Positions 1 through 64,000 of a DNA stretch of 64,000 nucleotides are shown here, piece after piece. The DNA lies in NCBI GenBank assembly GCA_030748215.1, contig JASMMK010000054.1:18118-82117 (forward strand), given 5' to 3'. Every line of letters begins with the position of its first letter. The first letter of the stretch is position 1. Below the pieces are notes generated by a model. The model searched no databases and was not told the origin of the DNA. It worked only from the letters and a program-made list of their open reading frames with translations. The DNA comes from Candidatus Scalindua sp. GTDB taxonomy: Bacteria > Planctomycetota > Brocadiia > Brocadiales > Scalinduaceae. The position numbers were made by a program, and so were the translations under genes.

Positions 1-356
1 CGTTCATAATCACTACCTATAAATACAGACAGGCCAACTCCTGATACATTGAGTCTTACAGCGTCCTTTATGGAAGTGGTGAGTCCCTCATTTGCCAGAT
101 CTCCTCCAATCACACTTGTACCGCCGGATACACGAAGTATGACAGGTTTGCTGTCAACCGGATCTATGGCAGCACGCAAAACACCTCTTGTGACAAAGAG
201 TGCGTCACAGTATTCAATAATCGGTTTAATTGTTTCTCCGGGTTTCTCCAGACAATTTGTGGGTCCAAGGAAATACCCATGATCAATAGGCATGAACATA
301 CATTTGCCATCAGATCCCATTATCGAAGAGAGTCGGTTTTTCATTCCCCAATCCAT
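1..356 (-). CDS. LsrF-like class I aldolase (partial, N-terminal part)
   Basis: This is the first part of an aldolase of the DeoC/LacD/LsrF family. The window edge cuts it, so about 118 residues are visible. The reading frame opens with MDWGMKNRL, contains the family's DHGYF motif near residue 24 and then FVTRGVLR, and runs open to base 1. These match the N-terminal half of LsrF, the thiolase/aldolase of autoinducer-2 breakdown. The catalytic lysine lies beyond the window and cannot be checked. Start ATG is at 356-354 with a GGAGG-type site just upstream. Many planctomycetes and archaea use relatives of this fold for other sugar-phosphate chemistry, so an AI-2 role is not implied. Confidence 0.8.
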   Translation of the reverse strand, partial: MDWGMKNRLSSIMGSDGKCMFMPIDHGYFLGPTNCLEKPGETIKPIIEYCDALFVTRGVLRAAIDPVDSKPVILRVSGGTSVIGGDLANEGLTTSIKDAVRLNVSGVGLSVFIGSDYE

Positions 357-761
357 TTCTACACCTCCATTTTTAAAATGTTATTTCGTATATTTTTTAC
401 CTATTTATCAGGTCATGCAATTTAACATAAAATTACATAAATCAATATTCTATATCAGGAAAATATCATTAACCTTCACAATTGGAGAGCTAGCATAGAA
501 AATTCAATTTGGTATGTCAACGGAAAATGTCTATATGTAATTAAATGGGCAAAAGTTTCATTGTTTACTGTATACATTTTAAAAAACACCGTTTTCTTTG
601 AACTTACGATCTGAGGTATATCTTTTGCGTATATTATAATTCTCATTATTACCTAATAGGCTAATCATAGAATGGAACATGGATTACACCGTTTTCTGTA
701 CTGTTTAAATAAGACATAACATGTTAATGTAGTAAGGTTTATCATTCTGGAGGTTTAGACA
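357..761. other. Intergenic region with a 12-bp direct repeat
   Basis: AT-rich gap between the divergent aldolase gene and the exported protein at 762. I see no convincing gene. The 12-mer ACACCGTTTTCT occurs at 586-597 and again at 686-697, exactly 100 bp apart on the same strand, and could be a pair of protein-binding sites or chance. Confidence 0.4.
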
Positions 762-1277
762 ATGAGTTACTTATTACTAAAAAGAACATATTTAATGGTA
801 CTGTTGAGTATTGCAGTGGTGGTCATTTTTGCAACAATTGGTAAGAAAAATGTTCAGGCAGGCGAAGTTGAGCACTCATTTTATCTGCCAAGTATTTTCA
901 AACAAGGAATAGATGAACATCTGAAAGAGATAAGGTTTGCAGCAAAATATCCCGGTGTTATCGAAGCTGATGCTCCCTGGGAACCGGTGGAAAGGGAACT
1001 GACAATAATGCTCTATGACCAGGAAAGAAAGCCCCTTGCAAGCAAGAAGGGCATGAGCCCTGTCCATCTTGATTACACGTATACTCAAGTGCAATTAAAC
1101 AGAGCAAAAATATTGGGTAATACACTCAAAGTTGGTCTTTCAAAATCTCCTCTTAAGACGATAAGCGGAAGCATTAAGATTCGCATTCCAGATAAAAAAG
1201 TGATTGAAGAAGATGACTCTATAAACGTTCGTGGCCCATTCGGAACCTTTAAAGAAGAGGTAGTGGAGGAAGAATAA
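762..1277 (+). CDS. Exported protein of unknown function
   Basis: Protein of 171 residues that I do not recognise. It starts with a basic stretch and a hydrophobic segment (about residues 11-26) ending near VQAGEVEH, which looks like a cleavable signal peptide. The rest is a mixed beta-rich domain, ending in an acidic tail of glutamates. No cysteines occur in the mature part, so it is not a c-type cytochrome. A good ribosome-binding site (TGGAGG at about 749) precedes the ATG. It stands alone between a divergent aldolase gene and a convergent radical SAM gene. A periplasmic or anammoxosome-lumen location is inferred from the signal peptide. Confidence 0.7.
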   Translation: MSYLLLKRTYLMVLLSIAVVVIFATIGKKNVQAGEVEHSFYLPSIFKQGIDEHLKEIRFAAKYPGVIEADAPWEPVERELTIMLYDQERKPLASKKGMSPVHLDYTYTQVQLNRAKILGNTLKVGLSKSPLKTISGSIKIRIPDKKVIEEDDSINVRGPFGTFKEEVVEEE

Positions 1278-1291
1278 AACTCCATATTTCA

Positions 1292-2197
1292 TCAAGATAA
1301 ACTATCATAGCTGATTGAGCGGAAGAATTCAGTCCGCTCCTTTCTGTTTTTAGGTGGTGGTCCCTGGGAAAGGGAGTATAGTCTCAGTGGTTCGTCACAC
1401 TGTTGACACAGATGAAAAGGCATAGTGCTTTTCAGAATATCCTGCTTTCTTTCCGCAATTACAGAAATATCATCATCAATCAAATTCCCGATTCTTGTTG
1501 CACCGGTTAAGTCATGGCAACATGCCAGCACTTCTGCTTCCCATGTAACAAAAGTGTGGAATTGAAACAAGCCACAACTTCCGGAGTCCAGCCCAAAAGT
1601 TTTTAGTTTATATATTTCAGGATTTTTTAGATTTCCTCCACGTCCGTGACATACAGTCATATCAGCTTTGATATTCCGTTCCTTCCAGAATCTGACAAAT
1701 GCCCTTAGTTCATCACTGCTTATTTCAGTTGTTATACCTGCAACCCTCAAACCAACTTTTCCGCGAGATAGATTGGCCAGTTCCAGTGTCCGCTTCAAGG
1801 CATCTTCATAAGGTACCATATGGCATAGTTTTTCAAATACATCTCTTTGTATGCTTGGAAATGAAACGGTAATAGAGTTTGGGTGGGACTCTACAAGTTT
1901 TTGTGAAATGCTCTCATTTAATGCTTCAGGATTTACCACTACTCCTACATCACAACCTTTATTACGAATCTCAGATATCCATTCGAAAACGTTGGGATGT
2001 GACAGAGGGTCACCCATTCCGGAAAATGTAATAAGGCTTTCTTCTCTGATAAGTTTATCTGATACGATATTAAACACATCTTCCGGCATCATGCCTTTTG
2101 GTCTGGAGATGGATTCACGAGGGCACATGAGGCATTCGCTACCGCATTGGTTGGTGAGTTCCATATCCACTGATACAAACGACCAGTCAGAAGGCAT
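1292..2197 (-). CDS. Radical SAM protein with C-terminal SPASM-like cysteines
   Basis: Radical SAM enzyme of about 301 residues. The cluster motif CGSECLMC lies at residues 18-25, followed by a GMGDP sequence where GGEP-type motifs sit. The C-terminal part holds further cysteines (ACC and CQQC) typical of a SPASM-like auxiliary cluster domain. An upstream extension in the same frame is open to 2377, but it overlaps the preceding gene. I chose ATG 2197 because a GGAGG-like site lies just before it and it leaves only an 11-bp overlap with the WbsX-like gene. That overlap suggests translational coupling and a joint role, perhaps in peptide or surface-glycan modification. The substrate is unknown. 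Confidence 0.75.
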   Translation of the reverse strand: MPSDWSFVSVDMELTNQCGSECLMCPRESISRPKGMMPEDVFNIVSDKLIREESLITFSGMGDPLSHPNVFEWISEIRNKGCDVGVVVNPEALNESISQKLVESHPNSITVSFPSIQRDVFEKLCHMVPYEDALKRTLELANLSRGKVGLRVAGITTEISSDELRAFVRFWKERNIKADMTVCHGRGGNLKNPEIYKLKTFGLDSGSCGLFQFHTFVTWEAEVLACCHDLTGATRIGNLIDDDISVIAERKQDILKSTMPFHLCQQCDEPLRLYSLSQGPPPKNRKERTEFFRSISYDSLS

Positions 2198-3314
2198 TCT
2201 GTTTTGCCTCCATGACCGCTTCCAGCCACGCAGTACCGAAGCGTTTGTCCGGTTCCAGGTAATGACCTTCACTCCACTCATTCCATGATGCAATGAATGA
2301 GAGTTGAGGCTTGTTGAACTCTTTTGTATATTTGATTGCACGGCCAAGAAAATCGGAGAATAGTGAGGGGTCTTCATTTACCACTACAGGCCACCAGGGG
2401 TAGCGTTCAGGTTTATGATAGCCTTTAACAGCGGCCCGTGGTGTTGCATCCCACCCGGGCGAAACAGATGGGAAATATGTAAGTCCTGACTTATCGGCAA
2501 ATCCTTTCCATTCGCTGCTACGCTTCTTTACCAGTTTTCCATAATCCTGCTGGTACTCACCCTTCCAGTCAGGAAGCCATACATAGTGGCTAATACTGTC
2601 AAACCCTGCTTTTTTGAACTCACTAATTTTTGCAGGTGCCGGATTAATGGCTATCAGGTGAAGGCCGGGATAGCCTTTTTTTCTCAGATAGTCTTTAGCT
2701 TTATGGATCGCCAGTGACGCAAGTCCTTCGCCCAACTGTCGTAGAAAAAAGGTGCTGTCAAATATGGAGAACATTGGCATTTCGTTTACGCGAAAATAGT
2801 TTGATCTTGAAAAATATTTCTCCTCGATGAATTTTATCAGCTCTACAAAATCATCCGGGTCAGTGTAAACAAGTCTGCCCGGACCAATGTTATGGCTGGA
2901 TTTGTGTTTTACCGGAAGGATTCCCCTGGGCATACGGTTTGCCCACATCAGGGCGAAAGGAAAATCACCGCTACCATCAGTGGCGAGAAATCCATTATCC
3001 AGGGCTGCCTCTAAGACACGCTTTCCCCGTGACCAGAAAAAGCCGTGTACAAAGAAGTCCACACCATATTTACGTGCAAGGCCAACTTGCTTCTGTGCGG
3101 TAGAGGGAATTGAATCATCATAAGGGTCATCATCAGGCAGCCGCGGCTGGTTATGATCAGAGAACCGTTTCGGTGCATTCATCACAAGATCCCATTCACT
3201 CCAGCCTGGCGAAAATTTCCTGTCCCGTTCAGCACAAGCATGCCAGCCCGGATATACATACGCGCCGATTTTTATATTATTATCTGAATCACTCAATTCT
3301 TCATTTCCTGCCAA
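2187..3314 (-). CDS. WbsX-type / GH99-like glycan-processing protein
   Basis: Protein of 375 residues resembling the WbsX family (glycoside-hydrolase-99-like domain), often found in polysaccharide and O-antigen clusters. Supporting motifs are GAYVYPGWH near the N terminus, FFVHGFFWSRG in the first third, and WNEWSEGHYLEPD near the C terminus. WNEW(S/A)E is the hallmark of this family and includes the putative catalytic acid. There is no signal peptide, so a cytoplasmic location is likely. The 3' end overlaps the radical SAM gene by 11 bp, so the two form a small operon transcribed leftward. Whether it is a transferase or a hydrolase cannot be decided from sequence. Confidence 0.8.
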   Translation of the reverse strand: MAGNEELSDSDNNIKIGAYVYPGWHACAERDRKFSPGWSEWDLVMNAPKRFSDHNQPRLPDDDPYDDSIPSTAQKQVGLARKYGVDFFVHGFFWSRGKRVLEAALDNGFLATDGSGDFPFALMWANRMPRGILPVKHKSSHNIGPGRLVYTDPDDFVELIKFIEEKYFSRSNYFRVNEMPMFSIFDSTFFLRQLGEGLASLAIHKAKDYLRKKGYPGLHLIAINPAPAKISEFKKAGFDSISHYVWLPDWKGEYQQDYGKLVKKRSSEWKGFADKSGLTYFPSVSPGWDATPRAAVKGYHKPERYPWWPVVVNEDPSLFSDFLGRAIKYTKEFNKPQLSFIASWNEWSEGHYLEPDKRFGTAWLEAVMEAKQNAF

Positions 3315-3430
3315 ACTGGAAAGTAACGTAAAATGTCATTTTTGCATTCAGTTTTAATTTGTATCATTTTATTCCCAATTTTTCCATTTTTTTAAGAATT
3401 ACGACTTAACCATTTTATAGGGTAAAATCA

Positions 3431-3470
3431 CAGAAATTTCCTAAAGAATAGTGATAAGAATACCGATAAT
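3431..3470 (+). promoter_or_regulatory. Upstream element shared with the paralogous gene at 58416
   Basis: This 40-bp stretch matches 58292-58330. It includes a 14-nt identity, AGAATACCGATAAT, and a similar CTAAAGA block before it. The element ends 86 bp before the chosen start here and 85 bp before the start of the paralogue, so the upstream control region appears duplicated along with the gene. The nature of the site is unknown. Confidence 0.5.
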
Positions 3471-3556
3471 AAGTACAGGGAGATTAGTTGAGACAGCAGA
3501 GGAAACACTTATTAGTGTTAAAAAAGTTCACTCATATGATAAGGATGAACATTGAT

Positions 3557-3796
3557 ATGGATAATGAGACATATTCCGCGCTTATTAAAACAATTAAGGA
3601 ACGGATTGAGTATCTGGAGAATAACGATCCGGGTAATCCAAATCTTGAAGAACTTAAATTGCTGTTGTCAGACAATGTATCGAAAGATGGGAAAATCCAG
3701 GTCAGGTTTTCCCTGTTGAATAAAAAAGCCCATTATCATTTCTCAAACTACGCAGACTATCTTCACAGGTACGAGAAAGAGCACTTATGTAATTGA
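3557..3796 (+). CDS. Small conserved protein, paralogue of the gene at 58416
   Basis: Small, mainly helical protein of 79 residues with no family I recognise. It aligns along its whole length with the 82-residue protein at 58416: both carry IKxxIExLExNDP, then (I/L)(D/E)ELKL(L/I)LSDN(V/I)SK(D/N)GKI, and end in a YExxHxxN-like tail. The frame is open back to 3488. I chose ATG 3557 because it matches the N-terminal length of the paralogue and preserves the distance to the shared upstream element; ATG 3545 remains possible. There are no cysteines in the conserved core, no membrane segment and no signal peptide. A small cytoplasmic partner or regulatory protein is a guess. Confidence 0.6.
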   Translation: MDNETYSALIKTIKERIEYLENNDPGNPNLEELKLLLSDNVSKDGKIQVRFSLLNKKAHYHFSNYADYLHRYEKEHLCN

Positions 3797-3806
3797 TTCA
3801 TTAACA

Positions 3807-5813
3807 CTATCCCAGATGCGTTGCAAGCAATCTTGATTTTTCTTTGATAAACGATTTTGTTTCATCGTCAATATCAGCATTTTCAAGCCACGAATCTAAT
3901 TTGCTGAAATCCCACCATACAGTAAAATTGCTTTTAAGGATTTGATCAAGTTCTCTTTCTGATAGAGATGTATCCGCGCCAAGAAGCTTCTTGACAATGC
4001 AATCGATATAAATGGCCAATGCCTTTGTCTCTTTATTATTTGATAAAGCCAGCGCCTTTGTAATAGCAGCTAGTGCGCTATCATAATTACCTGTAAAGAT
4101 ATCTATTTTTGAAAGGTATACGTAGTGATAAGCATCCTCCGGGGCTAACTCGATTGCTTTATTATAATCTGCTGATGCTTTCTCATACTGCTCAAGTCCG
4201 CTATAAGCAAGTCCTCTATTACTATATACAGTGTCATTTTCAGGATCTAATTCTATTGTTTTACTATAGTCTTTAATTGCCTTCTCGTACTGCCTGGTTG
4301 TAAAAAGAATGTTTGCTCTGTTGTTGTAAGCAGGAGCATATTCCGGGTCGAGCTCAATTGCTTTAGCGTAGTTTATAATTGAATTCTTATACTGTTTGAG
4401 TCTGCCATAAGCATCTCCTTTTCTGCCGTAAGCGATTACATTTTCAGGGTCTAATTCGATTGTCTTATTGTAGTCTTCAATCGCCTTCTTATACTGCTTG
4501 AGACTATAATAGGCATCCCCTCTGTTAAGATAAGCATATTGATTTTCCGGGTTTAATCTTATTGTATCACTTAAATATGTAATTGAAGAAGGATGGTTCT
4601 CATTAGAATGTTCACTAAAGCCTTCTTTATGTCTGCCTTCAAAAATATATTCTCTCTCTGCCTTCTTCTTGGTTAGAACTTCATCGTAGTCAAGTAGAGT
4701 GGTAATCGTTCTATCCGGAGCTATCTGGGCTTGTTTGTTCGTTGCCGCTTCATCTGACTCTTTACTTGAATTGACAGGTAAGCTCTCTACTGAATCTTCT
4801 CTCTTTGTAGTATGTGATGGTGCCTCTGTCTGTTTTCTATCCTCACCTTGCAAATCAGCTAAAACTCTGTTTTTTTTGAGTCCAATCTTTTTTTCTGATT
4901 TGCCAAATATCTTATCTGCTCTTTCGTCTAGCCTGGAATTCAATTCCTGACGTAACTCATTAATAGCGCTTTCTGACTTCTCTTTTATAAGTGTGTCTGT
5001 GTAGTCCTTTGTGGCATATTTTGTAGCTTCCATATTGGCTTGTCTTTGCATCTCTGCCATTACAGTATCGTTTGCTGTTTCCTTAATTTTGCTGTAACCA
5101 ATCAATGAAAGAATGATTATCACGACAACAAAAGCAGAGCCAATGCCTATGCCTATGACGTACATGCGATTTGCCAGTGTTGTCGACCTTGAGGTTTTTA
5201 GCAACTCTTCTGCATGCTTCCTATACTCATTTCGTAAACTGGATGAAATGTTGTCAATTTTTAGTTTTATTTTTTCATCAAGCTCATATAACAGTTTAGT
5301 AGTATTCTCTTCAATTTTGTCTTCTGTGCCAGAACGTAATGCATTGATGGTGTCACCTATTTTTTGATCAAACGCATTAGATAGTCTGGTTAGACTCTCT
5401 TCTTTTTCCTTCTCTATGTCGGAGCGTAATGTATTGATGGAGTTCTCTATTTTTTGATCAAACGCACTAGATAGTCTGGTTAGACTCTCCTCTATTTTCT
5501 TTTCAATGTCAGAATGTGCTGCATTAGTAGCGCTCGCTACCTTTTGTTCATACTCGTTAGATAGATTAGTTATAGCTTCCTCCAATCTGCTTTTTATGTC
5601 AGAATGTGATGTGCCAATGGAAGCTTCTGCTTTTTCTCGTGTAGGTTTTTCTGAAAAGTCCTTTGTGGTCTGTTTTGTCGGCTCCGGATCAGTCTGATTT
5701 TCGATAGGCGGTGTTGTAGAATCTTTTGTGGTGTTTTTACTCTTGTTGGACCCAAAAAATGAAAGAAATCCTTTTTTTGATGCCTTTGTGGGGTGCTTCT
5801 TATTCTCTGCCAT
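3807..5813 (-). CDS. Membrane-anchored coiled-coil / TPR protein
   Basis: Protein of 668 residues in three parts. Residues 1-60 are Lys/Ser/Thr-rich and likely disordered. Residues about 65-205 are tandem coiled-coil repeats of about 30 residues with the core LTRLSxAFDQKI. A single transmembrane helix follows (about 217-240, MYVIGIGIGS onward), then another coil and a linker. At least five TPR units of 34 residues (AIxDYxKTIELDPEN) fill the C-terminal 300 residues. TPRs bind partner proteins, so a membrane-tethered scaffold is likely. Two of the coil repeats are nearly identical at DNA level (5360-5400 and 5450-5489), 90 bp apart. It is convergent with the small gene at 3557. Confidence 0.75.
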   Translation of the reverse strand: MAENKKHPTKASKKGFLSFFGSNKSKNTTKDSTTPPIENQTDPEPTKQTTKDFSEKPTREKAEASIGTSHSDIKSRLEEAITNLSNEYEQKVASATNAAHSDIEKKIEESLTRLSSAFDQKIENSINTLRSDIEKEKEESLTRLSNAFDQKIGDTINALRSGTEDKIEENTTKLLYELDEKIKLKIDNISSSLRNEYRKHAEELLKTSRSTTLANRMYVIGIGIGSAFVVVIIILSLIGYSKIKETANDTVMAEMQRQANMEATKYATKDYTDTLIKEKSESAINELRQELNSRLDERADKIFGKSEKKIGLKKNRVLADLQGEDRKQTEAPSHTTKREDSVESLPVNSSKESDEAATNKQAQIAPDRTITTLLDYDEVLTKKKAEREYIFEGRHKEGFSEHSNENHPSSITYLSDTIRLNPENQYAYLNRGDAYYSLKQYKKAIEDYNKTIELDPENVIAYGRKGDAYGRLKQYKNSIINYAKAIELDPEYAPAYNNRANILFTTRQYEKAIKDYSKTIELDPENDTVYSNRGLAYSGLEQYEKASADYNKAIELAPEDAYHYVYLSKIDIFTGNYDSALAAITKALALSNNKETKALAIYIDCIVKKLLGADTSLSERELDQILKSNFTVWWDFSKLDSWLENADIDDETKSFIKEKSRLLATHLG

Positions 5814-6024
5814 CGCTACTCTCCTTCGAATCAGGCTAAGTGCATCGAGTGATTTTCACGTGTTATAGCAAATATATGTGGATTGTTCAAGAGTGGATAG
5901 CTTTGAGCAGATCTCAAGATAAAAATGGTACATACTATGGGTTATTTTCATGGTTGACAAACAAACAGGGAGTAAATAGAATATTTAGTAGTTTGCGGAG
6001 TTGCGCTTGTGCGTACAAATGGTT

Positions 6025-6055
6025 TTGACTGTTAACATTGATTCTTTAATATAAT
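6025..6055 (+). promoter_or_regulatory. Sigma-70-like promoter for the structured RNA at 6056
   Basis: TTGACT at 6025-6030 and a perfect TATAAT at 6050-6055 are separated by 19 bp, slightly longer than ideal. They sit immediately before the long hairpin that begins at 6056, so a transcript would start within the 5' arm of that structure. Confidence 0.5.
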
Positions 6056-6143
6056 GGGGTGCTGGTGTCGGGGAAAAGCCTTGACAGTAACTTACCTAGT
6101 TTTGGGCTTATCTGGGTAGCTTCGCCACCAAGCACCCCTTTTT
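6056..6143 (+). ncRNA. Candidate structured small RNA ending in a terminator-like stem
   Basis: GGGGTGCT (6056-6063) pairs perfectly with AGCACCCC (6131-6138). GGTG (6064-6067) extends the stem with CACC (6126-6129) across one bulged A. The 3' arm is followed directly by TTTTT. Inside, AAGCC (6076-6080) can pair with GGCTT (6106-6110) around a small AACT/AGTT stem. A promoter-like pair precedes it. It matches no RNA I can name: it lacks the GGAA-type SRP loop, tRNA T-arm and 6S features. It could also be a leader for truA, 120 bp downstream, although the T-run argues for termination. Confidence 0.5.
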
Positions 6144-6262
6144 AGTTCCATTGAGAATAAGCTTTCAGTACATTTGTTTATTATCTGCTCTTAGCTCACT
6201 CTTTAACCGGCGCTGTCCCTTTGCTTTAATGAACTATGCTTCTCCTCTTGTAGAAACTTCTC

Positions 6263-6994
6263 GTGAATAACATAAAACTTGTTATAGAGTATGATGGTAC
6301 GAATTATGTCGGGTGGCAGCAGCAGAAGAATGGTATCACAATTCATGGAAAGCTTACCAAAGCGATAGAGAAGGTTGTTCATGAAGAGGTAACACTCCAC
6401 GGTTCTGGCAGAACTGACGCCGGTACTCACGCAGTTGGTCAGGTTGCAAACTTTCAAATTGAATCGAAAATTCCTGTCTATAACCTGGTAAAGGCAATAA
6501 ATTCTTATCTTCCAAAAGACATCGTAGTAAGATCTGCGAAGAAAGTTCCTGAGAAGTTCCATTCCCGCTATAGTGCAAAATCCAAGACATACTGTTACAC
6601 GATTTTAAACAGCAAGATCAGAGATGCAATCGGCGGGGATTATTGCCTACATTACAGTGTTCCTTTAGATATTGAAAAAATGCAGAAAGCGTCAAAGGCA
6701 CTGATGGGCAAACATGATTTCAGTGCATTCAAATCAAAATCAGAAGTTCTCAGTAGTGTAAGGACTATAATGAAACTGGAGATTAAAAAGAAGGGTAAAT
6801 TCTTGACGTTTACTATTGAGGCAGACGGGTTTCTGTATAAAATGGTCAGGTCAATTGTTGGAACCTTGCTTGAGGTAGGTAAGGGGAAGATGACCATCAC
6901 AGAATTTAAAAAGATAGTAAAATCCAGGACCAGGGAAAAGGCAGGAAATACTGTTGCAGCAAGCGGTTTATGCCTTTTAAAGGTTAAGTATTAA
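6263..6994 (+). CDS. truA: tRNA pseudouridine(38-40) synthase TruA
   Basis: TruA converts uridines 38, 39 and 40 in tRNA anticodon arms to pseudouridine. The 243-residue length is normal for the family. The N terminus IEYDGTNYVGWQQQ and the catalytic segment GSGRTDAGTHAVGQVANF, which holds the essential aspartate (about residue 52), are clear, as is the C-terminal FLYKMVRSIVGTL segment. The likely start is GTG at 6263 with a poor ribosome-binding site. A later start would remove the conserved N-terminal strand. It heads a rightward run of genes acting on RNA (tRNA-binding protein, RluB-type synthase). Confidence 0.95.
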   Translation: MNNIKLVIEYDGTNYVGWQQQKNGITIHGKLTKAIEKVVHEEVTLHGSGRTDAGTHAVGQVANFQIESKIPVYNLVKAINSYLPKDIVVRSAKKVPEKFHSRYSAKSKTYCYTILNSKIRDAIGGDYCLHYSVPLDIEKMQKASKALMGKHDFSAFKSKSEVLSSVRTIMKLEIKKKGKFLTFTIEADGFLYKMVRSIVGTLLEVGKGKMTITEFKKIVKSRTREKAGNTVAASGLCLLKVKY

Positions 6995-7087
6995 TCGTAC
7001 AGTTTTATCTTGGTAATCAAGAAAGACATTTGTTAAAATCAAAAACCGATAAAAAGTGAATCTTAATGGCAAAATAGAGAGGTTAAT

Positions 7088-7411
7088 ATGACGATTAGTA
7101 TTCAAGATTTTTCTCAAATAGACTTAAGGGTTGCAGTGATAACTGCTGCTGAAGAGCACCCGGATGCAGATAAACTGCTGGTTCTGAAGGTTGATGCAGG
7201 TGATGGAGAGAAACAGCTGGTGGCTGGCATAAAGACTCATTACAGTGTGGAGGAGCTCGTTGGCAAGAAAATCATTGTTGTCAATAATCTTACCCCGGCT
7301 GTTTTAAGAGGCGTGGAAAGCAACGGTATGCTTCTTGCCGCAAGAGATGGCGATGATGTAGTATTAATTACTACAGATAAGGACGTAGGACCCGGTTCCA
7401 GGGTTCAGTAA
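7088..7411 (+). CDS. Stand-alone tRNA-binding domain protein (MetG C-terminal / CsaA-like)
   Basis: OB-fold tRNA-binding protein of 107 residues. The pattern IDLRVAVITAAEEHPDADKL, LVAGIKTHY, GKKIIVVNNLTPAVLRG and SNGMLLAA is that of the domain found at the C terminus of methionyl-tRNA synthetase, in CsaA and in Arc1p-like proteins. As a separate polypeptide it is probably either the beta subunit that dimerises methionyl-tRNA synthetase and improves tRNA binding, or a CsaA-type chaperone. The sequence does not separate these; the length fits both. It has a reasonable purine-rich site before ATG 7088 and lies between truA and the rRNA pseudouridine synthase gene. Confidence 0.85.
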   Translation: MTISIQDFSQIDLRVAVITAAEEHPDADKLLVLKVDAGDGEKQLVAGIKTHYSVEELVGKKIIVVNNLTPAVLRGVESNGMLLAARDGDDVVLITTDKDVGPGSRVQ

Positions 7412-7460
7412 TAGTAATTAGAATAGAGCGAATTTTCCTTTATTTTCTATATAACAAATC

Positions 7461-8183
7461 ATGGAAAGACTCCACAAATTTTTAGCTGAAGCAGGTCTGG
7501 GTTCCAGACGCAAATGTGAAAGCTTAATAGAATCCGGACGTGTATCAATTGGTGGTAAACGTGTAACGAAGATGGGCCAAATGGTAGACCCGGTTAAGGA
7601 CAGAGTTTATTGTGACGGCGAGTCTATAAAAAAGCAGAAGAAGATATATTTCCTTCTCAATAAACCCAGAGGATATGTCTGTACAAATGTTGCACACTCT
7701 AAGGACCCCAGGGCTATTGATTTATTAAACCATATAGAGCAGAGAGTATATACCGTAGGGCGGCTTGATAAAGATAGTGAAGGGCTTATTATAATAACTA
7801 ATGATGGCGAACTGGCAAATCTGCTTTCTCATCCCAGGTATGGAATAGAGAAGACATATTTAGCAGTAGTTAAAGGAAGAGTTTCTGATCCGTCTATACG
7901 AGCTCTCAGGCGGGGCGTTTGGATTTCTGAGGGCAAGGCATCGCCTGCCAGGGTTAAAATTATTTCAAGAAGATACAAGCACAGTGCCATAGAGATAGTG
8001 CTCAGAGAAGGTAAGAACAGAGAGATCAGACGCATACTTGCTAAAATAGAACATCCGGTTATCTCACTGAAAAGAGTGGAAATCGGGCCTTTGAAAATGC
8101 ACTACAATCTAAAGGTTGGAAAATACAGGGCACTAAGTAAGAAAGAGGTTGAGAGCTTGTACGCACTCGCGGTTTCCTGTTAA
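7461..8183 (+). CDS. rluB: 23S rRNA pseudouridine synthase, RluB/RsuA family
   Basis: Protein of 240 residues. An S4 RNA-binding domain occupies residues 1-60 (ERLHKFLAEAGLGSRRKCESLI). The catalytic domain contains GRLDKDSEGLIIITNDG with the conserved aspartate, LSHPRYGIEKTYLAVVKG, and the C-terminal REGKNREIRRILAKI motif. RluB modifies U2605 of 23S rRNA and its relatives RluE, RluF and RsuA modify other sites, so the exact target is an inference. RluB is the most common member with this layout. The gene is followed at 42 bp by thiC with no riboswitch between them. Confidence 0.9.
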   Translation: MERLHKFLAEAGLGSRRKCESLIESGRVSIGGKRVTKMGQMVDPVKDRVYCDGESIKKQKKIYFLLNKPRGYVCTNVAHSKDPRAIDLLNHIEQRVYTVGRLDKDSEGLIIITNDGELANLLSHPRYGIEKTYLAVVKGRVSDPSIRALRRGVWISEGKASPARVKIISRRYKHSAIEIVLREGKNREIRRILAKIEHPVISLKRVEIGPLKMHYNLKVGKYRALSKKEVESLYALAVSC

Positions 8184-8225
8184 TATTTTGATACATCACG
8201 AGAAAAGAAAAACGGAGAGATATAA

Positions 8226-9509
8226 ATGACGCAGTTAAAGCAGGCGAGGTTAAACAAAATAACACCTGAGATGGAACGGGTTGCACAGCTTGAGGGCTGC
8301 GATGTTGAAACTTTAAGGTCAAACATGGCTGAAGGAAAGGCCGTAATTCCATGTAATAAGAAGCATTCAATAAAGAAAATCTGTGGTATAGGCAAGGATC
8401 TTAGAACTAAAGTCAACGCAAACATCGGTACGTCAGCTGACTATCATGGCGTGGAAGAAGAGCTGGAAAAACTTCGTGCCGCTGAAGACGCACAGGCAGA
8501 TACCGTAATGGATCTCAGTACTGGTGGGAATCTCCGTGAGGTCAGGCGGGAGATTATGAGAAACTGTTCGATTACAATAGGCAGTGTTCCTATCTATGAA
8601 GCTGCAGTTGATGCAGTTACGAAAAAGCACTCAGTCAGAGATATGACGGCCGCAAGCATGATTGACGCGATAAAGCGTCATTGCGAAGATGGGATCGATT
8701 ATATTACGGTCCATTGTGGTGCGACACATGGTGTCTTGAAACATCTGATGGATCAGAAAAGAGTATGCGGTGTTGTCAGCAGGGGAGGTTCCTTTCTTGT
8801 AGATTGGATGTCTTTTCATAAGAAAGAAAACCCGCTTTACGAACAGTTTGATGAGATTTTGTCGATCGCACATGAATACGATGTAACCCTGAGCCTGGGA
8901 GATGCATTGAGGCCGGGCGCATTAGTGGATGCTTGTGACAGGGCTCAGATTTATGAATTGAATGTATTGGCAGAGCTTACTCAAAGAGCGTGGGATGCGG
9001 ATGTACAGGTTATAGTAGAGGGCCCGGGACACGTTCCTCTCAATCAAATTCAATCTCAGATCCAGTTACAGAAGGAACTTTGCAAAGGTGCACCATTTTA
9101 CGTTCTTGGACCAATTGTAACAGACATTGCCCCGGGTTATGATCATATCACATCTGCAATAGGGGGTGCTATTGCGGCATCCGCCGGTGCTGATTTTCTG
9201 TGTTACGTTACACCGACAGAACACCTGGGGCTGCCGAAGCCACAGGATGTACATGATGGTGTAATTGCGGTGCGTATCGCAGCACATGCTGCTGATATCG
9301 CAAAAGGTATAAAGTCTGCCTGGGAATGGGACAAAACAATGTCTCAGCTCAGACGAAAGCGTGACTGGGAAGGGCAGTTCTCAACGTGTATTGATCCGGA
9401 TCATGCGAGGAAAATAAGAGAAAAGGGCACACCACAGAATGCTGACGTTTGCTCAATGTGTGCTGAATTTTGTGTTTTTAAGGTGGCAGATGACGGTACA
9501 GATAATTAA
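8226..9509 (+). CDS. thiC: Phosphomethylpyrimidine synthase ThiC
   Basis: ThiC is a radical SAM enzyme of unusual fold that rearranges aminoimidazole ribotide to hydroxymethylpyrimidine phosphate in thiamine synthesis. This copy has 427 residues, the short form without the long N-terminal domain of enterobacterial ThiC. Landmarks are DLSTGGNLREVRREI, YITVHCGATHG, VVSRGGSFLVDWM, VEGPGHVPLNQI and the C-terminal cluster CSMCAEFC (CX2CX4C) that holds the [4Fe-4S] centre. The upstream gap is only 42 bp and shows no TPP riboswitch. The stop overlaps the next gene by 20 bp, so the two are co-translated. Confidence 0.96.
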   Translation: MTQLKQARLNKITPEMERVAQLEGCDVETLRSNMAEGKAVIPCNKKHSIKKICGIGKDLRTKVNANIGTSADYHGVEEELEKLRAAEDAQADTVMDLSTGGNLREVRREIMRNCSITIGSVPIYEAAVDAVTKKHSVRDMTAASMIDAIKRHCEDGIDYITVHCGATHGVLKHLMDQKRVCGVVSRGGSFLVDWMSFHKKENPLYEQFDEILSIAHEYDVTLSLGDALRPGALVDACDRAQIYELNVLAELTQRAWDADVQVIVEGPGHVPLNQIQSQIQLQKELCKGAPFYVLGPIVTDIAPGYDHITSAIGGAIAASAGADFLCYVTPTEHLGLPKPQDVHDGVIAVRIAAHAADIAKGIKSAWEWDKTMSQLRRKRDWEGQFSTCIDPDHARKIREKGTPQNADVCSMCAEFCVFKVADDGTDN

Positions 9510-10191
9510 ACACATAGACATTGAGGGGCCGGGTACTATAGGCGGTTTCCTGGATGACGATGGTATCCCCTACAATGTAATAGACGTTTTTAACGAAGAG
9601 CCTCTGCCAAATTCCCTTTCTAACACATCTGCCGTTATTGTACTTGGTGGACCAATGAATGTATATGAAGAGGAGAAATATACTTTTCTTAAACAAGAAG
9701 ATGAATTTTTGAAAGAGGTTATTGAAGAGGGGTTGCCAACTTTGGGCTTTTGCCTTGGCGCTCAATTAATTGCAAAAGCAACAGGGGCATTGGTAAAACA
9801 AAACCCTCAAAAGGAGATCGGTTGGTTTAGTGTCTCGGTGACCGGGGAGGGTTCGGATGATCCTCTATTTCGAGGGTTTCAAGAAGAGTTTGACGTATTC
9901 CAGTGGCATGGGGATACGTTCGATATCCCTGAAGATGCTGTCAGGCTTGCCGAATCAGAACTTTGTCCAAATCAGGCGTTCAGGGTCGGTAGCAATATTT
10001 ATGGCCTGCAGTTTCACGTTGAAGTAACTGACGAAATGATCTATCAGTGGCTTGATGCTTACAGAGATGAAGTTAATTCTTTAATAGGCATAGTAGATCC
10101 CGACCAGATTATTGCTGTTACGAAAACAAAATCAGAGAGCTACAAGGCGCAGGCAAGGCAGTTTTGCTCAAACTTTGTTAAACTGTTATAG
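9490..10191 (+). CDS. Class I glutamine amidotransferase-like protein
   Basis: Protein of about 233 residues from the stand-alone GMP-synthase-like glutamine amidotransferase family. The nucleophile cysteine is in LGFCLGAQLIAKA and the catalytic histidine in LQFHVEV with the partner glutamate. VLGGPMNVYEEEKY matches the oxyanion region. An in-frame extension reaches 9439, but ATG 9490 has AGGTGG just upstream and a short overlap with thiC, so I use it. Members of this family often lack an assigned acceptor. Linkage to thiC hints at a role around thiamine or nucleotide metabolism but does not prove it. Confidence 0.85.
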   Translation: MTVQIIKHIDIEGPGTIGGFLDDDGIPYNVIDVFNEEPLPNSLSNTSAVIVLGGPMNVYEEEKYTFLKQEDEFLKEVIEEGLPTLGFCLGAQLIAKATGALVKQNPQKEIGWFSVSVTGEGSDDPLFRGFQEEFDVFQWHGDTFDIPEDAVRLAESELCPNQAFRVGSNIYGLQFHVEVTDEMIYQWLDAYRDEVNSLIGIVDPDQIIAVTKTKSESYKAQARQFCSNFVKLL

Positions 10192-10202
10192 ATATTAATT
10201 TC

Positions 10203-10236
10203 TCAATTCCTAAATCCCTCAATCCTTAAATCTAAA
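10203..10236. repeat. Degenerate word repeat (CAATTCCTAAATC type)
   Basis: The spacer before the cobalamin adenosyltransferase remnant repeats a loose unit: CAATTCC TAAATCC, CTCAATCC, TTAAATC. This resembles intergenic word repeats that occur as clusters in many environmental genomes. It is one of several distinct families in this window. Confidence 0.4.
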
Positions 10237-10242
10237 TTAATA

Positions 10243-10810
10243 ATGTCCAAAACACCTGAGATCTCCAGACTTGTTCCCGAAGAGAAAAAGGGCCTTATCG
10301 TGGTCATTACAGGTAATGGCAAGGGGAAGACTACTTCCGCTCTTGGTATGGCCGTCAGGCTTGCGGTCATGATATGAGTGTATCTATTATACAGTTTATG
10401 AAGGGGGACCTCTATGCCGGTGAGTGGGATGGTATAAAGAAGCTGGGTGATAAGGTAGAACTGATATCCACAGTAAGGGGTTTTGTGGCATACAAGGGAA
10501 TCCGTTTTCACATGAAGAACATAGAGAGAATGCTCAGTATGCTATTAAACTTGCAGACCAGAAGATGGAATCAGGGAAGGTCGACATTCTTATCCTTAAT
10601 GAGATAAACAATGCCATTAAACTTCGTTTAGTTGATTTATCACAACTCCTCGCAATCATTAAAACCAAACCTCCACTTATGCACCTGGTGCTAACCGGGC
10701 GCGATGCTCATCCTGAGATAATTGAATTAGCTGATATTGTAAGTGAAGTTAATGAAATTAAGCATGCCTACAGAAAAGAGATTGAACCTCAACCGGGTAT
10801 TGATTACTAA
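10243..10810 (+). pseudogene. cobO: Cob(I)alamin adenosyltransferase (BtuR/CobO), two frameshifts
   Basis: The three forward frames together encode a near-complete ATP:corrinoid adenosyltransferase, which adds the adenosyl group to cobalamin. Frame one gives MSKTPEISRLVPEEKKG and the P-loop ITGNGKGKTTSALGMAVRLA. Frame two resumes with GHDMSVSIIQFMKGD after a shift near 10367. Frame three resumes with GKGFCGIQGNPFSHEEH after a shift near 10470 and ends in KHAYRKEIEPQPGIDY. Each shift is explained by one missing base, and adding two bases restores 189 codons plus stop, the usual family length. It is therefore either a recent pseudogene or two sequencing errors. The intact coding quality elsewhere leaves both possible. 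Confidence 0.85.
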
Positions 10811-10978
10811 AAGAGACAGCAATAATACCCACGGTTCCCGGGTTTACAACTATTTTACGCTTGCTTTTAATATTCTACATTTCTACTATAAAACGTTGTA
10901 TGTAATGCTTGTTGATAAGTTTTAAGAGTAGATGCCATTAGGAAGGCTTAATATTAGCTCTAAGGGAAGGGATATTTA

Positions 10979-12163
10979 GTGGATACTATACGAAAAGAAA
11001 TTTTGAAATGTCTGGATGATTTTTCATCCGATGATGATAAGCTTATCTCTGAGCTTAATCATATAACCGAGGAAAATGGTGACGAGGCGTATCAGGTTCT
11101 TTTCAGTGTAATAACTCATCTTGATTTATCACCTGAGCAGGCAGTGGATTATTGGAAGCAGATTGTCAATCATAGAAATATTATGAGTGACTCTCTGGGA
11201 AGGGGTGTAAATTTAAGGACAGCAATATGTGACTACTTCTGCACAATCAATAAATCCATGACGAATCCGATAATAATTGAGATTCGTGTCCTGGAAGATG
11301 CACTCTATTCTTTGAGGTACGACAGCCTTACAGGTCTTTACTCTCGACGTACTTTTGAAGAAGTGTTTGCGAGAGAAGTCGAACGTGCAAATCGCTATGG
11401 CAAGGAATTGTCCGTTCTATTTTTTGATCTTGATGATTTTAAGCAGGTAAATGATACGTTTGGGCATTTGGCGGGAGATGATGCTCTGGAGCATGTTGCC
11501 CGGATAGTAATGGGTGAAGTCAGGACTATTGATATTGCTGCACGTTATGGAGGGGAAGAAATTGTCGTTGTACTGCCTGAAACAGAAAAGGCAGCTGCTT
11601 TTGTAGTCGGAGAGAGAATTCGTGAGAAAGTGGAAGATATGAAACTTGCCTATAATGATAAGATAATCAATTTAACCATTAGTGGTGGTATTGCAACCTT
11701 ACCACTAGATGCAACTGATACAAAAGACCTGATAGCAAACGCTGATATTGCTGTTTATAAAGCCAAAGAAGAGGGTAAAAATAATATTGTAATTTACTCT
11801 GAGAACAGACGCCGTTTCATTCGAGTAGATTTTATCACTGATATTGATGTCCGTGAAATTGATTCCAATGAGGCGGTTGATGTTTTGGGTATAAAAAGCA
11901 CAGACCTGAGTACGGGAGGAATTCTTTTTAAATCCAGTCACTCCATAGATATGGGTACTCAAGTACAACTTCAAATACCCACCGGTATGACAGGTGAGCC
12001 TTTGTTGGTTGTCGGGACAGTTGTTCGTGTTGAGAAATTTGGATCTAATCAATTTGACATTGGAATCTCATTTATAAAAGTAGACGGCTCCGCGAGAAAT
12101 GAGCTTTCAAGATGTATCAGGAAGTGTATATGCGAGGAAATATCTATTCAACCAGAAGGGTAG
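10979..12163 (+). CDS. Diguanylate cyclase with C-terminal PilZ domain
   Basis: Protein of 394 residues. A helical N-terminal domain (about 1-115) is followed by a GGDEF domain (about 118-275) that makes cyclic di-GMP. The active-site loop is GGEEI. An RTID inhibitory site lies exactly five residues before it, as in product-inhibited enzymes. The C-terminal domain (about 278-390) carries RRFIR and DLSTGG, the RxxxR and DxSxxG signatures of a c-di-GMP-binding PilZ domain. One protein thus appears to make and sense the signal. The start is GTG at 10979 behind AAGGGAAGGG. There is no membrane segment, so it is cytoplasmic. Binding and activity are inferred from motifs. Confidence 0.9.
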   Translation: MDTIRKEILKCLDDFSSDDDKLISELNHITEENGDEAYQVLFSVITHLDLSPEQAVDYWKQIVNHRNIMSDSLGRGVNLRTAICDYFCTINKSMTNPIIIEIRVLEDALYSLRYDSLTGLYSRRTFEEVFAREVERANRYGKELSVLFFDLDDFKQVNDTFGHLAGDDALEHVARIVMGEVRTIDIAARYGGEEIVVVLPETEKAAAFVVGERIREKVEDMKLAYNDKIINLTISGGIATLPLDATDTKDLIANADIAVYKAKEEGKNNIVIYSENRRRFIRVDFITDIDVREIDSNEAVDVLGIKSTDLSTGGILFKSSHSIDMGTQVQLQIPTGMTGEPLLVVGTVVRVEKFGSNQFDIGISFIKVDGSARNELSRCIRKCICEEISIQPEG

Positions 12164-12405
12164 AATGGCAATTATAATCATTGACATTGCGACATCTCAC
12201 ATTTAATATATCTCTGAGATATTTACACATTCTTGTGTTTGAAGCTAAACATAAATAATAACGTTCAGAAATTTGTTGGGTATTATTAATATAGATATAA
12301 ACGAAAAACGTTTGTTGAAAAAATTAATACGTTAATAAATAGATGAAGGGTTATTTCCAATACAATTTTAATGGTACTATTTTAACTTAATAGCAGGAGG
12401 TTAAA

Positions 12406-12642
12406 ATGCCGTATGATAAAGCATTGGATGAATGTGTAATCGCAAAATCGTGGGAAAATGATCAAGAGAAATTGACGGCAAGTATTTTTTCATATAATAA
12501 GGGTATTAAAAAACTGCAACTCACCCGGGAGAATAAAAACAGTAAGGGTGAGCTCCGGTTTGCGAAATTGGGAAGGTTGACTAAAGAAGAGGTAGACGCT
12601 CTTCTTCCTTTAATTAATGAAGTACGTACTAGTATGGATTAG
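12406..12642 (+). CDS. Small protein of unknown function
   Basis: Protein of 78 residues with a strong ribosome-binding site (AGGAGG at about 12394-12399). It has no signal peptide, membrane segment or cysteine cluster: a single cysteine is near residue 10. The sequence is mixed beta then helical, with a central KGIKKLQLTREN strand and a C-terminal RLTKEEVDALLPLINEV helix. The size and basic middle part would allow a nucleic-acid-binding or regulatory role, but I recognise no family. It stands alone between the GGDEF-PilZ gene and a structured spacer before miaB. Confidence 0.6.
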   Translation: MPYDKALDECVIAKSWENDQEKLTASIFSYNKGIKKLQLTRENKNSKGELRFAKLGRLTKEEVDALLPLINEVRTSMD

Positions 12643-12671
12643 TACTAAAGCAGTAAGTAGCAGAATGATTT

Positions 12672-12959
12672 AACAGAGTTCTGTTGTGGCTTTATATATT
12701 CTTCAATTCCGTAGCTAACGGTACTCGTACAGATAGATACCAGTCCTAACGGCTGAGCCGGAAGGACTGGTGGGAGTTAGAACGGGTAAATCAAACTTGT
12801 CATATCCAGACAGTCGCCTGAGAACTACCCTGTGGGCGGCTACGAGGTTTGTCCCAGGCTGGACACCATGGCACCGATGCCAATCAACTAAGCTGAATCA
12901 ACAACATCTTCTAATAAAGGTAGCCCCGGTTAGTGACAGGTAAGGACAATAACGTTGTC
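12672..12959 (+). ncRNA. Candidate multi-hairpin structured RNA upstream of miaB
   Basis: The 365-bp gap before miaB is locally GC-richer and full of potential stems. These are AACAGA/TCTGTT (12672-12685); ACCAGTCCT/AGGACTGGT (12739-12747 with 12763-12771) enclosing CGGC-TGA-GCCG; GTCGCC/GGCGGC (12813-12818 with 12835-12840); GTCC/GGAC (12851-12864); GGCA/TGCC (12870-12881); and GACAA/TTGTC (12945-12959). No open frame explains it. I could not match it to RNase P RNA, tmRNA, 6S RNA, T-box, cobalamin or group II intron consensus. Strand is assigned only because miaB follows. Confidence 0.4.
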
Positions 12960-13007
12960 TTGAATACATAAATAATAATTTTGTGATTAAGAAAGACGGA
13001 AATCTAT

Positions 13008-14378
13008 ATGATAAGTAAACCAAAAAACTTGAAAGACAGTTCACTGAAGGTATACATCAAGACCTTTGGCTGTCAGATGAATAAGCTGGACACAGAGTTG
13101 TCAATAGGTTCACTTACAAAAAAAGGTTACTCGTTTGCCGAGGATGAGAACGATGCAGATGTTATTCTCCTGAATACCTGCAGTGTCCGTGATAAGGCGG
13201 AACATAAAGTATATTCACAACTCGGCAGTTTGAGAAGTCAAAAGGAGAAGAACCCTGAACTGATTCTTGGTGTTCTTGGCTGTATGGCACAAAACGAGGG
13301 AGATAAGATTTTCAAACGCATGCCGCATGTTAATCTTGTTTGCGGAACAAGGATGTTTTCCAGGCTTCCTGAATTACTTGATGAAATCAGTGGAAGTAAT
13401 AAACACGTTCTGGCTATTGATGAAGACGGAGAAGTTAATTTTGACAGGATGGTTACTCAGAGGCAAAACCGATACAACGCTTTTGTTTCCATTATGAGGG
13501 GATGCGATAATTACTGTTCTTATTGCATTGTGCCATATGTCAGAGGCAGAGAATTCAGCAGAACAGTAACAGACATCGTAGACGAGGTTAAGAAGCTTGC
13601 GGATGATGGGTGTAAAGAGATTACACTGCTGGGCCAGAATGTAAACTCTTATGGGAAAGGTTTGGATGGAAAAGTAACTCTGGCTACCTTGCTGAGAGAA
13701 CTTGATCCAATAGACGGTATAGAGAGAATTCATTTTATTACATCTCATCCTAAAGATATGACCAGAGAAATCCTGGAGGCTGTCGGAGAATTACCGGGAG
13801 TGTGTGAGTATTTACACATGCCGGCACAATCAGGTTCAGACAGAATATTAGAAAAAATGAAACGGCAGTATACTTCAGCACATTATAGAGAACTCGTTGA
13901 GATGGCCAGGTCAATAGTGCCGGGCATTAAGATCGCGAGTGACTTTATAGTGGGTTTCCCGGGTGAAACAGAGGAGGACTTCCAGGATACAGTGGACCTG
14001 TTGAGAGACGTTCGTTGTCAAAGTAGTTTTATATTTAAATACTCACCACGAACAGGGACTGCAGCTATGGAATTAGTCGATGACGTTATAGAAGAGACAA
14101 AGAAAAACAGAAATCATATACTGTTAGAATTGCAGAAAAAAATAAGCACTGAAGAAAACATGAAAATGCATGGAAAATCTGTAGAGATTTTAGTGGAAGG
14201 TGAAAGTAAATCCGATGCAGGCAGACTAGTTGGAAGAACACGTCAAAACCATATTGTTGTCTTCAGCCCGCCCTTAGAAGTTAATCAAGCAGGTGTATCT
14301 TCCGCACTGTCTGGTACGCTTATCAATGTTGAAATTGCAGACTCAACAGATCTGACACTTTTCGGTGTTATAAAATAA
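13008..14378 (+). CDS. miaB: tRNA-2-methylthio-N6-dimethylallyladenosine synthase MiaB
   Basis: MiaB adds a methylthio group to i6A37 of tRNAs that read UNN codons. The 456-residue length is typical. The N-terminal UPF0004 domain carries three cysteines for the auxiliary [4Fe-4S] cluster (FGCQMN, NTCSVRD, LGCMAQ). The radical SAM motif is CDNYCSYCIVPYVRGRE, followed by EITLLGQNVNSYG. A TRAM domain ends the protein. QMNKLD near the N terminus favours MiaB over the RimO and MtaB relatives. It lies directly after the structured spacer and is convergent with apgM. Confidence 0.94.
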   Translation: MISKPKNLKDSSLKVYIKTFGCQMNKLDTELSIGSLTKKGYSFAEDENDADVILLNTCSVRDKAEHKVYSQLGSLRSQKEKNPELILGVLGCMAQNEGDKIFKRMPHVNLVCGTRMFSRLPELLDEISGSNKHVLAIDEDGEVNFDRMVTQRQNRYNAFVSIMRGCDNYCSYCIVPYVRGREFSRTVTDIVDEVKKLADDGCKEITLLGQNVNSYGKGLDGKVTLATLLRELDPIDGIERIHFITSHPKDMTREILEAVGELPGVCEYLHMPAQSGSDRILEKMKRQYTSAHYRELVEMARSIVPGIKIASDFIVGFPGETEEDFQDTVDLLRDVRCQSSFIFKYSPRTGTAAMELVDDVIEETKKNRNHILLELQKKISTEENMKMHGKSVEILVEGESKSDAGRLVGRTRQNHIVVFSPPLEVNQAGVSSALSGTLINVEIADSTDLTLFGVIK

Positions 14379-14401
14379 TCATAAGAACTTACCGCAGTTA
14401 G

Positions 14402-14430
14402 CTCGTAACCCACAACTCGCAACCCGAAAC
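14402..14430. repeat. GAGTTGCGAGTTG-type word repeat
   Basis: The spacer between miaB and apgM reads, on the minus strand, GAGTTTCGGGTTGCGAGTTG followed by TGGGTTACGAG. The core GGTTGCGAGTTG recurs at 18507-18533, and a GAGTTGCGAGTTG variant at 18749-18773. All three copies sit directly behind or between gene ends. Confidence 0.5.
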
Positions 14431-15627
14431 TCAAGTGGCATCACCTTTAATGAACTGGCTCATTAGTTGGTACCCTTTTTTTACCTTCAAGCCAGTCTGT
14501 TCTGCATTTGATTCCGAGAACTCCAGGTTACTCTTATTATCACAGCCGGTTCCATACATAGCAAATGGTACCGGGTCTGAAGTGTGAGTTCTCTTGCTTA
14601 TTGGTGTATAGTGGTCTGGAAGGACAAGAATACGAAAATCGTCATATTTTTCCAGCGCTTCAAGAACTGGGCCTACAATTTTTTTATCAATATTTTCAAT
14701 AGCACGAATTTTTTCATGAGTATTACCTTCATGTCCTGCCTCATCCGGCGCTTCAATATGTACCAGGACCAGATCATGAGTCTCCAGTGCTTCAATTGCG
14801 TATTTTGCCTTAGCATCATAATCTGTGTCCAGGTATGCTGTAGCTCCAGGTACCTCTATAATATCCCAGCCAATATAAGTTGCCAGCCCTCTCAGTAAAT
14901 CAACACCTGTTATGACTGCACCTGAGATTCCATACAACTCCTCGAAAGGTGTTAATGATGGCCGCTTTCCCTGCCCCCATAACCAAATCATATTTGCGGG
15001 GTTTTCGCCAAGGTCCAGCCTTACCTTATTCACCTCATGGTTTTCAAGTAAATGGAATGAATCCCGCATCAATTCAAATAGAATTTCACTACCCGTTCCC
15101 TTCGGTAAATTCTTTGTTATCGATTTACCTATAATATCGTGCGGTGGGGTGCAATCAGCTTCTAACGGAACATCCCCGCTGTAAACCATTATGTTACGGT
15201 AACTCGTCCCTGCATAAAATTTTACGTCTTTATCGGCAAATTTATCATTCAGAACTGACATAATAAGTTCTGCTTCTTTATCTGAAACATGTCCCGCACT
15301 GAAGTCTGCCAGTATGCCCTCATTTGCTGTAATGAGATTGCAACGGACAGCCCAATCGTTCTCGCCCAGTTCGATACCCAGGCTTACAGATTCCAGCGGT
15401 GCTCTTCCAGTATAACAATCCTCCGGGTTATAACCCAGGACAGAAAGGCCTGCAACATCGCTTCCGGGTTTAAAGTTCTTAGGTATGGTATTGACGACAC
15501 CCATTATTCCATTAGATGAGATATTATCCATGTTTGGTGTCCTGGCAGCTTCCATTGGAGTCCTTCCGCTCAGCTTCTCCAGTTTATAATCGGCCATTCC
15601 ATCCGGGATGATAACACAAAATTTCAT
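14431..15627 (-). CDS. apgM: Cofactor-independent phosphoglycerate mutase (ApgM type)
   Basis: This enzyme of the alkaline phosphatase superfamily interconverts 2- and 3-phosphoglycerate. The 398-residue length matches the archaeal-type family. N-terminal IPDGMADYKLEKLSGRTPM carries the first metal-binding aspartate. NTIPKNFKPGSDVAGLSVLGYNP contains the serine nucleophile region. HIEAPDEAGHEG and LPDHYTPISKRTHTSDP supply the C-terminal metal ligands. This type is common in planctomycetes and archaea. The gene stands alone, transcribed leftward. The nearby ribulose or heptose-forming relatives of this fold are less likely given the motif match. Confidence 0.92.
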   Translation of the reverse strand: MKFCVIIPDGMADYKLEKLSGRTPMEAARTPNMDNISSNGIMGVVNTIPKNFKPGSDVAGLSVLGYNPEDCYTGRAPLESVSLGIELGENDWAVRCNLITANEGILADFSAGHVSDKEAELIMSVLNDKFADKDVKFYAGTSYRNIMVYSGDVPLEADCTPPHDIIGKSITKNLPKGTGSEILFELMRDSFHLLENHEVNKVRLDLGENPANMIWLWGQGKRPSLTPFEELYGISGAVITGVDLLRGLATYIGWDIIEVPGATAYLDTDYDAKAKYAIEALETHDLVLVHIEAPDEAGHEGNTHEKIRAIENIDKKIVGPVLEALEKYDDFRILVLPDHYTPISKRTHTSDPVPFAMYGTGCDNKSNLEFSESNAEQTGLKVKKGYQLMSQFIKGDAT

Positions 15628-15912
15628 TTAATTTTGCCTTTCTACCTCGTTAACACGGTTAGATAGGGTTTTTACCTCTTTAGTCAAGTGTCTTGTTGTA
15701 GAATGAATTTCAGCATATTTATGATTGAGAATATACATTTATTGATAAAATTCAATATAACAGACACCTGCTATTAAATCAATGCATTTTGAGTGTAAAC
15801 GTTTATAAAAACGCCACTTGTCAATAACATCCATATGTTTTTTTCTTGTCATGTTAAACCCTCTTTGATAATATCAAATGCTATTTATATATAGAGAGGT
15901 AAACATCTCAAA

Positions 15913-16839
15913 ATGATAAGCTTAAAAGACAAAGATATAATCTCCATTCTGGACTTTACGAAGGAAGAGATATTATATATTTTGGAAATCTCCGCCAGGA
16001 TGGAGAGAGAAACTTGTCCTGATATTTTAAATGGAAAGATACTTGCAAACCTGTTTTTTGAGCCTTCCACCCGAACGAGATTAAGTTTTGAAGCGGCAAT
16101 GAAACGGATGGGCGGACAGGTTATAGGGTTTGATGAATTAGGCACAACGTCCACGGTTAAAGGGGAATCGTTAAGAGATTCTGTCAAAATAATTGAGGGC
16201 TATTGTGACATCATTGTTTTAAGGCATTTTCTTGAAGGTGCTTCCCGGCTTACGGCGGATTCCGTAAGCATACCGGTTGTTAATGCCGGTGACGGGGCGA
16301 GTCAACATCCGACACAGACCTTTGTCGACCTTTATGCCATAATGAAGGCAAAAGGCGATATCGAGAACCTGTCGGTTGGATTTCTGGGTGATCTGAAATA
16401 TGGTAGGACGGCCCACTCACTGGCATACGCTCTTTCACATTTTAATGCTGATATGTGCTTTATTTCACCTCCAAGTCTCAGAATGCCTAAAGACTATATA
16501 GAGGAGCTGGAAATAAGGGATGTTTCGTTTCAGGAAGTTGACTCCATATCTGAAGTCAGTGAGAAGCTTGATATCCTTTACTGTACAAGGATACAGAAGG
16601 AGCGATTTGCAGAGCCTGTGGAGTATGAGAAAGTAAGGGGGCTCTACAAACTCAGCAAATCTATTATGGACGAGCTTGAGATTAAAGACGACCTTAAAAT
16701 TCTCCATCCACTGCCGCGAGTAGAAGAGATGGATGAGAGCCTGGACGCAACAGAATATGCCATGTATTTTCAACAGGCTCATAGTGGTATTCCGGTTAGA
16801 GAAGCGCTTTTAGCCCTGGTACTAGGTGTCATAAAATGA
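15913..16839 (+). CDS. pyrB: Aspartate carbamoyltransferase catalytic chain
   Basis: PyrB joins carbamoyl phosphate and aspartate, the first committed step of pyrimidine synthesis. The 308 residues are full length. The carbamoyl-phosphate loop FFEPSTRTRLSFE (about residue 50), VINAGDG-like and HPTQTFVDLY segments, and the C-terminal HPLPRVEEMDESL aspartate-binding loop are intact. It overlaps pyrI by four bases (ATGA), giving the classical pyrBI operon and indicating an allosteric holoenzyme of catalytic trimers and regulatory dimers. The 285-bp gap upstream holds no obvious attenuator. Confidence 0.96.
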   Translation: MISLKDKDIISILDFTKEEILYILEISARMERETCPDILNGKILANLFFEPSTRTRLSFEAAMKRMGGQVIGFDELGTTSTVKGESLRDSVKIIEGYCDIIVLRHFLEGASRLTADSVSIPVVNAGDGASQHPTQTFVDLYAIMKAKGDIENLSVGFLGDLKYGRTAHSLAYALSHFNADMCFISPPSLRMPKDYIEELEIRDVSFQEVDSISEVSEKLDILYCTRIQKERFAEPVEYEKVRGLYKLSKSIMDELEIKDDLKILHPLPRVEEMDESLDATEYAMYFQQAHSGIPVREALLALVLGVIK

Positions 16840-17285
16840 AAAAACTAGAAGTTTCTGCAATCGAAGAGGGCACTGTTATTGATCAGATTGCAAATAAGAG
16901 CACGTTCAAGGTTGCCAATATATTGAACACCCAGAAGCTAGAGCAGGTGGTGCTGATCGGTTTTAACCTTTCCAGTAAGAAGTTAGGTAAAAAAGGTATC
17001 ATAAAGATAGGCGGCAGGCTCCTTACACAGGAGGAAGTAAATAAGATTTCACTGATAGCACCGGATGCTACTGTGAATATTATCAAGGATTCGGAAGTTG
17101 TAAAAAAATTCACGGTTGATATTCCGGACTCTATAGAAGAGTTTATGAAGTGTTTTAATCCGAATTGCGTCAGTAATAATCAGAAGATTATAAGCAAGTT
17201 CCATGTGATAAATAAGGATCCTATAAGGATAAGATGTCACTATTGTGAACGTCACATGGGTGTAGATGATATTGAGTTGGTTTAA
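16836..17285 (+). CDS. pyrI: Aspartate carbamoyltransferase regulatory chain
   Basis: PyrI binds CTP, UTP or ATP and transmits allosteric control to PyrB. The 149-residue length is normal. The N-terminal allosteric domain includes VSAIEEGTVIDQI. The C-terminal zinc domain has the four cysteines CFNPNC and CHYCERH, which contact the catalytic subunits. The start overlaps the pyrB stop by four bases. Presence of PyrI implies end-product feedback on pyrimidine synthesis in this organism. Confidence 0.95.
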   Translation: MKKLEVSAIEEGTVIDQIANKSTFKVANILNTQKLEQVVLIGFNLSSKKLGKKGIIKIGGRLLTQEEVNKISLIAPDATVNIIKDSEVVKKFTVDIPDSIEEFMKCFNPNCVSNNQKIISKFHVINKDPIRIRCHYCERHMGVDDIELV

Positions 17286-17362
17286 CTGCTTAACCCGACT
17301 TTCATATAAGAGAGAAGAGAAGTTAGAAATTAAAATTAGTTTTAGAGAATGGAGAGAAAGAG

Positions 17363-17974
17363 ATGGTAGAAACAACGATTGAGAAGAAACTTAACGATGA
17401 TATTCTTGAAAAGAATACATTAAGGAATGAGATTGAGGGATGTGTGCGAACTGTCTCTAAATGGAGAGACAAGCTTGCTGATATGAAAAGTTTCCAGGGG
17501 CAGACTAAATATGCCGATTCAATAAAACGCTATGTTACCAGGATAGAGGGCCTTCGCGTAGAGCTTAATCAGTTAAATGAAGAGGTGGAAAAAAATATCC
17601 GTGAGACTGGAGAGTTCTCCGATAAGGACGTAAAAGCGTTTACCTCACAGCTGGAGAAGGAAGTTAGTAAGTACATAGGCGAGACCGAGAAAAGCTCACC
17701 TAAGAAAAAAATTAAAATAAAAGCAAATCCTGCTCAGGCTAAAAAGAAATCAAAGGCAAAGTCAAAGGGGACTGGAAAAGGAGTAGGAAGTTTAGAGCAA
17801 AAGATAGAAAAGGCGATTGGAAAAGTTAGTAAAGACATGGAAGAGGCGGAACGTATTGCAGGGAAAATGATAATATTGAATAAGAATCTGAAAAAGGTTG
17901 ACGGATCAGCTTCGGACGGCTCATATACTCAGGAACTCAAACGTATCGCACGTGAAAAAGCAATTTATAGTTAG
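17363..17974 (+). CDS. Lysine-rich coiled-coil protein of unknown function
   Basis: Protein of 203 residues that I do not recognise. Residues 1-110 form a heptad-rich helical region (TIEKKLNDDILEKNTLRNEI onward). Residues about 112-150 are a Lys/Ala/Ser-rich linker (KKKIKIKANPAQAKKKSKAK) resembling histone H1-like or nucleoid-associated tails. Another helix ends the protein. No signal peptide or membrane helix is present, so a cytoplasmic location and DNA or RNA contact through the basic linker are plausible but unproven. A purine-rich site lies before ATG 17363. It follows pyrI by 77 bp and may share its transcript. Confidence 0.65.
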   Translation: MVETTIEKKLNDDILEKNTLRNEIEGCVRTVSKWRDKLADMKSFQGQTKYADSIKRYVTRIEGLRVELNQLNEEVEKNIRETGEFSDKDVKAFTSQLEKEVSKYIGETEKSSPKKKIKIKANPAQAKKKSKAKSKGTGKGVGSLEQKIEKAIGKVSKDMEEAERIAGKMIILNKNLKKVDGSASDGSYTQELKRIAREKAIYS

Positions 17975-18011
17975 TTTCTAAGCTGGAAATTTCTATGCTG
18001 TATAAGGGGTG

Positions 18012-18037
18012 GCATGGACAGGCTTATTTGTCCGTGC
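18012..18037 (+). terminator. Hairpin downstream of the coiled-coil gene
   Basis: GCATGGACA (18012-18020) pairs with TGTCCGTGC (18029-18037). There is no T-run after it, so it is only terminator-like. It resembles the stem after nirS at 40502 (GGTACGGACAAAT ... ATTTGTTCGTGCC), suggesting a reused intergenic hairpin word. Confidence 0.35.
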
Positions 18038-18066
18038 TATTCACTGAATTTGAGATTGTGTTAAAT

Positions 18067-18152
18067 TGGTGGGCGGAGAGGGAGTCGAACCCTCACCTCC
18101 TTGCGGAGAAGGGATTTTAAGTCCCTCGTGTCTGCCATTCCACCACCCGCCC
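18067..18152 (-). tRNA. tRNA-Leu (anticodon TAA)
   Basis: The minus strand folds into a complete class II tRNA. The acceptor arm GGGCGGG pairs with TCCGCCC (one G-T pair). The anticodon arm GGGAC-loop-ATCCC carries TAA. The long variable arm and the T arm GAGGG-TTCGACT-CCCTC are standard. The 3' CCA is encoded. It lies 16 bp downstream of tRNA-Cys, so the two are probably co-transcribed. Confidence 0.97.
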
Positions 18153-18168
18153 ATCCAAATACAAAAAA

Positions 18169-18244
18169 TGGAGGCGGCACAGGGATTCGAACCCTGGATA
18201 ACGGATTTGCAATCCGCTGCCTTAGTCCACTTGGCCATGCCGCC
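18169..18244 (-). tRNA. tRNA-Cys (anticodon GCA)
   Basis: The minus strand starts GGCGGCATGGCC and ends in GCCGCC, discriminator T, then encoded CCA. The anticodon loop TTGCAAA carries GCA, and the T arm CAGGG-TTCGAAT-CCCTG is intact. All stems pair. It is first in a two-tRNA unit with tRNA-Leu. Confidence 0.97.
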
Positions 18245-18445
18245 TCATATGATGTTCACATCTTAAGTTGTTTTAATCTTGGTAGTTATGCGATTCCGTA
18301 GCTCTCTCTTCCTTAACTGTTTCAACTCATTTAAAATCGCAATTCTACTGTAATTATGCGGTAATTACGGTGATTTTAAAGATGCGATTATATATTCAAA
18401 TGTACAAATTGCAAGGGGAATAATAAGGACTTGCGGGAAAAGGAT

Positions 18446-18476
18446 ATTCACCGTAGAGGCGCTGAGAACGCAGAGT
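18446..18476. repeat. CGCAGAG-type word repeat
   Basis: The segment CACCGTAGAGGCGCTGAGAA followed by CGCAGAG is a degenerate tandem of an A-C-G-C-A-G-A-G word. Similar CGCAGAGACGCAGAG spacers are known from many unrelated bacterial genomes. It lies in the long gap after the two tRNA genes. Confidence 0.4.
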
Positions 18477-18506
18477 AATAAGGATAAAACTATCGGGGTG
18501 GGAATA

Positions 18507-18533
18507 CGAGTAACAGGTTGCGAGTTGAGGGTG
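18507..18533. repeat. GAGTTGCGAGTTG-type word repeat, second copy
   Basis: ACGAGTAACAGGTTGCGAGT plus TGAGGG, related to the copies at 14402-14430 and 18749-18773 through the core GGTTGCGAGTTG. Confidence 0.5.
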
Positions 18534-18560
18534 TTGATAAGATGGTTGGGGACGTGATTT

Positions 18561-18677
18561 CTAGGTGTTATCAAATATGTATTGCACCATTATTTCATAA
18601 ATATCTCTATTAAGCTCTTCATTTTCAACACATTTCTTAATTATACCAAATGCATCTATAGGGGCTGACGAATACAT
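18561..18677 (-). pseudogene. Possible C-terminal remnant of an HD-type signalling protein
   Basis: An open minus-strand frame of 38 residues without a clear ribosome-binding site includes APIDAFGIIKKC and ELNRDIYEIMVQYI. This looks like the closing helices of an HD-GYP type domain. It overlaps the plus-strand receiver-domain remnant by 17 bp, so at most one reading of the overlap is genuine. Evidence is weak. Confidence 0.25.
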
Positions 18678-18750
18678 AACTAAACCTATTGACTATGAAC
18701 ATCTAAGTGAATGCATACTAGTTGATCTTATAATGAAAAAGAGAGATTGA
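18661..18750 (+). pseudogene. Remnant of a response-regulator receiver domain (C-terminal tail)
   Basis: The plus frame reads GADEYITKPIDYEHLSECI then LVDLIMKKRD and stop. This matches the end of CheY-like receiver domains, including the conserved Lys-Pro pair (KP) and the last helix. Nothing upstream continues the domain in any frame, so only a tail of about 29 residues survives. It sits in a 490-bp gap with word repeats, a typical place for decayed genes. Confidence 0.5.
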
Positions 18751-18773
18751 CGAGTTACGAGTTGCGAGTTGAA
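18749..18773. repeat. GAGTTGCGAGTTG-type word repeat, third copy
   Basis: GACGAGTTACGAGTTGCGAG followed by TTGAAG, abutting the stop codon of the TPR gene at 18778. It is the clearest copy of the family also seen at 14402 and 18507. Confidence 0.5.
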
Positions 18774-18777
18774 GATT

Positions 18778-20835
18778 CTACTTCTCCGTTTGATTCAATT
18801 GACTTTCGATCATTTCAATCATATCCTTTGCTTTGGATGCTTCTTTGAATCTTGTTGAGATTTCCAGGGAGTTCTTAAATTCATTCAGAGCACTATTCGT
18901 ATTACGGTTTTTGTAATGTGCCATCCCAAGGTGGAATCGTATTGTGGGTGAGTTTTTTCGTGATGCTATTGCGGTCTCCAGGCTCTCTACGGCTTTGTTG
19001 AAATTTCCCTTCTTAAAATATACCCAACCCAGGGTGTCAAGAATTGCAGCATCCTTTGGGGCTAACTTTGCGGCTTTAAGAGCAAATTTCAGGCCTTCAT
19101 CAAGATTGGTTTCGTTCTCAGCATAGTGATAAGCCAGCTCATTATATCCTACGGGAGAATCAGGCTCCAAAGTAACTACATGTTTATATTCGATCAACGC
19201 CTCGTCCAGCTTTCCCTGCTGTGAATATATATGTCCTATAGAGAGGTGGATTGATGCATTCTTTGGATTTAGACCAGCAAGTTTTTTATATTCTCCGATT
19301 GCATTGTCAGTTTCACCCATTAGCAGATAAAGTTTTGCAAGGTCGTAGTGAGGAGATGTAAAATCAGGTTGTATCTCGACTGATTTTTTCAGTTCTGCAA
19401 AGGCCCGGCTGAAATCTTTCTTATCTATCAGTGCTTTACCCTTTACATACAATGTGAGCGGATTGTACGGGTGGATTACTAGTGCAGCATCTGACATCTT
19501 AATTGCTTTGTCATACCATTTATTGAGATAGAAAAAAATAGCAAGGTTTGTGTGTGCAAAAGATTTTACAACTACCTCGTCAGATCTCAGGTCAAGGTTC
19601 TTTGATCTGAAACCGTTAATAAAATTATCGGATAGTTTTAAACTCTCATTTGCCGTTTTGTGTTTTTCCTGTGAGAGGTAAAGATTAGTCAACAAAATGT
19701 TTATCATTGGATGATGGATCTTGGGTGTAACTTCCATTGCTTTCTTCAGATATACTTCTGCTGTGTTGTGATTGCCTTCAATGTGGTTTAACAGACCGCT
19801 GGCTATCATCATGTTGCCTATTCCGGCATCAATACTTTCAGCTTTCTCTATTGCTTCTCTGGCAGATTTAAAGTCTCCACTTGCCATCTGGAAAGTAGCT
19901 AAAAGGTAATTTCCTTCAAAGGATGATTCCTGTATCTCTATAAACATGATGATGCTTTTAATGGCATCGCTGAAGTTGTCTAAATACGAGTAAGATCTGG
20001 CTAGTATAAGATACGCAGATGCAGTGTCCTGATCAATTTTCAGAATCTCGATAGATTCCTCAATTGCATCTTTGAACCTTCCCATTTGAAGATAAAGTGC
20101 AGCAAGGCTCTGACGGGCTCTGATAAAAGTGGGTACTTTTTTAATTACAAGCTTATATTGTTCTATCGCCTTTTCGTAGCCGTTCAACCCGACCAGTATT
20201 GTCGCAAGGCCCATTCGTGCCATATGCTCGTCCTGGTCAATTTCGAGTGCTTTTTTATAGTTCTTGAAGGACTTTTCAGCATTTCCCTGTAACAGGTAGT
20301 TTATGCCAAGGCCAGTAAATGCTAACGCGAGTTCCGGTTCGCTCTCAGCCGCCTTTCTGAAATATGCATCAGCTTTTCCAAACTCTTTTTTGTCTGTGTG
20401 TATCCTTCCCAGGTAGTAGAGTGCGAGGGGGTTGTCTTTGTCCAGGGTTATAGATGCCTGGCACTCTTCAACAGCCTCATCAAACTTCTGCTGGGAAAGC
20501 AAAATTATTCCTTTTGATAGATGTGTAAGCGATAGATTGGTAGAAGCCTCTTTTAAAGAGTCAATCAACTCCTGTGCCCTGTCAAAATTTCCGATTGAAG
20601 CGTATGCAACTTGCAGTAGCTCGTAAGCGAGAACGCTTTTCTGGTTAATTGCCAGAAGCTCTTCGCAATTCTTAAACACCTCAATGAATTTTCCTCTTCT
20701 TAAGTTATAAAATGCCTGGTTCTGAAGTTCGAATACTGAGGGTTCAACTCTCAAAATAGAGATAGCATGGGAAGGTGTGCTATTCTGAAAGATAAACAGG
20801 CATATTATTGAAATGATCAGAAGTTTAATTTTCAT
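18778..20835 (-). CDS. Exported protein with many TPR repeats
   Basis: Protein of 685 residues with an N-terminal signal peptide (hydrophobic core LLIISIICLFIF, cleavage near SHA-IS) and some sixteen to eighteen TPR units filling the rest. Examples are ALYYLGRIHTDKKEFGKADA and LGWVYFKKGNFNKAVESLET. The layout is like the large exported TPR proteins tied to exopolysaccharide or PEP-CTERM export (PrsT-like), but no such genes are next to it. A periplasmic or envelope scaffold is the safest reading. The stop lies only two bases after the purN region in the same direction, so it is probably translated from a purN transcript. Confidence 0.8.
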   Translation of the reverse strand: MKIKLLIISIICLFIFQNSTPSHAISILRVEPSVFELQNQAFYNLRRGKFIEVFKNCEELLAINQKSVLAYELLQVAYASIGNFDRAQELIDSLKEASTNLSLTHLSKGIILLSQQKFDEAVEECQASITLDKDNPLALYYLGRIHTDKKEFGKADAYFRKAAESEPELALAFTGLGINYLLQGNAEKSFKNYKKALEIDQDEHMARMGLATILVGLNGYEKAIEQYKLVIKKVPTFIRARQSLAALYLQMGRFKDAIEESIEILKIDQDTASAYLILARSYSYLDNFSDAIKSIIMFIEIQESSFEGNYLLATFQMASGDFKSAREAIEKAESIDAGIGNMMIASGLLNHIEGNHNTAEVYLKKAMEVTPKIHHPMINILLTNLYLSQEKHKTANESLKLSDNFINGFRSKNLDLRSDEVVVKSFAHTNLAIFFYLNKWYDKAIKMSDAALVIHPYNPLTLYVKGKALIDKKDFSRAFAELKKSVEIQPDFTSPHYDLAKLYLLMGETDNAIGEYKKLAGLNPKNASIHLSIGHIYSQQGKLDEALIEYKHVVTLEPDSPVGYNELAYHYAENETNLDEGLKFALKAAKLAPKDAAILDTLGWVYFKKGNFNKAVESLETAIASRKNSPTIRFHLGMAHYKNRNTNSALNEFKNSLEISTRFKEASKAKDMIEMIESQLNQTEK

Positions 20836-20837
20836 AA

Positions 20838-21470
20838 TTAGTGGTTTAGGATTCTGACTTTTCCTTCATCAACTATTAATTTTCCTTCAGCAAACAGGCG
20901 TATTGCATCCGGGTAAGCTATGCACTCTTCCTTAAAAACCTTTTGCGCAAGTGTGTCCGGAGTGTCATCGGTGTCTACATGAACAGTTCTCTGAATGATT
21001 ATCGGCCCACGATCATATTCATTATCAACAAAATGGACAGTACAACCAGATATTTTGACACCACTATCAATTGCGGCCTTGTGGACATGGTGTCCATAAT
21101 ATCCTTTTCCACAGAAGGAGGGGATCAATCCAGGGTGAATGTTCATCACCTTGCCCGTATATGAATCCGGAATTTTGAAAAGGTGTAGAAATCCGGCAAG
21201 TATTATCAGATCAACAGGATATTTTTCAATCTCTTTTATTATTCTGTTACTGAAAGTTTCTGTCTGGTTATGGCCTTTGTGTTGTACTATGGCTGTGGGA
21301 ATACTATTCTGTTCTGCTCTCTTAATACCATAGGCATCAGGAGAGTTGCATACGACAATCTGGATTCTGGCATTAAGGGAGTTGTCGTTTATTCTGTCAA
21401 TAATGTTTTGGAGTGTTGTTCCGCTGCCGGAAATGAGTATTGCCAGATTAAGAGTCTTGGATGCAGGCAT
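20838..21470 (-). CDS. purN: Phosphoribosylglycinamide formyltransferase
   Basis: PurN transfers a formyl group from 10-formyl-tetrahydrofolate to GAR in purine synthesis. The 210 residues are full length. Landmarks are LISGSGTTLQNIID (phosphate loop), LAGFLHLFK, the catalytic NIHPGLIPSFCGKGYYGHHVH with the Asn-His pair, and GCTVHFVDNEYDRGPII with the active aspartate. It lies two bases upstream of the exported TPR gene in the same direction. Other purine genes (purL, purQ) lie 4 kb away on the other strand. Confidence 0.95.
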   Translation of the reverse strand: MPASKTLNLAILISGSGTTLQNIIDRINDNSLNARIQIVVCNSPDAYGIKRAEQNSIPTAIVQHKGHNQTETFSNRIIKEIEKYPVDLIILAGFLHLFKIPDSYTGKVMNIHPGLIPSFCGKGYYGHHVHKAAIDSGVKISGCTVHFVDNEYDRGPIIIQRTVHVDTDDTPDTLAQKVFKEECIAYPDAIRLFAEGKLIVDEGKVRILNH

Positions 21471-21610
21471 ATTTTGTGTTCGGTTAAAAGTGACTATCCG
21501 TACTCGCCAGAACAGACATGTCGGGCTGGCGAAAGGTAAGTGAGCAGAAGTTCAAAGTGAACTATAGTTAAATGGAGGATAAATTTCAGTTTTTCTTTTC
21601 AATTTTAAAT

Positions 21611-22132
21611 CTATTTTATCCCCTTATGCTGGGTGACCTTGACCCAAATTGGTGTATCAGAAAGGGATTCTTCCTGAACGTGTTTGATGATTTCTGTTGT
21701 GTGTTCTATAATCTCCTCTCTCTTGCAATTTGACGGGAAGAAGTGGAGGATTTCTGTTTCGACTTCACTTCCTTCATCTGCATGTGCTTTGTCAGGGATG
21801 ATATCTAATGAATAGTCCAGAGGTATTATTCCACGATATTTACGGAGCAGTTCATCGTAATCATGAAAAATATTTTGCATGAGAATCCTTGGGTCTTCTG
21901 TTTCATCAAGTTCTTTCTCAATTATTGTTTTATGTAAATCAATCAAATACTCCCGTTCTTTACCAAACTCTGTGTATTGGTGTTCGTATGTACATGAACT
22001 GGTTTTCTCATAAGATTCTTTGATTGCAGTCAGTTTTTCGAACTTACCTTTAAACCACTCCTCGAATCCCTTCTGCAACTGTTCAAGATTGAAGCCAACT
22101 CTTTTTGCCATATCTATCAACATTTCTCTCAT
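21611..22132 (-). CDS. Protein of unknown function
   Basis: Protein of 173 residues, acidic and mostly helical, without signal peptide or membrane segment. It begins MREMLIDMAKRVGFNLEQLQ and ends TPIWVKVTQHKGIK. Two cysteines (about residues 47 and 137) are not in a motif. I recognise no family. It lies between accA and purN on the same strand with a 41-bp gap to the exported gene upstream, so it may be part of a leftward operon accA - exported protein - this gene. Confidence 0.55.
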   Translation of the reverse strand: MREMLIDMAKRVGFNLEQLQKGFEEWFKGKFEKLTAIKESYEKTSSCTYEHQYTEFGKEREYLIDLHKTIIEKELDETEDPRILMQNIFHDYDELLRKYRGIIPLDYSLDIIPDKAHADEGSEVETEILHFFPSNCKREEIIEHTTEIIKHVQEESLSDTPIWVKVTQHKGIK

Positions 22133-22172
22133 AATATTATCCTTCTTCCTGTTTTATCAATTTAAACCTTAA

Positions 22173-22688
22173 TTACTGTGTCAGGTTTAAGAGTACTTTC
22201 CATCTGCCCTCTTCATTTACCAGTGTAAAGGTTCCTCTCTCTTCAACCATTGGTACATTGCCCTTTTTCAAGTACTGCTTCAGCATATATCTGGCTGCTT
22301 CCTGTGGGTTTTCCATGCTTTTTGGGCCATGAAAAGGCCCGAATATTTCTCCCATGACTTTGGACATGTCCGGGGATGTTACGGTAATATTGACGGATGC
22401 ACTCTCTTCATTTATTACAGTTTCATTCACCTTGTACTTGCGTAGCGAAGAAACTGTCTTTGCTATTTCACGGGCAAAAGGATCATCAAGGCTGTTCTGT
22501 TTTATAAATTCAACTCTACTTATAGTGCTCTTGTCTGCCTTTGAAAGATAACTGTACGTTTTTTTCAGGTTATTTGAATAGAGCGATTTTAAGTACTTTG
22601 TCAGTACTTGATCCGGTGCTTCCTTCCCAAAACCAAATACAGGATTGGTAATCAGAAGAATTATTATTATTGTAGTAAGTTTTCTCAA
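22173..22688 (-). CDS. Exported protein, NTF2/DUF4878-like fold suggested
   Basis: Protein of 171 residues with a signal peptide (LTTIIIILLITNPVFGFG). The mature part begins with APDQVLTKYLKSLYSNNLKK, then has beta strands VNETVINEESASVNITVT and ends ERGTFTLVNEEGRWKVLL. A helix of the form 'one residue set per step of a YLxxL', followed by a strand ending GRWKV, is usual for SnoaL/NTF2-like or DUF4878 lipoproteins. Function is unknown. It is separated from accA by eight bases, so the two are likely co-transcribed. Confidence 0.6.
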   Translation of the reverse strand: MRKLTTIIIILLITNPVFGFGKEAPDQVLTKYLKSLYSNNLKKTYSYLSKADKSTISRVEFIKQNSLDDPFAREIAKTVSSLRKYKVNETVINEESASVNITVTSPDMSKVMGEIFGPFHGPKSMENPQEAARYMLKQYLKKGNVPMVEERGTFTLVNEEGRWKVLLNLTQ

Positions 22689-22696
22689 GAAAAATA

Positions 22697-23752
22697 TTAT
22701 CCGGCTTTAGCTTGCTTCACGCTACCAGGTATTTCAGACTGGACTTGCGACTCTTCTCCGCCCAGAAAACTGCCAATTTTCCTATACTTTTGATATCTTT
22801 TCTCGATCAATGTGTCTATGGGTATCGCCTGGAGTTCATCTATATATCGAACGATAGTTTCCTTTAATATTCTGGTCATCTCCTTCGGATTATTGTGTGC
22901 TGCTCCTATCGGTTCAGGAATAATTTCATCAACTATTTTCAGCTTATGTAACTCCTTTGCCGTCAAATGCAGGGCGTTTGCAGCATCTTCTGAATGATCT
23001 TTGCTTTTCCACAAGATAGCCGCACAGCCTTCAGGTGATATAACAGAGCAATAAGCGAATTCAAGGATTGAGAATTTATCACCCACGCCTATTCCCAACG
23101 CTCCTCCGCTTCCTCCTTCTCCAATGACAATACAGATTATGGGAGTTCTTAGCTTGCTCATTTCTGCAATATTAATAGCTATTGCATGTGCCTGGCCACG
23201 CTCCTCTGCTCCTATATCCGGATTTGCTCCCGGTGTGTCGATTAGCGTAACTATTGGTAATTTGAATTTCTCTGCCAGTTTCATTTTCTGTAATGCTTTT
23301 CTGTATCCTTCCGGGTTGGGCATTCCAAAGTTGCTTTCGATTCTCTCTTTTGTTGTTTTCCCTTTATGTTGACCAATGATCAGTGCCTTTTTCCCACCAA
23401 TAGTACCGAAACCTGTGACTATGGCGTTGTCATCTCCGAAATTACGATCTCCGTGCAGCTCAACAAAGTCGTCAACCATCAGTTCCAGATGGTCAGAGAA
23501 TGGCGGTCTAAGATGATGACGTGCAACTTTTACTATTTCGTAGGGGGTAAGGTTGGAATACATCTTTTTCTGAAGATCAGTTCTCTCTTTTTCCAGTTTT
23601 TCTATTTGAGCAGGTGCGTCTTCCAGGTCAGTATCATCTTTTAGTTCCTGGATACGTTGCTCTAATTCAAGAATAGTGTCTTCCATGGATTTTGGTTCTG
23701 TAGTTTTTGTACTTTTTGGTTTTGCGCTTTTCCTTTTTATACCTTTGGTCAT
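22697..23752 (-). CDS. accA: Acetyl-CoA carboxylase carboxyltransferase, alpha subunit
   Basis: AccA with AccD moves carboxyl from biotin to acetyl-CoA to give malonyl-CoA for lipid synthesis. Landmarks are HLRPPFSDHLELMVDDFVEL, HGDRNFGDDNAIVTGFGTIG, FGMPNPEGYRKAL, LIDTPGANPDIGAEERGQA and GEGGSGGALGIGVGD, the oxyanion-hole region. The frame is open to GTG 23764. I prefer ATG 23752, which has GTGGAA upstream; this gives 351 residues. A Lys-rich N-terminal stretch precedes the family domain. accD is not in the window. Confidence 0.94.
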   Translation of the reverse strand: MTKGIKRKSAKPKSTKTTEPKSMEDTILELEQRIQELKDDTDLEDAPAQIEKLEKERTDLQKKMYSNLTPYEIVKVARHHLRPPFSDHLELMVDDFVELHGDRNFGDDNAIVTGFGTIGGKKALIIGQHKGKTTKERIESNFGMPNPEGYRKALQKMKLAEKFKLPIVTLIDTPGANPDIGAEERGQAHAIAINIAEMSKLRTPIICIVIGEGGSGGALGIGVGDKFSILEFAYCSVISPEGCAAILWKSKDHSEDAANALHLTAKELHKLKIVDEIIPEPIGAAHNNPKEMTRILKETIVRYIDELQAIPIDTLIEKRYQKYRKIGSFLGGEESQVQSEIPGSVKQAKAG

Positions 23753-23960
23753 AACAAATTCCACGTTAAAAGCTATAAAGTTACAATTAATTTGCAGTTG
23801 CTACAAACTTCTTAAGATTCTAACATTTTTTTTGGGCAAATCAAGGGAATATGGACTATTTAAAATTGACAAAATTCTAATACAAGGTTAACATCGCCAT
23901 CTAAAATTTACCCTGGATTTGTAAACTTAATTTAAGATTTTTTTGGGAAAAATACAGCAA

Positions 23961-24827
23961 ATGAACTTCGGAGTTGTTGCCATAGTTGGGACGGGTTTGA
24001 TAGGCGGATCAGTAGGACTTAGCTTGAAAAAGAGAGGTCTAGCTACGAAAATTATAGGTATTGGACATCGTAAAGTCTCAATAAATAAGGCACTTAAGAT
24101 AAAGGCCATAGATGAAGGTTCAACCAGTGTTGAAAAAACGGTAAAACAGGCTGACGTTATAATACTGGCAACTTCTGTAAATCTCATACCTGATTATGCT
24201 AAGCAAATAATTCCTCTGATGAAGAAAACGGCGATTCTTACTGATGTAGGAAGCACTAAGGGTCATATTGTTTCTCAGGTAAACGCTGAGATCAGGAGTG
24301 TATGTGGCAGTGGGAAATCAAATTTTATAGGTGCACATCCTCTTGCCGGTTCAGAACAGAGAGGTATAGATTCTGCCAGGGCTGACCTTTTTGATGGAAG
24401 TGTATGTGTGCTCACGCCAACAAACCTCAATACAAAGAAAAATATAACAAGGTTGTCGAATATGTGGAAAGCATTGGGAGCCAGAATAAGCATTATGACC
24501 CCTTCTAAACATGATGAGGTCCTGGCACTTGTCAGCCATCTTCCTCATTTCGTTGCATCCAGTCTTGCCGGTGTTATTGATGAGAAACATTGGAAATTTG
24601 CAGCCAGCGGATTGAGAGACACGACAAGGATTGCCTCAGGAGACCCTGATCTCTGGTTAAGTATAAGCAAGCAGAATAAGCAGAAAATAGTTAAGGCACT
24701 GAGACGTTTTTCCAAAGAGGTAGAGTGTACGATAAATGACATGGAGAAGGTAAGCGATAAGAAGTTGTTAAATCGACTGAAAAAGGCAAAGAGTGTTCGT
24801 GATAAGAAAAAATGGAAACAAGAATAG
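23961..24827 (+). CDS. tyrA: Prephenate dehydrogenase
   Basis: TyrA oxidises prephenate (or arogenate) on the way to tyrosine. The N-terminal dinucleotide fold is VAIVGTGLIGGSVGLSLKKRG. The prephenate site includes TDVGSTKGHIV, GAHPLAGSEQRGIDSARADLF and LVSHLPHFVASSLAG with the catalytic and binding histidines. The frame is open from TTG 23943, but ATG 23961 gives a natural N terminus of 288 residues. The 3' end overlaps purL by 16 bp. The co-factor (NAD or NADP) is not decided here. Confidence 0.93.
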   Translation: MNFGVVAIVGTGLIGGSVGLSLKKRGLATKIIGIGHRKVSINKALKIKAIDEGSTSVEKTVKQADVIILATSVNLIPDYAKQIIPLMKKTAILTDVGSTKGHIVSQVNAEIRSVCGSGKSNFIGAHPLAGSEQRGIDSARADLFDGSVCVLTPTNLNTKKNITRLSNMWKALGARISIMTPSKHDEVLALVSHLPHFVASSLAGVIDEKHWKFAASGLRDTTRIASGDPDLWLSISKQNKQKIVKALRRFSKEVECTINDMEKVSDKKLLNRLKKAKSVRDKKKWKQE

Positions 24828-27724
24828 AGGTTTTTACTAAAGAACATTTTCCTGACTCAGTCGGAAATGAGATAGCTTCAGAGGTTGAGCATATCGGGAT
24901 TACATCGGTAGATGAGATCCGCATGGTGCAGGTATACCTGGTAGACGGAGATCTGTCCGGTGAGAACATTAGGAGAATCTGCGGCGAACTCTTAATCAAC
25001 GGACTGACACAGGATTATATCTGCATTAATGGGTCACCAAATCAACCTGAGGTACAGGCAAGCGAGATCAAGCTTGGCCCCAAATGGCAAGGAGATGATA
25101 CTCATGCGATTGAGGTGACACGCAAAAGAGGTGTGATGGATCCGGTAGAATCCACCGTGATCAAAGGGATTAAAGATTTAGGTCTGAGTGCAAGATCGGT
25201 AAAGACTGCAAAGAGATTTCTGATAGCCGGTCAGCTTACGACTGATCAACTCGAAACTATCGCAAACAAAGTACTTGCTAACAAGATAATAGAAGATGTC
25301 TTCATAGACAAAGATAATCTGTTTTATGAGGGCAGAAATGAAGCAATAGATGAAGTCTTCCACAGGCAGGAACTTGATATTCTGGATGCAGATGATGAAC
25401 AGCTTCTGGAAGTCAGTGAGCGTGGGCAGATGTATCTGACTGTTGAAGAGATGAGAACTGTCCAGAAATATTTTGTCACACTGGGTAGAAAACCTACCGA
25501 TGTTGAACTGGAAACAGTTGCTCAAACGTGGTCTGAGCACTGCATGCACAAAACGTTTAAGGGGATTATAGATTATAATGGAGAGCATATCGATAATCTT
25601 CTTGCCAATACAATAGTAAAAGCTACCTCAGAATTGAATAAGCCATGGTGCGTTTCTGTATTTAAAGATAATGCGGGGATAATTGAATTTGATGAAGACT
25701 ACAACATCTGCTTCAAAGTTGAGACACACAATCATCCATCTGCTATAGAACCTTATGGTGGCGCTAATACTGGAATTGGTGGGGTCATAAGAGATACTTT
25801 AGGTACCGGGTTGGGAGCCAAGCCGATTTTAAATACTGATGTTTTCTGCTTTGGTTCTCTGGATATGCCACAGGAAACGATTCCGGAAGGTATTCTTCAT
25901 CCAAAAAGAATTTTTAAAGGTGTCGTTTCAGGTGTCAGGGATTATGGTAACCGTATGGGGATACCTACCGCAAACGGTTCTATTTTTTTTGATGAAAGGT
26001 ATACCGGTAATCCACTTGTTTATTGTGGGAATGTAGGATTGATTGCGAAGGATAAGTGTGAGAAGGAGTCGTACAAAGACGACTTGATTCTGCTTGTGGG
26101 CGGCAGGACTGGTAGGGACGGCATACACGGAGCGACATTTTCATCCGTAGAATTGACGCATGAATCGGAAATGATATCCGGGGGTGCGGTTCAGATCGGT
26201 GATCCGATAATGGAGAGAAAGGTTACGGACGCACTCTTAATAGCGCTGGATCTCGGTTTGTACAATAATATTACCGATTGCGGAGCCGGGGGCCTCTCTT
26301 CTGCAGTGGGTGAGATGGGAGAGGAGCTTGGGGCTGTAGTTGATCTTGAAAAAGTGCCTCTTAAATATGATGGGTTGTCTTATTCAGAGATCTGGATTTC
26401 AGAGGCCCAGGAAAGAATGGTTCTTTCTGTACCGCCTGAAAATATGGAGGAGATCAGAGCAGTTTTTGAAGGGGAGGATGTAGAGGCTACTTTTATTGGA
26501 AAGTTTACCGGAGACAAAAGATTGCACCTGAGATACAAAGGTGAAACAGTTGCTGACATTGAAATGACATTTCTGCATGATGGAGTGCCCAGGACCACAC
26601 GGAAAGCAACGTGGCAACTACCGTCTCATAAAGAACCGGAAATAGAAGTGAAGAAGGATTATGGTGAAGATTTGAAAAAAATCCTCTCTTCATGGAATGT
26701 CTGCAGCAAAGAGTGGGTAATTCGTCAATATGATCATGAGGTACAGGGCGGAAGTGTGCTGAAACCGTTGGTGGGAGTAGATAACGATGGCCCCGGTGAT
26801 GCGTGTATAGTCCGGCCTGTTTTAAGCTCTAACAAAGGAATAATTGTATCGAATGGTATGAATCCTAAATATGGAGACATAGATCCTTATCATATGGCCT
26901 CTTCGGCAATTGACGAGGCTTTACGACAAGTTGTATCTGTGGGAGGCAGTCTGGAAGAAGTTGCTCTCTTAGACAATTTCAGCTGGGGTAATACCAGTAA
27001 ACCTGAATGTCTGGGAGATCTTGTCAGGGCGTCAATGGGGTGTTATGACACTGCGCTTTATTATGGAACTCCATTTATATCCGGCAAGGACAGCTTGAAT
27101 AATGAGTATACTGTCGGGGACAAAACGATTGCAATACCGCCCACTCTCCTGATCTCTGCTATATGTGTAATGCCGGATGTTGCCAAAGCGATTTCAATGG
27201 ATGTGAAATCACCCGGTAATCTTATCTATATTGTAGGCATGACAAAAAATGAATTTGGTGGTTCGCACTACTATCTTACTCACGGTTTTGTAGGGAATTC
27301 AGTACCAAGAGTAGATACGGAGATTGCAAAGAGAACTATGGATTTACTTGCAAGTGCTACAGGAAATGGTTTGGTCAGATCATGTCATGACTGTTCTGAA
27401 GGTGGCATTGCTGTTACGGCAGCTGAAATGAGCTTTGCGGGCGGATACGGAATGGAACTTGATCTGTCTCAAGTGCCTGTTGAAGAGGGGATTGTCAGGG
27501 ACGATACTGTTCTTTTTGCAGAATCCAACACGCGGTTTGTTGTAGAAGTGGAACCGCAGCAACAGAGCGCATTTGAGGAAGCAATTGATGGTGTTTCGTA
27601 TGGTTATATAGGAAAAGTGGTAGAAAGTGATATGCTTACCGTCTTATCTCTGAGCGGCAAGAAAGTGATCTCGGAGAGGATCTCTGACCTTAAGAATGCA
27701 TGGCAGGCAACTCTTACTTTGTAA
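24812..27724 (+). CDS. purL: Phosphoribosylformylglycinamidine synthase, PurS-PurS-PurL fusion
   Basis: This 970-residue protein makes FGAM from FGAR with ammonia from PurQ. The PurL part contains TWSEHCMHKTF, FKVETHNHPSAIEPYGGA, GGRTGRDGIHGATFSS and TDCGAGGLSSAVGEMG. Ahead of it, the first ~190 residues hold two PurS-like units (MVQVYLVDGDLSGENIRRIC and KRFLIAGQLTTDQLETIANK). Most bacteria with small PurL encode PurS separately, so PurS is fused here and apparently duplicated. purQ follows 15 bp downstream, giving the full three-part enzyme. It overlaps tyrA and is probably co-transcribed with it. Confidence 0.93.
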   Translation: METRIEVFTKEHFPDSVGNEIASEVEHIGITSVDEIRMVQVYLVDGDLSGENIRRICGELLINGLTQDYICINGSPNQPEVQASEIKLGPKWQGDDTHAIEVTRKRGVMDPVESTVIKGIKDLGLSARSVKTAKRFLIAGQLTTDQLETIANKVLANKIIEDVFIDKDNLFYEGRNEAIDEVFHRQELDILDADDEQLLEVSERGQMYLTVEEMRTVQKYFVTLGRKPTDVELETVAQTWSEHCMHKTFKGIIDYNGEHIDNLLANTIVKATSELNKPWCVSVFKDNAGIIEFDEDYNICFKVETHNHPSAIEPYGGANTGIGGVIRDTLGTGLGAKPILNTDVFCFGSLDMPQETIPEGILHPKRIFKGVVSGVRDYGNRMGIPTANGSIFFDERYTGNPLVYCGNVGLIAKDKCEKESYKDDLILLVGGRTGRDGIHGATFSSVELTHESEMISGGAVQIGDPIMERKVTDALLIALDLGLYNNITDCGAGGLSSAVGEMGEELGAVVDLEKVPLKYDGLSYSEIWISEAQERMVLSVPPENMEEIRAVFEGEDVEATFIGKFTGDKRLHLRYKGETVADIEMTFLHDGVPRTTRKATWQLPSHKEPEIEVKKDYGEDLKKILSSWNVCSKEWVIRQYDHEVQGGSVLKPLVGVDNDGPGDACIVRPVLSSNKGIIVSNGMNPKYGDIDPYHMASSAIDEALRQVVSVGGSLEEVALLDNFSWGNTSKPECLGDLVRASMGCYDTALYYGTPFISGKDSLNNEYTVGDKTIAIPPTLLISAICVMPDVAKAISMDVKSPGNLIYIVGMTKNEFGGSHYYLTHGFVGNSVPRVDTEIAKRTMDLLASATGNGLVRSCHDCSEGGIAVTAAEMSFAGGYGMELDLSQVPVEEGIVRDDTVLFAESNTRFVVEVEPQQQSAFEEAIDGVSYGYIGKVVESDMLTVLSLSGKKVISERISDLKNAWQATLTL

Positions 27725-27739
27725 TACGAATTAATAACT

Positions 27740-28552
27740 ATGGCAGTTGATAATAATAAACCAAGGGCCGTAATACTTCGTACGGCCGGAACTAATTGCG
27801 CTTACGAAACTAAGTATGCCCTTGAAAAAGCTGGTGCTGATGTGGATCTAATGCATGTCAATCAATTGGTCAGGGACAAAGGTTTATTGAGCCCATATCA
27901 TATCTTTGTTTTGCCCGGTGGATTTACTTATGGGGATGACATTGCTGCTGGAAAGGTTTTGGCAAATCAGCTCAGGCAACAGATACTGGATGAACTTACA
28001 AAGTTTGTTGATGACGGTAAGCTGATAATTGGTATCTGTAATGGTTTTCAGGTCTTAATGAAAATGGGACTATTGCCAGAGGTTAATGGGGCGCAGACAT
28101 CTCTGGCCGGCAATAAACAACGATTTACTTTGACTTACAATGACTCAAATAAGTTTGAAGATAGATGGGTGTATTTGAAATCAGACTCAAATAAGTCTGT
28201 TTTTGTAGATAATGACAGTTTTATGTATGTTCCAATAGCCCATGCCGAGGGGAAATTTGTTTCAGAGAGCCAGGAAGATATAGAGAAACTTGATAAATCC
28301 GGGCAAATAGTATTTAAATATGTAGATAAAAATGGTAATATATCTGATTACCCGTGGAATCCAAACGGTTCTTCCGGGAATATTGCAGGTGTATGCGATT
28401 CGACGGGCAGGGTTCTTGGTATGATGCCGCATCCTGAGCGTCATGTTGACCCGACTCAGCATCCTAGATGGACCAGGGAAGGGTTAAAAGCAGAAGGTGA
28501 CGGGATCGTCATATTTAAAAATGCTGTAAATTATATAAACAGGACATTTTAA
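27740..28552 (+). CDS. purQ: Phosphoribosylformylglycinamidine synthase, glutaminase subunit PurQ
   Basis: PurQ supplies ammonia to PurL. The nucleophile cysteine is in IIGICNGFQVLMKMG and the histidine in MPHPERH. VLPGGFTYGDDIAAGKVLAN is the usual oxyanion region. The 270 residues are longer than the ~225 of many PurQ proteins, as in other planctomycete and archaeal forms. ATG 27740 lies 15 bp after the purSL stop. The gene belongs to the rightward block tyrA-purSL-purQ-nuoEF-like. Confidence 0.95.
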   Translation: MAVDNNKPRAVILRTAGTNCAYETKYALEKAGADVDLMHVNQLVRDKGLLSPYHIFVLPGGFTYGDDIAAGKVLANQLRQQILDELTKFVDDGKLIIGICNGFQVLMKMGLLPEVNGAQTSLAGNKQRFTLTYNDSNKFEDRWVYLKSDSNKSVFVDNDSFMYVPIAHAEGKFVSESQEDIEKLDKSGQIVFKYVDKNGNISDYPWNPNGSSGNIAGVCDSTGRVLGMMPHPERHVDPTQHPRWTREGLKAEGDGIVIFKNAVNYINRTF

Positions 28553-28576
28553 TTCACGATATCATAAGGAGAAGTT

Positions 28577-29050
28577 GTGGAAGTTAAAACCGTAGATATA
28601 AAACCTGTGGCCGGGATTGTTTCAGAGTATAGCGATGACTATGATTCTAACTTGATAGCAATCCTGCAGCAATCGCAGGATGAATATGGATACTTGCCGA
28701 AATCTGTATTGAAAGAGATTTCCAGGTTAACGGAAGTGCCACTGACAAGAATCTTTGGTGTTGTCACGTTTTATTCACAATTCACTCTTATACCACGCGG
28801 TAAGCACGCGATAAAGATTTGCAACGGTACTGCCTGCCATGTAAGAGGTGTGGACGAAGTCAAAGAGAGTGTGAAGGAACATTTAAACGTGGTCGAAGGG
28901 GAAACTACTGCAGATTATCAATTTACACTGGAAACAGTTGCCTGTATCGGGACTTGCTTTCTTGCACCGGTAATGATGGTAGATGATAGATATTTTGGTA
29001 AGTTGACGACCGATTCGGTAACAGACATAGTGAAAGAATATTCAAACTAA
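28577..29050 (+). CDS. NuoE-like [2Fe-2S] subunit (thioredoxin-like ferredoxin)
   Basis: Protein of 157 residues of the NuoE / HndA / HoxE family, an electron-transfer subunit with a [2Fe-2S] cluster. Ligands are the cysteines in CNGTAC and in ACIGTC, spaced as in complex I 24-kDa subunits. The helical N-terminal part LIAILQQSQDEYGYLPKSVL is characteristic. The start is GTG 28577 behind AAGGAGAAG. A NuoF-like gene follows by 16 bp, but no NuoG or other complex I genes do. The pair more likely serves a soluble NAD(P)-linked oxidoreductase, such as a bifurcating hydrogenase or formate dehydrogenase, than complex I. Confidence 0.9.
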   Translation: MEVKTVDIKPVAGIVSEYSDDYDSNLIAILQQSQDEYGYLPKSVLKEISRLTEVPLTRIFGVVTFYSQFTLIPRGKHAIKICNGTACHVRGVDEVKESVKEHLNVVEGETTADYQFTLETVACIGTCFLAPVMMVDDRYFGKLTTDSVTDIVKEYSN

Positions 29051-29066
29051 TACTTAGGACTAGAAG

Positions 29067-30713
29067 ATGCTAAAAAGATTAAAATCACATGATGACCTTA
29101 TTGCCATGAGAAAATCTGGTGATAAGAAGATTAAGCAGGAGAAGGTAAAAGTCTCTATCTGCATGACCGGCTGTCGAGCCTTGGGTGCTCAGGAGGTTTA
29201 TGAAGAGTTCAGTAAGCAGATTAAGAAACAGAAATTGCAGGACAAAGTTGAGGTTGTAGAGACCGGATGTCAGGGGCTCTGTGCAAGGGCTCCGGTTATG
29301 ACTATAGACCCTCCTGGTGCTCCTAGTATTTTTTACGGCAGGGTTACTGTAGATATTGTGCCGGATGTTATTTCCAAGACAATATTGCAAGGTGAGGTTA
29401 TAAAAAAACTATGTTATGCTGAGGCTGGTAAAAAAATACCTTACATGAAGGATATACCGTTTTATAACAGACAGAATAAAGTTGTTCTGAGAAATTGTGG
29501 GGTAGTTGATCCGAACAGTATTGAACAATATATAGAAAGAAAAGGCTATGACGCGTTCGCAAAAGCTCTTTTTGAATTTGATCCGGAACGGATAATCAGC
29601 GAGATTACTAGTTCGGGTATAAGGGGTCGTGGAGGTGCAGGTTTCCCCACAGGGCTTAAGTGGGGATTCTGCAGGAAGGCGAAAGGCGATATAAAATATC
29701 TGATATGTAATGCTGATGAGGGTGATCCCGGGGCGTTTATGGATAGAGCTATCCTGGAAGGTGATCCCCATGCAGTAATTGAGGGGATGCTGATTGCCGC
29801 TCGTGCAATTGGTTCTGAAAAAGGCTATGTTTACGTACGGGCTGAGTATCCAATTGCAGTCAATCATCTCAGGAATGCAATTGCACAGGCCAGAAGACTG
29901 AATTTGCTGGGTAATAATATTCTCGGTTCGGGGTTCAATTTTGATCTGGAGATTAAGATGGGTGCAGGCGCTTTTGTTTGTGGTGAGGAGACGGCACTCA
30001 TCGCTTCTATTGAAGGCAAAAGAGGAATGCCTCGTCCTAGGCCTCCATTTCCTGCAAATTCCGGATTGTGGGGTAAACCGACTAACATTAACAATGTAGA
30101 GACATTGGCTAATATACCGGTGATAATTGCTGAAGGTGCCGATTGGTATAGACAGCTTGGTACAAAGAACGGCTCAGGAACTAAAATATTTGCACTGGCA
30201 GGAAAGGTGAAGAATACCGGTTTGGTAGAAGTCCCAATGGGAACAACCTTGAGAGAGATTGTTTTTGATATAGGAGGCGGTGTTCCCGGGCGTAGTGGGT
30301 TTAAGGCAGCTCAGATGGGAGGACCTTCAGGTGGTTGTGTACCTGAAGAACACCTGGATTTGCCAATAGATTATGAATCTGTACAAGCAGTTGGCGCTAT
30401 CATGGGTTCTGGCGGTCTGATTGTTATGGACAATGATACGTCGATGGTTGACATCTCAAGATACTTCATGGAGTTTGTGCAGGAGGAATCCTGTGGTAAA
30501 TGTGTGCCTTGCAGAGTCGGTACCAGAAAGATGCTGGATATATTGATAAGAATAACCAAGGGTGAAGGTGTCAGGCGTGATGTAGAAGATTTAAAAGAGA
30601 TGGCAAATGTTACACAGTCTGCATCTTTATGCGGGCTTGGACAAACGGCTCCAAATCCCGTGTTGTCTACAATAAGGTATTTCATGAACGAATATGAAGC
30701 CCTGATAAAATGA
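29067..30713 (+). CDS. NuoF-like NADH-binding flavoprotein with N-terminal [2Fe-2S] domain
   Basis: Protein of 548 residues. An N-terminal thioredoxin-like ferredoxin domain (about 25-115) has cysteines in SICMTGC and ETGCQGLC. It is followed by the FMN/NADH domain: GIRGRGGAGFPTGLKWGFC, CNADEGDPGAFMDR, and GAGAFVCGEETALIASIEG. A C-terminal [4Fe-4S] motif ESCGKCVPCRVGTRKML follows. The extra ferredoxin domain is typical of HndC, HydB and FdhB-like subunits of bifurcating complexes and is absent from true NuoF. The usual C-terminal 2[4Fe-4S] ferredoxin domain of HydB seems to be missing. It overlaps the MobB-like gene by four bases (ATGA). Confidence 0.9.
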   Translation: MLKRLKSHDDLIAMRKSGDKKIKQEKVKVSICMTGCRALGAQEVYEEFSKQIKKQKLQDKVEVVETGCQGLCARAPVMTIDPPGAPSIFYGRVTVDIVPDVISKTILQGEVIKKLCYAEAGKKIPYMKDIPFYNRQNKVVLRNCGVVDPNSIEQYIERKGYDAFAKALFEFDPERIISEITSSGIRGRGGAGFPTGLKWGFCRKAKGDIKYLICNADEGDPGAFMDRAILEGDPHAVIEGMLIAARAIGSEKGYVYVRAEYPIAVNHLRNAIAQARRLNLLGNNILGSGFNFDLEIKMGAGAFVCGEETALIASIEGKRGMPRPRPPFPANSGLWGKPTNINNVETLANIPVIIAEGADWYRQLGTKNGSGTKIFALAGKVKNTGLVEVPMGTTLREIVFDIGGGVPGRSGFKAAQMGGPSGGCVPEEHLDLPIDYESVQAVGAIMGSGGLIVMDNDTSMVDISRYFMEFVQEESCGKCVPCRVGTRKMLDILIRITKGEGVRRDVEDLKEMANVTQSASLCGLGQTAPNPVLSTIRYFMNEYEALIK

Positions 30714-31465
30714 AGAAAATTGTGGTTGCAGGTACGTCAAGTGGAGTAGGTAAGACTGCTGTAGCGTCGTTTCTCTTAAGTAGTTTGTCTGGACGTACAC
30801 AATTACATAGTAAAAAGCATGGAGAAGTAGTCCGGCGTGGACGCGTATTACAGCATGCAGGCGGCACTTCTTATGATGCACCAGAATACTCACCTGACTT
30901 AAATCCTTCCGAAAGCTTATGGAGTGCGTTGAAAATAACCATAAGGCATGAAGGCTCCTGCCCCAGACACACGGACTGTGATGCGTGTGATGCAGGATAT
31001 GAACCTTTTGAAGTTATAACAGATGATACTGTTCTAATGGAAAAAGGAAAAGACACTGACCAATTGTCAAAAGCGGGAGCCAGTAAAGTTGTCTGGCTTC
31101 TGTCTGATCCAAGTGTTGAAGCGGCCGGCATTACGGCTGCGCTGGACTGTTTTGGCAAAGAACAAAATTTGGTAATAGAAGGCAATAGTTTTCTTCGTGT
31201 TAAAAGTGCGGATGTGGCAATTTTAGTTGTATCTCCTCTGATGTATAAGATAAAGAGATCTGCTAAGCTATTGCTTAATAAGATAGACTTCATTGTTATC
31301 AACCTGCACAAAAACCATACGGTTAAAGAGATTGAGGCCTGCAAAGAAAAGATGATTACTTTTGGATTTGATGTACCATTTTATGTTGTCAACCCTCATC
31401 AGAGTGCAAATTATTCCAACCAAGTGTTTATTGAGAAGATACAGGATGTTTTGTTTAGAACATAG
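30710..31465 (+). CDS. MobB-like P-loop protein with an in-frame transposase insert
   Basis: Nucleotide-binding protein of 251 residues. The P-loop VAGTSSGVGKTAV (residues 6-18) resembles that of MobB, the factor that helps attach GMP to molybdopterin. After residue 28 comes a foreign 42-residue stretch, containing APEYSPDLNPSESLW, that is characteristic of IS630/Tc1-type transposases. The native sequence resumes at SALKITIRHEG, followed by a Cys-rich CPRHTDCDACD segment and ILVVSPLM and IDFIVINLHKN. The frame is kept. The insert lies between the P-loop helix and the next strand and could harm function. Placement after nuoEF-like genes would suit a molybdo- or tungsto-enzyme such as a formate dehydrogenase. 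Confidence 0.75.
   Translation: MKKIVVAGTSSGVGKTAVASFLLSSLSGRTQLHSKKHGEVVRRGRVLQHAGGTSYDAPEYSPDLNPSESLWSALKITIRHEGSCPRHTDCDACDAGYEPFEVITDDTVLMEKGKDTDQLSKAGASKVVWLLSDPSVEAAGITAALDCFGKEQNLVIEGNSFLRVKSADVAILVVSPLMYKIKRSAKLLLNKIDFIVINLHKNHTVKEIEACKEKMITFGFDVPFYVVNPHQSANYSNQVFIEKIQDVLFRT
30794..30919 (+). mobile_element. Fragment of an IS630/Tc1-type transposase inside the MobB-like gene
   Basis: These 126 bp (42 codons exactly) encode the stretch ending in APEYSPDLNPSESLW. The YSPDLNPxE(S/N)xW pattern just after the second acidic residue of the DDE catalytic centre is the best-conserved block of IS630 and Tc1/mariner transposases. No inverted repeats or target duplication are evident. The junction at WSALK resembles both the transposase (W-x-x-LK) and the host family, which suggests recombination through local similarity. 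Confidence 0.6.
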
Positions 31466-31632
31466 TGCGGCAAAGCCGCAATCAAGTTTAAAGTGACTAA
31501 AGTTTGAAGTGCCTAAAATTATGGAGTTTTCTTGTTTATTTAACTTTAGCTTACCCGCCGAAGGCGATAATTAAAGAAACACTTTTACTTTAGGCACTTT
31601 AGCTCACTTCACACTTTAGTCACTTTTAACAT
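31466..31632. repeat. Composite intergenic repeat with long inverted arms
   Basis: The gap before recJ opens with a perfect hairpin TGCGGC-AAA-GCCGCA (31466-31480). A left arm (31484-31519) built of words such as AAAGTGACTAAAG and GAAGTGCCTAAA follows. A right arm (31581-31627) carries the complementary words CTTTAGGCACTTTAG and CTTTAGTCACTTT in reverse, so the two can form a long imperfect stem. The centre has CCCGCCGAAGGCG. The organisation resembles a palindromic intergenic element, not a gene. Confidence 0.6.
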
Positions 31633-31644
31633 TTTATTAACAGA

Positions 31645-33579
31645 ATGGCCATCCAAGAATTGTCCCAAAAGAAATGGGTAATCCCTCCTTTGAATGTAAA
31701 TCTCCAAAAAGAGATTTCAGATGCACTTCATATTTCTCCGTTATTATCACAGTTGTTGATCAATAGAGGTCTCACAGATGTGAACTCTGCCAAAACATTT
31801 TTAGATTCAACTCTGTCTCAACTTAGCGATCCTATGTTGCTGCCGGATATCGTAAAATCGAGTGAGAGAATTATTGACGCGTTAAGTAAAGGCGAGAAAA
31901 TTACGGTTTATGGTGATTATGATGTTGATGGTATCTCTTCTACAGCATTGATGGTGCAGTGCCTTGAGGCTCTTTCCGGATTATATTGGAACCAGAAATC
32001 AGAAATCGATTATTATATACCGGATCGTCTGGATGAGGGCTATGGTTTAAGCGTTGAAGCAATAGAGATGCTGAGCGAAAGGGGTACAAAGGTTATTATT
32101 ACGGTTGATTGTGGTGCTAACTCTTTTGAAGAAGCTAAATCTGCCAGGGAAAAAGGTATTGATCTTATAATTACTGATCATCATGAACCCGGAGATAATT
32201 CATCAGGTAGTGGTGAAGAGGCTATGCTACAAAACTCGCTGTCTTGTGGCTGTGACGATGCTTTCGGACTGATTAACCCTAAACTGACAACCTCAAATTA
32301 TCCTTTCAGAGATCTCGCGGGTGTTGGAGTTGCTTTTATGCTTGCATGGGCGTTGGGGCAGATTGCTTCTACCCGTGCCGGTACTGCCAGTCAGGATTGC
32401 CCGGTAGGGCAGAAAGAGGCTGATCCGTCAGGCAAACCTCAGAATAGGAAAGTTGCAGTTGAGTTTAAAGATTTCCTTATGGATGCGATAGGGTTAGCCG
32501 CTTTAGGTACATTAGCAGATGTGGTTCCTTTAAAGCAGGAAAACAGGATATTGGCAAAATATGGTCTTAGTTCTCTACAGAATTCTAAAAATCATGGAGT
32601 TAATGCATTAAAAGAAATTGCAGGACTTAAAGACAAAACAATTCTTTCCTCGCATGTAGGATTTAACTTGGGGCCAAGAATCAATGCTGCCGGTAGAGTG
32701 GGGGATGCGAAAAAGGGAGTAGAGCTATTGACCGTAAAGTGTGAGAATAAGGCGAAGGAGATAGCCGAATATCTGGAGAGTGAAAACAAGAGAAGACAAA
32801 AGATACAGAGCGATATATTGAAATCGGCAAGGAAGAAGATATTAGACGATGTTGATATCGACTCTGAAATGTCAATTATAATATCTGATGACAGTTGGCA
32901 CCAGGGGGTTGTCGGTATCGTCGCTTCAAGGCTTGCATCTGAATTTTACAGACCGGTTATCATTATCGCGACTGATGGTGAGGTAGGGAGTGGTTCCGCG
33001 CGGTCAGTACCCGGTTTCAACTTATATAATGCTCTGGCAAAATGCCAGGAATATTTTACGGACAGAAAGATACTGATTACATTTGGAGGGCATGCACAAG
33101 CTGCAGGATTGAGTATATTGAAAAAGGATATTTCTGAGTTTAAGGAAATTTTTAATACCGTTTCTATAGAACTGATGGATGGGGAGGATTTCACTCCGAC
33201 TCTGAATATTGACCTTGAAGTCAAACTGTCATCACTATCAAGTGCTCTTTTGAAAGAGATGAAATGTCTGTTTCCTCATGGAGAAGGTAATCCTGTTCCT
33301 GTATTTGCTACAAGGAATGTAAAAGCTGTTGGCCAGGTGCGTCGTTTTGGAGTGAATGGTAAGCACCTGGGTTTTTATGTACGGCAGGGATATATTTCAT
33401 TCAAAACCGTTGGATTTGGTATGGGGGACAAAATAGAAGATCTTAAGCAAAACAATGGAAATTGTTCTATCGCCTACGTGCTCAGGCCGCCATACCGGAA
33501 AGAGGCAAATGGTATGTACAGCAACAATATGACGTATAAAGAAGAGATAGAGCTTGAGTTAAAAGATATTTCTACTTGA
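31645..33579 (+). CDS. recJ: Single-stranded-DNA-specific exonuclease RecJ
   Basis: RecJ degrades single-stranded DNA 5' to 3' in recombination and mismatch repair. The 644 residues contain the DHH domain motifs VYGDYDVDGISSTALMV, ITVDCGANS and IITDHHEPG, which coordinate manganese, then the DHHA1 motif GPRINAAGRVGDA and FGGHAQAAGLSI. A hydrophilic insertion of about 25 residues (around TRAGTASQDCPVGQKEADPS) interrupts the region between motifs and may be a lineage-specific loop. ATG 31645 follows the composite repeat. Confidence 0.93.
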   Translation: MAIQELSQKKWVIPPLNVNLQKEISDALHISPLLSQLLINRGLTDVNSAKTFLDSTLSQLSDPMLLPDIVKSSERIIDALSKGEKITVYGDYDVDGISSTALMVQCLEALSGLYWNQKSEIDYYIPDRLDEGYGLSVEAIEMLSERGTKVIITVDCGANSFEEAKSAREKGIDLIITDHHEPGDNSSGSGEEAMLQNSLSCGCDDAFGLINPKLTTSNYPFRDLAGVGVAFMLAWALGQIASTRAGTASQDCPVGQKEADPSGKPQNRKVAVEFKDFLMDAIGLAALGTLADVVPLKQENRILAKYGLSSLQNSKNHGVNALKEIAGLKDKTILSSHVGFNLGPRINAAGRVGDAKKGVELLTVKCENKAKEIAEYLESENKRRQKIQSDILKSARKKILDDVDIDSEMSIIISDDSWHQGVVGIVASRLASEFYRPVIIIATDGEVGSGSARSVPGFNLYNALAKCQEYFTDRKILITFGGHAQAAGLSILKKDISEFKEIFNTVSIELMDGEDFTPTLNIDLEVKLSSLSSALLKEMKCLFPHGEGNPVPVFATRNVKAVGQVRRFGVNGKHLGFYVRQGYISFKTVGFGMGDKIEDLKQNNGNCSIAYVLRPPYRKEANGMYSNNMTYKEEIELELKDIST

Positions 33580-33623
33580 AAATGAGATAACGGTTTATTA
33601 ACATAACACTTACAATCCAGAAC

Positions 33624-34505
33624 GTGGAATACTTGAGATTACAGGAAGTTTTAATTCAGCTATGGGTTTTCAGTCTGGGACTCGTTTTCGGGAGTTTTTT
33701 GAATGTTTGTATTTATAGAATTCCCGAAGGGCTCTCATTGTTGTGGCCGGCTTCTAAATGCGTTAATTGTAGTAAACGTGTAGTGTGGTATGATAATATT
33801 CCGGTTTTTAGCTACCTTTTTCTTAAAGGCAAATGCAGACATTGTCAACATAAGATTTCAGCATTATATCCTATAACAGAGATAATTACAGGTATTGTTT
33901 TTCTGTCCCTGTTCCATAGCGTTATAATGGTAAAGGATGATTCAATTTGTGCCTATATCTTATATTTGATTTTTTGTTGCCTTCTTATTGTCGGTTCTAT
34001 TGTAGATTTAAAGCTTTATATCATACCTAATGAAATTACGTATACCGGGCTGATTTTGGCCCCAATAGCTGGCCTTTTGTGTGTGGGGAGCCGTAATTTG
34101 AATAGCGCACAGGGGTATTTTGATAATAGTGCCAACCAATGGATGGCTTCCCTGCAGACAACAATGATAGGGATTTTTGTTGCCGGAGGAATGATTTATC
34201 TATGTGGCGTTATTGGTAAGCTGGTGTTTAGAAAAGATGCAATGGATTTCGGTGATGTAAAGCTTATGGGTGTGATAGGTGGCTTTATAGGGTGGAAGCT
34301 GGCGGTTGCAACTTTCTTCCTTGCTCCTTTTTTTGGATTATTGTTTGGTATACCCAGGATTATTTTAAAGAGAGGTAAGATGATTCCTTACGGTCCGTTT
34401 TTATCACTGGCCGCCTTCACATGTTTGCTGTTTCAAGATGTTACTGTTGGAATTATTGACAATTATTTAGATGTTTATATAACGCTTTTCTTATATCTTT
34501 TTTAA
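33624..34505 (+). CDS. Prepilin peptidase (leader peptidase/methyltransferase)
   Basis: Integral membrane aspartic protease of 293 residues that cleaves and N-methylates type IV pilin-like precursors. The N-terminal segment GLVFGSFLNVCIYRIPEG and two Cys pairs (CVNC and CRHC), which bind zinc in the methylase part, are present. Catalytic aspartates are in SIVDLKLYIIPNE and DFGDVKLMGVIGGFIGW. About eight hydrophobic helices are visible. The start is GTG 33624. It lies between recJ and an OmpA-type lipoprotein gene; no pilin cluster is next to it. Confidence 0.92.
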   Translation: MEYLRLQEVLIQLWVFSLGLVFGSFLNVCIYRIPEGLSLLWPASKCVNCSKRVVWYDNIPVFSYLFLKGKCRHCQHKISALYPITEIITGIVFLSLFHSVIMVKDDSICAYILYLIFCCLLIVGSIVDLKLYIIPNEITYTGLILAPIAGLLCVGSRNLNSAQGYFDNSANQWMASLQTTMIGIFVAGGMIYLCGVIGKLVFRKDAMDFGDVKLMGVIGGFIGWKLAVATFFLAPFFGLLFGIPRIILKRGKMIPYGPFLSLAAFTCLLFQDVTVGIIDNYLDVYITLFLYLF

Positions 34506-34616
34506 ATGTTTTGTACTTTTAAGAGCTAAGTGAGATAAGTTAGAAGTAAATAGACAAGGTTCTATAAGAAGTTTTTTCAACTCTTGTGGTTTTAATTTTA
34601 GGGAATGGAGGTATCT

Positions 34617-35267
34617 ATGGGGTACAAGTCAGGATTTGTAAAATGTTTCTTTTTATCGCTGATAATTTTATCTGTGGGATGTGCAGAGTTAACGAGTCTC
34701 CGGGAAGAAAAAGTGTTAATGACTCAAAGAATAGAAGAGCTGCAAAGTGAAAATGAAGGTTTGGATTCTAGATATGCTCTTAGCGAGGAAGAGAATGCAA
34801 GGCTGATTGATGAGAAGAACAGATTGGAGGATTCACAACGCAGTATGGAAGAGAGATTGAAAGGAACCGGCGTAAGTGTCAGGATCAAGGAAGGCCATAT
34901 TTCCGTTGTCCTCCCTTCGTCAGTGTTATTTAACTCTGGACAGATAAAGCTGAAGAAAGCGGCAAAAAGCAGTCTTTCTAAAGTATGTCGTATTCTTGAA
35001 AAAGATTTTCCGAATGAAACTATACGGGTTGAGGGACATACAGATAATGATCCAATTAAACGCACGAAACAACTTTATAAGACCAATTGGGAGCTTTCTG
35101 CTGTGAGGGCTGCAACGGTGCTTCATTATCTTATAGATAATTGCCATCTGGATCCTAAGAAGTTATATCTTGCCGGTTTCGGAGAATTCCAACCAGTTGC
35201 TAGTAACAAGAACAAAAGCGGTAAGAAGAAAAATAGAAGAGTGGAGATTGTTGTTCTGACAGACTAA
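34617..35267 (+). CDS. OmpA/Pal-type peptidoglycan-associated lipoprotein
   Basis: Exported lipoprotein of 216 residues. A signal peptide ends in the lipobox LSVGC, then a coiled-coil region (about 30-85) precedes an OmpA-like domain: [39 protein letters not shown] and [25 protein letters not shown] and NRRVEIVV close it. OmpA-like domains bind peptidoglycan, which fits the presence of a wall in anammox bacteria. ATG 34617 is preferred over 34605 because GGAGG sits between them. The stop overlaps hisH by one base. Confidence 0.88.
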
Positions 35268-35947
35268 TGATAGCGATTATTGACTATGGCATGGGTAACC
35301 TGAGGAGTGTTGAGAAGGCGTTTGAAAAAGTCGGTTTTGATACTGTTGTAACTGATAAGCCAGGAATTATAGAAAAAGCGGACAAGATTGTGCTGCCGGG
35401 TGTTGGTGCCTTTAAGGACGCTAAAGATGGTTTACAGGAAAGGGGTTTGATTGAACCAATTACAAACCATATAAAACAAAACAAGCTTTTTCTGGGGATT
35501 TGCCTTGGACTGCACCTGCTCTTTACGAGAAGCTATGAAGATGGAGTACATGAAGGCCTCGATATTGTTCCTGGTGAAGTAGTCAGGTTTAATGCAGACA
35601 GACTGAATATGGATAATACATGTGGGCAAAGAGAGGTGGCAGGAGCACTTGATGAGTTGCCAGTTGCAAACAACCAGAAGCTGAAAATACCTCATATGGG
35701 CTGGAACACTATACAAGAGAAGAAAGAAGTTCCGGTCTTAAAAGGTTTACCTGTTGATCCATATATGTACTTTGTGCACTCTTATTTTGTAGTTCCGGAT
35801 AGAGGTGAAGTTGTTGCGGCCGAGACGGAGTACGGTGTACCATTTGTTTCAATGATTTCTATAGATAATATATTTGCAATGCAGTTTCATCCTGAGAAAA
35901 GTCAACAGTATGGTTTGGCGATTCTCAAGAATTTTGGAGAATTATGA
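35267..35947 (+). CDS. hisH: Imidazole glycerol phosphate synthase, glutaminase subunit
   Basis: HisH releases ammonia for HisF in histidine synthesis. [20 protein letters not shown] starts the protein, [10 protein letters not shown] and the nucleophile loop [11 protein letters not shown] follow, and MQFHPEKSQ provides the catalytic histidine. Compared with E. coli HisH, the 226 residues include an insertion of about 20 residues ([20 protein letters not shown]) before IPHMGWN. No other his gene is adjacent. It is linked with the lipoprotein gene by a one-base overlap. Confidence 0.94.
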
Positions 35948-35988
35948 TCTAAATAATTGTTAATAGTGAACTCTCTAAGGAGGCAGCG

Positions 35989-38052
35989 ATGGGGCAATAT
36001 GAAACGAAAGACATTAGAAACGTGGCATTTGTTGGGCATGGTGCGTCAGGAAAGACTTCGCTGGTAGAAGGCATACTGTTTAAGGCTGGTGCTACAAAAC
36101 GTTTAGGTTGTGTTGATGAAGGTACTTCCATTTCAGATTTTGATCCTGAAGAAAAAGAGAGGAAGACCACCATCGATTCTTCAATACTACATTGCAATTG
36201 GCAGGATAAAGAGATAAATGTAATTGATACTCCCGGCTATCCGGATTTTATAAGCGGTGCAATAGGTGCGTTAAATGCAGTGGAAACTGCAGTGGTAGTA
36301 ATTGCCGCTACAAGCGGGATACAGGTCAATACTCAAAAGATGTGGGATATTGCAAGTGAAGCAGGGCTGGCACGAGTAGTTGTGGTCACAAAGATGGATG
36401 GTGATAATATTGACTATCCTGCACTTCTGGATTCTATTCAAAATGCATTTGGTGAAGAGTGTATACCTTTGATGTTGCCTGTAGGGCATGGGTCAGAGTT
36501 TAAAGGGGTGGTAGATATATTTAATCTGCCTGATGAAGTACCTGGTGAAGTGATTGGTGATGTTGATAGCAGTCGTGAGAAGCTGGTTGAAGGTATAGTC
36601 TCTGTTTGTGATACTCAATTGGAAAAATATCTTGAGGGGCAGGAAATATCTGATGAAACACTTCAGGGGTGTTTTAACACTGCAATTGCTGCGGGTAGTA
36701 TAGTACCTGTTTTGTGTTGTGAGAACAAGACGGGCTTGGGTGTTGAAGGTGTTGTAGATGTGATTGCAAAATTTCTGCCATCTCCGGAAAAGAGCTTGTC
36801 CTGTAAGTGTATGAGTGTGGATGGCGATAAGGTGTCTGAAGAGGAACAAGATGTAGAGGTTTCGAAAGACGCTCCTTTCAGTGCGCAGGTATTCAAGTCA
36901 ATTACGGATCCCTTTGTTGGTAAGCTTAGTTTTTTTAGAATACATTCTGGTACATTGGAAGGTCATCCTGAAGTCTACAACTCACGTTCAAAGAAAAACG
37001 AAAAGATTGGGCACATGTTCAGGACTTTCGGAAAAGAACAAGAGGAAATCAAGAGTGCTATACCTGGTGATATTGTAACGGTTTCAAAAATTGATGATAT
37101 ATCTGTTTCAGATACATTATGTGATCCTGACACGAAGGTTAAGTTTAAGGATATTAAATTTCCAAATCCTATGGCTTCTCTGGCTATCGAGCCTAAAAGC
37201 CGTGGGGCAGAACAGAAAATAAGCGAAACTTTAAACAGGTTGGTAGCGGAAGACAGTACATTTAAGGTTTCAAGAGATGTCCAGACGCATGAATTAGTTG
37301 TTACGGGTATGAGTAATCTGCATCTGGAGGTTATCTTGAGCAGGTTAAAGAGCCGTTATGAAATTGATGTAGATTCGCGACAACCTAAAATTCCACACAA
37401 AGAGACGATTACAACGAAAGCTAGTGCGCAGTATAAACATAAAAAACAGACCGGAGGTAAGGGGCAGTATGGAGAGGTCTACATACGTATAGAACCGTTA
37501 GAGAGAGGAGCCGGCTTTGAATTCACAACTAAAATTGTCGGCGGAGCAATTCCATCTCAATACATTCCAGCTGTAGAGAAGGGTTTAAGAGAAACAATAG
37601 CCAAGGGAATTCTAAGTAATAATCCGGTAGTAGACGTTAAAGTAGAGCTATACGACGGCACTTTTCATAATGTTGATTCCTCTGAAGCTGCGTTTAAGAT
37701 AGCTGCATCAAAAGCATTTCACCTGGCATTTAATGATGCAAAGCCTGTTTTACTGGAGCCTGTGGTTAATATAGAGGTGACCATTCCTTCAGAGTTTATG
37801 GGTGAGATAACAGGAAATCTTTCTTCCAGGAGAGGCCGGGTGCAGGGTATGGATGCTTTTGGAGATCTCCAGGTCGTTCAGGCAAGTATCCCTATGGATG
37901 AGGTAAAGAACTACGAAACAGAACTGAAGTCAATGACAGGCGGCAGAGGTTCATATACTATGGAGCTTTCGCATTACGATATAGTTCCATCACACCTTGT
38001 TCCGGCAATTATTGCTGAAGCAAAGAAGGATGCTGAAAAGACAGACAAATAG
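35989..38052 (+). CDS. Elongation factor G-like GTPase (EF-G paralogue)
   Basis: Translational GTPase of 687 residues with all five EF-G domains. The P-loop is FVGHGASGKTSL in place of the usual AHxDAGKT. The G3 box is DTPGYPDF and the G4 box VVTKMDGD, where canonical EF-G has NKMD. Later markers are GGKGQYGEVYIRIEPL and GRGSYTMELSHYD. These deviations are shared by the EF-G2 / FusA2-like group, whose role (alternative translocation or recycling) is unsettled. A strong AAGGAGG site precedes ATG 35989. No ribosomal protein genes are nearby, which supports a paralogue rather than the main EF-G. Confidence 0.85.
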   Translation: MGQYETKDIRNVAFVGHGASGKTSLVEGILFKAGATKRLGCVDEGTSISDFDPEEKERKTTIDSSILHCNWQDKEINVIDTPGYPDFISGAIGALNAVETAVVVIAATSGIQVNTQKMWDIASEAGLARVVVVTKMDGDNIDYPALLDSIQNAFGEECIPLMLPVGHGSEFKGVVDIFNLPDEVPGEVIGDVDSSREKLVEGIVSVCDTQLEKYLEGQEISDETLQGCFNTAIAAGSIVPVLCCENKTGLGVEGVVDVIAKFLPSPEKSLSCKCMSVDGDKVSEEEQDVEVSKDAPFSAQVFKSITDPFVGKLSFFRIHSGTLEGHPEVYNSRSKKNEKIGHMFRTFGKEQEEIKSAIPGDIVTVSKIDDISVSDTLCDPDTKVKFKDIKFPNPMASLAIEPKSRGAEQKISETLNRLVAEDSTFKVSRDVQTHELVVTGMSNLHLEVILSRLKSRYEIDVDSRQPKIPHKETITTKASAQYKHKKQTGGKGQYGEVYIRIEPLERGAGFEFTTKIVGGAIPSQYIPAVEKGLRETIAKGILSNNPVVDVKVELYDGTFHNVDSSEAAFKIAASKAFHLAFNDAKPVLLEPVVNIEVTIPSEFMGEITGNLSSRRGRVQGMDAFGDLQVVQASIPMDEVKNYETELKSMTGGRGSYTMELSHYDIVPSHLVPAIIAEAKKDAEKTDK

Positions 38053-38178
38053 AGAGAAAGTTGTTTTAGGTTATTTGTTTTTTCACTATGGTTCCAATAC
38101 TACATTCCTTCAGAGTGAACAATAAAAGTTTTATTAAGTTCATGTATCACTTTTTGCCGTTTTAGCGGTCTGATCCGT

Positions 38179-38231
38179 GACATAATGTCCTTGGTATTGC
38201 TGAATTGCAATATGTATTGACATGTTGTCAA
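38179..38231. promoter_or_regulatory. Two-dyad regulatory element upstream of nirS
   Basis: A perfect dyad GACAT-A-ATGTC (38179-38189) is followed after 27 bp by a second perfect dyad TTGACA-TGT-TGTCAA (38217-38231). The same arrangement with identical spacing is at 46170-46222 upstream of the Rieske operon. The intervening bases are also similar (TGAATTG, AAT, TGTATTGACA). The second dyad can act as a -35 element: TTGACA is 18 bp from TATAAA at 38241-38246. Bound regulator unknown. Confidence 0.65.
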
Positions 38232-38701
38232 GGGTGGGGATATAAAGAGACTGCGAACGGTTTCCCACATAAAAAAATAAGGCCTGTAAGCATAAGTTGT
38301 CTAAGCACTTATTATAACCATATCGATTCTGTTTATCTTTCTTGCCTGTGGCACTTCTTTTGCTCGAACCTTTTGAGCATATCAACCAAAAAGATTATCA
38401 TTGATGGAAAAGATTTCGTTGAATAAAAAGTTTTTTGAAAATTAAACAAGTTATGGTTTTAGTGAAGTAATGGTATCAATTTACAAATTAAAACATAAAT
38501 GTTAATCTGTCTTCAAAAAATAATTTAACCTTAGATCTTATAAAATATTGTTGCTGATTATGTGCTTTACGGTTTGGCGGTATATCAAGGATCAAGGGGT
38601 ACCCCGAGTAGATGATAATGCGGCTGATTGCAGGTAAGAACACGGTTTGCCCAGAGAAGTTCGTCGAGCATGAAATCTATGTATTTGAATATTACCTTTG
38701 A

Positions 38702-38749
38702 AGTTTTGTACCATGCCCATGAAAGGAGGGGGTAGGGATGTACAAAACT
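38702..38749. promoter_or_regulatory. 10-bp inverted repeat in the nirS leader
   Basis: AGTTTTGTAC (38702-38711) is exactly complementary to GTACAAAACT (38740-38749) across 28 nt that include AAAGGAGGGGG. It ends 52 bp before the nirS start. It could be an operator, or an mRNA hairpin that hides a ribosome-binding-like sequence. There is no T-run, so simple termination is unlikely. Confidence 0.45.
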
Positions 38750-38801
38750 CTAGTGGAAAGGCGAGGCTTTTATCAAATCCAATTTCATGGAGGTTAAAGT
38801 T

Positions 38802-40466
38802 ATGCGAGAATGTTTAATGGCGTTTATGTTAGTCGTTGCTTTCATGGCTGGTAGTATACAGGCAATAGCAGAGGAAGCAACAGAGGAAGTAAAAGTGGAG
38901 TCTGAGGTTGCATCTGAGACGGAGATTGTCCTTACCCCTGAAGAGTTCGAAAAATGCAGGGTGATTTACTTCGACCGTTGCGCTGGCTGTCATGGAGTTC
39001 TGAGGAAAGGAGCTACCGGACCGGATCTGACTCCAGGCAAGACGAAAGCCAAGGGGACAAAAAAGCTCAGAGAATTTATATGGTTTGGAACCGGTGGAGG
39101 CATGCCTGGCTGGGGAAAAATGGGTACTATCACCGCAAAAGATACAGACCTGTTGGTAAAGTACATTCAGAACGATCCTCCTGTTCCTCCTCAATGGGAT
39201 ATGAAGAACGTTAAAGCCAGTTGGAAATTGTTGGTTCCGCCCGAAGAACGTCCCACTAAGCCGGAGCACGATCGTGACGTGGATAATATGTTTGCTGTGG
39301 TTCTGCGCGATGCCGGTCAGATAGCGATTATAGACGGTGACACGAAAGAAGTTGTAAGTACAGTTGATTCTGGTTATGCAGTACACATCACCAGGATGTC
39401 AATGTCAGGAAGGTATGTGTATTCCATAGGCAGGGATGGCAAGTGTACAGTGATAGACCTCTGGATGGCAAAGCCTGATACCGTGGCAGAGATCAGATGC
39501 TCTCTTGATGCGCGATCCGTTGATGTTAGCAAGTTCAAAGGTTTCGAAGACAAGTACGCCGTAGTAGGCGGCTACTGGCCGCCTCAGTTTGTGATACTTG
39601 ACGGCGCGACACTTGAGCCTATTAAAATCGTTAGTACTCTGAGCTACACTTATGATACGGAAGAGTTCCATCCGGAGCCTCGTGTAGCAAGTATTGTAGC
39701 TTCGCACTTCGCACCCGAATGGGTGTTGAACATTAAGGAAACAGGGCAGGTATGGCTCGTGGATTATACTGACCCAAATAGCCCTGGAATTAAAATGATT
39801 GAGGCCGAACGCTTTCTGCATGACGGAGGCTGGGATTCAACCAAGCGCTACTTCCTCGTGGCAGCGAATGCAAGGAACAAGATAGCGGTCATAGATGCCA
39901 AGGAAAAGAAACTTGTTGCCCTTATTGATACCGGTGGCATTAAACCGCATCCCGGAAGAGGGGCAAACTGGATTGATCCGGAGTTCGGTCCGGTCTGGGC
40001 TACTGGGCACATTGGCGATAGTGTGGTGTCAGTGATAGGAACTGATCCGGTAAACCATCCGGAGCATGCCTGGAAAGTGGTCAGGAAAATAAATTCGCTT
40101 AGTTCCGGCAACCTGTTTATTAAGACCCATCCGAATAGTAAATGGGTTTGGCTTGACACTCCCCTTAGCAAGAAAGCGAAATATAGGACAACTGTTGCTG
40201 TCTATGACAAGGCAAATATGGCAGCCGGGATATTCAAAGAGTTGAAAGTCGCTGATTATGGTAAGGCTGTACACATGGAGTACAATAAAGCAGGAGACGA
40301 AGTTTGGATAAGTATCTGGGGTAACCTGGGCGATGCCGAAAAGGGCCAGGCAGGTGAAATAGTAGTTTTCGATGACAAGACCCTTACAGAGAAAGCAAGG
40401 ATAAAAGGCCTTCTCACGCCTACGGGTAAGTTCAATGTGTACAACACAGTGCATGACTTGTATTAA
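38802..40466 (+). CDS. nirS: Cytochrome cd1 nitrite reductase
   Basis: NirS reduces nitrite to nitric oxide, the oxidant used in anammox hydrazine synthesis. A signal peptide (residues 1-25) leads to a cytochrome c domain with the heme c site CAGCHGVLRKG and TGPDL. The eight-bladed d1 propeller follows. GYAVHITRMSMSGRYVY carries the proximal histidine for heme d1, and FLHDGGWD and KPHPGRGANW carry the two distal catalytic histidines. All key residues are present. The frame opens at 38787, but ATG 38802 lies behind GGAGG and gives 554 residues, normal for the family. Three NirJ-like genes follow; a clear terminator separates them from nirS. Confidence 0.95.
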   Translation: MRECLMAFMLVVAFMAGSIQAIAEEATEEVKVESEVASETEIVLTPEEFEKCRVIYFDRCAGCHGVLRKGATGPDLTPGKTKAKGTKKLREFIWFGTGGGMPGWGKMGTITAKDTDLLVKYIQNDPPVPPQWDMKNVKASWKLLVPPEERPTKPEHDRDVDNMFAVVLRDAGQIAIIDGDTKEVVSTVDSGYAVHITRMSMSGRYVYSIGRDGKCTVIDLWMAKPDTVAEIRCSLDARSVDVSKFKGFEDKYAVVGGYWPPQFVILDGATLEPIKIVSTLSYTYDTEEFHPEPRVASIVASHFAPEWVLNIKETGQVWLVDYTDPNSPGIKMIEAERFLHDGGWDSTKRYFLVAANARNKIAVIDAKEKKLVALIDTGGIKPHPGRGANWIDPEFGPVWATGHIGDSVVSVIGTDPVNHPEHAWKVVRKINSLSSGNLFIKTHPNSKWVWLDTPLSKKAKYRTTVAVYDKANMAAGIFKELKVADYGKAVHMEYNKAGDEVWISIWGNLGDAEKGQAGEIVVFDDKTLTEKARIKGLLTPTGKFNVYNTVHDLY

Positions 40467-40501
40467 CAGATTGTTTGGGTTGTTTTAATAGTTTATAGGT
40501 G

Positions 40502-40543
40502 GGTACGGACAAATTGTATTTGTTCGTGCCTGTTTTATTTTTC
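40502..40543 (+). terminator. Rho-independent terminator after nirS
   Basis: GGTACGGACAAAT (40502-40514) pairs with ATTTGTTCGTGCC (40518-40530) through 13 positions with two G-T pairs and a TGT loop, then TGTTTTATTTTT follows. It ends the nirS message 109 bp after the stop and may leave the nirJ-like genes to read-through or to their own promoter. Confidence 0.8.
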
Positions 40544-40574
40544 CTTTCTTCTCGATTGAAAGACGCGGTGCCGA

Positions 40575-41786
40575 ATGATAAATTGCACAAAACTTTTACA
40601 GAGCACAGAAACGCTGAATGAGATAAAAAGGTACTCAGCAATCAAAAAGGAGACGCCAAAATGGATGCTTCGCTTCTCTAAGGCAACTTCTCCTATGGTG
40701 GTTTGGAATGTAACCAGAAAGTGCAATCTGAGCTGTGCCCACTGCTATATTAACGCGGTAGGACCGGAAGAAGCAGAGTCTGAAGAGGATATGGGTGATC
40801 TGACGACCAGAGAGGCGATGGATATGATCGATGATCTGGTGGCGATAAAAACGCCCATGCTGGTTTTCTCAGGCGGTGAGCCGTTGCTGCGAGAAGATAT
40901 ATATGAGCTTAATGTGTATGCCATGAAGCGCGGGCTCAGGACCATACTGTCGACCAACAGTACCCTTATAACCAGGGAAACGGCAAAAAAAATCAAGGAG
41001 GCCGGTTTCGCCTATGTAGGTGTCAGCCTTGATGGTACCGAAGAAGTTCACGATAGCTTCCGTGGGGCCAAAGGGGCCTTTGAGAAGTCGATTCAGGGGC
41101 TGAGGTATCTCATGGAGGCGGGGGTTAGGACAGGTGTGAGGTTTGCTATTACAAATCAAAACTACGATGAGCTGCCCAAGGTCCTGGAACTAACCAGGCG
41201 GGAGAAAATTCCAAGGTTCTCACTTTTTCAACTCGTATACGGTGGCAGAGGAAAGGAGATTATCGACTGGGATATCTTCAACGATCAGCGAAGAGAGGTG
41301 ATGGATTATGTAATAGAGGAGGCCAGAGTGAGCAACGGTATGAATATAGTTACGGCCGATAACTATGCCGATGGTATTTACCTTCTGCAAGACGTTGCAG
41401 AACACGACCCGGAGCGTGCTGCTGAGGTGGAAAAACTACTTGCCATGCAGAGTGGTTGTCCTGCAGGGGACTGTCTTGCGAACGTGGACAATCGAGGTGA
41501 CGTGCATCTCTGTCCTTATTGGCAGAGCCGGACACTAGGTAATATTCGGGAGAAGAAGTTAAGCGGTATCTGGTTTGACGAGGACAACGACATCCTAGTC
41601 AAAATGAGGGACAAAACACGCTATCTTAAGGATAAATGCGGGAGATGCAAGCTTAGTCACCTATGCATGGGATGCAGGGTAAGGGCAGAGGTTGCTTGTG
41701 GCGATCCTTTTGGAGAAGACCCGGCATGTTATCTGACAGAGGAGGAAATTAGCGGAGCAAAGGTTCGGTTACATGATAGAGGTTAG
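40575..41786 (+). CDS. NirJ-like radical SAM/SPASM protein, copy 1
   Basis: Radical SAM enzyme of 403 residues similar to NirJ and AhbD/AhbC. The cluster site is CNLSCAHCYIN (about residue 53), the SAM-binding motif FSGGEPLLRED, and the SPASM-like C-terminal region has CPAGDC, CGRC and LCMGC. NirJ removes propionate side chains during heme d1 assembly; Ahb proteins perform related steps in the siroheme route to heme. Placement after nirS favours heme d1 synthesis. It overlaps the next gene by 14 bp. The exact step is not decided from sequence alone. Confidence 0.85.
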   Translation: MINCTKLLQSTETLNEIKRYSAIKKETPKWMLRFSKATSPMVVWNVTRKCNLSCAHCYINAVGPEEAESEEDMGDLTTREAMDMIDDLVAIKTPMLVFSGGEPLLREDIYELNVYAMKRGLRTILSTNSTLITRETAKKIKEAGFAYVGVSLDGTEEVHDSFRGAKGAFEKSIQGLRYLMEAGVRTGVRFAITNQNYDELPKVLELTRREKIPRFSLFQLVYGGRGKEIIDWDIFNDQRREVMDYVIEEARVSNGMNIVTADNYADGIYLLQDVAEHDPERAAEVEKLLAMQSGCPAGDCLANVDNRGDVHLCPYWQSRTLGNIREKKLSGIWFDEDNDILVKMRDKTRYLKDKCGRCKLSHLCMGCRVRAEVACGDPFGEDPACYLTEEEISGAKVRLHDRG

Positions 41787-42936
41787 CAGGATACTGGTAT
41801 CGGAGAAATTTGAAAACAAAGCCCTTCGCCATAAGCGCAGTGGAGGCTCTGCGCCGGTTGTGGTATGGTGCACAACTAAGAGGTGCAACCTGGACTGCAT
41901 GCACTGCTATTCCGGTGGGAATACTGCTTCTGATGGTGAACTCTCGACCGATGAAGCAAAAAAAATGCTTGATGAACTTAAGGACTGTGGCTCTCCATTT
42001 ATGATACTCTCTGGTGGTGAGCCTTTTTTACGGACGGATGTTTTCGAGCTGGGGCGCTATGCCAGGGAGATAGGTTTAATGGTCATCGTCTCTTCCAACG
42101 GTACTACAGTCACTCCTGAGATAGCGGCAAAGGCCGCAGATGCCGGCTTCGGATACGTTGGTGTCAGCCTGGATGGCCTGGCCGAGACGAACAACTATTT
42201 CAGGGGCAGTGGAGATGCTTATAGCAATGCACTTCAGGGAATGCGGAACCTACGTGATGCCGGGATAAAGACAGGTCTGCGGTTTACTATGACCAGGCAC
42301 AACTGTCATGAACTTTCAGGGATTATGGATCTCCTGATCAAGGAAGGTTTTCATCGTCTCTGCGTTTATCATCTTGAATATGCTGGTCGTGGGAAGGAAC
42401 TTATGGATAACGACTTATCTCCAGATGAGCGGCGGAAAGCCGTGGATAGTCTGTTCAAAAAAACCGTTGAGATAAACCGTCACAATCACGATCTTGAAGT
42501 CCTCACCGTTGGAAACTACGCTGATGCCGCCTACATCTACATGAAAGTATTGAAGGAAAACCCGGAAAAAGCTGAGGCAGCATACGAACACTTTCTTCGT
42601 AACGGCGGTGAAGGCTGCGGTGAAAAGCTTGCTTACATAGACGAAGTGGGCAATGTTTACGCCAGTCAACACCTGAAGACTAAACTGGGTAACATCAGGG
42701 AGAGAAGCTTTGATGATATCTGGAATGGTGATAATGAATATCTGTGGGAACTCAGGAATAGGGAAGGGTTGCTCCGCGGGAAGTGTGCTAAATGCAGGTT
42801 TCTGGAAATTTGCAGGGGTGGTTCAAGGGCCAGAGCCCTAGCGGTTTATGATGACTTTGGTGCTCCTGACCCGAGCTGCTACTTAACCGAAGAGGAAATT
42901 CTAAAACCAATGCATGAGGAGGTACGGGATGATTAA
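41773..42936 (+). CDS. NirJ-like radical SAM/SPASM protein, copy 2
   Basis: Paralogue of copy 1, 387 residues. The radical SAM site is CNLDCMHCYSGG, followed by ILSGGEPFLRTD. The C-terminal region keeps CGEK, CAKC and ICRGGSRARA, but the CPAGD and CPYW cysteine positions of copies 1 and 3 are replaced by GEGCGEKLAY and YASQHL, so its auxiliary cluster must be ligated differently. That difference suggests a distinct reaction from its neighbours. It starts inside copy 1 and its stop is overlapped by copy 3, so the three are translationally coupled. Confidence 0.85.
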   Translation: MIEVSRILVSEKFENKALRHKRSGGSAPVVVWCTTKRCNLDCMHCYSGGNTASDGELSTDEAKKMLDELKDCGSPFMILSGGEPFLRTDVFELGRYAREIGLMVIVSSNGTTVTPEIAAKAADAGFGYVGVSLDGLAETNNYFRGSGDAYSNALQGMRNLRDAGIKTGLRFTMTRHNCHELSGIMDLLIKEGFHRLCVYHLEYAGRGKELMDNDLSPDERRKAVDSLFKKTVEINRHNHDLEVLTVGNYADAAYIYMKVLKENPEKAEAAYEHFLRNGGEGCGEKLAYIDEVGNVYASQHLKTKLGNIRERSFDDIWNGDNEYLWELRNREGLLRGKCAKCRFLEICRGGSRARALAVYDDFGAPDPSCYLTEEEILKPMHEEVRDD

Positions 42937-44080
42937 TTTCAGCCGGCTGCTCAAGGTAAGGGAGACGGCCAGGGATGTTAAAAAGCACCACAACAAGAGG
43001 GCTGATGAGGTGCCAAAACATCTCATCAGATATGCGAATGTCAAAGCCCCCATGGTGATATGGAATATCACCAGAAAGTGCAATTTCTCATGTGATATGT
43101 GCCACCTCGGCTCTGCTCTTGAGGCGGATAGTGATGAGTTGACTACGCAGGAAGCCTTAGAGTTTATTGACCATATGGCATCAATTAAGGTTCCTATGAT
43201 CTCTGTCTACGGAGGAGAGCCCTTAACCAGGGATGACTTCTTCACACTTGCAGGCCACGCCCACAATAGTGGACTTAGGATTATTCTTTCCAGTAACGCC
43301 GCCCTTATAACAGAGAAAACCGCCAGGGAAATTGCAGAGTCCGGTATCTCATATGTGGGAATTGATATGGACGGGTTTTCTCAGATAAGTGGACGCATGG
43401 ATGTTATTGCAGGGCTGGAAAAAGCTAAGCCTGCTATGGAGTACCTCAAGAATGCAGGAGTGGGATGTGGTGTGCGGATTACGATAGGAGACTTCAACCT
43501 GTCTCAGATGTCGCCCATTATCAAGGCTATCGAGAATACTGGACTTAAAAGATTTGCGGTTTGTCAGCACATAGACGGCAGTGACTGGAAGGCCGTAAAG
43601 AAAGAGAGACGGAAAATCATTGACTATCTCATTGATTATGCGGTGGAGAACCCCGAGATGGAGGTTGTTACCGAACAATTATATGATGACGGCGTTTACC
43701 TTCTGCAACGTGTTGCAGAGAGTGATCCGGGACTTGCTTCCGAGATGGAGAAGCTGCTTGCAAGACAGGGTGGTTGTCCGGCAGGGGACAGAATTGTCAA
43801 CGTGGACTACCTGGGCAATGTGCACCTATGCCCCTACTGGCAGGATCGGACAATTGGCAATATCAGGGAACAGAAGCTCAGTGATATATGTTTTGACGAG
43901 GAGAACGAGATCCTCGCAAAGATGAAGGATAAAACTCAGTATCTCAAGGGCAAGTGCGGGAGGTGTGTGCATAAACACCTTTGCAGGGGATGTGGGGCCA
44001 GGGCAGAGGAAATGTGCGGCGATCTCTTCGGGGCGGATCCAGCTTGCTATCTGACCGAGGAGGAAGTAGCAGCGGTATGA
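42929..44080 (+). CDS. NirJ-like radical SAM/SPASM protein, copy 3
   Basis: Third paralogue, 383 residues from ATG 42929, which follows GAGGAGG and overlaps the stop of copy 2 as ATGATTAA (the frame is open five codons further). The cluster site is CNFSCDMCHLG, then VYGGEPLTRDDF instead of the usual SGGEP. The C-terminal part has CPAGD, CPYWQD, CGRC and LCRGCGARA, closest to copy 1. Substitution of the serine before GGEP and of the His-Cys-Tyr after the cluster suggests a different substrate. A set of three would fit NirJ plus Ahb-like activities. Confidence 0.85.
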   Translation: MINFSRLLKVRETARDVKKHHNKRADEVPKHLIRYANVKAPMVIWNITRKCNFSCDMCHLGSALEADSDELTTQEALEFIDHMASIKVPMISVYGGEPLTRDDFFTLAGHAHNSGLRIILSSNAALITEKTAREIAESGISYVGIDMDGFSQISGRMDVIAGLEKAKPAMEYLKNAGVGCGVRITIGDFNLSQMSPIIKAIENTGLKRFAVCQHIDGSDWKAVKKERRKIIDYLIDYAVENPEMEVVTEQLYDDGVYLLQRVAESDPGLASEMEKLLARQGGCPAGDRIVNVDYLGNVHLCPYWQDRTIGNIREQKLSDICFDEENEILAKMKDKTQYLKGKCGRCVHKHLCRGCGARAEEMCGDLFGADPACYLTEEEVAAV

Positions 44081-44100
44081 CAGTTTTAGAATATCTACCT

Positions 44101-44580
44101 TTATCCTGAATCTGTAAAGTCTAATTTTGTTTCTGCGTTATTGTTAAAACTGTCATGGCATGCGTCACACGATCTTACCAGGTTGCCAAATTCAAGATTA
44201 GCTTTATCGGTGTTTTGATTATTACTGTACGAAATCAACTTATTTAAAGCGTTGTTAAAATTGCTGCTTAATTCCATAAACTCGTTTGAAACATCATTGT
44301 TCTCAATCATATATAATTCAACACAATTAAAGCCTATGTTCTCTTTGAGCTCTTCTGCCCACATAGCCATTTGAGCCCAGTCACTGTTCTCCACCGTCCT
44401 TGCCAGTCTTCTCATAGCCGTGGACGCTTTCTTCATGGCACCTGCCAGACTGTCATGATCTGATGTAGGTGCCTCTACATCCTCAACCCTTTCTATCTTT
44501 ACCTCCTCAGATTTCTTGCAGGAAGCAGTGACTATGGATATTCCGATGAATATGGCAAAAATTATGAGTGAATATTTCAT
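44101..44580 (-). CDS. Cytochrome c'/c556-like lipoprotein
   Basis: Protein of 159 residues. The signal peptide ends in a lipobox-like TASCKK near residue 20, and the C-terminal heme c site is VRSCDACHDSF. A four-helix arrangement with the CxxCH near the C terminus is the pattern of cytochromes c' and c556. Cytochromes c' bind nitric oxide or protect from it, which would fit a place next to nirS, but the assignment is by fold only. It overlaps the HEAT-repeat gene by four bases (ATGA) and lies tail to tail with the third NirJ-like gene. Confidence 0.8.
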   Translation of the reverse strand: MKYSLIIFAIFIGISIVTASCKKSEEVKIERVEDVEAPTSDHDSLAGAMKKASTAMRRLARTVENSDWAQMAMWAEELKENIGFNCVELYMIENNDVSNEFMELSSNFNNALNKLISYSNNQNTDKANLEFGNLVRSCDACHDSFNNNAETKLDFTDSG

Positions 44581-45449
44581 TTTCCCTCTATTTCTTCTAG
44601 TGCCTCTTCTGCCTTCCTCCAGACACCTCTATCATTATCTTCAAGTGTATCAATTAAGTGTTCAACTGCACGGGCATCCTTGATTTTTCCCAATGCCTCT
44701 GCCGCACACCACTGGACAGTGGTGTTGTCATCCTTCAGTGCATCAATTAATGGTTGAACTGCGCTGGCATCCCCTAGTTCTCCCAGTGCACCTGCTGCAT
44801 CTCGTCGGACGCTGCTTTCATTGTCCTTCAACGCGGCGATCAATGGCTTAACAGCACGTGCATCCTTTATTTTTCCCAGCGCCCTTGTCGCGGCGTCCCG
44901 GGTGCTGGTGTCGACATCATTCAAAGTTGCAATCAAGGGCTCAACAGCGCGTGCATCCTTTATCTTTCCCAGTGCTGCCGCCGCATACTGCCTGACTCTA
45001 CTGTCACTGTCTTTCAATGCAGAAATCAAGGATTCCACTGCTGGTGGCCCTATCTCTCCAAGCGCTCCTGCTGCACTCCACCGAACACTTTTATGATTAT
45101 CATTAAGGGCAATAATCAGGGGCTCTATTGAGCGTGCATCCTTTATCTCTCCCAGCGCCTCTGCTGCGCTTTGCCGGACAGTTCTGTTATTATCACTTAA
45201 TGCAGTGATCAGGGGTGCAACTGCGCGAATCTCTTTTCTCTCGCCCAGCTGCTCTGCCGCCATCTGCCGGACACTTCTGTCTTTATCCTTAAGCCATTGG
45301 ATTAACGTGGCCACTTTGTCAGTTGTGCCTTCATCTGTTCTGTCTTTGTTGGTTTTGCCGCATCCGACAAACGATAGACTAGAAACGATGAGTAGTGTAA
45401 CTATTGATGTCTTAACAAGGTTCAATACAGTGAGTTTACTATATAGCAT
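44577..45449 (-). CDS. HEAT-repeat (PBS-lyase type) lipoprotein
   Basis: Protein of 290 residues with a signal peptide and lipobox SFVGC, then about seven HEAT-type repeats of 31 residues of the form DNxxxVRxxAAEALGxIKDARAVxPLIxAL. Such repeats act as protein-binding solenoids. It is immediately upstream of the cytochrome c'-like lipoprotein in one operon and may hold it or another partner at the membrane. The DNA of the repeats is itself repetitive (GCATCCTTTATCTTTCCCAG variants). A chromophore-lyase role is not implied, since anammox bacteria lack phycobilisomes. Confidence 0.85.
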   Translation of the reverse strand: MLYSKLTVLNLVKTSIVTLLIVSSLSFVGCGKTNKDRTDEGTTDKVATLIQWLKDKDRSVRQMAAEQLGERKEIRAVAPLITALSDNNRTVRQSAAEALGEIKDARSIEPLIIALNDNHKSVRWSAAGALGEIGPPAVESLISALKDSDSRVRQYAAAALGKIKDARAVEPLIATLNDVDTSTRDAATRALGKIKDARAVKPLIAALKDNESSVRRDAAGALGELGDASAVQPLIDALKDDNTTVQWCAAEALGKIKDARAVEHLIDTLEDNDRGVWRKAEEALEEIEGK

Positions 45450-45582
45450 AATATCCTGGCATAAATAGATTTGCGAATTACGGTTTAGGCAAGTGAGCTA
45501 AGATTAACAGCGAATATCGAAGATTGGAGTACTTGTCACGTCGGCTGTGTCGAATCGTATATTGATATTCTTCATGAGGGAA

Positions 45583-45999
45583 TTATTCAACTGTAATAGT
45601 CCCTATCATCCCCACATCAACATGAGAATCACAGTAATAAGGAAATGTGCCGGTAGAGTGAAAAGTGTAGGTAAAGCTCCCCGAAGCCATTTTACCTGTT
45701 TTCCAGAAGCCATCAGGTACACCCTCTCTTCCGTCTTCCGTTTCAATTACTGGTCCACTTGCTACTTCGTGAGGTTTGCTGCCGGTCACGACCCATTTCA
45801 CACTATCACCTTGCTTAATCGTTAAGGAAGATGGAACAAACTCATAATCACCCGTCATCTCAACAATATGTGTTGTTGGCTCGGTGGCTGAGGCACTCTC
45901 TATGTCACTATTCGTTTGATCTGCAATACTACACCCATAAAAAGAGAATATTATTAGTAAAACAGCAGTATTTAGCACAATCACGGCACTTTTCATCAT
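45583..45999 (-). CDS. Cupredoxin (plastocyanin-like) lipoprotein
   Basis: Blue-copper electron carrier of 138 residues. A signal peptide with lipobox FYGC is followed by a short linker and the cupredoxin fold. The type 1 copper ligands are seen: His in GSKPHEV, Cys in FPYYCDSH, His in the same segment and Met in VGMIG. FVPSSLTIKQGDSVKWV is the first half. It could shuttle electrons from the Rieske/b complex or to NirS, whose natural donors include cupredoxins; the position between both clusters supports this. It is divergent from the Rieske operon. Confidence 0.9.
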   Translation of the reverse strand: MMKSAVIVLNTAVLLIIFSFYGCSIADQTNSDIESASATEPTTHIVEMTGDYEFVPSSLTIKQGDSVKWVVTGSKPHEVASGPVIETEDGREGVPDGFWKTGKMASGSFTYTFHSTGTFPYYCDSHVDVGMIGTITVE

Positions 46000-46738
46000 A
46001 TGCTCCTCTTTAATTTTAGTGTCAACATATAGGGATCATTACTGTGGAATTGTTGAAAAGCTTACAAAAAATTCTACAGCTTCACTGTTTTGATTACAAG
46101 TGTATTTTAGCTGCATTTAGCCTACGCTTCATCTCTTCAGAGCCAGCAAAACAAGTACTATCAGGTGCTGACATAATGTCCTCAATTTTGTTGAATTGTA
46201 ATGTGTATTGACAGCCTGTCACAATATCAGAAAGAGAATGCAGTTTTAAAAATTGTATGTTCAAGATGTGTTTGTATATGTGTATTAATAGTCAGCACTT
46301 ACGCTGCTGTGACTCTTTTGCGTTACTTCTGTTTTTTGTGGTATATTTTTTGCGATAAGTCTTAAACCTTCCTTAAATAAAGGGATATACTCAAAATAGA
46401 TTGTAAAGTTATAAAGTACAGCATTTGACAGGTTGTATTAGTTCTAAGATGTTATATACACAGTATTAACGAAGATGTATTCCGTGTTTTTGTGGTAGAT
46501 TACGGTAGCTTGAATGTGGATGGATGGTAAAGCCCATTGAGACTCTTTGTTCCGCTTCTCTGTGTTTGTTTAGGATAATCTTTGGGATAGCCCTGTTTCA
46601 ATCCAGGTGAAGAGTCTCGCCTTATAACCCACTAATCAGGCATAATAATATTATATTTACTGTCTTCTCAGGTTGCAGTTTCTCTTGGTAGCAAAATTCT
46701 TCAATTTTATATCCATAGTTTCTTGTTAAGTATTAAAT
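46000..46738. other. Intergenic region upstream of the Rieske/b operon
   Basis: Apart from the two-dyad element at 46170-46222, this 739-bp region has no convincing gene. It contains T-rich stretches near 46320-46360. Its length up to the Rieske start mirrors the long leader upstream of nirS. Confidence 0.5.
46170..46222. promoter_or_regulatory. Two-dyad regulatory element upstream of the Rieske/b operon
   Basis: GACAT-A-ATGTC (46170-46180) and TTGACA-GCC-TGTCAC (46208-46222) are separated by 27 bp, exactly as at 38179-38231 before nirS. Over the 55 aligned bases about four fifths are identical without gaps. The last base pair of the second dyad is lost here. No good -10 box follows at the usual distance, so the element is more likely an operator than a shared core promoter. 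Confidence 0.65.
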
Positions 46739-47299
46739 ATGACAGATAAGATTGACGTAAAATACTTAAAGACTATAAGGGAAAAATCTACAGCGGAAAT
46801 AAGTGGATCGTACGAACCTGGCACTCTGCTTGGCCACCCAAAGACGATTACGCGAAGATGTCTTTTCTGGGGAGCATGGCTGTCATTCTGGGGGCTTGTT
46901 TCTATGTGGAGTTTTTCAGTAGTTCGATACTTGATTCCCAGGGTATCGTATGAACCTTCAAATATTTTTAAAGCAGGGAAACCGGAAGATTATGCTTTGG
47001 GTTCTGTGACACTCATAGAAACTCGCAAGGTATGGATAATCAGAGAGGAAAGAGGCATATATGCACTTATAGCGGTATGTACGCACTTATCATGTCAGCC
47101 TCGATGGCTTGAGAAAGAGCAGATATTCAAATGCCCGTGTCATGGTGGGCAGTTTTACAAAAATGGAGTTAACTTTGCCGGTCCTCCACCAAAGCCTCTG
47201 GTGCGTGCGTTTGTTGAGGTAAGTGATGATGGTCGTTTGCTTGTAGACAAGGACAGGGTTGTAGATATTGATTACATACTGCCTGTCGAAACAGGGTAA
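46739..47299 (+). CDS. Rieske [2Fe-2S] protein of a cytochrome bc complex
   Basis: Iron-sulfur subunit of 186 residues. A membrane anchor (about 34-60, LFWGAWLSFWGLVSMW) precedes the Rieske fold with ligands in CTHLSC and CPCHGG. The motifs GQFYKNGVNFAGPPPKPL complete the cluster-binding loop. The protein takes electrons from quinol and hands them to a cytochrome. It heads an operon of cytochrome b, subunit IV, hexaheme c and octaheme proteins, as in anammox Rieske/b complexes. The ribosome-binding site before ATG 46739 is weak. Confidence 0.94.
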   Translation: MTDKIDVKYLKTIREKSTAEISGSYEPGTLLGHPKTITRRCLFWGAWLSFWGLVSMWSFSVVRYLIPRVSYEPSNIFKAGKPEDYALGSVTLIETRKVWIIREERGIYALIAVCTHLSCQPRWLEKEQIFKCPCHGGQFYKNGVNFAGPPPKPLVRAFVEVSDDGRLLVDKDRVVDIDYILPVETG

Positions 47300-47398
47300 T
47301 AGGTTTTGAGCATGTTTGGGTTTCGCAAAAAGTAATTTTGGATTACAACTTGTCTGGTAATAGCCGTAATGTCACTTTGATAAGGAGTTGATTCGATT

Positions 47399-48196
47399 AT
47401 GGAAGAAAAAAAGAAAAAAGATGGAGAAGGAAAAAATATAAAAGAATTAGCAAAGGGTACGCAGGTATGGAAGGCGATATTTGGAGACCTTTTGTTTGGT
47501 GAATTCAAACCTTTTTCTCCAATAAACAGCTTAATGCGTGGAATTGCCAAGATCATGCAATTGCACCCGTACAATATGAGTGTGGGCGGTAAGAGGATAA
47601 TAATGTACACATTTTGCCTGGGAGGCTTAAGTGTTTTTTTCTTCGCATTGCTTTCATGCACGGGAGCGTTCCTGATGATTTATTATAACCCTGATGTCAA
47701 CAAGGCTTATGCAAATGTTGAGGACTTTCGATACATTGTGCCATTTGGTATTTTAATAAGGAACATGCATAGGTGGACTGCGCACTTAATGGTAATGTTT
47801 GTATCTCTTCACATGTTACGTGTGTTTTTAACAGGAGCATACAAGCCTCCAAGGGAGTTAAACTGGATTGTAGGGGTAATTCTGCTGGTATTGACTATGC
47901 TTTCAAGTTTTACAGGGTATCTGCTTCCATGGGACCAGCTTGCTTACTGGGGAGTTACTATAGGGTGCAGCATGGGAGAGAATGCTCCGTTATTAGGGGC
48001 AAAGGGGCCGTTTGCATTGCTAGAGTCAGGAAAGGATGTGAACTCTATATTGGTGGGTGGTGCTGCAGTCGGGCAGCCCACTTTATTAAGATTTTATCTT
48101 TTGCATGCGATAGCGCTTCCCCTCGGGATTACCGGTTTAATGGGTTTTCATTTTTGGCGAATTCGTAGGGCAGGAGGGGTTTCAGGTCCGCTTTAA
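47399..48196 (+). CDS. Cytochrome b6-type subunit of the Rieske/b complex
   Basis: Membrane protein of 265 residues, b6-like length, with four transmembrane helices. The bis-histidine heme b ligands are RWTAHLMVMFVSLHMLRV (spacing 13 between histidines) and FYLLHAIALPLGITGLMGFH (spacing 14). SSFTGYLLPWDQLAYWG is the quinone-site region. On the CLGG landmark, the position of the b6 Cys that binds heme c-n appears to be Phe here, so that extra heme is probably absent. An AAGGAG site precedes ATG 47399. The N-terminal 30 residues are Lys-rich. Confidence 0.93.
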   Translation: MEEKKKKDGEGKNIKELAKGTQVWKAIFGDLLFGEFKPFSPINSLMRGIAKIMQLHPYNMSVGGKRIIMYTFCLGGLSVFFFALLSCTGAFLMIYYNPDVNKAYANVEDFRYIVPFGILIRNMHRWTAHLMVMFVSLHMLRVFLTGAYKPPRELNWIVGVILLVLTMLSSFTGYLLPWDQLAYWGVTIGCSMGENAPLLGAKGPFALLESGKDVNSILVGGAAVGQPTLLRFYLLHAIALPLGITGLMGFHFWRIRRAGGVSGPL

Positions 48197-48248
48197 TTCT
48201 AAGTGTAGAGACGGTGCGTAACCTAAATTATTTCAGGAAAAACAAGAT

Positions 48249-49088
48249 ATGGTTGAAGAACAAGACGAGTCAAAAGAGAAGGATGAAGTAATAGTCCGTA
48301 TGTCAAGGAGGGAGTGGGAATACGTCAAGGATGTTCACATAACTTCTAATTATAAAGAAGGATTCGAAACGTTAACTCCGAAAGAGCAGGACTACACAGT
48401 CAAACACCTCCGTGACTCTGTTGGGATAGAGTTTATTGCAGGACTGTTATTCACCTTTATAATTATGGTTTGGTCTCTTTATATGGATGCTCCGCTGAAG
48501 GAGTTGGCAAATCCATCTGATACTCCGCTTGATGAGAGGGCACCGTGGTATTTTATCGGACTCCAGGAGCTGCTCATATATTTTGATCCATGGCTGGCAG
48601 GGGTTGTAATCCCTTCTATATTGCTCGTAGGCCTAATAGTCCTGCCTTTTATCGATCCAAATAAAGAGTCCGGTGTTGGCAGGTACTCCTTTAGGGTAAG
48701 GCCGATTGCGGTGTCAGCATTTTGCTTTGGTTATGCAATGTGGTATATCCTGATAGTTATTGGACAGTTTTTCAGGGGTCCGGGCAGGGTGTTCTACTGG
48801 CCATGGGAAGATAAAACAGTTGTAAAGGTTGTGCCGCCGGCCGAGATGGTGAATTTTCATATTGCCGGCGGGTTTGCTTTCTTCATTCTGTTTTTTGGGG
48901 CCTGCGTAGTTGTTCCAAAGCTGATTTTTAAAAATCTTTATAAATCCTTAGGTACTGTAAGATATTATATTTTTGTATGTTTAATGGCAATAATGTTGTT
49001 AATTCCTATTAAGATTTTCTTAAGATATGTATTTGATGTTAAATATATTCTATCTCTTCAAATATTTAATACAGCTCTAAACTTTTAA
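48249..49088 (+). CDS. Cytochrome b subunit IV-type protein
   Basis: Protein of 279 residues that corresponds to the C-terminal half of cytochrome b. About six hydrophobic helices are visible, more than the three of plant-type subunit IV. The Qo-site motif that is PEWY in most complexes reads APWYFIGLQELL, so the catalytic glutamate is missing. An acidic N-terminal tail (VEEQDESKEKDEVIV) precedes the membrane part. It is 52 bp after the b6-type gene and three bases before the hexaheme gene. Split cytochrome b with a modified Qo motif is also seen in other menaquinone users. Confidence 0.88.
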   Translation: MVEEQDESKEKDEVIVRMSRREWEYVKDVHITSNYKEGFETLTPKEQDYTVKHLRDSVGIEFIAGLLFTFIIMVWSLYMDAPLKELANPSDTPLDERAPWYFIGLQELLIYFDPWLAGVVIPSILLVGLIVLPFIDPNKESGVGRYSFRVRPIAVSAFCFGYAMWYILIVIGQFFRGPGRVFYWPWEDKTVVKVVPPAEMVNFHIAGGFAFFILFFGACVVVPKLIFKNLYKSLGTVRYYIFVCLMAIMLLIPIKIFLRYVFDVKYILSLQIFNTALNF

Positions 49089-49091
49089 ATA

Positions 49092-50102
49092 ATGGAACAT
49101 TACGTCAAATTAATATGGCTACTCGTAATATCTATCTTGATGTTGGGTGTTTCGGTGGTGTGGTTTTATAAAGAGTATAATCCTGAGTGGAAACAACACC
49201 AAAAGGCTGTTATCAAGAAAAAGGTTGCTAAGGAGGAAGAAGACTACGAATTTTGGTCAAACCCGGAATGGGGCGATCCGAAAAAGGCAAAGGAGTTGGA
49301 GGATAAGATTAAGGGCTTGAAGGGCACAAAGTTTAAGATAAAGCAGATATTGCTCAAAGGTGAGGGGCTTTGGAGTAATCAGGAGAATGGGCATCGGGTA
49401 GAAAGATGTATGACATGCCATATTGATGAAGATGAATTACATGAATTACATCCGGAAGGCCTTCCGATTGCTTATGATGTTTATGGGTGCACTGTATGTC
49501 ATGGCGGTAATGGCAGAGCCCTTGAATCTGAGCGTGCGCATGAAGGGTCTCATGCAGACAGGAAGGCGATGGAGGGCCCACGTACCGCATCTGCTGCTGA
49601 ATTTATAAAAATGTGGAAGCGGCTTCATGAATTGAATCCTGAAAGTGAAGACAGTCTCAGGGTGGAGAGCTTCTATGGCCCGACAGGTGAGTATCAAATT
49701 TATGTTGGTAGGAGAAAATGTATAAAGTGCCACAAGAAAATGCATCCGGAACATGTCGAAAGGTGGAGCAGGACAAAGTTTAATACATTCGAGAGAATAC
49801 AAAAAGAGCCTGACTATAGAAGCGGTAATTTAGATTATAAAAAGCAATGTTATAAATGTCATACCACAGGCTACAGGGAGGACAAAAAGACTTACTCTGA
49901 GCCGGGTGTTGGTTGCGAAGGGTGTCACGGTCCTGGTGAGGTGTACAGCCACCTTATGGCAGGTGAGCACAAAGGTGATGTAGAAGAGGGTCAAAAACTG
50001 GCCAAAATCTCTTTTGACTTTAAAATCTGTGGTAATTGCCATATTCCAAAAAGACATGAAATGCGTAAGGAATATTTTAAAGGTGTTGCACGCGTAAAAT
50101 AA
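49092..50102 (+). CDS. Membrane-anchored hexaheme c-type cytochrome
   Basis: Protein of 336 residues with one N-terminal membrane helix (about residues 5-27) and six CxxCH heme c sites: CMTCH, CTVCH, CIKCH, CYKCH, CEGCH and CGNCH. A charged linker (about 30-90) separates anchor and hemes. The pattern resembles cytochrome c554-like and Rieske/b-associated multiheme subunits. It would take electrons from the Rieske protein and hand them to the octaheme partner. It begins three bases after subunit IV, so it is an integral part of the operon. Confidence 0.92.
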
Positions 50103-50289
50103 CTATACATATGGGCAGAGAAGGGCGTTGTGTGTGTAAGCTCATATATCAAGAAAACATTTCTTTATGCGGTATATTGCAGTTGACATATATATCTTCT
50201 GTTGTACTATAAGGTTATGATTTGTAGACAATGTGTTCATTTACTCGGACTTTGTGTATTTATAACTTCAGAGTGAGAGGGGTGGCTAT

Positions 50290-51927
50290 ATGAAGCATTT
50301 GAGAATTGGCGTCATATTATTAATTTGCGTGGCTTTTCTGGTATTTAGCGACGGCAAAATCTTTGCGCAGGGATCTGTTAATCCATCTCCGGAAAGATTG
50401 GTTTTCCCAACTGAGAAAGGGCAAAAAGGTTTTGAGGAGTGGGTTGGTCTGGAGAAGGGTAGTGGCCCCTGGGCTGACTACTATAAACCAACACCGCTTC
50501 ATATGTACTGGAGTCCAAAGAATCATTATATAAGGCCGGATCTAAGTGCTTTTAAAGACCTTTTTGATGAATATGCTTCAGGGGATTGTATGGGCTGCCA
50601 TGAGGAAGTTACACCAGGAATCGTTCGATCATGGAAGTCGTCGACTCACGCAAATCCCAGGAAGAATCCAATGTTTGCTGAGAAAACTCGGGCGATTGAA
50701 GAGGCATCTGGCATAAAGATAGAGCAGATAACATGTAATTTCTGTCATGGTGAAAGTCATGAGGAACTGTTTTTGCCTGTAGCTGATGACGTATGCAAAA
50801 AGTGTCACAGGCAGCAGGTAGAGGAGTTTGCCTCAGAAATTGAAGATGGAAGACCAAGCCACAGGGCATCGTGGATTTCGAATGTTGTTGTACCGTGGTA
50901 CATTGAAGGCTTCAGGAGGGGAGAGGGTTATTCATTCATAGGATGTGATCAGTGTCATCCTGCAATGGAGAGATGCGACCCATGCCATACGCGACATAAG
51001 TTTAGTGCTGAAGAGGCAAGGAAGCCTGAGGCATGTTATTCGTGCCACATGGGCGCAGACCATCCCGATGCTGAAACCTACAAAGAATCAAAAATGGGTG
51101 TTATTTATGCTATGGAAGGTGACACGTGGGCATTTGACAAAGGATTGAATGATCTGGCTCTTGGTGGGCCTGAAATGCGTGCTCCTACATGCCAGATCTG
51201 TCATATGTACAACAACACATCAGGAAAGTGGGGACATAATGTAACATCCAAAGGTCGCTGGCGCATGGGTACCTTCCCGCCTGTTCAGGTAGAGTACAAG
51301 TCCAGTATGAAGGATTACCCTTATGGGATCACTATTCCTCCATTGGACAAGAAATTGGATATTTATGATGGTGCAAACAAGAGGAAGCTTGAAAGATGGC
51401 TGGAGGTTTGCAGCAACTGTCATAGCGGGCGGTTTTCAAGATTGTGGTTTGAGGCCCTTGATGAATACATGTTTGCTGCATATCGGAAGCGTGATGAAGC
51501 TCAGTTGCTCGTGGAAGAGTGCTTTGAGAAGGGTTGGATTGATGTAAATGCCAGGGCTCCATATCCGATGGGTGATGTACTTGCCGACAAGCTGGGAGTT
51601 AAACTGCTTGGTGAAGGAGTCTTTAAGGCGCTTAAGATGTCTAAGGGCAAGATTCCAGTGGTAGGTCCTATCCTGGGTGTTTATGCTAATTTCAGGCATG
51701 ATGATGGTAACCCTAGTCAAATTGAAACTGAATATGGCAACATGTGGTTCTGGTATGCGCTCAAAGGTTACAAAGGTGTGGCGCATGGCCAGCAGGACTA
51801 CGCCTGGTGGTGGGGTTGGGCACCAATGGTAAATCAACTGTCACGCATCAAATCGCAGCATGATATGTTGGAAAGAGTCTACAATATTGAAACAAAGCTT
51901 GGAATAGGTCTCGGAGGTAGCAAGTAG
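50290..51927 (+). CDS. Octaheme hydroxylamine-oxidoreductase-like protein
   Basis: Exported protein of 545 residues (signal peptide about 1-27) with eight CxxCH sites: CMGCH, CNFCH, CKKCH, CDQCH, CDPCH, CYSCH, CQICH and CSNCH. Length and spacing fit the HAO family. The C-terminal part has WFWYALKGYKGVAHG and WWWGWAPMVNQ, the region where the HAO tyrosine that cross-links to the active heme sits; an alignment is needed to say whether that tyrosine is kept. Kuenenia carries an HAO-like protein in the matching operon. Association with the Rieske/b complex suggests a role as electron outlet or nitrogen-oxide reductase. Confidence 0.92.
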   Translation: MKHLRIGVILLICVAFLVFSDGKIFAQGSVNPSPERLVFPTEKGQKGFEEWVGLEKGSGPWADYYKPTPLHMYWSPKNHYIRPDLSAFKDLFDEYASGDCMGCHEEVTPGIVRSWKSSTHANPRKNPMFAEKTRAIEEASGIKIEQITCNFCHGESHEELFLPVADDVCKKCHRQQVEEFASEIEDGRPSHRASWISNVVVPWYIEGFRRGEGYSFIGCDQCHPAMERCDPCHTRHKFSAEEARKPEACYSCHMGADHPDAETYKESKMGVIYAMEGDTWAFDKGLNDLALGGPEMRAPTCQICHMYNNTSGKWGHNVTSKGRWRMGTFPPVQVEYKSSMKDYPYGITIPPLDKKLDIYDGANKRKLERWLEVCSNCHSGRFSRLWFEALDEYMFAAYRKRDEAQLLVEECFEKGWIDVNARAPYPMGDVLADKLGVKLLGEGVFKALKMSKGKIPVVGPILGVYANFRHDDGNPSQIETEYGNMWFWYALKGYKGVAHGQQDYAWWWGWAPMVNQLSRIKSQHDMLERVYNIETKLGIGLGGSK

Positions 51928-52238
51928 CTGTAGACTGTGCAGGGTGTATCAAAATGAATGTAACTGATATTTGAATATACATAAGCATGGAAATTAATTT
52001 CCATAATTTTTAGAATAGATTTCCGTGGATTTGGGGATCAGTAGAGATTTACGTTTAACCCGCTTAGTGCCGACTGAACGGCATGTAATTTGCTAAATGA
52101 CGTAAAATATGGCTTTTTATTGGCTTTTTCAAAAAAAGCTTGCAATTAACACCACTATATGTATTAATATACAGCCGTTATGTAGTTTGCAAGAGAGTAG
52201 GAAATGCTTTTTTAATTTTTTTTGGGGGGGAATTTAGT

Positions 52239-53816
52239 ATGATGAGAATTAAGAATTATTTTATAATTTTTGCATCTGTATTCGCGATCACAGCAGGATG
52301 TGCGATTGTTGGAATGCAGGATGTGAAGGCGCAGGACAGTATGTCTGACCTCATCAAGAGGATAGAGGCACTGGAATCAAGACCTGCTGGTGGCGGCAAC
52401 GTTACTGCGGGAAAGATCAGGGGTTTGAAGATCGGCTTGAATTTGAGGCATAGATATGAGATCAGGAGTCAGGATTTTAACGCTAGCGGCGGTACTTACA
52501 CACAGGCGGCTGACGGGACACGTTCACTCGCTAGTCTCTCTACTAGTGCTCATAGGCAAAGGAAGCCGACACAAGACTTTACGCTACAGAGGATGAGGCT
52601 CTCTTTCGATATGGACATCAATAAAAATGTAATGGCTCGCGTAATGCTTCAGGATGTACGTACGTTTGGTGATTCTGGAATAACCGGTAATAACTCACAA
52701 ACAGATGTTCAGGAAGGGTATGTTCAGTTGAGAAACCTCGGGGACGTAAACCCGCTGCTCAGCAATGTTCAGGTTCGTATTGGAAGATGGCAGCAGGCGT
52801 ATGGTAACCAAAGGGTAATTGGTAGCCTTGGATGGGCTAACCAGAGCAGGTCTTATGACGGTGCGAAGGTAATGTATAAGAAGGGTAATTTTAACGTAGA
52901 TGTCTTTGCGTTTCAGATCGACGAAACTGCAACTGGTGGTGTAAGTGGTAGTGGTGGTGACTTTGGTGTAAATGACAATAGAGACTCAGTGCTTTATGGT
53001 TTCTACGGACAGTACAAGTTTGGAGGTGCCCTGAAGGGTAACGTTATTGAGCCATATTTGGTAGCTAAGCATGAGTCAACAGACGAAGACGTTACTAATG
53101 CAACAAGAACGCTAGAGAGTGAGACTAGATATACATGGGGTTTAAGGGCACATGGTAAGGGATTGTTTGGTGGTGGTCTTGATTACACTATTGAACCAAA
53201 TTTGCAGACTGGACAATCTCGGTATACACCATCTAGTAAATCTGCATCAGTGAACTCAAAAGATAGCATTAATGCATGGGCAATTCATGCGGAAGCTGGA
53301 TATACTTTCAAGAATCTACCTTGGACACCAAGGATAGGTTATGCATACTCGTTTGCATCAGGTGATGATAACTTTGATGAGGGAAGCCAGAAGACTTATA
53401 AGCAAGTTAGTCCGACACAGCATGCTCATAATGGATATATGGATGTTACCTCATGGCAGAACATAATAGATCATCAGATCCACTTTAATGTGAAACCATC
53501 AAAGAAACTTGTGATAGACGTAAAGGCACACTTCTATGAACTGGATGAAGAAGCAGATAACTGGTGGCATATTGGTGGTACAGCAGTAAATAGGGCAGGT
53601 GCTGACACTTTTGTAAATAACTCTGGTGTCACTGAGGATGTAGATGATGAACTGGGGCAGGAAATCAATGTTACGCTTAAGTACAAGATGTTTGAGAACT
53701 TTGGTGTAGTAGCGGGTTACGGTCATTTCTTCGCAGGTGACTTTATTGAAGATACTAGTGCAGGAGTTGACAGAGGTGTAGACTGGTTCTATCTGCAGAC
53801 AACAGTGAGCTTCTAA
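52239..53816 (+). CDS. Outer-membrane porin
   Basis: Beta-barrel protein of about 525 residues with a signal peptide (residues 1-27, cleavage near VKAQDS). A short coiled-coil (MSDLIKRIEALES) precedes repeated aromatic strands such as GLKIGLNLRHRYEIR, VRIGRWQQAYGNQR and the terminal WFYLQTTVSF. A final aromatic residue is typical of barrel assembly signals. Of two ATGs at 52239 and 52242, either may be used, since seven Gs lie 8 bp upstream. It is preceded by an unusual T8G7 tract. It may form the outer membrane pore for nitrite, ammonium or cation passage. Confidence 0.85.
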   Translation: MMRIKNYFIIFASVFAITAGCAIVGMQDVKAQDSMSDLIKRIEALESRPAGGGNVTAGKIRGLKIGLNLRHRYEIRSQDFNASGGTYTQAADGTRSLASLSTSAHRQRKPTQDFTLQRMRLSFDMDINKNVMARVMLQDVRTFGDSGITGNNSQTDVQEGYVQLRNLGDVNPLLSNVQVRIGRWQQAYGNQRVIGSLGWANQSRSYDGAKVMYKKGNFNVDVFAFQIDETATGGVSGSGGDFGVNDNRDSVLYGFYGQYKFGGALKGNVIEPYLVAKHESTDEDVTNATRTLESETRYTWGLRAHGKGLFGGGLDYTIEPNLQTGQSRYTPSSKSASVNSKDSINAWAIHAEAGYTFKNLPWTPRIGYAYSFASGDDNFDEGSQKTYKQVSPTQHAHNGYMDVTSWQNIIDHQIHFNVKPSKKLVIDVKAHFYELDEEADNWWHIGGTAVNRAGADTFVNNSGVTEDVDDELGQEINVTLKYKMFENFGVVAGYGHFFAGDFIEDTSAGVDRGVDWFYLQTTVSF

Positions 53817-53860
53817 GATGTCTGTAAGTAAAACAGATTACTAATCCGATAAGTAACTAA

Positions 53861-53897
53861 AAAGGGTAAGGGTCGATAGGATTCTTACCCTTTTTTT
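53861..53897 (+). terminator. Rho-independent terminator after the porin gene
   Basis: AAAGGGTAAG (53861-53870) pairs with CTTACCCTTT (53884-53893) over ten base pairs, with a 13-nt loop, and a run of T continues to 53897. It closes the porin transcript 45 bp after the stop. Confidence 0.9.
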
Positions 53898-54108
53898 ATA
53901 GGCAATGCTCAGCAATATGTTTAGCAATCATATCTTGGAAATGAATTACACTAATTGGCATAGAGGATATGGGTACAAAACAACAGTTGTTCAGATATCG
54001 TGTACGGTAGGTTGCCTGAAACATGTTCCATAAATATGACATATCGGATACTAGTATTTGTAACCCTCTTGAGAGAGAAGCTTACTATTAGCAATTCCCG
54101 GCCATATT

Positions 54109-55464
54109 TCAGGTGTGAATGTTTAGAATCCTTCTTGCAATTTCAAAGTAAATAATTATTCCTGTAACATCAATAATAGTGGTAATAAGAGGTGCAGACA
54201 CAATAGCTGGGTCAAGTTTAAAATAGCTGAAAATAAACGGAGTTGCAGCTCCTGCCAGATTACCTACAGTAACTACAGTTGCTACTGAAATCCCTACTGT
54301 AATTCCCAACATTGTATTATCAAGCAGGAATATTGCTATGAAAAATGCAGTAGTCCCAAGGGCCGATCCAATTACAAAACCTGCACAGGCCTCTCTTACA
54401 AGCACTTTCCACCATTGCCTTAATGCTAATTCTCCGGTAGCCAGAGCTCTAATCACGAGAGTGGACGATTGTGAGCCTATATTACCTCCGGCACCCATAA
54501 GCATGGGTATGAAATATGCAAGTGCGATTATTGTACTGAGAGCCAGCGAATACTTCTGTAGGATCTTTCCTGAGATCGTTGATGCAAGGACCAGGACAAA
54601 TAGCCAGCCTACCCTTCCTGATAGCTGTTTAAAATATCCAGTGCGAAAATACCTCTCTTCAGGCATTTGAATAGCTGCCATTTTATGAAAATCCTCTGTG
54701 GCTTCCTCTTCTACGACATCTAGAATATCGTCAACTGTAATAATACCAACAAGACGATCTTCACTGTCAACAACCGGTAGAGAGAGGAAGTCATATTTTT
54801 GAATTGCCTTGGCCGCTTCTTCCTGGTCATCAGTAGTATGTACCTTATAAACCTTATCGTTCATTATCTGGCTAATTCTCTGATCTGGTGTTGCCAGAAT
54901 AATGTCTTTAAGCGAAACAACTCCACATAGTTCCCTATTCTCATTTATTGCATAGCATGTATAAATTGTTTCTCTATCAGGTCCGGTCCTTCTTATATTT
55001 TCTAAAGCCTCAGAAACTGTGGTTTCAGTACCCAAATCTACATACTCTGTAGTCATTATCCTTCCTGCTGATTCAGGTGGATAATTAAGTAATATATTAG
55101 TCTCCTCTCTCTCTTCAATTGGAAAGAGATTGAGTAGTTTTTTTACCATTGATGCGGGGAGTTCGTCAAGGAGCTGTGTTCTGTCATCAGGATCCATTTC
55201 AAGCAGGATCAATTTTGCCCTACGTTCAGTAAAGTACCCAAGCAACTCCTCTTCCTCATCAGGATCCAGTAAGGAAAAAACCTCTGCAATCTTAGTCTTA
55301 TTAAGGACACGTAGGGTTATTACTCTTTCAGCAGGCTCAAGTTCCCTGATAATGTCTGCAATATCCGCAGGGTGAATGTCCTTTAGCAAAAGGCTTAATC
55401 CCTTCAGGTTTTTGCTATCAATCAGTTCCTTTAATTCGGGAGTAAATATTTTGTACCATTTCAT
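54109..55464 (-). CDS. mgtE: Magnesium transporter MgtE
   Basis: MgtE is a magnesium channel gated by cytoplasmic domains. The 451 residues have an N-terminal superhelical domain (LLKDIHPADIADIIRELEP), two CBS domains (about 135-255), and five membrane helices. The signature MLMGAGGNIGSQSSTLVIRALATGE and the helix AGAATPFIFSYFKLDPAI contain the pore and metal-binding residues. ATG 55464 is clear. No M-box riboswitch is visible in the 136 bp upstream, which hold a repeat instead. Confidence 0.95.
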   Translation of the reverse strand: MKWYKIFTPELKELIDSKNLKGLSLLLKDIHPADIADIIRELEPAERVITLRVLNKTKIAEVFSLLDPDEEEELLGYFTERRAKLILLEMDPDDRTQLLDELPASMVKKLLNLFPIEEREETNILLNYPPESAGRIMTTEYVDLGTETTVSEALENIRRTGPDRETIYTCYAINENRELCGVVSLKDIILATPDQRISQIMNDKVYKVHTTDDQEEAAKAIQKYDFLSLPVVDSEDRLVGIITVDDILDVVEEEATEDFHKMAAIQMPEERYFRTGYFKQLSGRVGWLFVLVLASTISGKILQKYSLALSTIIALAYFIPMLMGAGGNIGSQSSTLVIRALATGELALRQWWKVLVREACAGFVIGSALGTTAFFIAIFLLDNTMLGITVGISVATVVTVGNLAGAATPFIFSYFKLDPAIVSAPLITTIIDVTGIIIYFEIARRILNIHT

Positions 55465-55541
55465 AGTATTTAATTAGACACTAATTTCACGAATTTACAC
55501 TAACTAAATCCTACGCAATCTTTGCGGCTTTTCGTGAGAGT

Positions 55542-55575
55542 GTAGGGTGGATTCGCTACGCTTAATCAACCCTAC
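55542..55575. repeat. Hairpin-forming GTAGGGTGGATT repeat
   Basis: GTAGGGTGGATT (55542-55553) and AATCAACCCTAC (55564-55575) form a 12-position stem with one mismatch around CGCTACGCTT. This is a word repeat seen in the intergenic DNA of many bacteria. The same spacer also has CACGAATTTACACTAA and CGCAATCTTTGCGGC words. Confidence 0.6.
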
Positions 55576-55600
55576 TACAAAAATTAGTCCTTCGGCGAAA

Positions 55601-56821
55601 TTAATTCTCAATAGTTTTCAAGCTTTTGTCTGAGCGGTAGAACGGGTGATAATGTAATCCGCAGCATCTAGAGCAAATTGGTAGAACATTCTTTTTGATA
55701 AACTTCCTGAATTTTCTCGATCTGTTATTATTCCAGATGTCTGAGAATTTTTCGTCTTTTGCGTTGCCTAATACATAGTCTGGGTTGTCATTGCAAAAAA
55801 CAATTTCTCCATTAGGGTATACCATTGTTTGCGTCCACGGCGCAATGCAACGTTGCACTCTGTTTTTTGATTTGCTTCCATTATAGAAATTATCTTGAGT
55901 GGTTGAATAGTATTGAGGTATATCAGAGACCTTAACAACAGGAAAGAAAGCAAGTTTGAAATTAAGATTTTTATGAAGTAAACTCGAAATACTATTCTGT
56001 ACTACTTGTGTATCGATACTTGTTTTATCATTAACCCATCCTTGCCATGAAGGGGCATCACATTGAAATACCCTTTTCATAGTTGCTTCATAGCTTTTGC
56101 CTGTTTTAGTATTATTAAAATAGGGATGCTTAACGAGCAGCATTTCAAAACCAAATTCATCAGTTGTTTCATTAATATTTTCCAGATATGGAAAAGAGTG
56201 TTCGGTTATAGTGAATACCTGGCACAAAAGAGGCCTTTGCTTATTAAAGTTCTTCTTTGCACGAATTATTTTCTTTATGCCTGATGCAATCTTCTGGTAA
56301 CCGTTGTGGACTCCCCTGATCTCATTGTGTACGTGTTCCGGTCCATCTACTGAGATATATAACACATCCACTCCAGTCTTAACGATATCATCAGCATATT
56401 TGTCAAGGAGAGTCCCATTCGTGATAACCCAGCAAATCAGGTTTTTCTGCTTTATATACTTTATCAGCCTGATTATGTCTTTATAGTAGAACGGCTCTCC
56501 ACCAGTCAGAAAAATAGTAGGCGAGAATTTAGCGACATCATCAATAAGCCTCTCAAATTCTTCAATGTTCATAGTCTCCTTTAATTGATCGGAATCTATA
56601 TTATTATAATTGCCGGTTTCACCCCATTGCCCGCACATTTTACAGCGCAGGTTACATAGATTAGTTGGTGTTATGTGTATGAGATAAGGAGGAAAACTGA
56701 AGCCATTGTTTAGTCGTCCATCGATTTGGAAAGAGAGCAGTCTTGTAACCCACTTCATCATCCTAATATCGGAGAATGGGTTACTCTTTGACATTTTAAT
56801 AATATTTGAAATAGAGCCCAT
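55601..56821 (-). CDS. Radical SAM protein with SPASM domain
   Basis: Radical SAM enzyme of 406 residues. The cluster site is TNLCNLRCKMCGQWG, followed by FLTGGEPFYYKD. C-terminal cysteines in QRCIAPWTQ, VFCNDN and ICSRCCGLH suggest a SPASM auxiliary cluster. The substrate might be a peptide or a membrane lipid. Related proteins are abundant in anammox genomes, where some are discussed for ladderane lipid synthesis; this one has no lipid genes near it. ATG 56821 is used. Confidence 0.85.
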   Translation of the reverse strand: MGSISNIIKMSKSNPFSDIRMMKWVTRLLSFQIDGRLNNGFSFPPYLIHITPTNLCNLRCKMCGQWGETGNYNNIDSDQLKETMNIEEFERLIDDVAKFSPTIFLTGGEPFYYKDIIRLIKYIKQKNLICWVITNGTLLDKYADDIVKTGVDVLYISVDGPEHVHNEIRGVHNGYQKIASGIKKIIRAKKNFNKQRPLLCQVFTITEHSFPYLENINETTDEFGFEMLLVKHPYFNNTKTGKSYEATMKRVFQCDAPSWQGWVNDKTSIDTQVVQNSISSLLHKNLNFKLAFFPVVKVSDIPQYYSTTQDNFYNGSKSKNRVQRCIAPWTQTMVYPNGEIVFCNDNPDYVLGNAKDEKFSDIWNNNRSRKFRKFIKKNVLPICSRCCGLHYHPFYRSDKSLKTIEN

Positions 56822-56992
56822 TGTTTAAATATAGTATAAAGCAAAAAAAGTGGAGATTGAACATTAGCCACGGATGATCCTGTAATGGTGGGTGCACGCA
56901 TGGCGTTGAAGCTGGAATCGTTATTAGATGATAGTAAAATACTGCGAAAGACGCAAGATGAAAAAGGTTTGGTTCAATATGACCCGCGAAAC

Positions 56993-57904
56993 TTAGTCAC
57001 TACTATTCTCAGCACTATTATTACTTAGTTTGAGCCTGGTTGATTTATCATATGCCTTCACAGCCTCTTTCGGACGACCTAAATTATCAAGAGAAGCGCC
57101 TATGTTGTACCAGGCCTTATAATCATTCGGATTGATGTTTACCGCCTGATCAAGTGCCCCTAATGCCTCTGCATGACGATTCAGTTTACAAAGAACAATT
57201 CCCTTTTGATACCATGTTTCATATACATCTGGTTTGGACTTGATAGCGTGGTCAAATGCCTCAATTGCTTCATCATGACGATCAAGATTGCCAAGAATAA
57301 CTCCTTTGTTGTACCATGCTTCATAGATGTCAGGTGCTATTGCTGTAATATTTTCCAATAAAGCTAAAGTCTTCTGATGCTCTCCGGCATAATAAGTAAC
57401 TGTTGCTTTACCCAAAAGAGTTTCAATGGCTTTTTCATCTTCTGTGCGCTTGTCTGTAGCGCTAGCATTGGAGAGAGTTGCCACCAAGGTTGATTGCTAA
57501 TCTATCAAGCTCCTCTTTGAACTCTCTAAATATGTTATACTGGCTCGAACCACCGAGAAAGTTGTTGCTGTGGCCACAATCCTCAATTATCAGAGGAACA
57601 ATGGCAGGCTCCTCATCAGATCTTTCCTGTGTAATACCATAAGCCTTATTAAGCTCGTAATCCTGGAAACCGTGACTTTTGTCCTCCGGATTTTGTAAAG
57701 CTTGATTACTGAGGCAGACAACAAAAAACTGACTCTTTTTTATAGCCTTCTCAACATGTGTCTCCCATTTCTTCGGAGTGATATCCCTTCTGTCAAAACA
57801 TACATCTAACGATCTGGATTTCATCCCATCATAAACCCTGGTGGCTTCATCCAGGTCTTCAACGGAACAACATAGAAAAATATGATTTTTTTCTGTTTAA
57901 GCAT
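56993..57904 (-). pseudogene. TIR-TPR protein, disrupted at two slippage-prone repeats
   Basis: Reading leftward, an ATG at 57904 (MLKQKK) leads into a run of seven As (57886-57892). One more A would join it to the TIR domain HIFLCCSVEDLDEATRVYDG, SLDVCFDRRDITPKKWE, FFVVCLSNQAL. The TIR frame then ends at a (CT)3 tract (57471-57477). Two more bases there would continue into the TPR frame SNASATDKRTEDEKAIETLL, which has four TPR units. Restoring both gives 304 codons plus stop. TIR domains often degrade NAD or signal in defence. As it stands the first ATG of the TIR part is internal. Phase variation, decay or sequencing error all fit. Confidence 0.7.
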
Positions 57905-58080
57905 TATATAAATAAATCATAAAGATCTGAAGAACACACAACGCTATTCACACCATTGTCCGGAAAGTCTAATGGATGGTGTTCAGGTTTTGTAGAAGTT
58001 TGACTTCAATTTGACTTCAATGGCTCAAAACGGTGGTTAATAACGTCACTTGGTTTATCCTAAGTCTATATATGATAACA

Positions 58081-58154
58081 TGGGCGATACTGGACTCGAA
58101 CCAGTGACCCCTTGCTTGTCGAGCAAGTGCTCTAGCCAACTGAGCTAATCGCCC
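58081..58154 (-). tRNA. tRNA-Val (anticodon GAC), C33 in the anticodon loop
   Basis: The minus strand folds as a complete tRNA: acceptor GGGCGAT with ATCGCCC, D arm GCTC/GAGC, anticodon stem CTTGC/GCAAG with loop TCGACAA, T arm ACTGG-TTCGAGT-CCAGT. The anticodon is GAC. The base before the anticodon is C where U33 is nearly universal. Discriminator is A and CCA is not encoded. The acceptor and T arms resemble valine tRNAs. It stands alone. Confidence 0.85.
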
Positions 58155-58291
58155 ATAATTTCCTCTTCTTAACGGCCTGCCAGCGGCAGATTTCAGGTGT
58201 TTTTTTGTGGTTTTTATCTTAGCAAAGACAGATTTAGAGTCAAGCAAATTCAACGGTGATTGATTATACGGTGACCATAGTGATATCATTT

Positions 58292-58330
58292 CAGAATTTC
58301 CCTAAAGATTGTGTTCAGAATACCGATAAT
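58292..58330 (+). promoter_or_regulatory. Upstream element shared with the paralogous gene at 3557
   Basis: Contains the 14-nt AGAATACCGATAAT that is also at 3457-3470, with a similar preceding CTAAAGA block. Its end lies 85 bp before the start codon at 58416. Confidence 0.5.
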
Positions 58331-58415
58331 ATGAGAACTGTGGAGCTATGCAAAGCGGTAGTATGTACATATTACGGTTACAATCGTCACTTTTATACAG
58401 GTAGGAACGCAAATA

Positions 58416-58664
58416 ATGGATGAAATTAATCAGGAAGAGTACATAAGACTCTTTGAGTCTATCAAGAAGGGTATTGAGCTTCTGGAGGCTAACGATCCGG
58501 AAAACAAGAATATCGATGAACTGAAGCTTATACTATCTGATAACATATCGAAGAACGGCAAGATTCATAACCGATCTTCTTTAATGAATAAAAACTTCCA
58601 TCTTTTTTATTTAAATTATAAGGATTGTATGGATAAGTACGAAACAGGCCACATGTATAATTAG
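58416..58664 (+). CDS. Small conserved protein, paralogue of the gene at 3557
   Basis: Protein of 82 residues, no signal peptide or membrane helix, family unknown. Its alignment with the 79-residue product at 3557 runs end to end (ESIKKGIELLEANDPENKN, IDELKLILSDNISKNGKI). The conserved N-terminal helix pair and KxGKI segment suggest a small all-helical domain. It has its own TAGGAA-type ribosome-binding site. The two copies are 55 kb apart yet keep both coding sequence and upstream element, so they were duplicated as a unit and are likely both functional. Confidence 0.65.
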   Translation: MDEINQEEYIRLFESIKKGIELLEANDPENKNIDELKLILSDNISKNGKIHNRSSLMNKNFHLFYLNYKDCMDKYETGHMYN

Positions 58665-58739
58665 TATCTAAGTACTGATATCTTCTCCCTCATGTTAACT
58701 CGACATATCGTCCCAATCATAAGTAAACTTAACAACCTG

Positions 58740-59102
58740 TCAGTATTTTTTATTCCCATCTAACACTCTACGCTCTCTGTACTCTCTGTTTTTCTTGCGG
58801 TCATCCGGGTTAGGGGAATTCATTATCTCGATCAAATCTGCATACTTCACTCCTGCCGTTTTTACCTTGTGCGTTAGAACACCTTTGTCACTCTGTAATT
58901 TTTTTATCTCCTCAATGTCCAATTGCAAAGCCCGATAGTACCCATTCATATACGCTGTCACGAGCTCTCTACGTTTCATTGGTGATAATTCTGAGTAAGT
59001 ATAATTTATGCACAGAGATATGATAATTATTACCATCAGAGCAATGAGCATTAACTGTTTTTTTGAACGCACCTGATATTCCTTTAATTTAATCCATGAC
59101 AC
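58740..59102 (-). CDS. Single-pass membrane protein of unknown function
   Basis: Protein of 120 residues. An N-terminal basic stretch is followed by one membrane helix (about 15-35, LMLIALMVIIIISLCI) with no clear cleavage site. The remaining part is a basic, helical region (REYRERRVLD near the end) with an EEIKKLQSD coil. No family is recognised. It lies 38 bp after the HAMP membrane gene on the same strand, so the two are likely one operon and may work together at the membrane. Confidence 0.65.
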   Translation of the reverse strand: MSWIKLKEYQVRSKKQLMLIALMVIIIISLCINYTYSELSPMKRRELVTAYMNGYYRALQLDIEEIKKLQSDKGVLTHKVKTAGVKYADLIEIMNSPNPDDRKKNREYRERRVLDGNKKY

Positions 59103-59140
59103 GTTATCTATTATCTACCAGACATGTCTGACCTATATTG

Positions 59141-59719
59141 TCACTCTATTTCTGTTTTAAATGAAGAAGCAATTTCCTTAATACGTTTTAACTGCTGTTC
59201 CTGAGACCCATTTTCACCAAGTTCCTGGCATGCCAGCCGAAGCTCTCGAATCTGTGTTCTCCAGTGCTCTTTCACAGTATTAATATCTGCAAACAGATGT
59301 TTGAATTCATCCTTTCTTCGCAGACGGCTTACCGGACGGCTTAAGTCTCCCTTCACCATCTCTACCAGAAGACATCTCATCCGGTAAACAGGCCCTGCCA
59401 TTCTGTGAGAAACAATCAGGCTGAAGAAGAAAGTAAAGATTATCGTACCTACAGGGCAAATTGCCAGTACCGGCCAGAGAAGATCTAACAGGGTATATGT
59501 GCTCACACCCTCACCATCCACTAAACTATCTAACAGACCAAAAGGAACAGGCTGCACAACTGAAACCTGTATATCTCCATATTTGTGATAAACATGAACG
59601 AGAAAAGAGAGTGAACCTATAACTACGCAGGCCGTCAAGATGGCAAATTTACCCATCAAGCTGTATTGAAATCGAGTATCTACAATATATTGCCGCCTTT
59701 TGTATTTCTTTTTACTCAT
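59141..59719 (-). CDS. HAMP-domain membrane protein
   Basis: Protein of 192 residues from ATG 59719, which has GGGAG upstream (an extension to 59770 lacks a site). Two membrane helices (about 25-45 and 75-105) flank an extracytoplasmic loop. A HAMP linker follows: SHRMAGPVYRMRCLLVEMVK, GDLSRPV and LRRKDEF. A coil ends the protein. HAMP domains relay signals in sensor kinases and chemoreceptors, but no output domain follows, so the signal may go to a partner such as the downstream single-pass protein. Confidence 0.75.
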   Translation of the reverse strand: MSKKKYKRRQYIVDTRFQYSLMGKFAILTACVVIGSLSFLVHVYHKYGDIQVSVVQPVPFGLLDSLVDGEGVSTYTLLDLLWPVLAICPVGTIIFTFFFSLIVSHRMAGPVYRMRCLLVEMVKGDLSRPVSRLRRKDEFKHLFADINTVKEHWRTQIRELRLACQELGENGSQEQQLKRIKEIASSFKTEIE

Positions 59720-60050
59720 TTGCTCCCTCACTTTAAGACTATCAAACCACATATTGCTTAAGCTGAACAAGCAACTACTACGTGTAAGTAACCATTGTTT
59801 AAATCATTGCGTATACAAAGAATATAAGTATATTTTGTATAATGTAATTGCAACTACAATACCATACTGAAGTTTTTTGTTGTATGTCATATGACCGCAA
59901 GCGGTTAGCACGTCGAGAAGCAACGATATGCCCTGGTTTTTTTGTATTTAATGTGCCCTGTTTTGAGGCAGATATACAATCTTTATTCCGGAAGTGTATC
60001 ATTATGACTGAGACGAGAGGGGTTGTGGAAGCTGAATAACAGAAAGATGA

Positions 60051-60254
60051 CTGCAGGTTTTCAGAAAGGATGAGTATAATGCAGGTTCAGTCTTGTTAGC
60101 ACCGGCCCACACTGCCACTGGCGGGAAGTATGTTTTTCTGACTGATGGTCTTGAAGTGTTTAGTCCAATCTACCTGCCCGAGTGTATCACACAGACAGGT
60201 AAGATTGAACCGGTAAAGATCGAGGCGTATGTAATATGTCGGCAACAGCTATAA
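60051..60254 (+). pseudogene. Possible gene fragment without a start codon
   Basis: A 67-codon open frame between stops reads LQVFRKDEYNAGS, then ATGGKYVFLTDGLEVFSPIY and IEPVKIEAYVICRQQL. It has no ATG or GTG and no ribosome-binding site. Its composition looks protein-like, and I recognise no family. It lies in the gap downstream of pckG. It is probably a remnant of a lost gene. Confidence 0.3.
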
Positions 60255-60285
60255 ACCGCTAACTCAGCCGTACCGTTATTTGTAA

Positions 60286-62094
60286 CTAGGAAGCTTCTAA
60301 GCGTTTCTCCAGGGCATCTATCTCATCTTTAAGCCCATCAGGAAGTCTATCACCAAATTTCGCAAGATGCTCTCTTATTAAAGGTATCTGTTTTTTCCAC
60401 TCTTCGGTGTCCACTTTCAGGAGTTCATCTACATCACTATCTGAGATATCCAGACCGTCAAGGTCCAGTGCATCCTTAGTTGGCACCCATCCGATTGGTG
60501 TCTCCTCGGCCTTTCCCTCGCCGCAGACTCTTTCAATTACCCATTTCAAGGCACGACTGTTTTCTCCATAACCCGGCCAGAGGAACTTGCCGTCATCACC
60601 CTTACGAAACCAGTTAACATGGAAAATTTTAGGTAATTTATCAGGGTCGGTCTTCTTTCCCATATCCAGCCAGTGTTTGAAATAGTCTCCCATATGGTAG
60701 CCGCAGAACGGCAGCATTGCGAATGGATCGTACCGCAGTTCTCCCACCTTGCCGGCAGCAGCTGCAGTTTTCTCAGATGATGCTATAGAGCCCAGGAAAG
60801 TTCCATGCTGCCAGCTGAATGACTGGTGAATCAACGGCACAACAGTCGGACGTCTACCACCAAAAAGAAACGCAGATATCGGAACACCCTTTGGGTCTTC
60901 CCACGCGGGATCAATTACAGGGTTTTGACATGCATGTGCAGTGAAACGTGCGTTCGGATGAGCGGCTGGAGTACCCGTCTCAGGTGTCCACTCATTACCT
61001 TTCCAGTCTGTTAATTTAGCAGGCGGTTCATCTGTCATCTCCTCCCACCATACATCACCATCTTCCGTATAGGCTACATTAGTGAAAATGCTGTTCTCCT
61101 TCATCGTAAGCATACAATTTGGATTTGTCTTCATTGATGTTCCCGGAGCAACCCCAAAATAGCCGGCTTCAGGATTTATCGCGTACAGACGACCATCTTC
61201 ACAGAATTTCATCCACGCTATATCGTCACCAACACATTCTACTTTCCATCCGGGAATTGTTGCGTTCAGCATTGCCAGATTAGTTTTACCGCAGGCACTC
61301 GGAAACGCAGCGGTAATATATTTCTTTTCTCCCCCCGGAGGTGTGATGCCAAGTATAAGCATGTGTTCGGCAAACCATCCCTCTTCTCTTGCCATCGATG
61401 ATGCAATACGCAATGCGAAACATTTCTTCCCTAATAACGCGTTTCCACCATATCCTGAACCATAAGACCAGATAGTTCTTTCTACAGGAAAGTGAGTAAT
61501 GTATTTGTTATCCGCATTACATGGCCAGGACACATCCTGTTGGCCCTCTTCCAATGGACTGCCAACAGAGTGAAGGCAAGGTATAAAAACACCATCATCA
61601 CCCAGAACATCCAGGACCGGTTTTCCCATACGTGTCATTATTTTCAGATTGTTTGCAACATACGGAGAGTCTGTAAGTTCTATACCAATGTGAGCAATTT
61701 CTGAACCTAGCGGCCCCATACTGAAAGGAACAACGTACATGGTGCGCCCTTTCATAGAACCTGTATAAAGCGCAGTCATCTCTGCTCTCATTTCATCCGG
61801 ATCACGCCAATTATTGTTCGGACCGGCATCTTCCTCTTTTATTGTGCATACAAAAGTTCTATCTTCTACTCTGGCAACATCTGCAGGATCTGAAATTGCC
61901 CAATAACTGTTCGGTCTTTTATCCTCATTTAATCTAACATATGTACCACTCTTAACCAGCATATCAGCCATCTCATCATATTCTTCCTTGCTGCCATCAC
62001 ACCATACAACCTGATCAGGTTGACACATTCCTGCCATTTCGTCTACCCATGCCATAAGTTTTTTATTATTTGTCAGCGGGGTTGTGCTGCCCAT
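60286..62094 (-). CDS. pckG: Phosphoenolpyruvate carboxykinase (GTP)
   Basis: GTP-dependent PEPCK interconverts oxaloacetate and phosphoenolpyruvate. The 602-residue length is typical of the GTP type. The P-loop [13 protein letters not shown], the metal site [28 protein letters not shown] and [13 protein letters not shown] are conserved. ATG 62094 has GGAGATG upstream. In anammox bacteria that fix CO2 by the acetyl-CoA route, the enzyme would serve gluconeogenesis from pyruvate or oxaloacetate. It is transcribed alone. Confidence 0.96.
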
Positions 62095-62404
62095 AGCATC
62101 TCCTGTCTATTTATAAAGTTTTATTTATAACCACTGTGATAAAATATTCTATAAGGATCTAAATGATCATTCTAAAACAAAATACCATTAATTTCCAACC
62201 AATTTTTGATATTTAAGCTTACTTTTTCCTGATGAAAATTGAGTCGATTACTATATAATGAATGGCCCTTGGAATCCCTTTAAATGTTAGTTATATTAGC
62301 GTTAAACACCGGAATATCATGCTCAGGATGGAGAATTTAGCAATATTAATATTTGCACTTATTAGTAGAACACAGGAGTTGCAAATTACTTTCAGGAATA
62401 TAAG
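62095..62404. other. Divergent promoter region between pckG and the LOG-family gene
   Basis: 310 bp without an open frame of note. AT-rich with TATAAT-like stretches; it must hold the promoters of both genes. I see no riboswitch. Confidence 0.4.
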
Positions 62405-62986
62405 ATGAAAAGATTGTGTGTGTATTGTGGATCAAGCTCAGGCAGGCAGCCTGATTACGTGCAAGTGGCCAGGCAACTGGCACGTGCCATGGTTAATAGA
62501 GATATAGACCTGGTATATGGCGGTGCAAGCGTAGGTATAATGGGTGAAATTGCTAACGCTGTTCTTGAAGAAGGAGGAGACGTAATCGGTATAATTCCGA
62601 AAGGGTTATTTAGAAAAGAGGTTGCTCATACCGGTATTACAGAGTTAAGAGAGGTTGATTCTATGCATGATCGGAAGTTATTAATGGCTGATCTATCTGA
62701 TGGTTTTATCGCTTTACCCGGAGGATTAGGTACGATTGAAGAGATCTTTGAGATTATAACATGGTCACAGTTGGGGCTTCATCGGAAGCCGTGTGGCCTG
62801 CTGAACGCATGTCAATACTACGACAAGCTGATCGGCTTTCTTGACCATGCCGTCTCAGAGCAATTTATAAAAGCGACCCATCATTCCACAATACTTGTGG
62901 ATGAGTGCCCGGAAGCATTACTGGAGAAGTTTGAAGTATACAAAGCGCCTGATGCAATAAAATGGATTGACAGAAAAAGTACTTAA
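62405..62986 (+). CDS. LOG-family protein (TIGR00730 type)
   Basis: Protein of 193 residues with the Rossmann fold of the lysine-decarboxylase-like LOG family. The motifs VYGGASVGIMGEIANAV and the diagnostic LPGGLGTIEEIFE (PGGxGTxxE) are present. Such proteins hydrolyse nucleoside 5'-monophosphates of the cytokinin type, or other nucleotides in bacteria. The physiological substrate in bacteria is usually unknown. MKRLCVYCGSSSG starts it. It leads a rightward run of three genes at the window end. Confidence 0.92.
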   Translation: MKRLCVYCGSSSGRQPDYVQVARQLARAMVNRDIDLVYGGASVGIMGEIANAVLEEGGDVIGIIPKGLFRKEVAHTGITELREVDSMHDRKLLMADLSDGFIALPGGLGTIEEIFEIITWSQLGLHRKPCGLLNACQYYDKLIGFLDHAVSEQFIKATHHSTILVDECPEALLEKFEVYKAPDAIKWIDRKST

Positions 62987-62996
62987 TATATACAAT

Positions 62997-63398
62997 ATGA
63001 AGACATATGTGCTTATATTCCTCTTACTCTTTGCCTCCATAATTGTGATATTAAAATTGATCACATCACCAGGTCAGGTCACTACCCCTGAAGCTTCCAT
63101 TGACGGGACGAGATATGGCACAGAAGTAGCGGCATATCAGTCCAGTGATGAATCATATTATAAGCAAAGTACGAACGAGGAGATAGATAACCAGGTATTA
63201 ATGGCTTTTGCAAGAGCATTTGTTGATGTACAATCATACATGCATAAAGCTGGTAATAGAGCGCATTATAGTGAAACGAGTAAGATTGTTCAAAGCCACG
63301 GTTTAAGTGTAGAAAGTTATACAAAGATAGCATCGCGAATGAACAAGAATTCAGGCTTGCGAAATAAAGTTCAAAGAATGATTAACGAAGTTAACTAA
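62997..63398 (+). CDS. Exported DUF4168-like protein
   Basis: Protein of about 133 residues from ATG 62997 (an overlapping extension to 62967 lacks support). An N-terminal hydrophobic segment (VLIFLLLFASIIVILKL) suggests a signal anchor or signal peptide. The remaining part is helical: LMAFARAFVDVQSYMHKAGN, and SRMNKNSGLRNKVQ near the end. FAxAFxxV...Y and the closing ...NxxLRxKVxxxI are features of DUF4168 proteins, which are envelope-associated and of unknown role. Ten bases separate it from the LOG gene. Confidence 0.6.
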   Translation: MKTYVLIFLLLFASIIVILKLITSPGQVTTPEASIDGTRYGTEVAAYQSSDESYYKQSTNEEIDNQVLMAFARAFVDVQSYMHKAGNRAHYSETSKIVQSHGLSVESYTKIASRMNKNSGLRNKVQRMINEVN

Positions 63399-63419
63399 CC
63401 TTACCACAAGAGATCATTA

Positions 63420-63944
63420 ATGAAAATAAAACACATCCAAAACATACTTATAATACTTATTATCATTTCCTCAGTTAATAAAACAAGTTTTGCGATTGGA
63501 AAAATTGTAAATTACTTCCTGGACAATCCAAATGCGTGGGACGATACGAAGCGGGTTACGCGTAGTACACCAACGAAAGTTGTAATAAAAAACGGGATGG
63601 AGGGATTGGTGTTTAAACTTACAGACTTAACTCCAGGGGACGTTGTTGCGTTAGTCTTTCTTGAAGCAAAAAAGGTAGAAAAATTCAGTAGCGAAAAATC
63701 TTGTGATGCTGGTGACAAACTAGTACGAGGTAAGAATAGAATTGTGTCTGTTATTACGAAAAACCACGGCAATCGTAAGGAATTTCATTATAGATTCTTA
63801 TTGCAAAGAGAAATGAATCGTATGCCAATTGATATTTTTAATGACGGTGATGCGGTTCTTGAAAGCAGTTATGATGGCACTGAACCGGTTGTAAACATGT
63901 CAGATTTGTCCGGTATTAAGCTCTTAGAGATTGAGGTACGTTAA
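63420..63944 (+). CDS. Exported protein of unknown function
   Basis: Protein of 174 residues. A signal peptide with hydrophobic core NILIILIIISSVN ends near SFA-IG. The mature part is beta-rich and basic, with VFKLTDLTPGDVVALVFLEA, one cysteine in EKSCDAGDKL, and LLQREMNRMPIDIFN. The layout suggests a small secreted or periplasmic domain. I recognise no family. It is 21 bp after the DUF4168-like gene and likely co-transcribed with it. Confidence 0.6.
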   Translation: MKIKHIQNILIILIIISSVNKTSFAIGKIVNYFLDNPNAWDDTKRVTRSTPTKVVIKNGMEGLVFKLTDLTPGDVVALVFLEAKKVEKFSSEKSCDAGDKLVRGKNRIVSVITKNHGNRKEFHYRFLLQREMNRMPIDIFNDGDAVLESSYDGTEPVVNMSDLSGIKLLEIEVR

Positions 63945-64000
63945 TTTGCTATAGTACACGTCTTTGTAGGGAACTATATAATTCCTGTAGCAGAAGCGCC

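Follow-up and report, generated by a model that had tools for sequence, protein, structure and literature searches.

Sigma-54-dependent two-component systems of the NtrC type are the closest described counterparts of the arrangement we report here, sharing with it a REC-AAA+-HTH_8 regulator, dyads centered near -150 and -190, and a GG-N10-GC promoter motif; they differ in that the Scalindua-type site is TGACA-N3-TGTCA repeated at 40 to 42 bp and precedes many nitrite and respiratory targets. Within nitrogen-oxide metabolism, NorR is the sigma-54 activator of NO detoxification, and its core, GTCA-N3-TGAC, has arms reversed relative to TGACA-N3-TGTCA. In contrast to NorR, our candidate regulator (F6) carries a receiver domain and gives no match to GAF, and it scores 309 of the 476 bits set as the cut-off of the NorR model. 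Sigma-54-dependent regulators adjoin nxrAB in Nitrospira (PMC6606698), which, as at the F6 locus, places a sigma-54 activator gene next to nitrite oxidoreductase genes, although the sections of that paper drawn on here describe neither operator nor regulon. For an anammox bacterium, a regulon has been predicted from a Brocadia MAG, where the excerpted account assigns carbon and stress genes to a CRP/FNR homolog (PMC8510549); that regulon differs from ours in its CRP/FNR type, and the text of the paper mentions neither "nxr" nor "hydrazine" (0 occurrences each). The architecture itself is already known, while the operator, regulator, and targets appear to be undescribed in the literature searched, which was available in part and in which no sigma-54 regulon is described for anammox bacteria.

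The window analyzed here is a 64-kb stretch of Candidatus Scalindua DNA in which the pattern GACATAATGTC-N27-TTGACANNNTGTCA matches exactly twice, at 38179-38230 and 46170-46221, both on the plus strand. A sequence-only reading had pointed to these two elements, and its coordinates are borne out by exact matches that did not occur in 100 shuffles; with up to 3 mismatches allowed they are still the sole matches in the window (again 0 in 100 shuffles), and the 2.44-Mb genome holds the pattern exactly twice and the reversed pattern not at all. The proposed identity of about four-fifths over 55 ungapped bases was counted as 43/55, dropping to 0 to 2 of 10 directly outside on both sides, and the proposed distance of 0.5 to 0.6 kb was measured as 557 bp to the start codon of nirS (38787) and 518 bp to that of the Rieske gene (46739). 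Each element had been described as two distinct palindromes; it is instead one motif, TGACA-N3-TGTCA, present twice with 40 bp from center to center. On the nirS side, the predicted distal and proximal activator sites lie at 38178-38189 (+, TGACA-TAA-TGTC) and 38217-38231 (+, TTGACA-TGT-TGTCAA), centered about -190 and -150 from the predicted start; on the Rieske operon side, they are predicted at 46169-46180 (+) and 46209-46221 (+, TGACA-GCC-TGTCA), likewise centered about -190 and -150. The sequence of the 27-bp spacer varies from one target class to another, and we therefore rejected the spacer as a third binding site.

Overlooked by the sequence-only reading was a sigma-54 -24/-12 motif about 120 bp past each window element. 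The nirS-side motif, TGGCACTTCTTTTGCT (38349-38364, +), is the sole exact TGGCAC-N5-TTGCW match in the window, with a predicted start at about 38374, and the Rieske-side motif, TGGTATATTTTTTGCG (46339-46354, +; predicted start about 46365), agrees with 8/11 consensus positions and has counterparts at the corresponding place in loci L093, L139, L097, L105, and L142. A minus-strand motif for the divergent cupredoxin gene was rejected, since the sole match is 233 bp away from the element and falls within the sequence of the cupredoxin gene itself.

The nirS gene (38787-40466, +) encodes a cytochrome cd1 nitrite reductase (Pfam Cytochrom_D1, E = 2.9e-135) and would have a 413-nt leader (38374-38786, +) that is alignable in 5 genomes. 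A structured RNA in this leader was unsupported (covariation term of +2.92 from 5 sequences), and Rfam at gathering thresholds gave no match there. Three radical-SAM/SPASM genes identified by Pfam (40575-44080, +) follow nirS and probably serve heme d1 synthesis. The second locus (46739-53816, +) encodes, by Pfam, a Rieske protein, cytochrome b, a cytochrome b C-terminal part, a multiheme cytochrome, an octaheme HAO-like cytochrome, and a porin-like protein, genes that likely form one operon. Compared with the model for hydrazine dehydrogenase, which has a cut-off of 900 bits, the octaheme HAO-like protein scores 138.

We searched MAG assemblies of the Scalindua-type family for the pair, admitting gaps of 14 to 44 bp, and obtained 63 distinct pairs across the 17 family genomes, spaced at 40 bp (27 pairs), 41 bp (14), or 42 bp (22); the element is present in 16/17 of these genomes, the window's genome holds five sites, and the reversed-pattern control gave a single match over the 17 genomes combined. 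No clear element was found in 42 genomes from other families of the order. Weaker matches such as G005:C40:3921 (E = 1.4e-6) and G014:C180:8415 stand outside the 63, as does an imperfect pair with a sigma-54 motif behind F6 on G014:C140, and locus L003 (G030), which has 3 mismatches and no symmetry, was excluded from the counts.

TGGCAC-N5-TTGC-like context is the consensus of sigma-54 promoters, and GG-N10-GC in such context accompanies all 63 elements. The motif lies 101 to 135 bp off on one side in 63/63 cases and on the other side in 0/63, direction being assigned from the motif itself; the corresponding controls were 0.9% of 3150 shuffled flanks and, for ten other search windows, 0 to 2 out of roughly 60. 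As in a sigma-54 enhancer (UAS), the dyads are in tandem about 100 to 200 bp upstream with constrained spacing, 40 to 42 bp in all 63, and rpoN was detected in 16/17 family genomes, with a single match in the window's genome (G000). The statement that no known family site matches is not supported: the element is built like an enhancer for sigma-54 activators, its -24/-12 motif following at a constant interval.

Most matches in relatives are intergenic and stand before nitrite or respiratory operons, which supports the proposal of a regulatory-type element common to nirS and the Rieske operon. The downstream classes among the 63, named by Pfam from one representative per class, are nxr (12), Rieske/cytochrome b with an NAD(P)-oxidoreductase-type gene (8), an FNT transporter (7), Rieske/cytochrome b of the window's kind (6), nirS (5), YceI (5), a position behind an RND pump (5), a multiheme cytochrome (4), SLAC1/TDT (2), and other or contig edge (9). 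Hits concentrated before hydrazine, nitrite, or nitrogen-oxide genes had been named as a supporting result: nitrite and respiratory operons do make up most of them, but the targets identified for the 63 sites include no gene for hydrazine synthase or hydrazine dehydrogenase, nine sites being without an identified class. The YceI and RND-pump-linked targets have no evident connection to nitrite, which leaves room for a broader regulon. NxrB and NxrC are named from sub-cut-off matches to the DMSO-reductase-II family. The FNT proteins fall under the NCBIfam cut-offs (NirC, 187 of 293; fnt, 200 of 232), so that neither model assigns their substrate, and the FNT target of the window's genome is assigned from its upstream neighbor because the contig stops about 408 bases past the element.

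The candidate regulator F6 is an NtrC-type activator with REC (98.6 bits), sigma-54 AAA+ (237.9), and HTH_8 (49.4) domains in Pfam and a GAFTGA motif; in the window's genome it is encoded at L130:4081-5589 on the minus strand. It qualifies as an equivalog of none of the named regulators, scoring below the NCBIfam cut-offs for NtrC (420 of 558.6 bits), AtoC (482 of 714), ZraR (410 of 760), NtrX (375 of 600), and NorR (309 of 476). F6 and a histidine kinase, F8, lie directly upstream of the nxr element at 10/12 nxr sites (F8 is partial in one), and an 11th has the C-terminal part of F6 at a contig edge. F8 scores 27.7 bits against a PilS-like membrane domain with a cut-off of 27, with the kinase alone compared. 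F6 was found in 15/17 family genomes (its own plus others at 77 to 92% identity), with one partial copy in addition. In G016 it does not adjoin nxr, and in G015 both F6 and F8 are present while the operator is absent and NxrB is not detectable. A G018 gene resembling F6 (60%) has no modified operator behind it.

The recognition helix of F6 is RTIYRK. An HTH search found RTIYR[KR] in 13/16 unrelated operator-bearing genomes, 3/16 being without the exact helix, and the motif occurs in 0/25 other activators of the family and 0/14 from related families (0/39 together); this control is not fully matched, since the genomes without operator that were HTH-searched are two only (G030 and G037), with none found. 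By full-length similarity, 7/28 activators from operator genomes carry the helix. The tally parsed 26/30 family loci (one being F6 itself), 14/14 related-family loci, and the 28 operator-genome activators.

The elements are, with good confidence, an enhancer at which F6 would activate sigma-54 RNA polymerase on nirS, Rieske/cytochrome b, nxr, and a predicted nitrite transporter. Binding of the pair by F6 is suggested indirectly by adjacency and by helix co-occurrence: F6 would bind as two dimers on nearly the same face of the DNA, receive a phosphate from F8, the membrane kinase encoded next to it, assemble an ATPase ring, and contact the polymerase by looping the intervening DNA of about 100 bp, so that nitrite uptake, nitrite reduction, nitrite oxidation, and quinol oxidation would be set together. 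The signal may, as a guess, be nitrite, some oxide of nitrogen, or the redox state of the quinones. It is unlikely, though the best of the alternatives, that the enhancer is bound by another activator or several: the sigma-54 activator domain is matched 17 times in the window's genome, F6 adjoins the nxr site only, and G003 (82% complete) has three operators with F6 not found, but F6 does adjoin the operator at those 10/12 nxr loci, its helix tracks the operator across phyla, and the HTH search gave three matches in that genome, of which F6 alone (E = 1e-34) has RTIYRK, the next (8e-7) being RTLYRK.

We consider very improbable a repressor, an FNR/CRP-, NnrR-, or NorR-like one-component sensor, or a sigma-70 promoter with TTGACA as its -35 box. 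The proximal site does contain TTGACA, but its first T is present in 38/63 proximal sites only, and the -24/-12 motif stands at a fixed distance in 63/63. The 13-bp TGACA-N3-TGTCA is unlike FNR, NnrR, and NorR sites, and its shape, together with the sigma-54 motif, led us to reject a one-component site of these types. Least probable of all is an origin of the elements as copies from a mobile element or dispersed repeat, for which the 43/55 identity and the alike nirS and Rieske spacers (63% on average between genomes and 93% within a single contig; suggestive of an old duplication of the promoter region) speak, but against which identity ends sharply at the element ends with neither flanking similarity nor extra copies, five places in the genome match at E = 3.5e-8 or better with the next at 0.02, and nxr elements have unrelated spacers yet the same sites and promoter motif. 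Random or coding matches and repeat signs had been named as grounds against the regulatory reading; the pairs are intergenic, including those at 42-bp spacing (ruled out as coding repeats), with 3/63 inside short ORFs of 70, 81, and 104 amino acids taken as spurious, and a dispersed or mobile repeat was rejected.

Under the enhancer reading, we lean toward the broader view that a single kinase and its regulator, encoded next to nxr, govern the Scalinduaceae nitrite branch point (uptake, nirS, nxr, Rieske/cytochrome b), with hydrazine genes excluded, which would be the first defined regulon of anammox core catabolism, redeploying an operator-helix code used by other phyla for secretion and stress genes. 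With operator, promoter motif, candidate regulator, and target list all specified, the partitioning of nitrite among reduction, oxidation, and uptake in Scalindua becomes directly testable. The description of a dedicated anammox regulon is not supported: within the order the element was found in one family only, and in unrelated bacteria this operator, accompanied by a similar activator helix, precedes other genes. Sixteen operator matches were found outside the family, four of them within simple-caller ORFs (L155, L188, L190, and L191) and retained. L161, from a Bacteriovoracaceae MAG, and its look-alike loci share the paired sites and sigma-54 motif, and most of the genomes have an RTIYR[KR] activator; unlike Scalindua-type sites, the L161 operator precedes a type II secretion operon, and the helix of its own genome is RTIDRR. 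A type IV pilus reading of this Bdellovibrionota-type operon was ruled out by Pfam, which gives type II secretion in L161. Four RTIYR activators from look-alike-locus genomes have 38 to 41% identity to F6 in global alignment. The TGACA-N3-TGTCA pair and RTIYR[KR] may be a transferable operator/helix code by which regulons could be assigned to uncharacterized activators in other phyla. A gene resembling F6 (54%) on a contig from a myxobacterium runs right up to the operator, so that the first site opens with the bases of its stop codon.

The paired elements before nirS (38179-38230) and the Rieske operon (46170-46221) lie in contig C54 (genome G000, 2.44 Mb) exactly where the sequence-only reading had placed them, and the adjoining genes agree with its account. 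EF-G precedes the nirS element, and nirS and then three radical-SAM genes follow; a divergent cupredoxin gene precedes the Rieske element, and Rieske, cytochrome b, and multihaem and octahaem cytochrome genes follow. The two elements are identical at 43 of 55 bases, with likeness stopping abruptly at their borders. What had been taken for two distinct palindromes, GACATAATGTC and TTGACANNNTGTCA, is one motif, TGACA-N3-TGTCA, occurring twice with centres separated by 40 bp.

We surveyed 59 genomes of the order, 17 from the window's family (Scalindua-type) and 42 from other families. At a tolerance of 3 mismatches, the original pattern matched in 14 genomes, of which 13 were Scalindua-type and the other, G030, had one asymmetric match only. 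A free-spacing search that allowed a 14- to 44-bp gap between cores recovered 63 distinct pairs in the 17 Scalindua-type genomes, all 40, 41, or 42 bp apart and with at least one in 16 of the 17, and the reversed pattern matched once across all 17. The eight core bases per site are invariant by search design, but the flanks were unsearched, and outside the core the proximal site favours AAnTGACAnnnTGTCAAA. A profile of the 63 elements found five places in G000 at E values of 3.5e-8 or better (next place, 0.02) and, under strict filters, nothing better than 0.0027 in the 42 genomes of other families.

The sigma-54 consensus is TGGCAC-N5-TTGCW, and its sole exact match in the window, overlooked by the sequence-only reading, is TGGCACTTCTTTTGCT at 38349-38364, downstream of the nirS element (with one mismatch, 3 matches versus 2.02 expected by chance). 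The Rieske element has a weaker motif (8/11), TGGTATATTTTTTGCG at 46339-46354, with similar motifs in counterpart loci. Across the 63 elements, the direction of each being assigned from this motif, one flank has it in all 63, beginning 101 to 135 bp from the pair, and the opposite flank in none, compared with 0.9% of shuffled flanks (n = 3,150) and 0 to 2 of about 60 in other 35-bp windows on the same side. With the C of the GC counted as -12, transcription would start at 38374 (nirS) and 46365 (Rieske), placing the site centres at -150 and -190 for both. The predicted leaders of 413 nt (nirS) and 374 nt (Rieske) would explain the 0.5- to 0.6-kb distance between element and gene. The predicted nirS leader (38374-38786) aligns full-length in five genomes, across which an RNA fold found no support.

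Clustering of downstream genes assigned the 63 elements to nxr (12), Rieske/cytochrome b with an NAD(P)-oxidoreductase-type gene (8), an FNT transporter with an HPP protein (7), Rieske/cytochrome b of the window's kind (6), nirS (5), YceI (5), genes behind an RND pump (5), a multihaem cytochrome (4), SLAC1/TDT (2), and other genes or contig edges (9). Neither hydrazine synthase nor hydrazine dehydrogenase is among the identified targets (nine sites lack an identified class). The nxr operon of G000 encodes, in order, NxrC-like and NxrB-like proteins, a 197-aa protein, a nitrate-reductase-delta-type chaperone, a 357-codon frame, and a 1,161-aa molybdopterin protein taken as NxrA; the names NxrA, NxrB, and NxrC come from family and gene order, with NCBIfam scores under cut-off. 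The FNT transporter scores under the NCBIfam cut-offs for NirC and fnt, so nitrite is only its predicted substrate. The five G000 sites precede nirS, Rieske, and nxr, lie behind an RND pump, or stand at a contig end, where the upstream CBS protein is as at FNT loci and the contig stops before the target. Small proteins of 139 and 98 aa, of unknown function and encoded behind an RND pump gene, come after the G000 element of the RND pump class (L131:2801-3780), and in five family genomes the gene next to the element belongs to the YceI family (e.g., L104:4318-4875, downstream).

The genes for F8, a membrane histidine kinase, and F6, an NtrC-type activator, lie directly upstream of the nxr element at 10 of 12 loci; at the eleventh, a contig edge leaves just the end of F6, and in the twelfth genome (G016) F6 is encoded elsewhere. 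F8 has a PilS-like membrane domain (barely above cut-off), PAS, HisKA, and HATPase domains and is partial in one locus (L098). F6, a response regulator, combines sigma-54 AAA+ and HTH_8 domains. F6 is found in 15 of the 17 Scalindua-type genomes (G000 itself, and the others at 77 to 92% identity), plus the partial copy at the contig edge; G018, of another family (f3), has a 60% relative, and the best relatives in the rest of the order reach 48% or less among the matches listed. Ca. Scalindua japonica is among the best 120 of 1,843 F6 search matches. G000 has one sigma-54 gene. G003 has three operators, and F6 was not found there. The same-family genome G015 (L232) keeps the F8-F6 pair, and neither operator nor NxrB was detected in it. 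The literature searched, which mostly did not reach subscription papers, yielded no sigma-54 regulon in anammox bacteria; sigma-54-dependent regulators are reported beside nxr in Nitrospira (PMC6606698), and a CRP-type regulon is predicted in Brocadia (PMC8510549).

Scanning about 85,000 species for the pair accompanied by the sigma-54 motif turned up 70 stretches (sorted partly by title): 53 Scalindua-type, one labelled Neomarinimicrobiota, and 16 others from Oligoflexia, Bacteriovoracaceae, Bdellovibrionales, Myxococcales, Latescibacterota, Poribacteria, and further groups. The F6-type recognition helix RTIYR[KR] occurs on an activator in 13 of the 16 outside operator genomes (10 of 13 by HTH search, plus G068, G073, and G074, found separately); G060 and G071 carry variants, and G070 gave no match in the helix search. 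The helix is in none of 25 non-F6 activators of the Scalindua-type family, in none of the 14 F6-like activators that match best in related families, and, by HTH search, in neither G030 nor G037, a small control of two genomes without the operator. By full-length similarity, operator genomes yielded 28 activators, of which only 7 bear it, in line with one such activator per genome. Operator and helix co-occur across these genomes. Targets outside the Scalindua-type genomes differ at the loci examined, with operator and sigma-54 motif preceding a type II secretion operon (L161, Pfam), Hsp70 genes (L183, Pfam; L213, by eye), and UspA-like genes (L166, by eye). A myxobacterial contig (L191) has a 54% F6-like gene that runs up to the operator and whose stop codon forms the start of the first site. 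The contig labelled Candidatus Neomarinimicrobiota (L202) has a paired element resembling that of the Scalindua genome G010 and is probably mis-binned.

The sites, their spacing, the promoter motif, the gene order, and the helix co-occurrence are direct observations, and the anatomy of element, promoter motif, and regulator is, as judged from sequence, that of NtrC-type activation, in which phosphorylated dimers on paired sites assemble into a ring and loop to closed sigma-54 polymerase. We infer that F8 would phosphorylate F6, whose dimers would occupy the paired sites, and that an F6 ring would then assemble and, by DNA looping to the closed polymerase, activate transcription. Nitrite, a nitrogen oxide, or redox state is our best guess for the signal, because nitrite is common to nirS, nxr, and, by prediction, FNT.

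The 80% identity of the nirS and Rieske elements could reflect a further binding site between the paired ones, but duplication of one ancestral enhancer would fit better, since nirS and Rieske spacers are far more alike (mean 63% between genomes, 31 pairs; 60% within a genome, 4 pairs) than either is to nxr spacers (36 to 37%). On contig VRUK01000110.1 (Planctomycetota bacterium MohnsGC08_bin89, Mohns Ridge; L153 and L181), the spacers of the nirS element and of a second, putatively Rieske-type element are 93% identical, perhaps because the enhancer was recently converted or duplicated.
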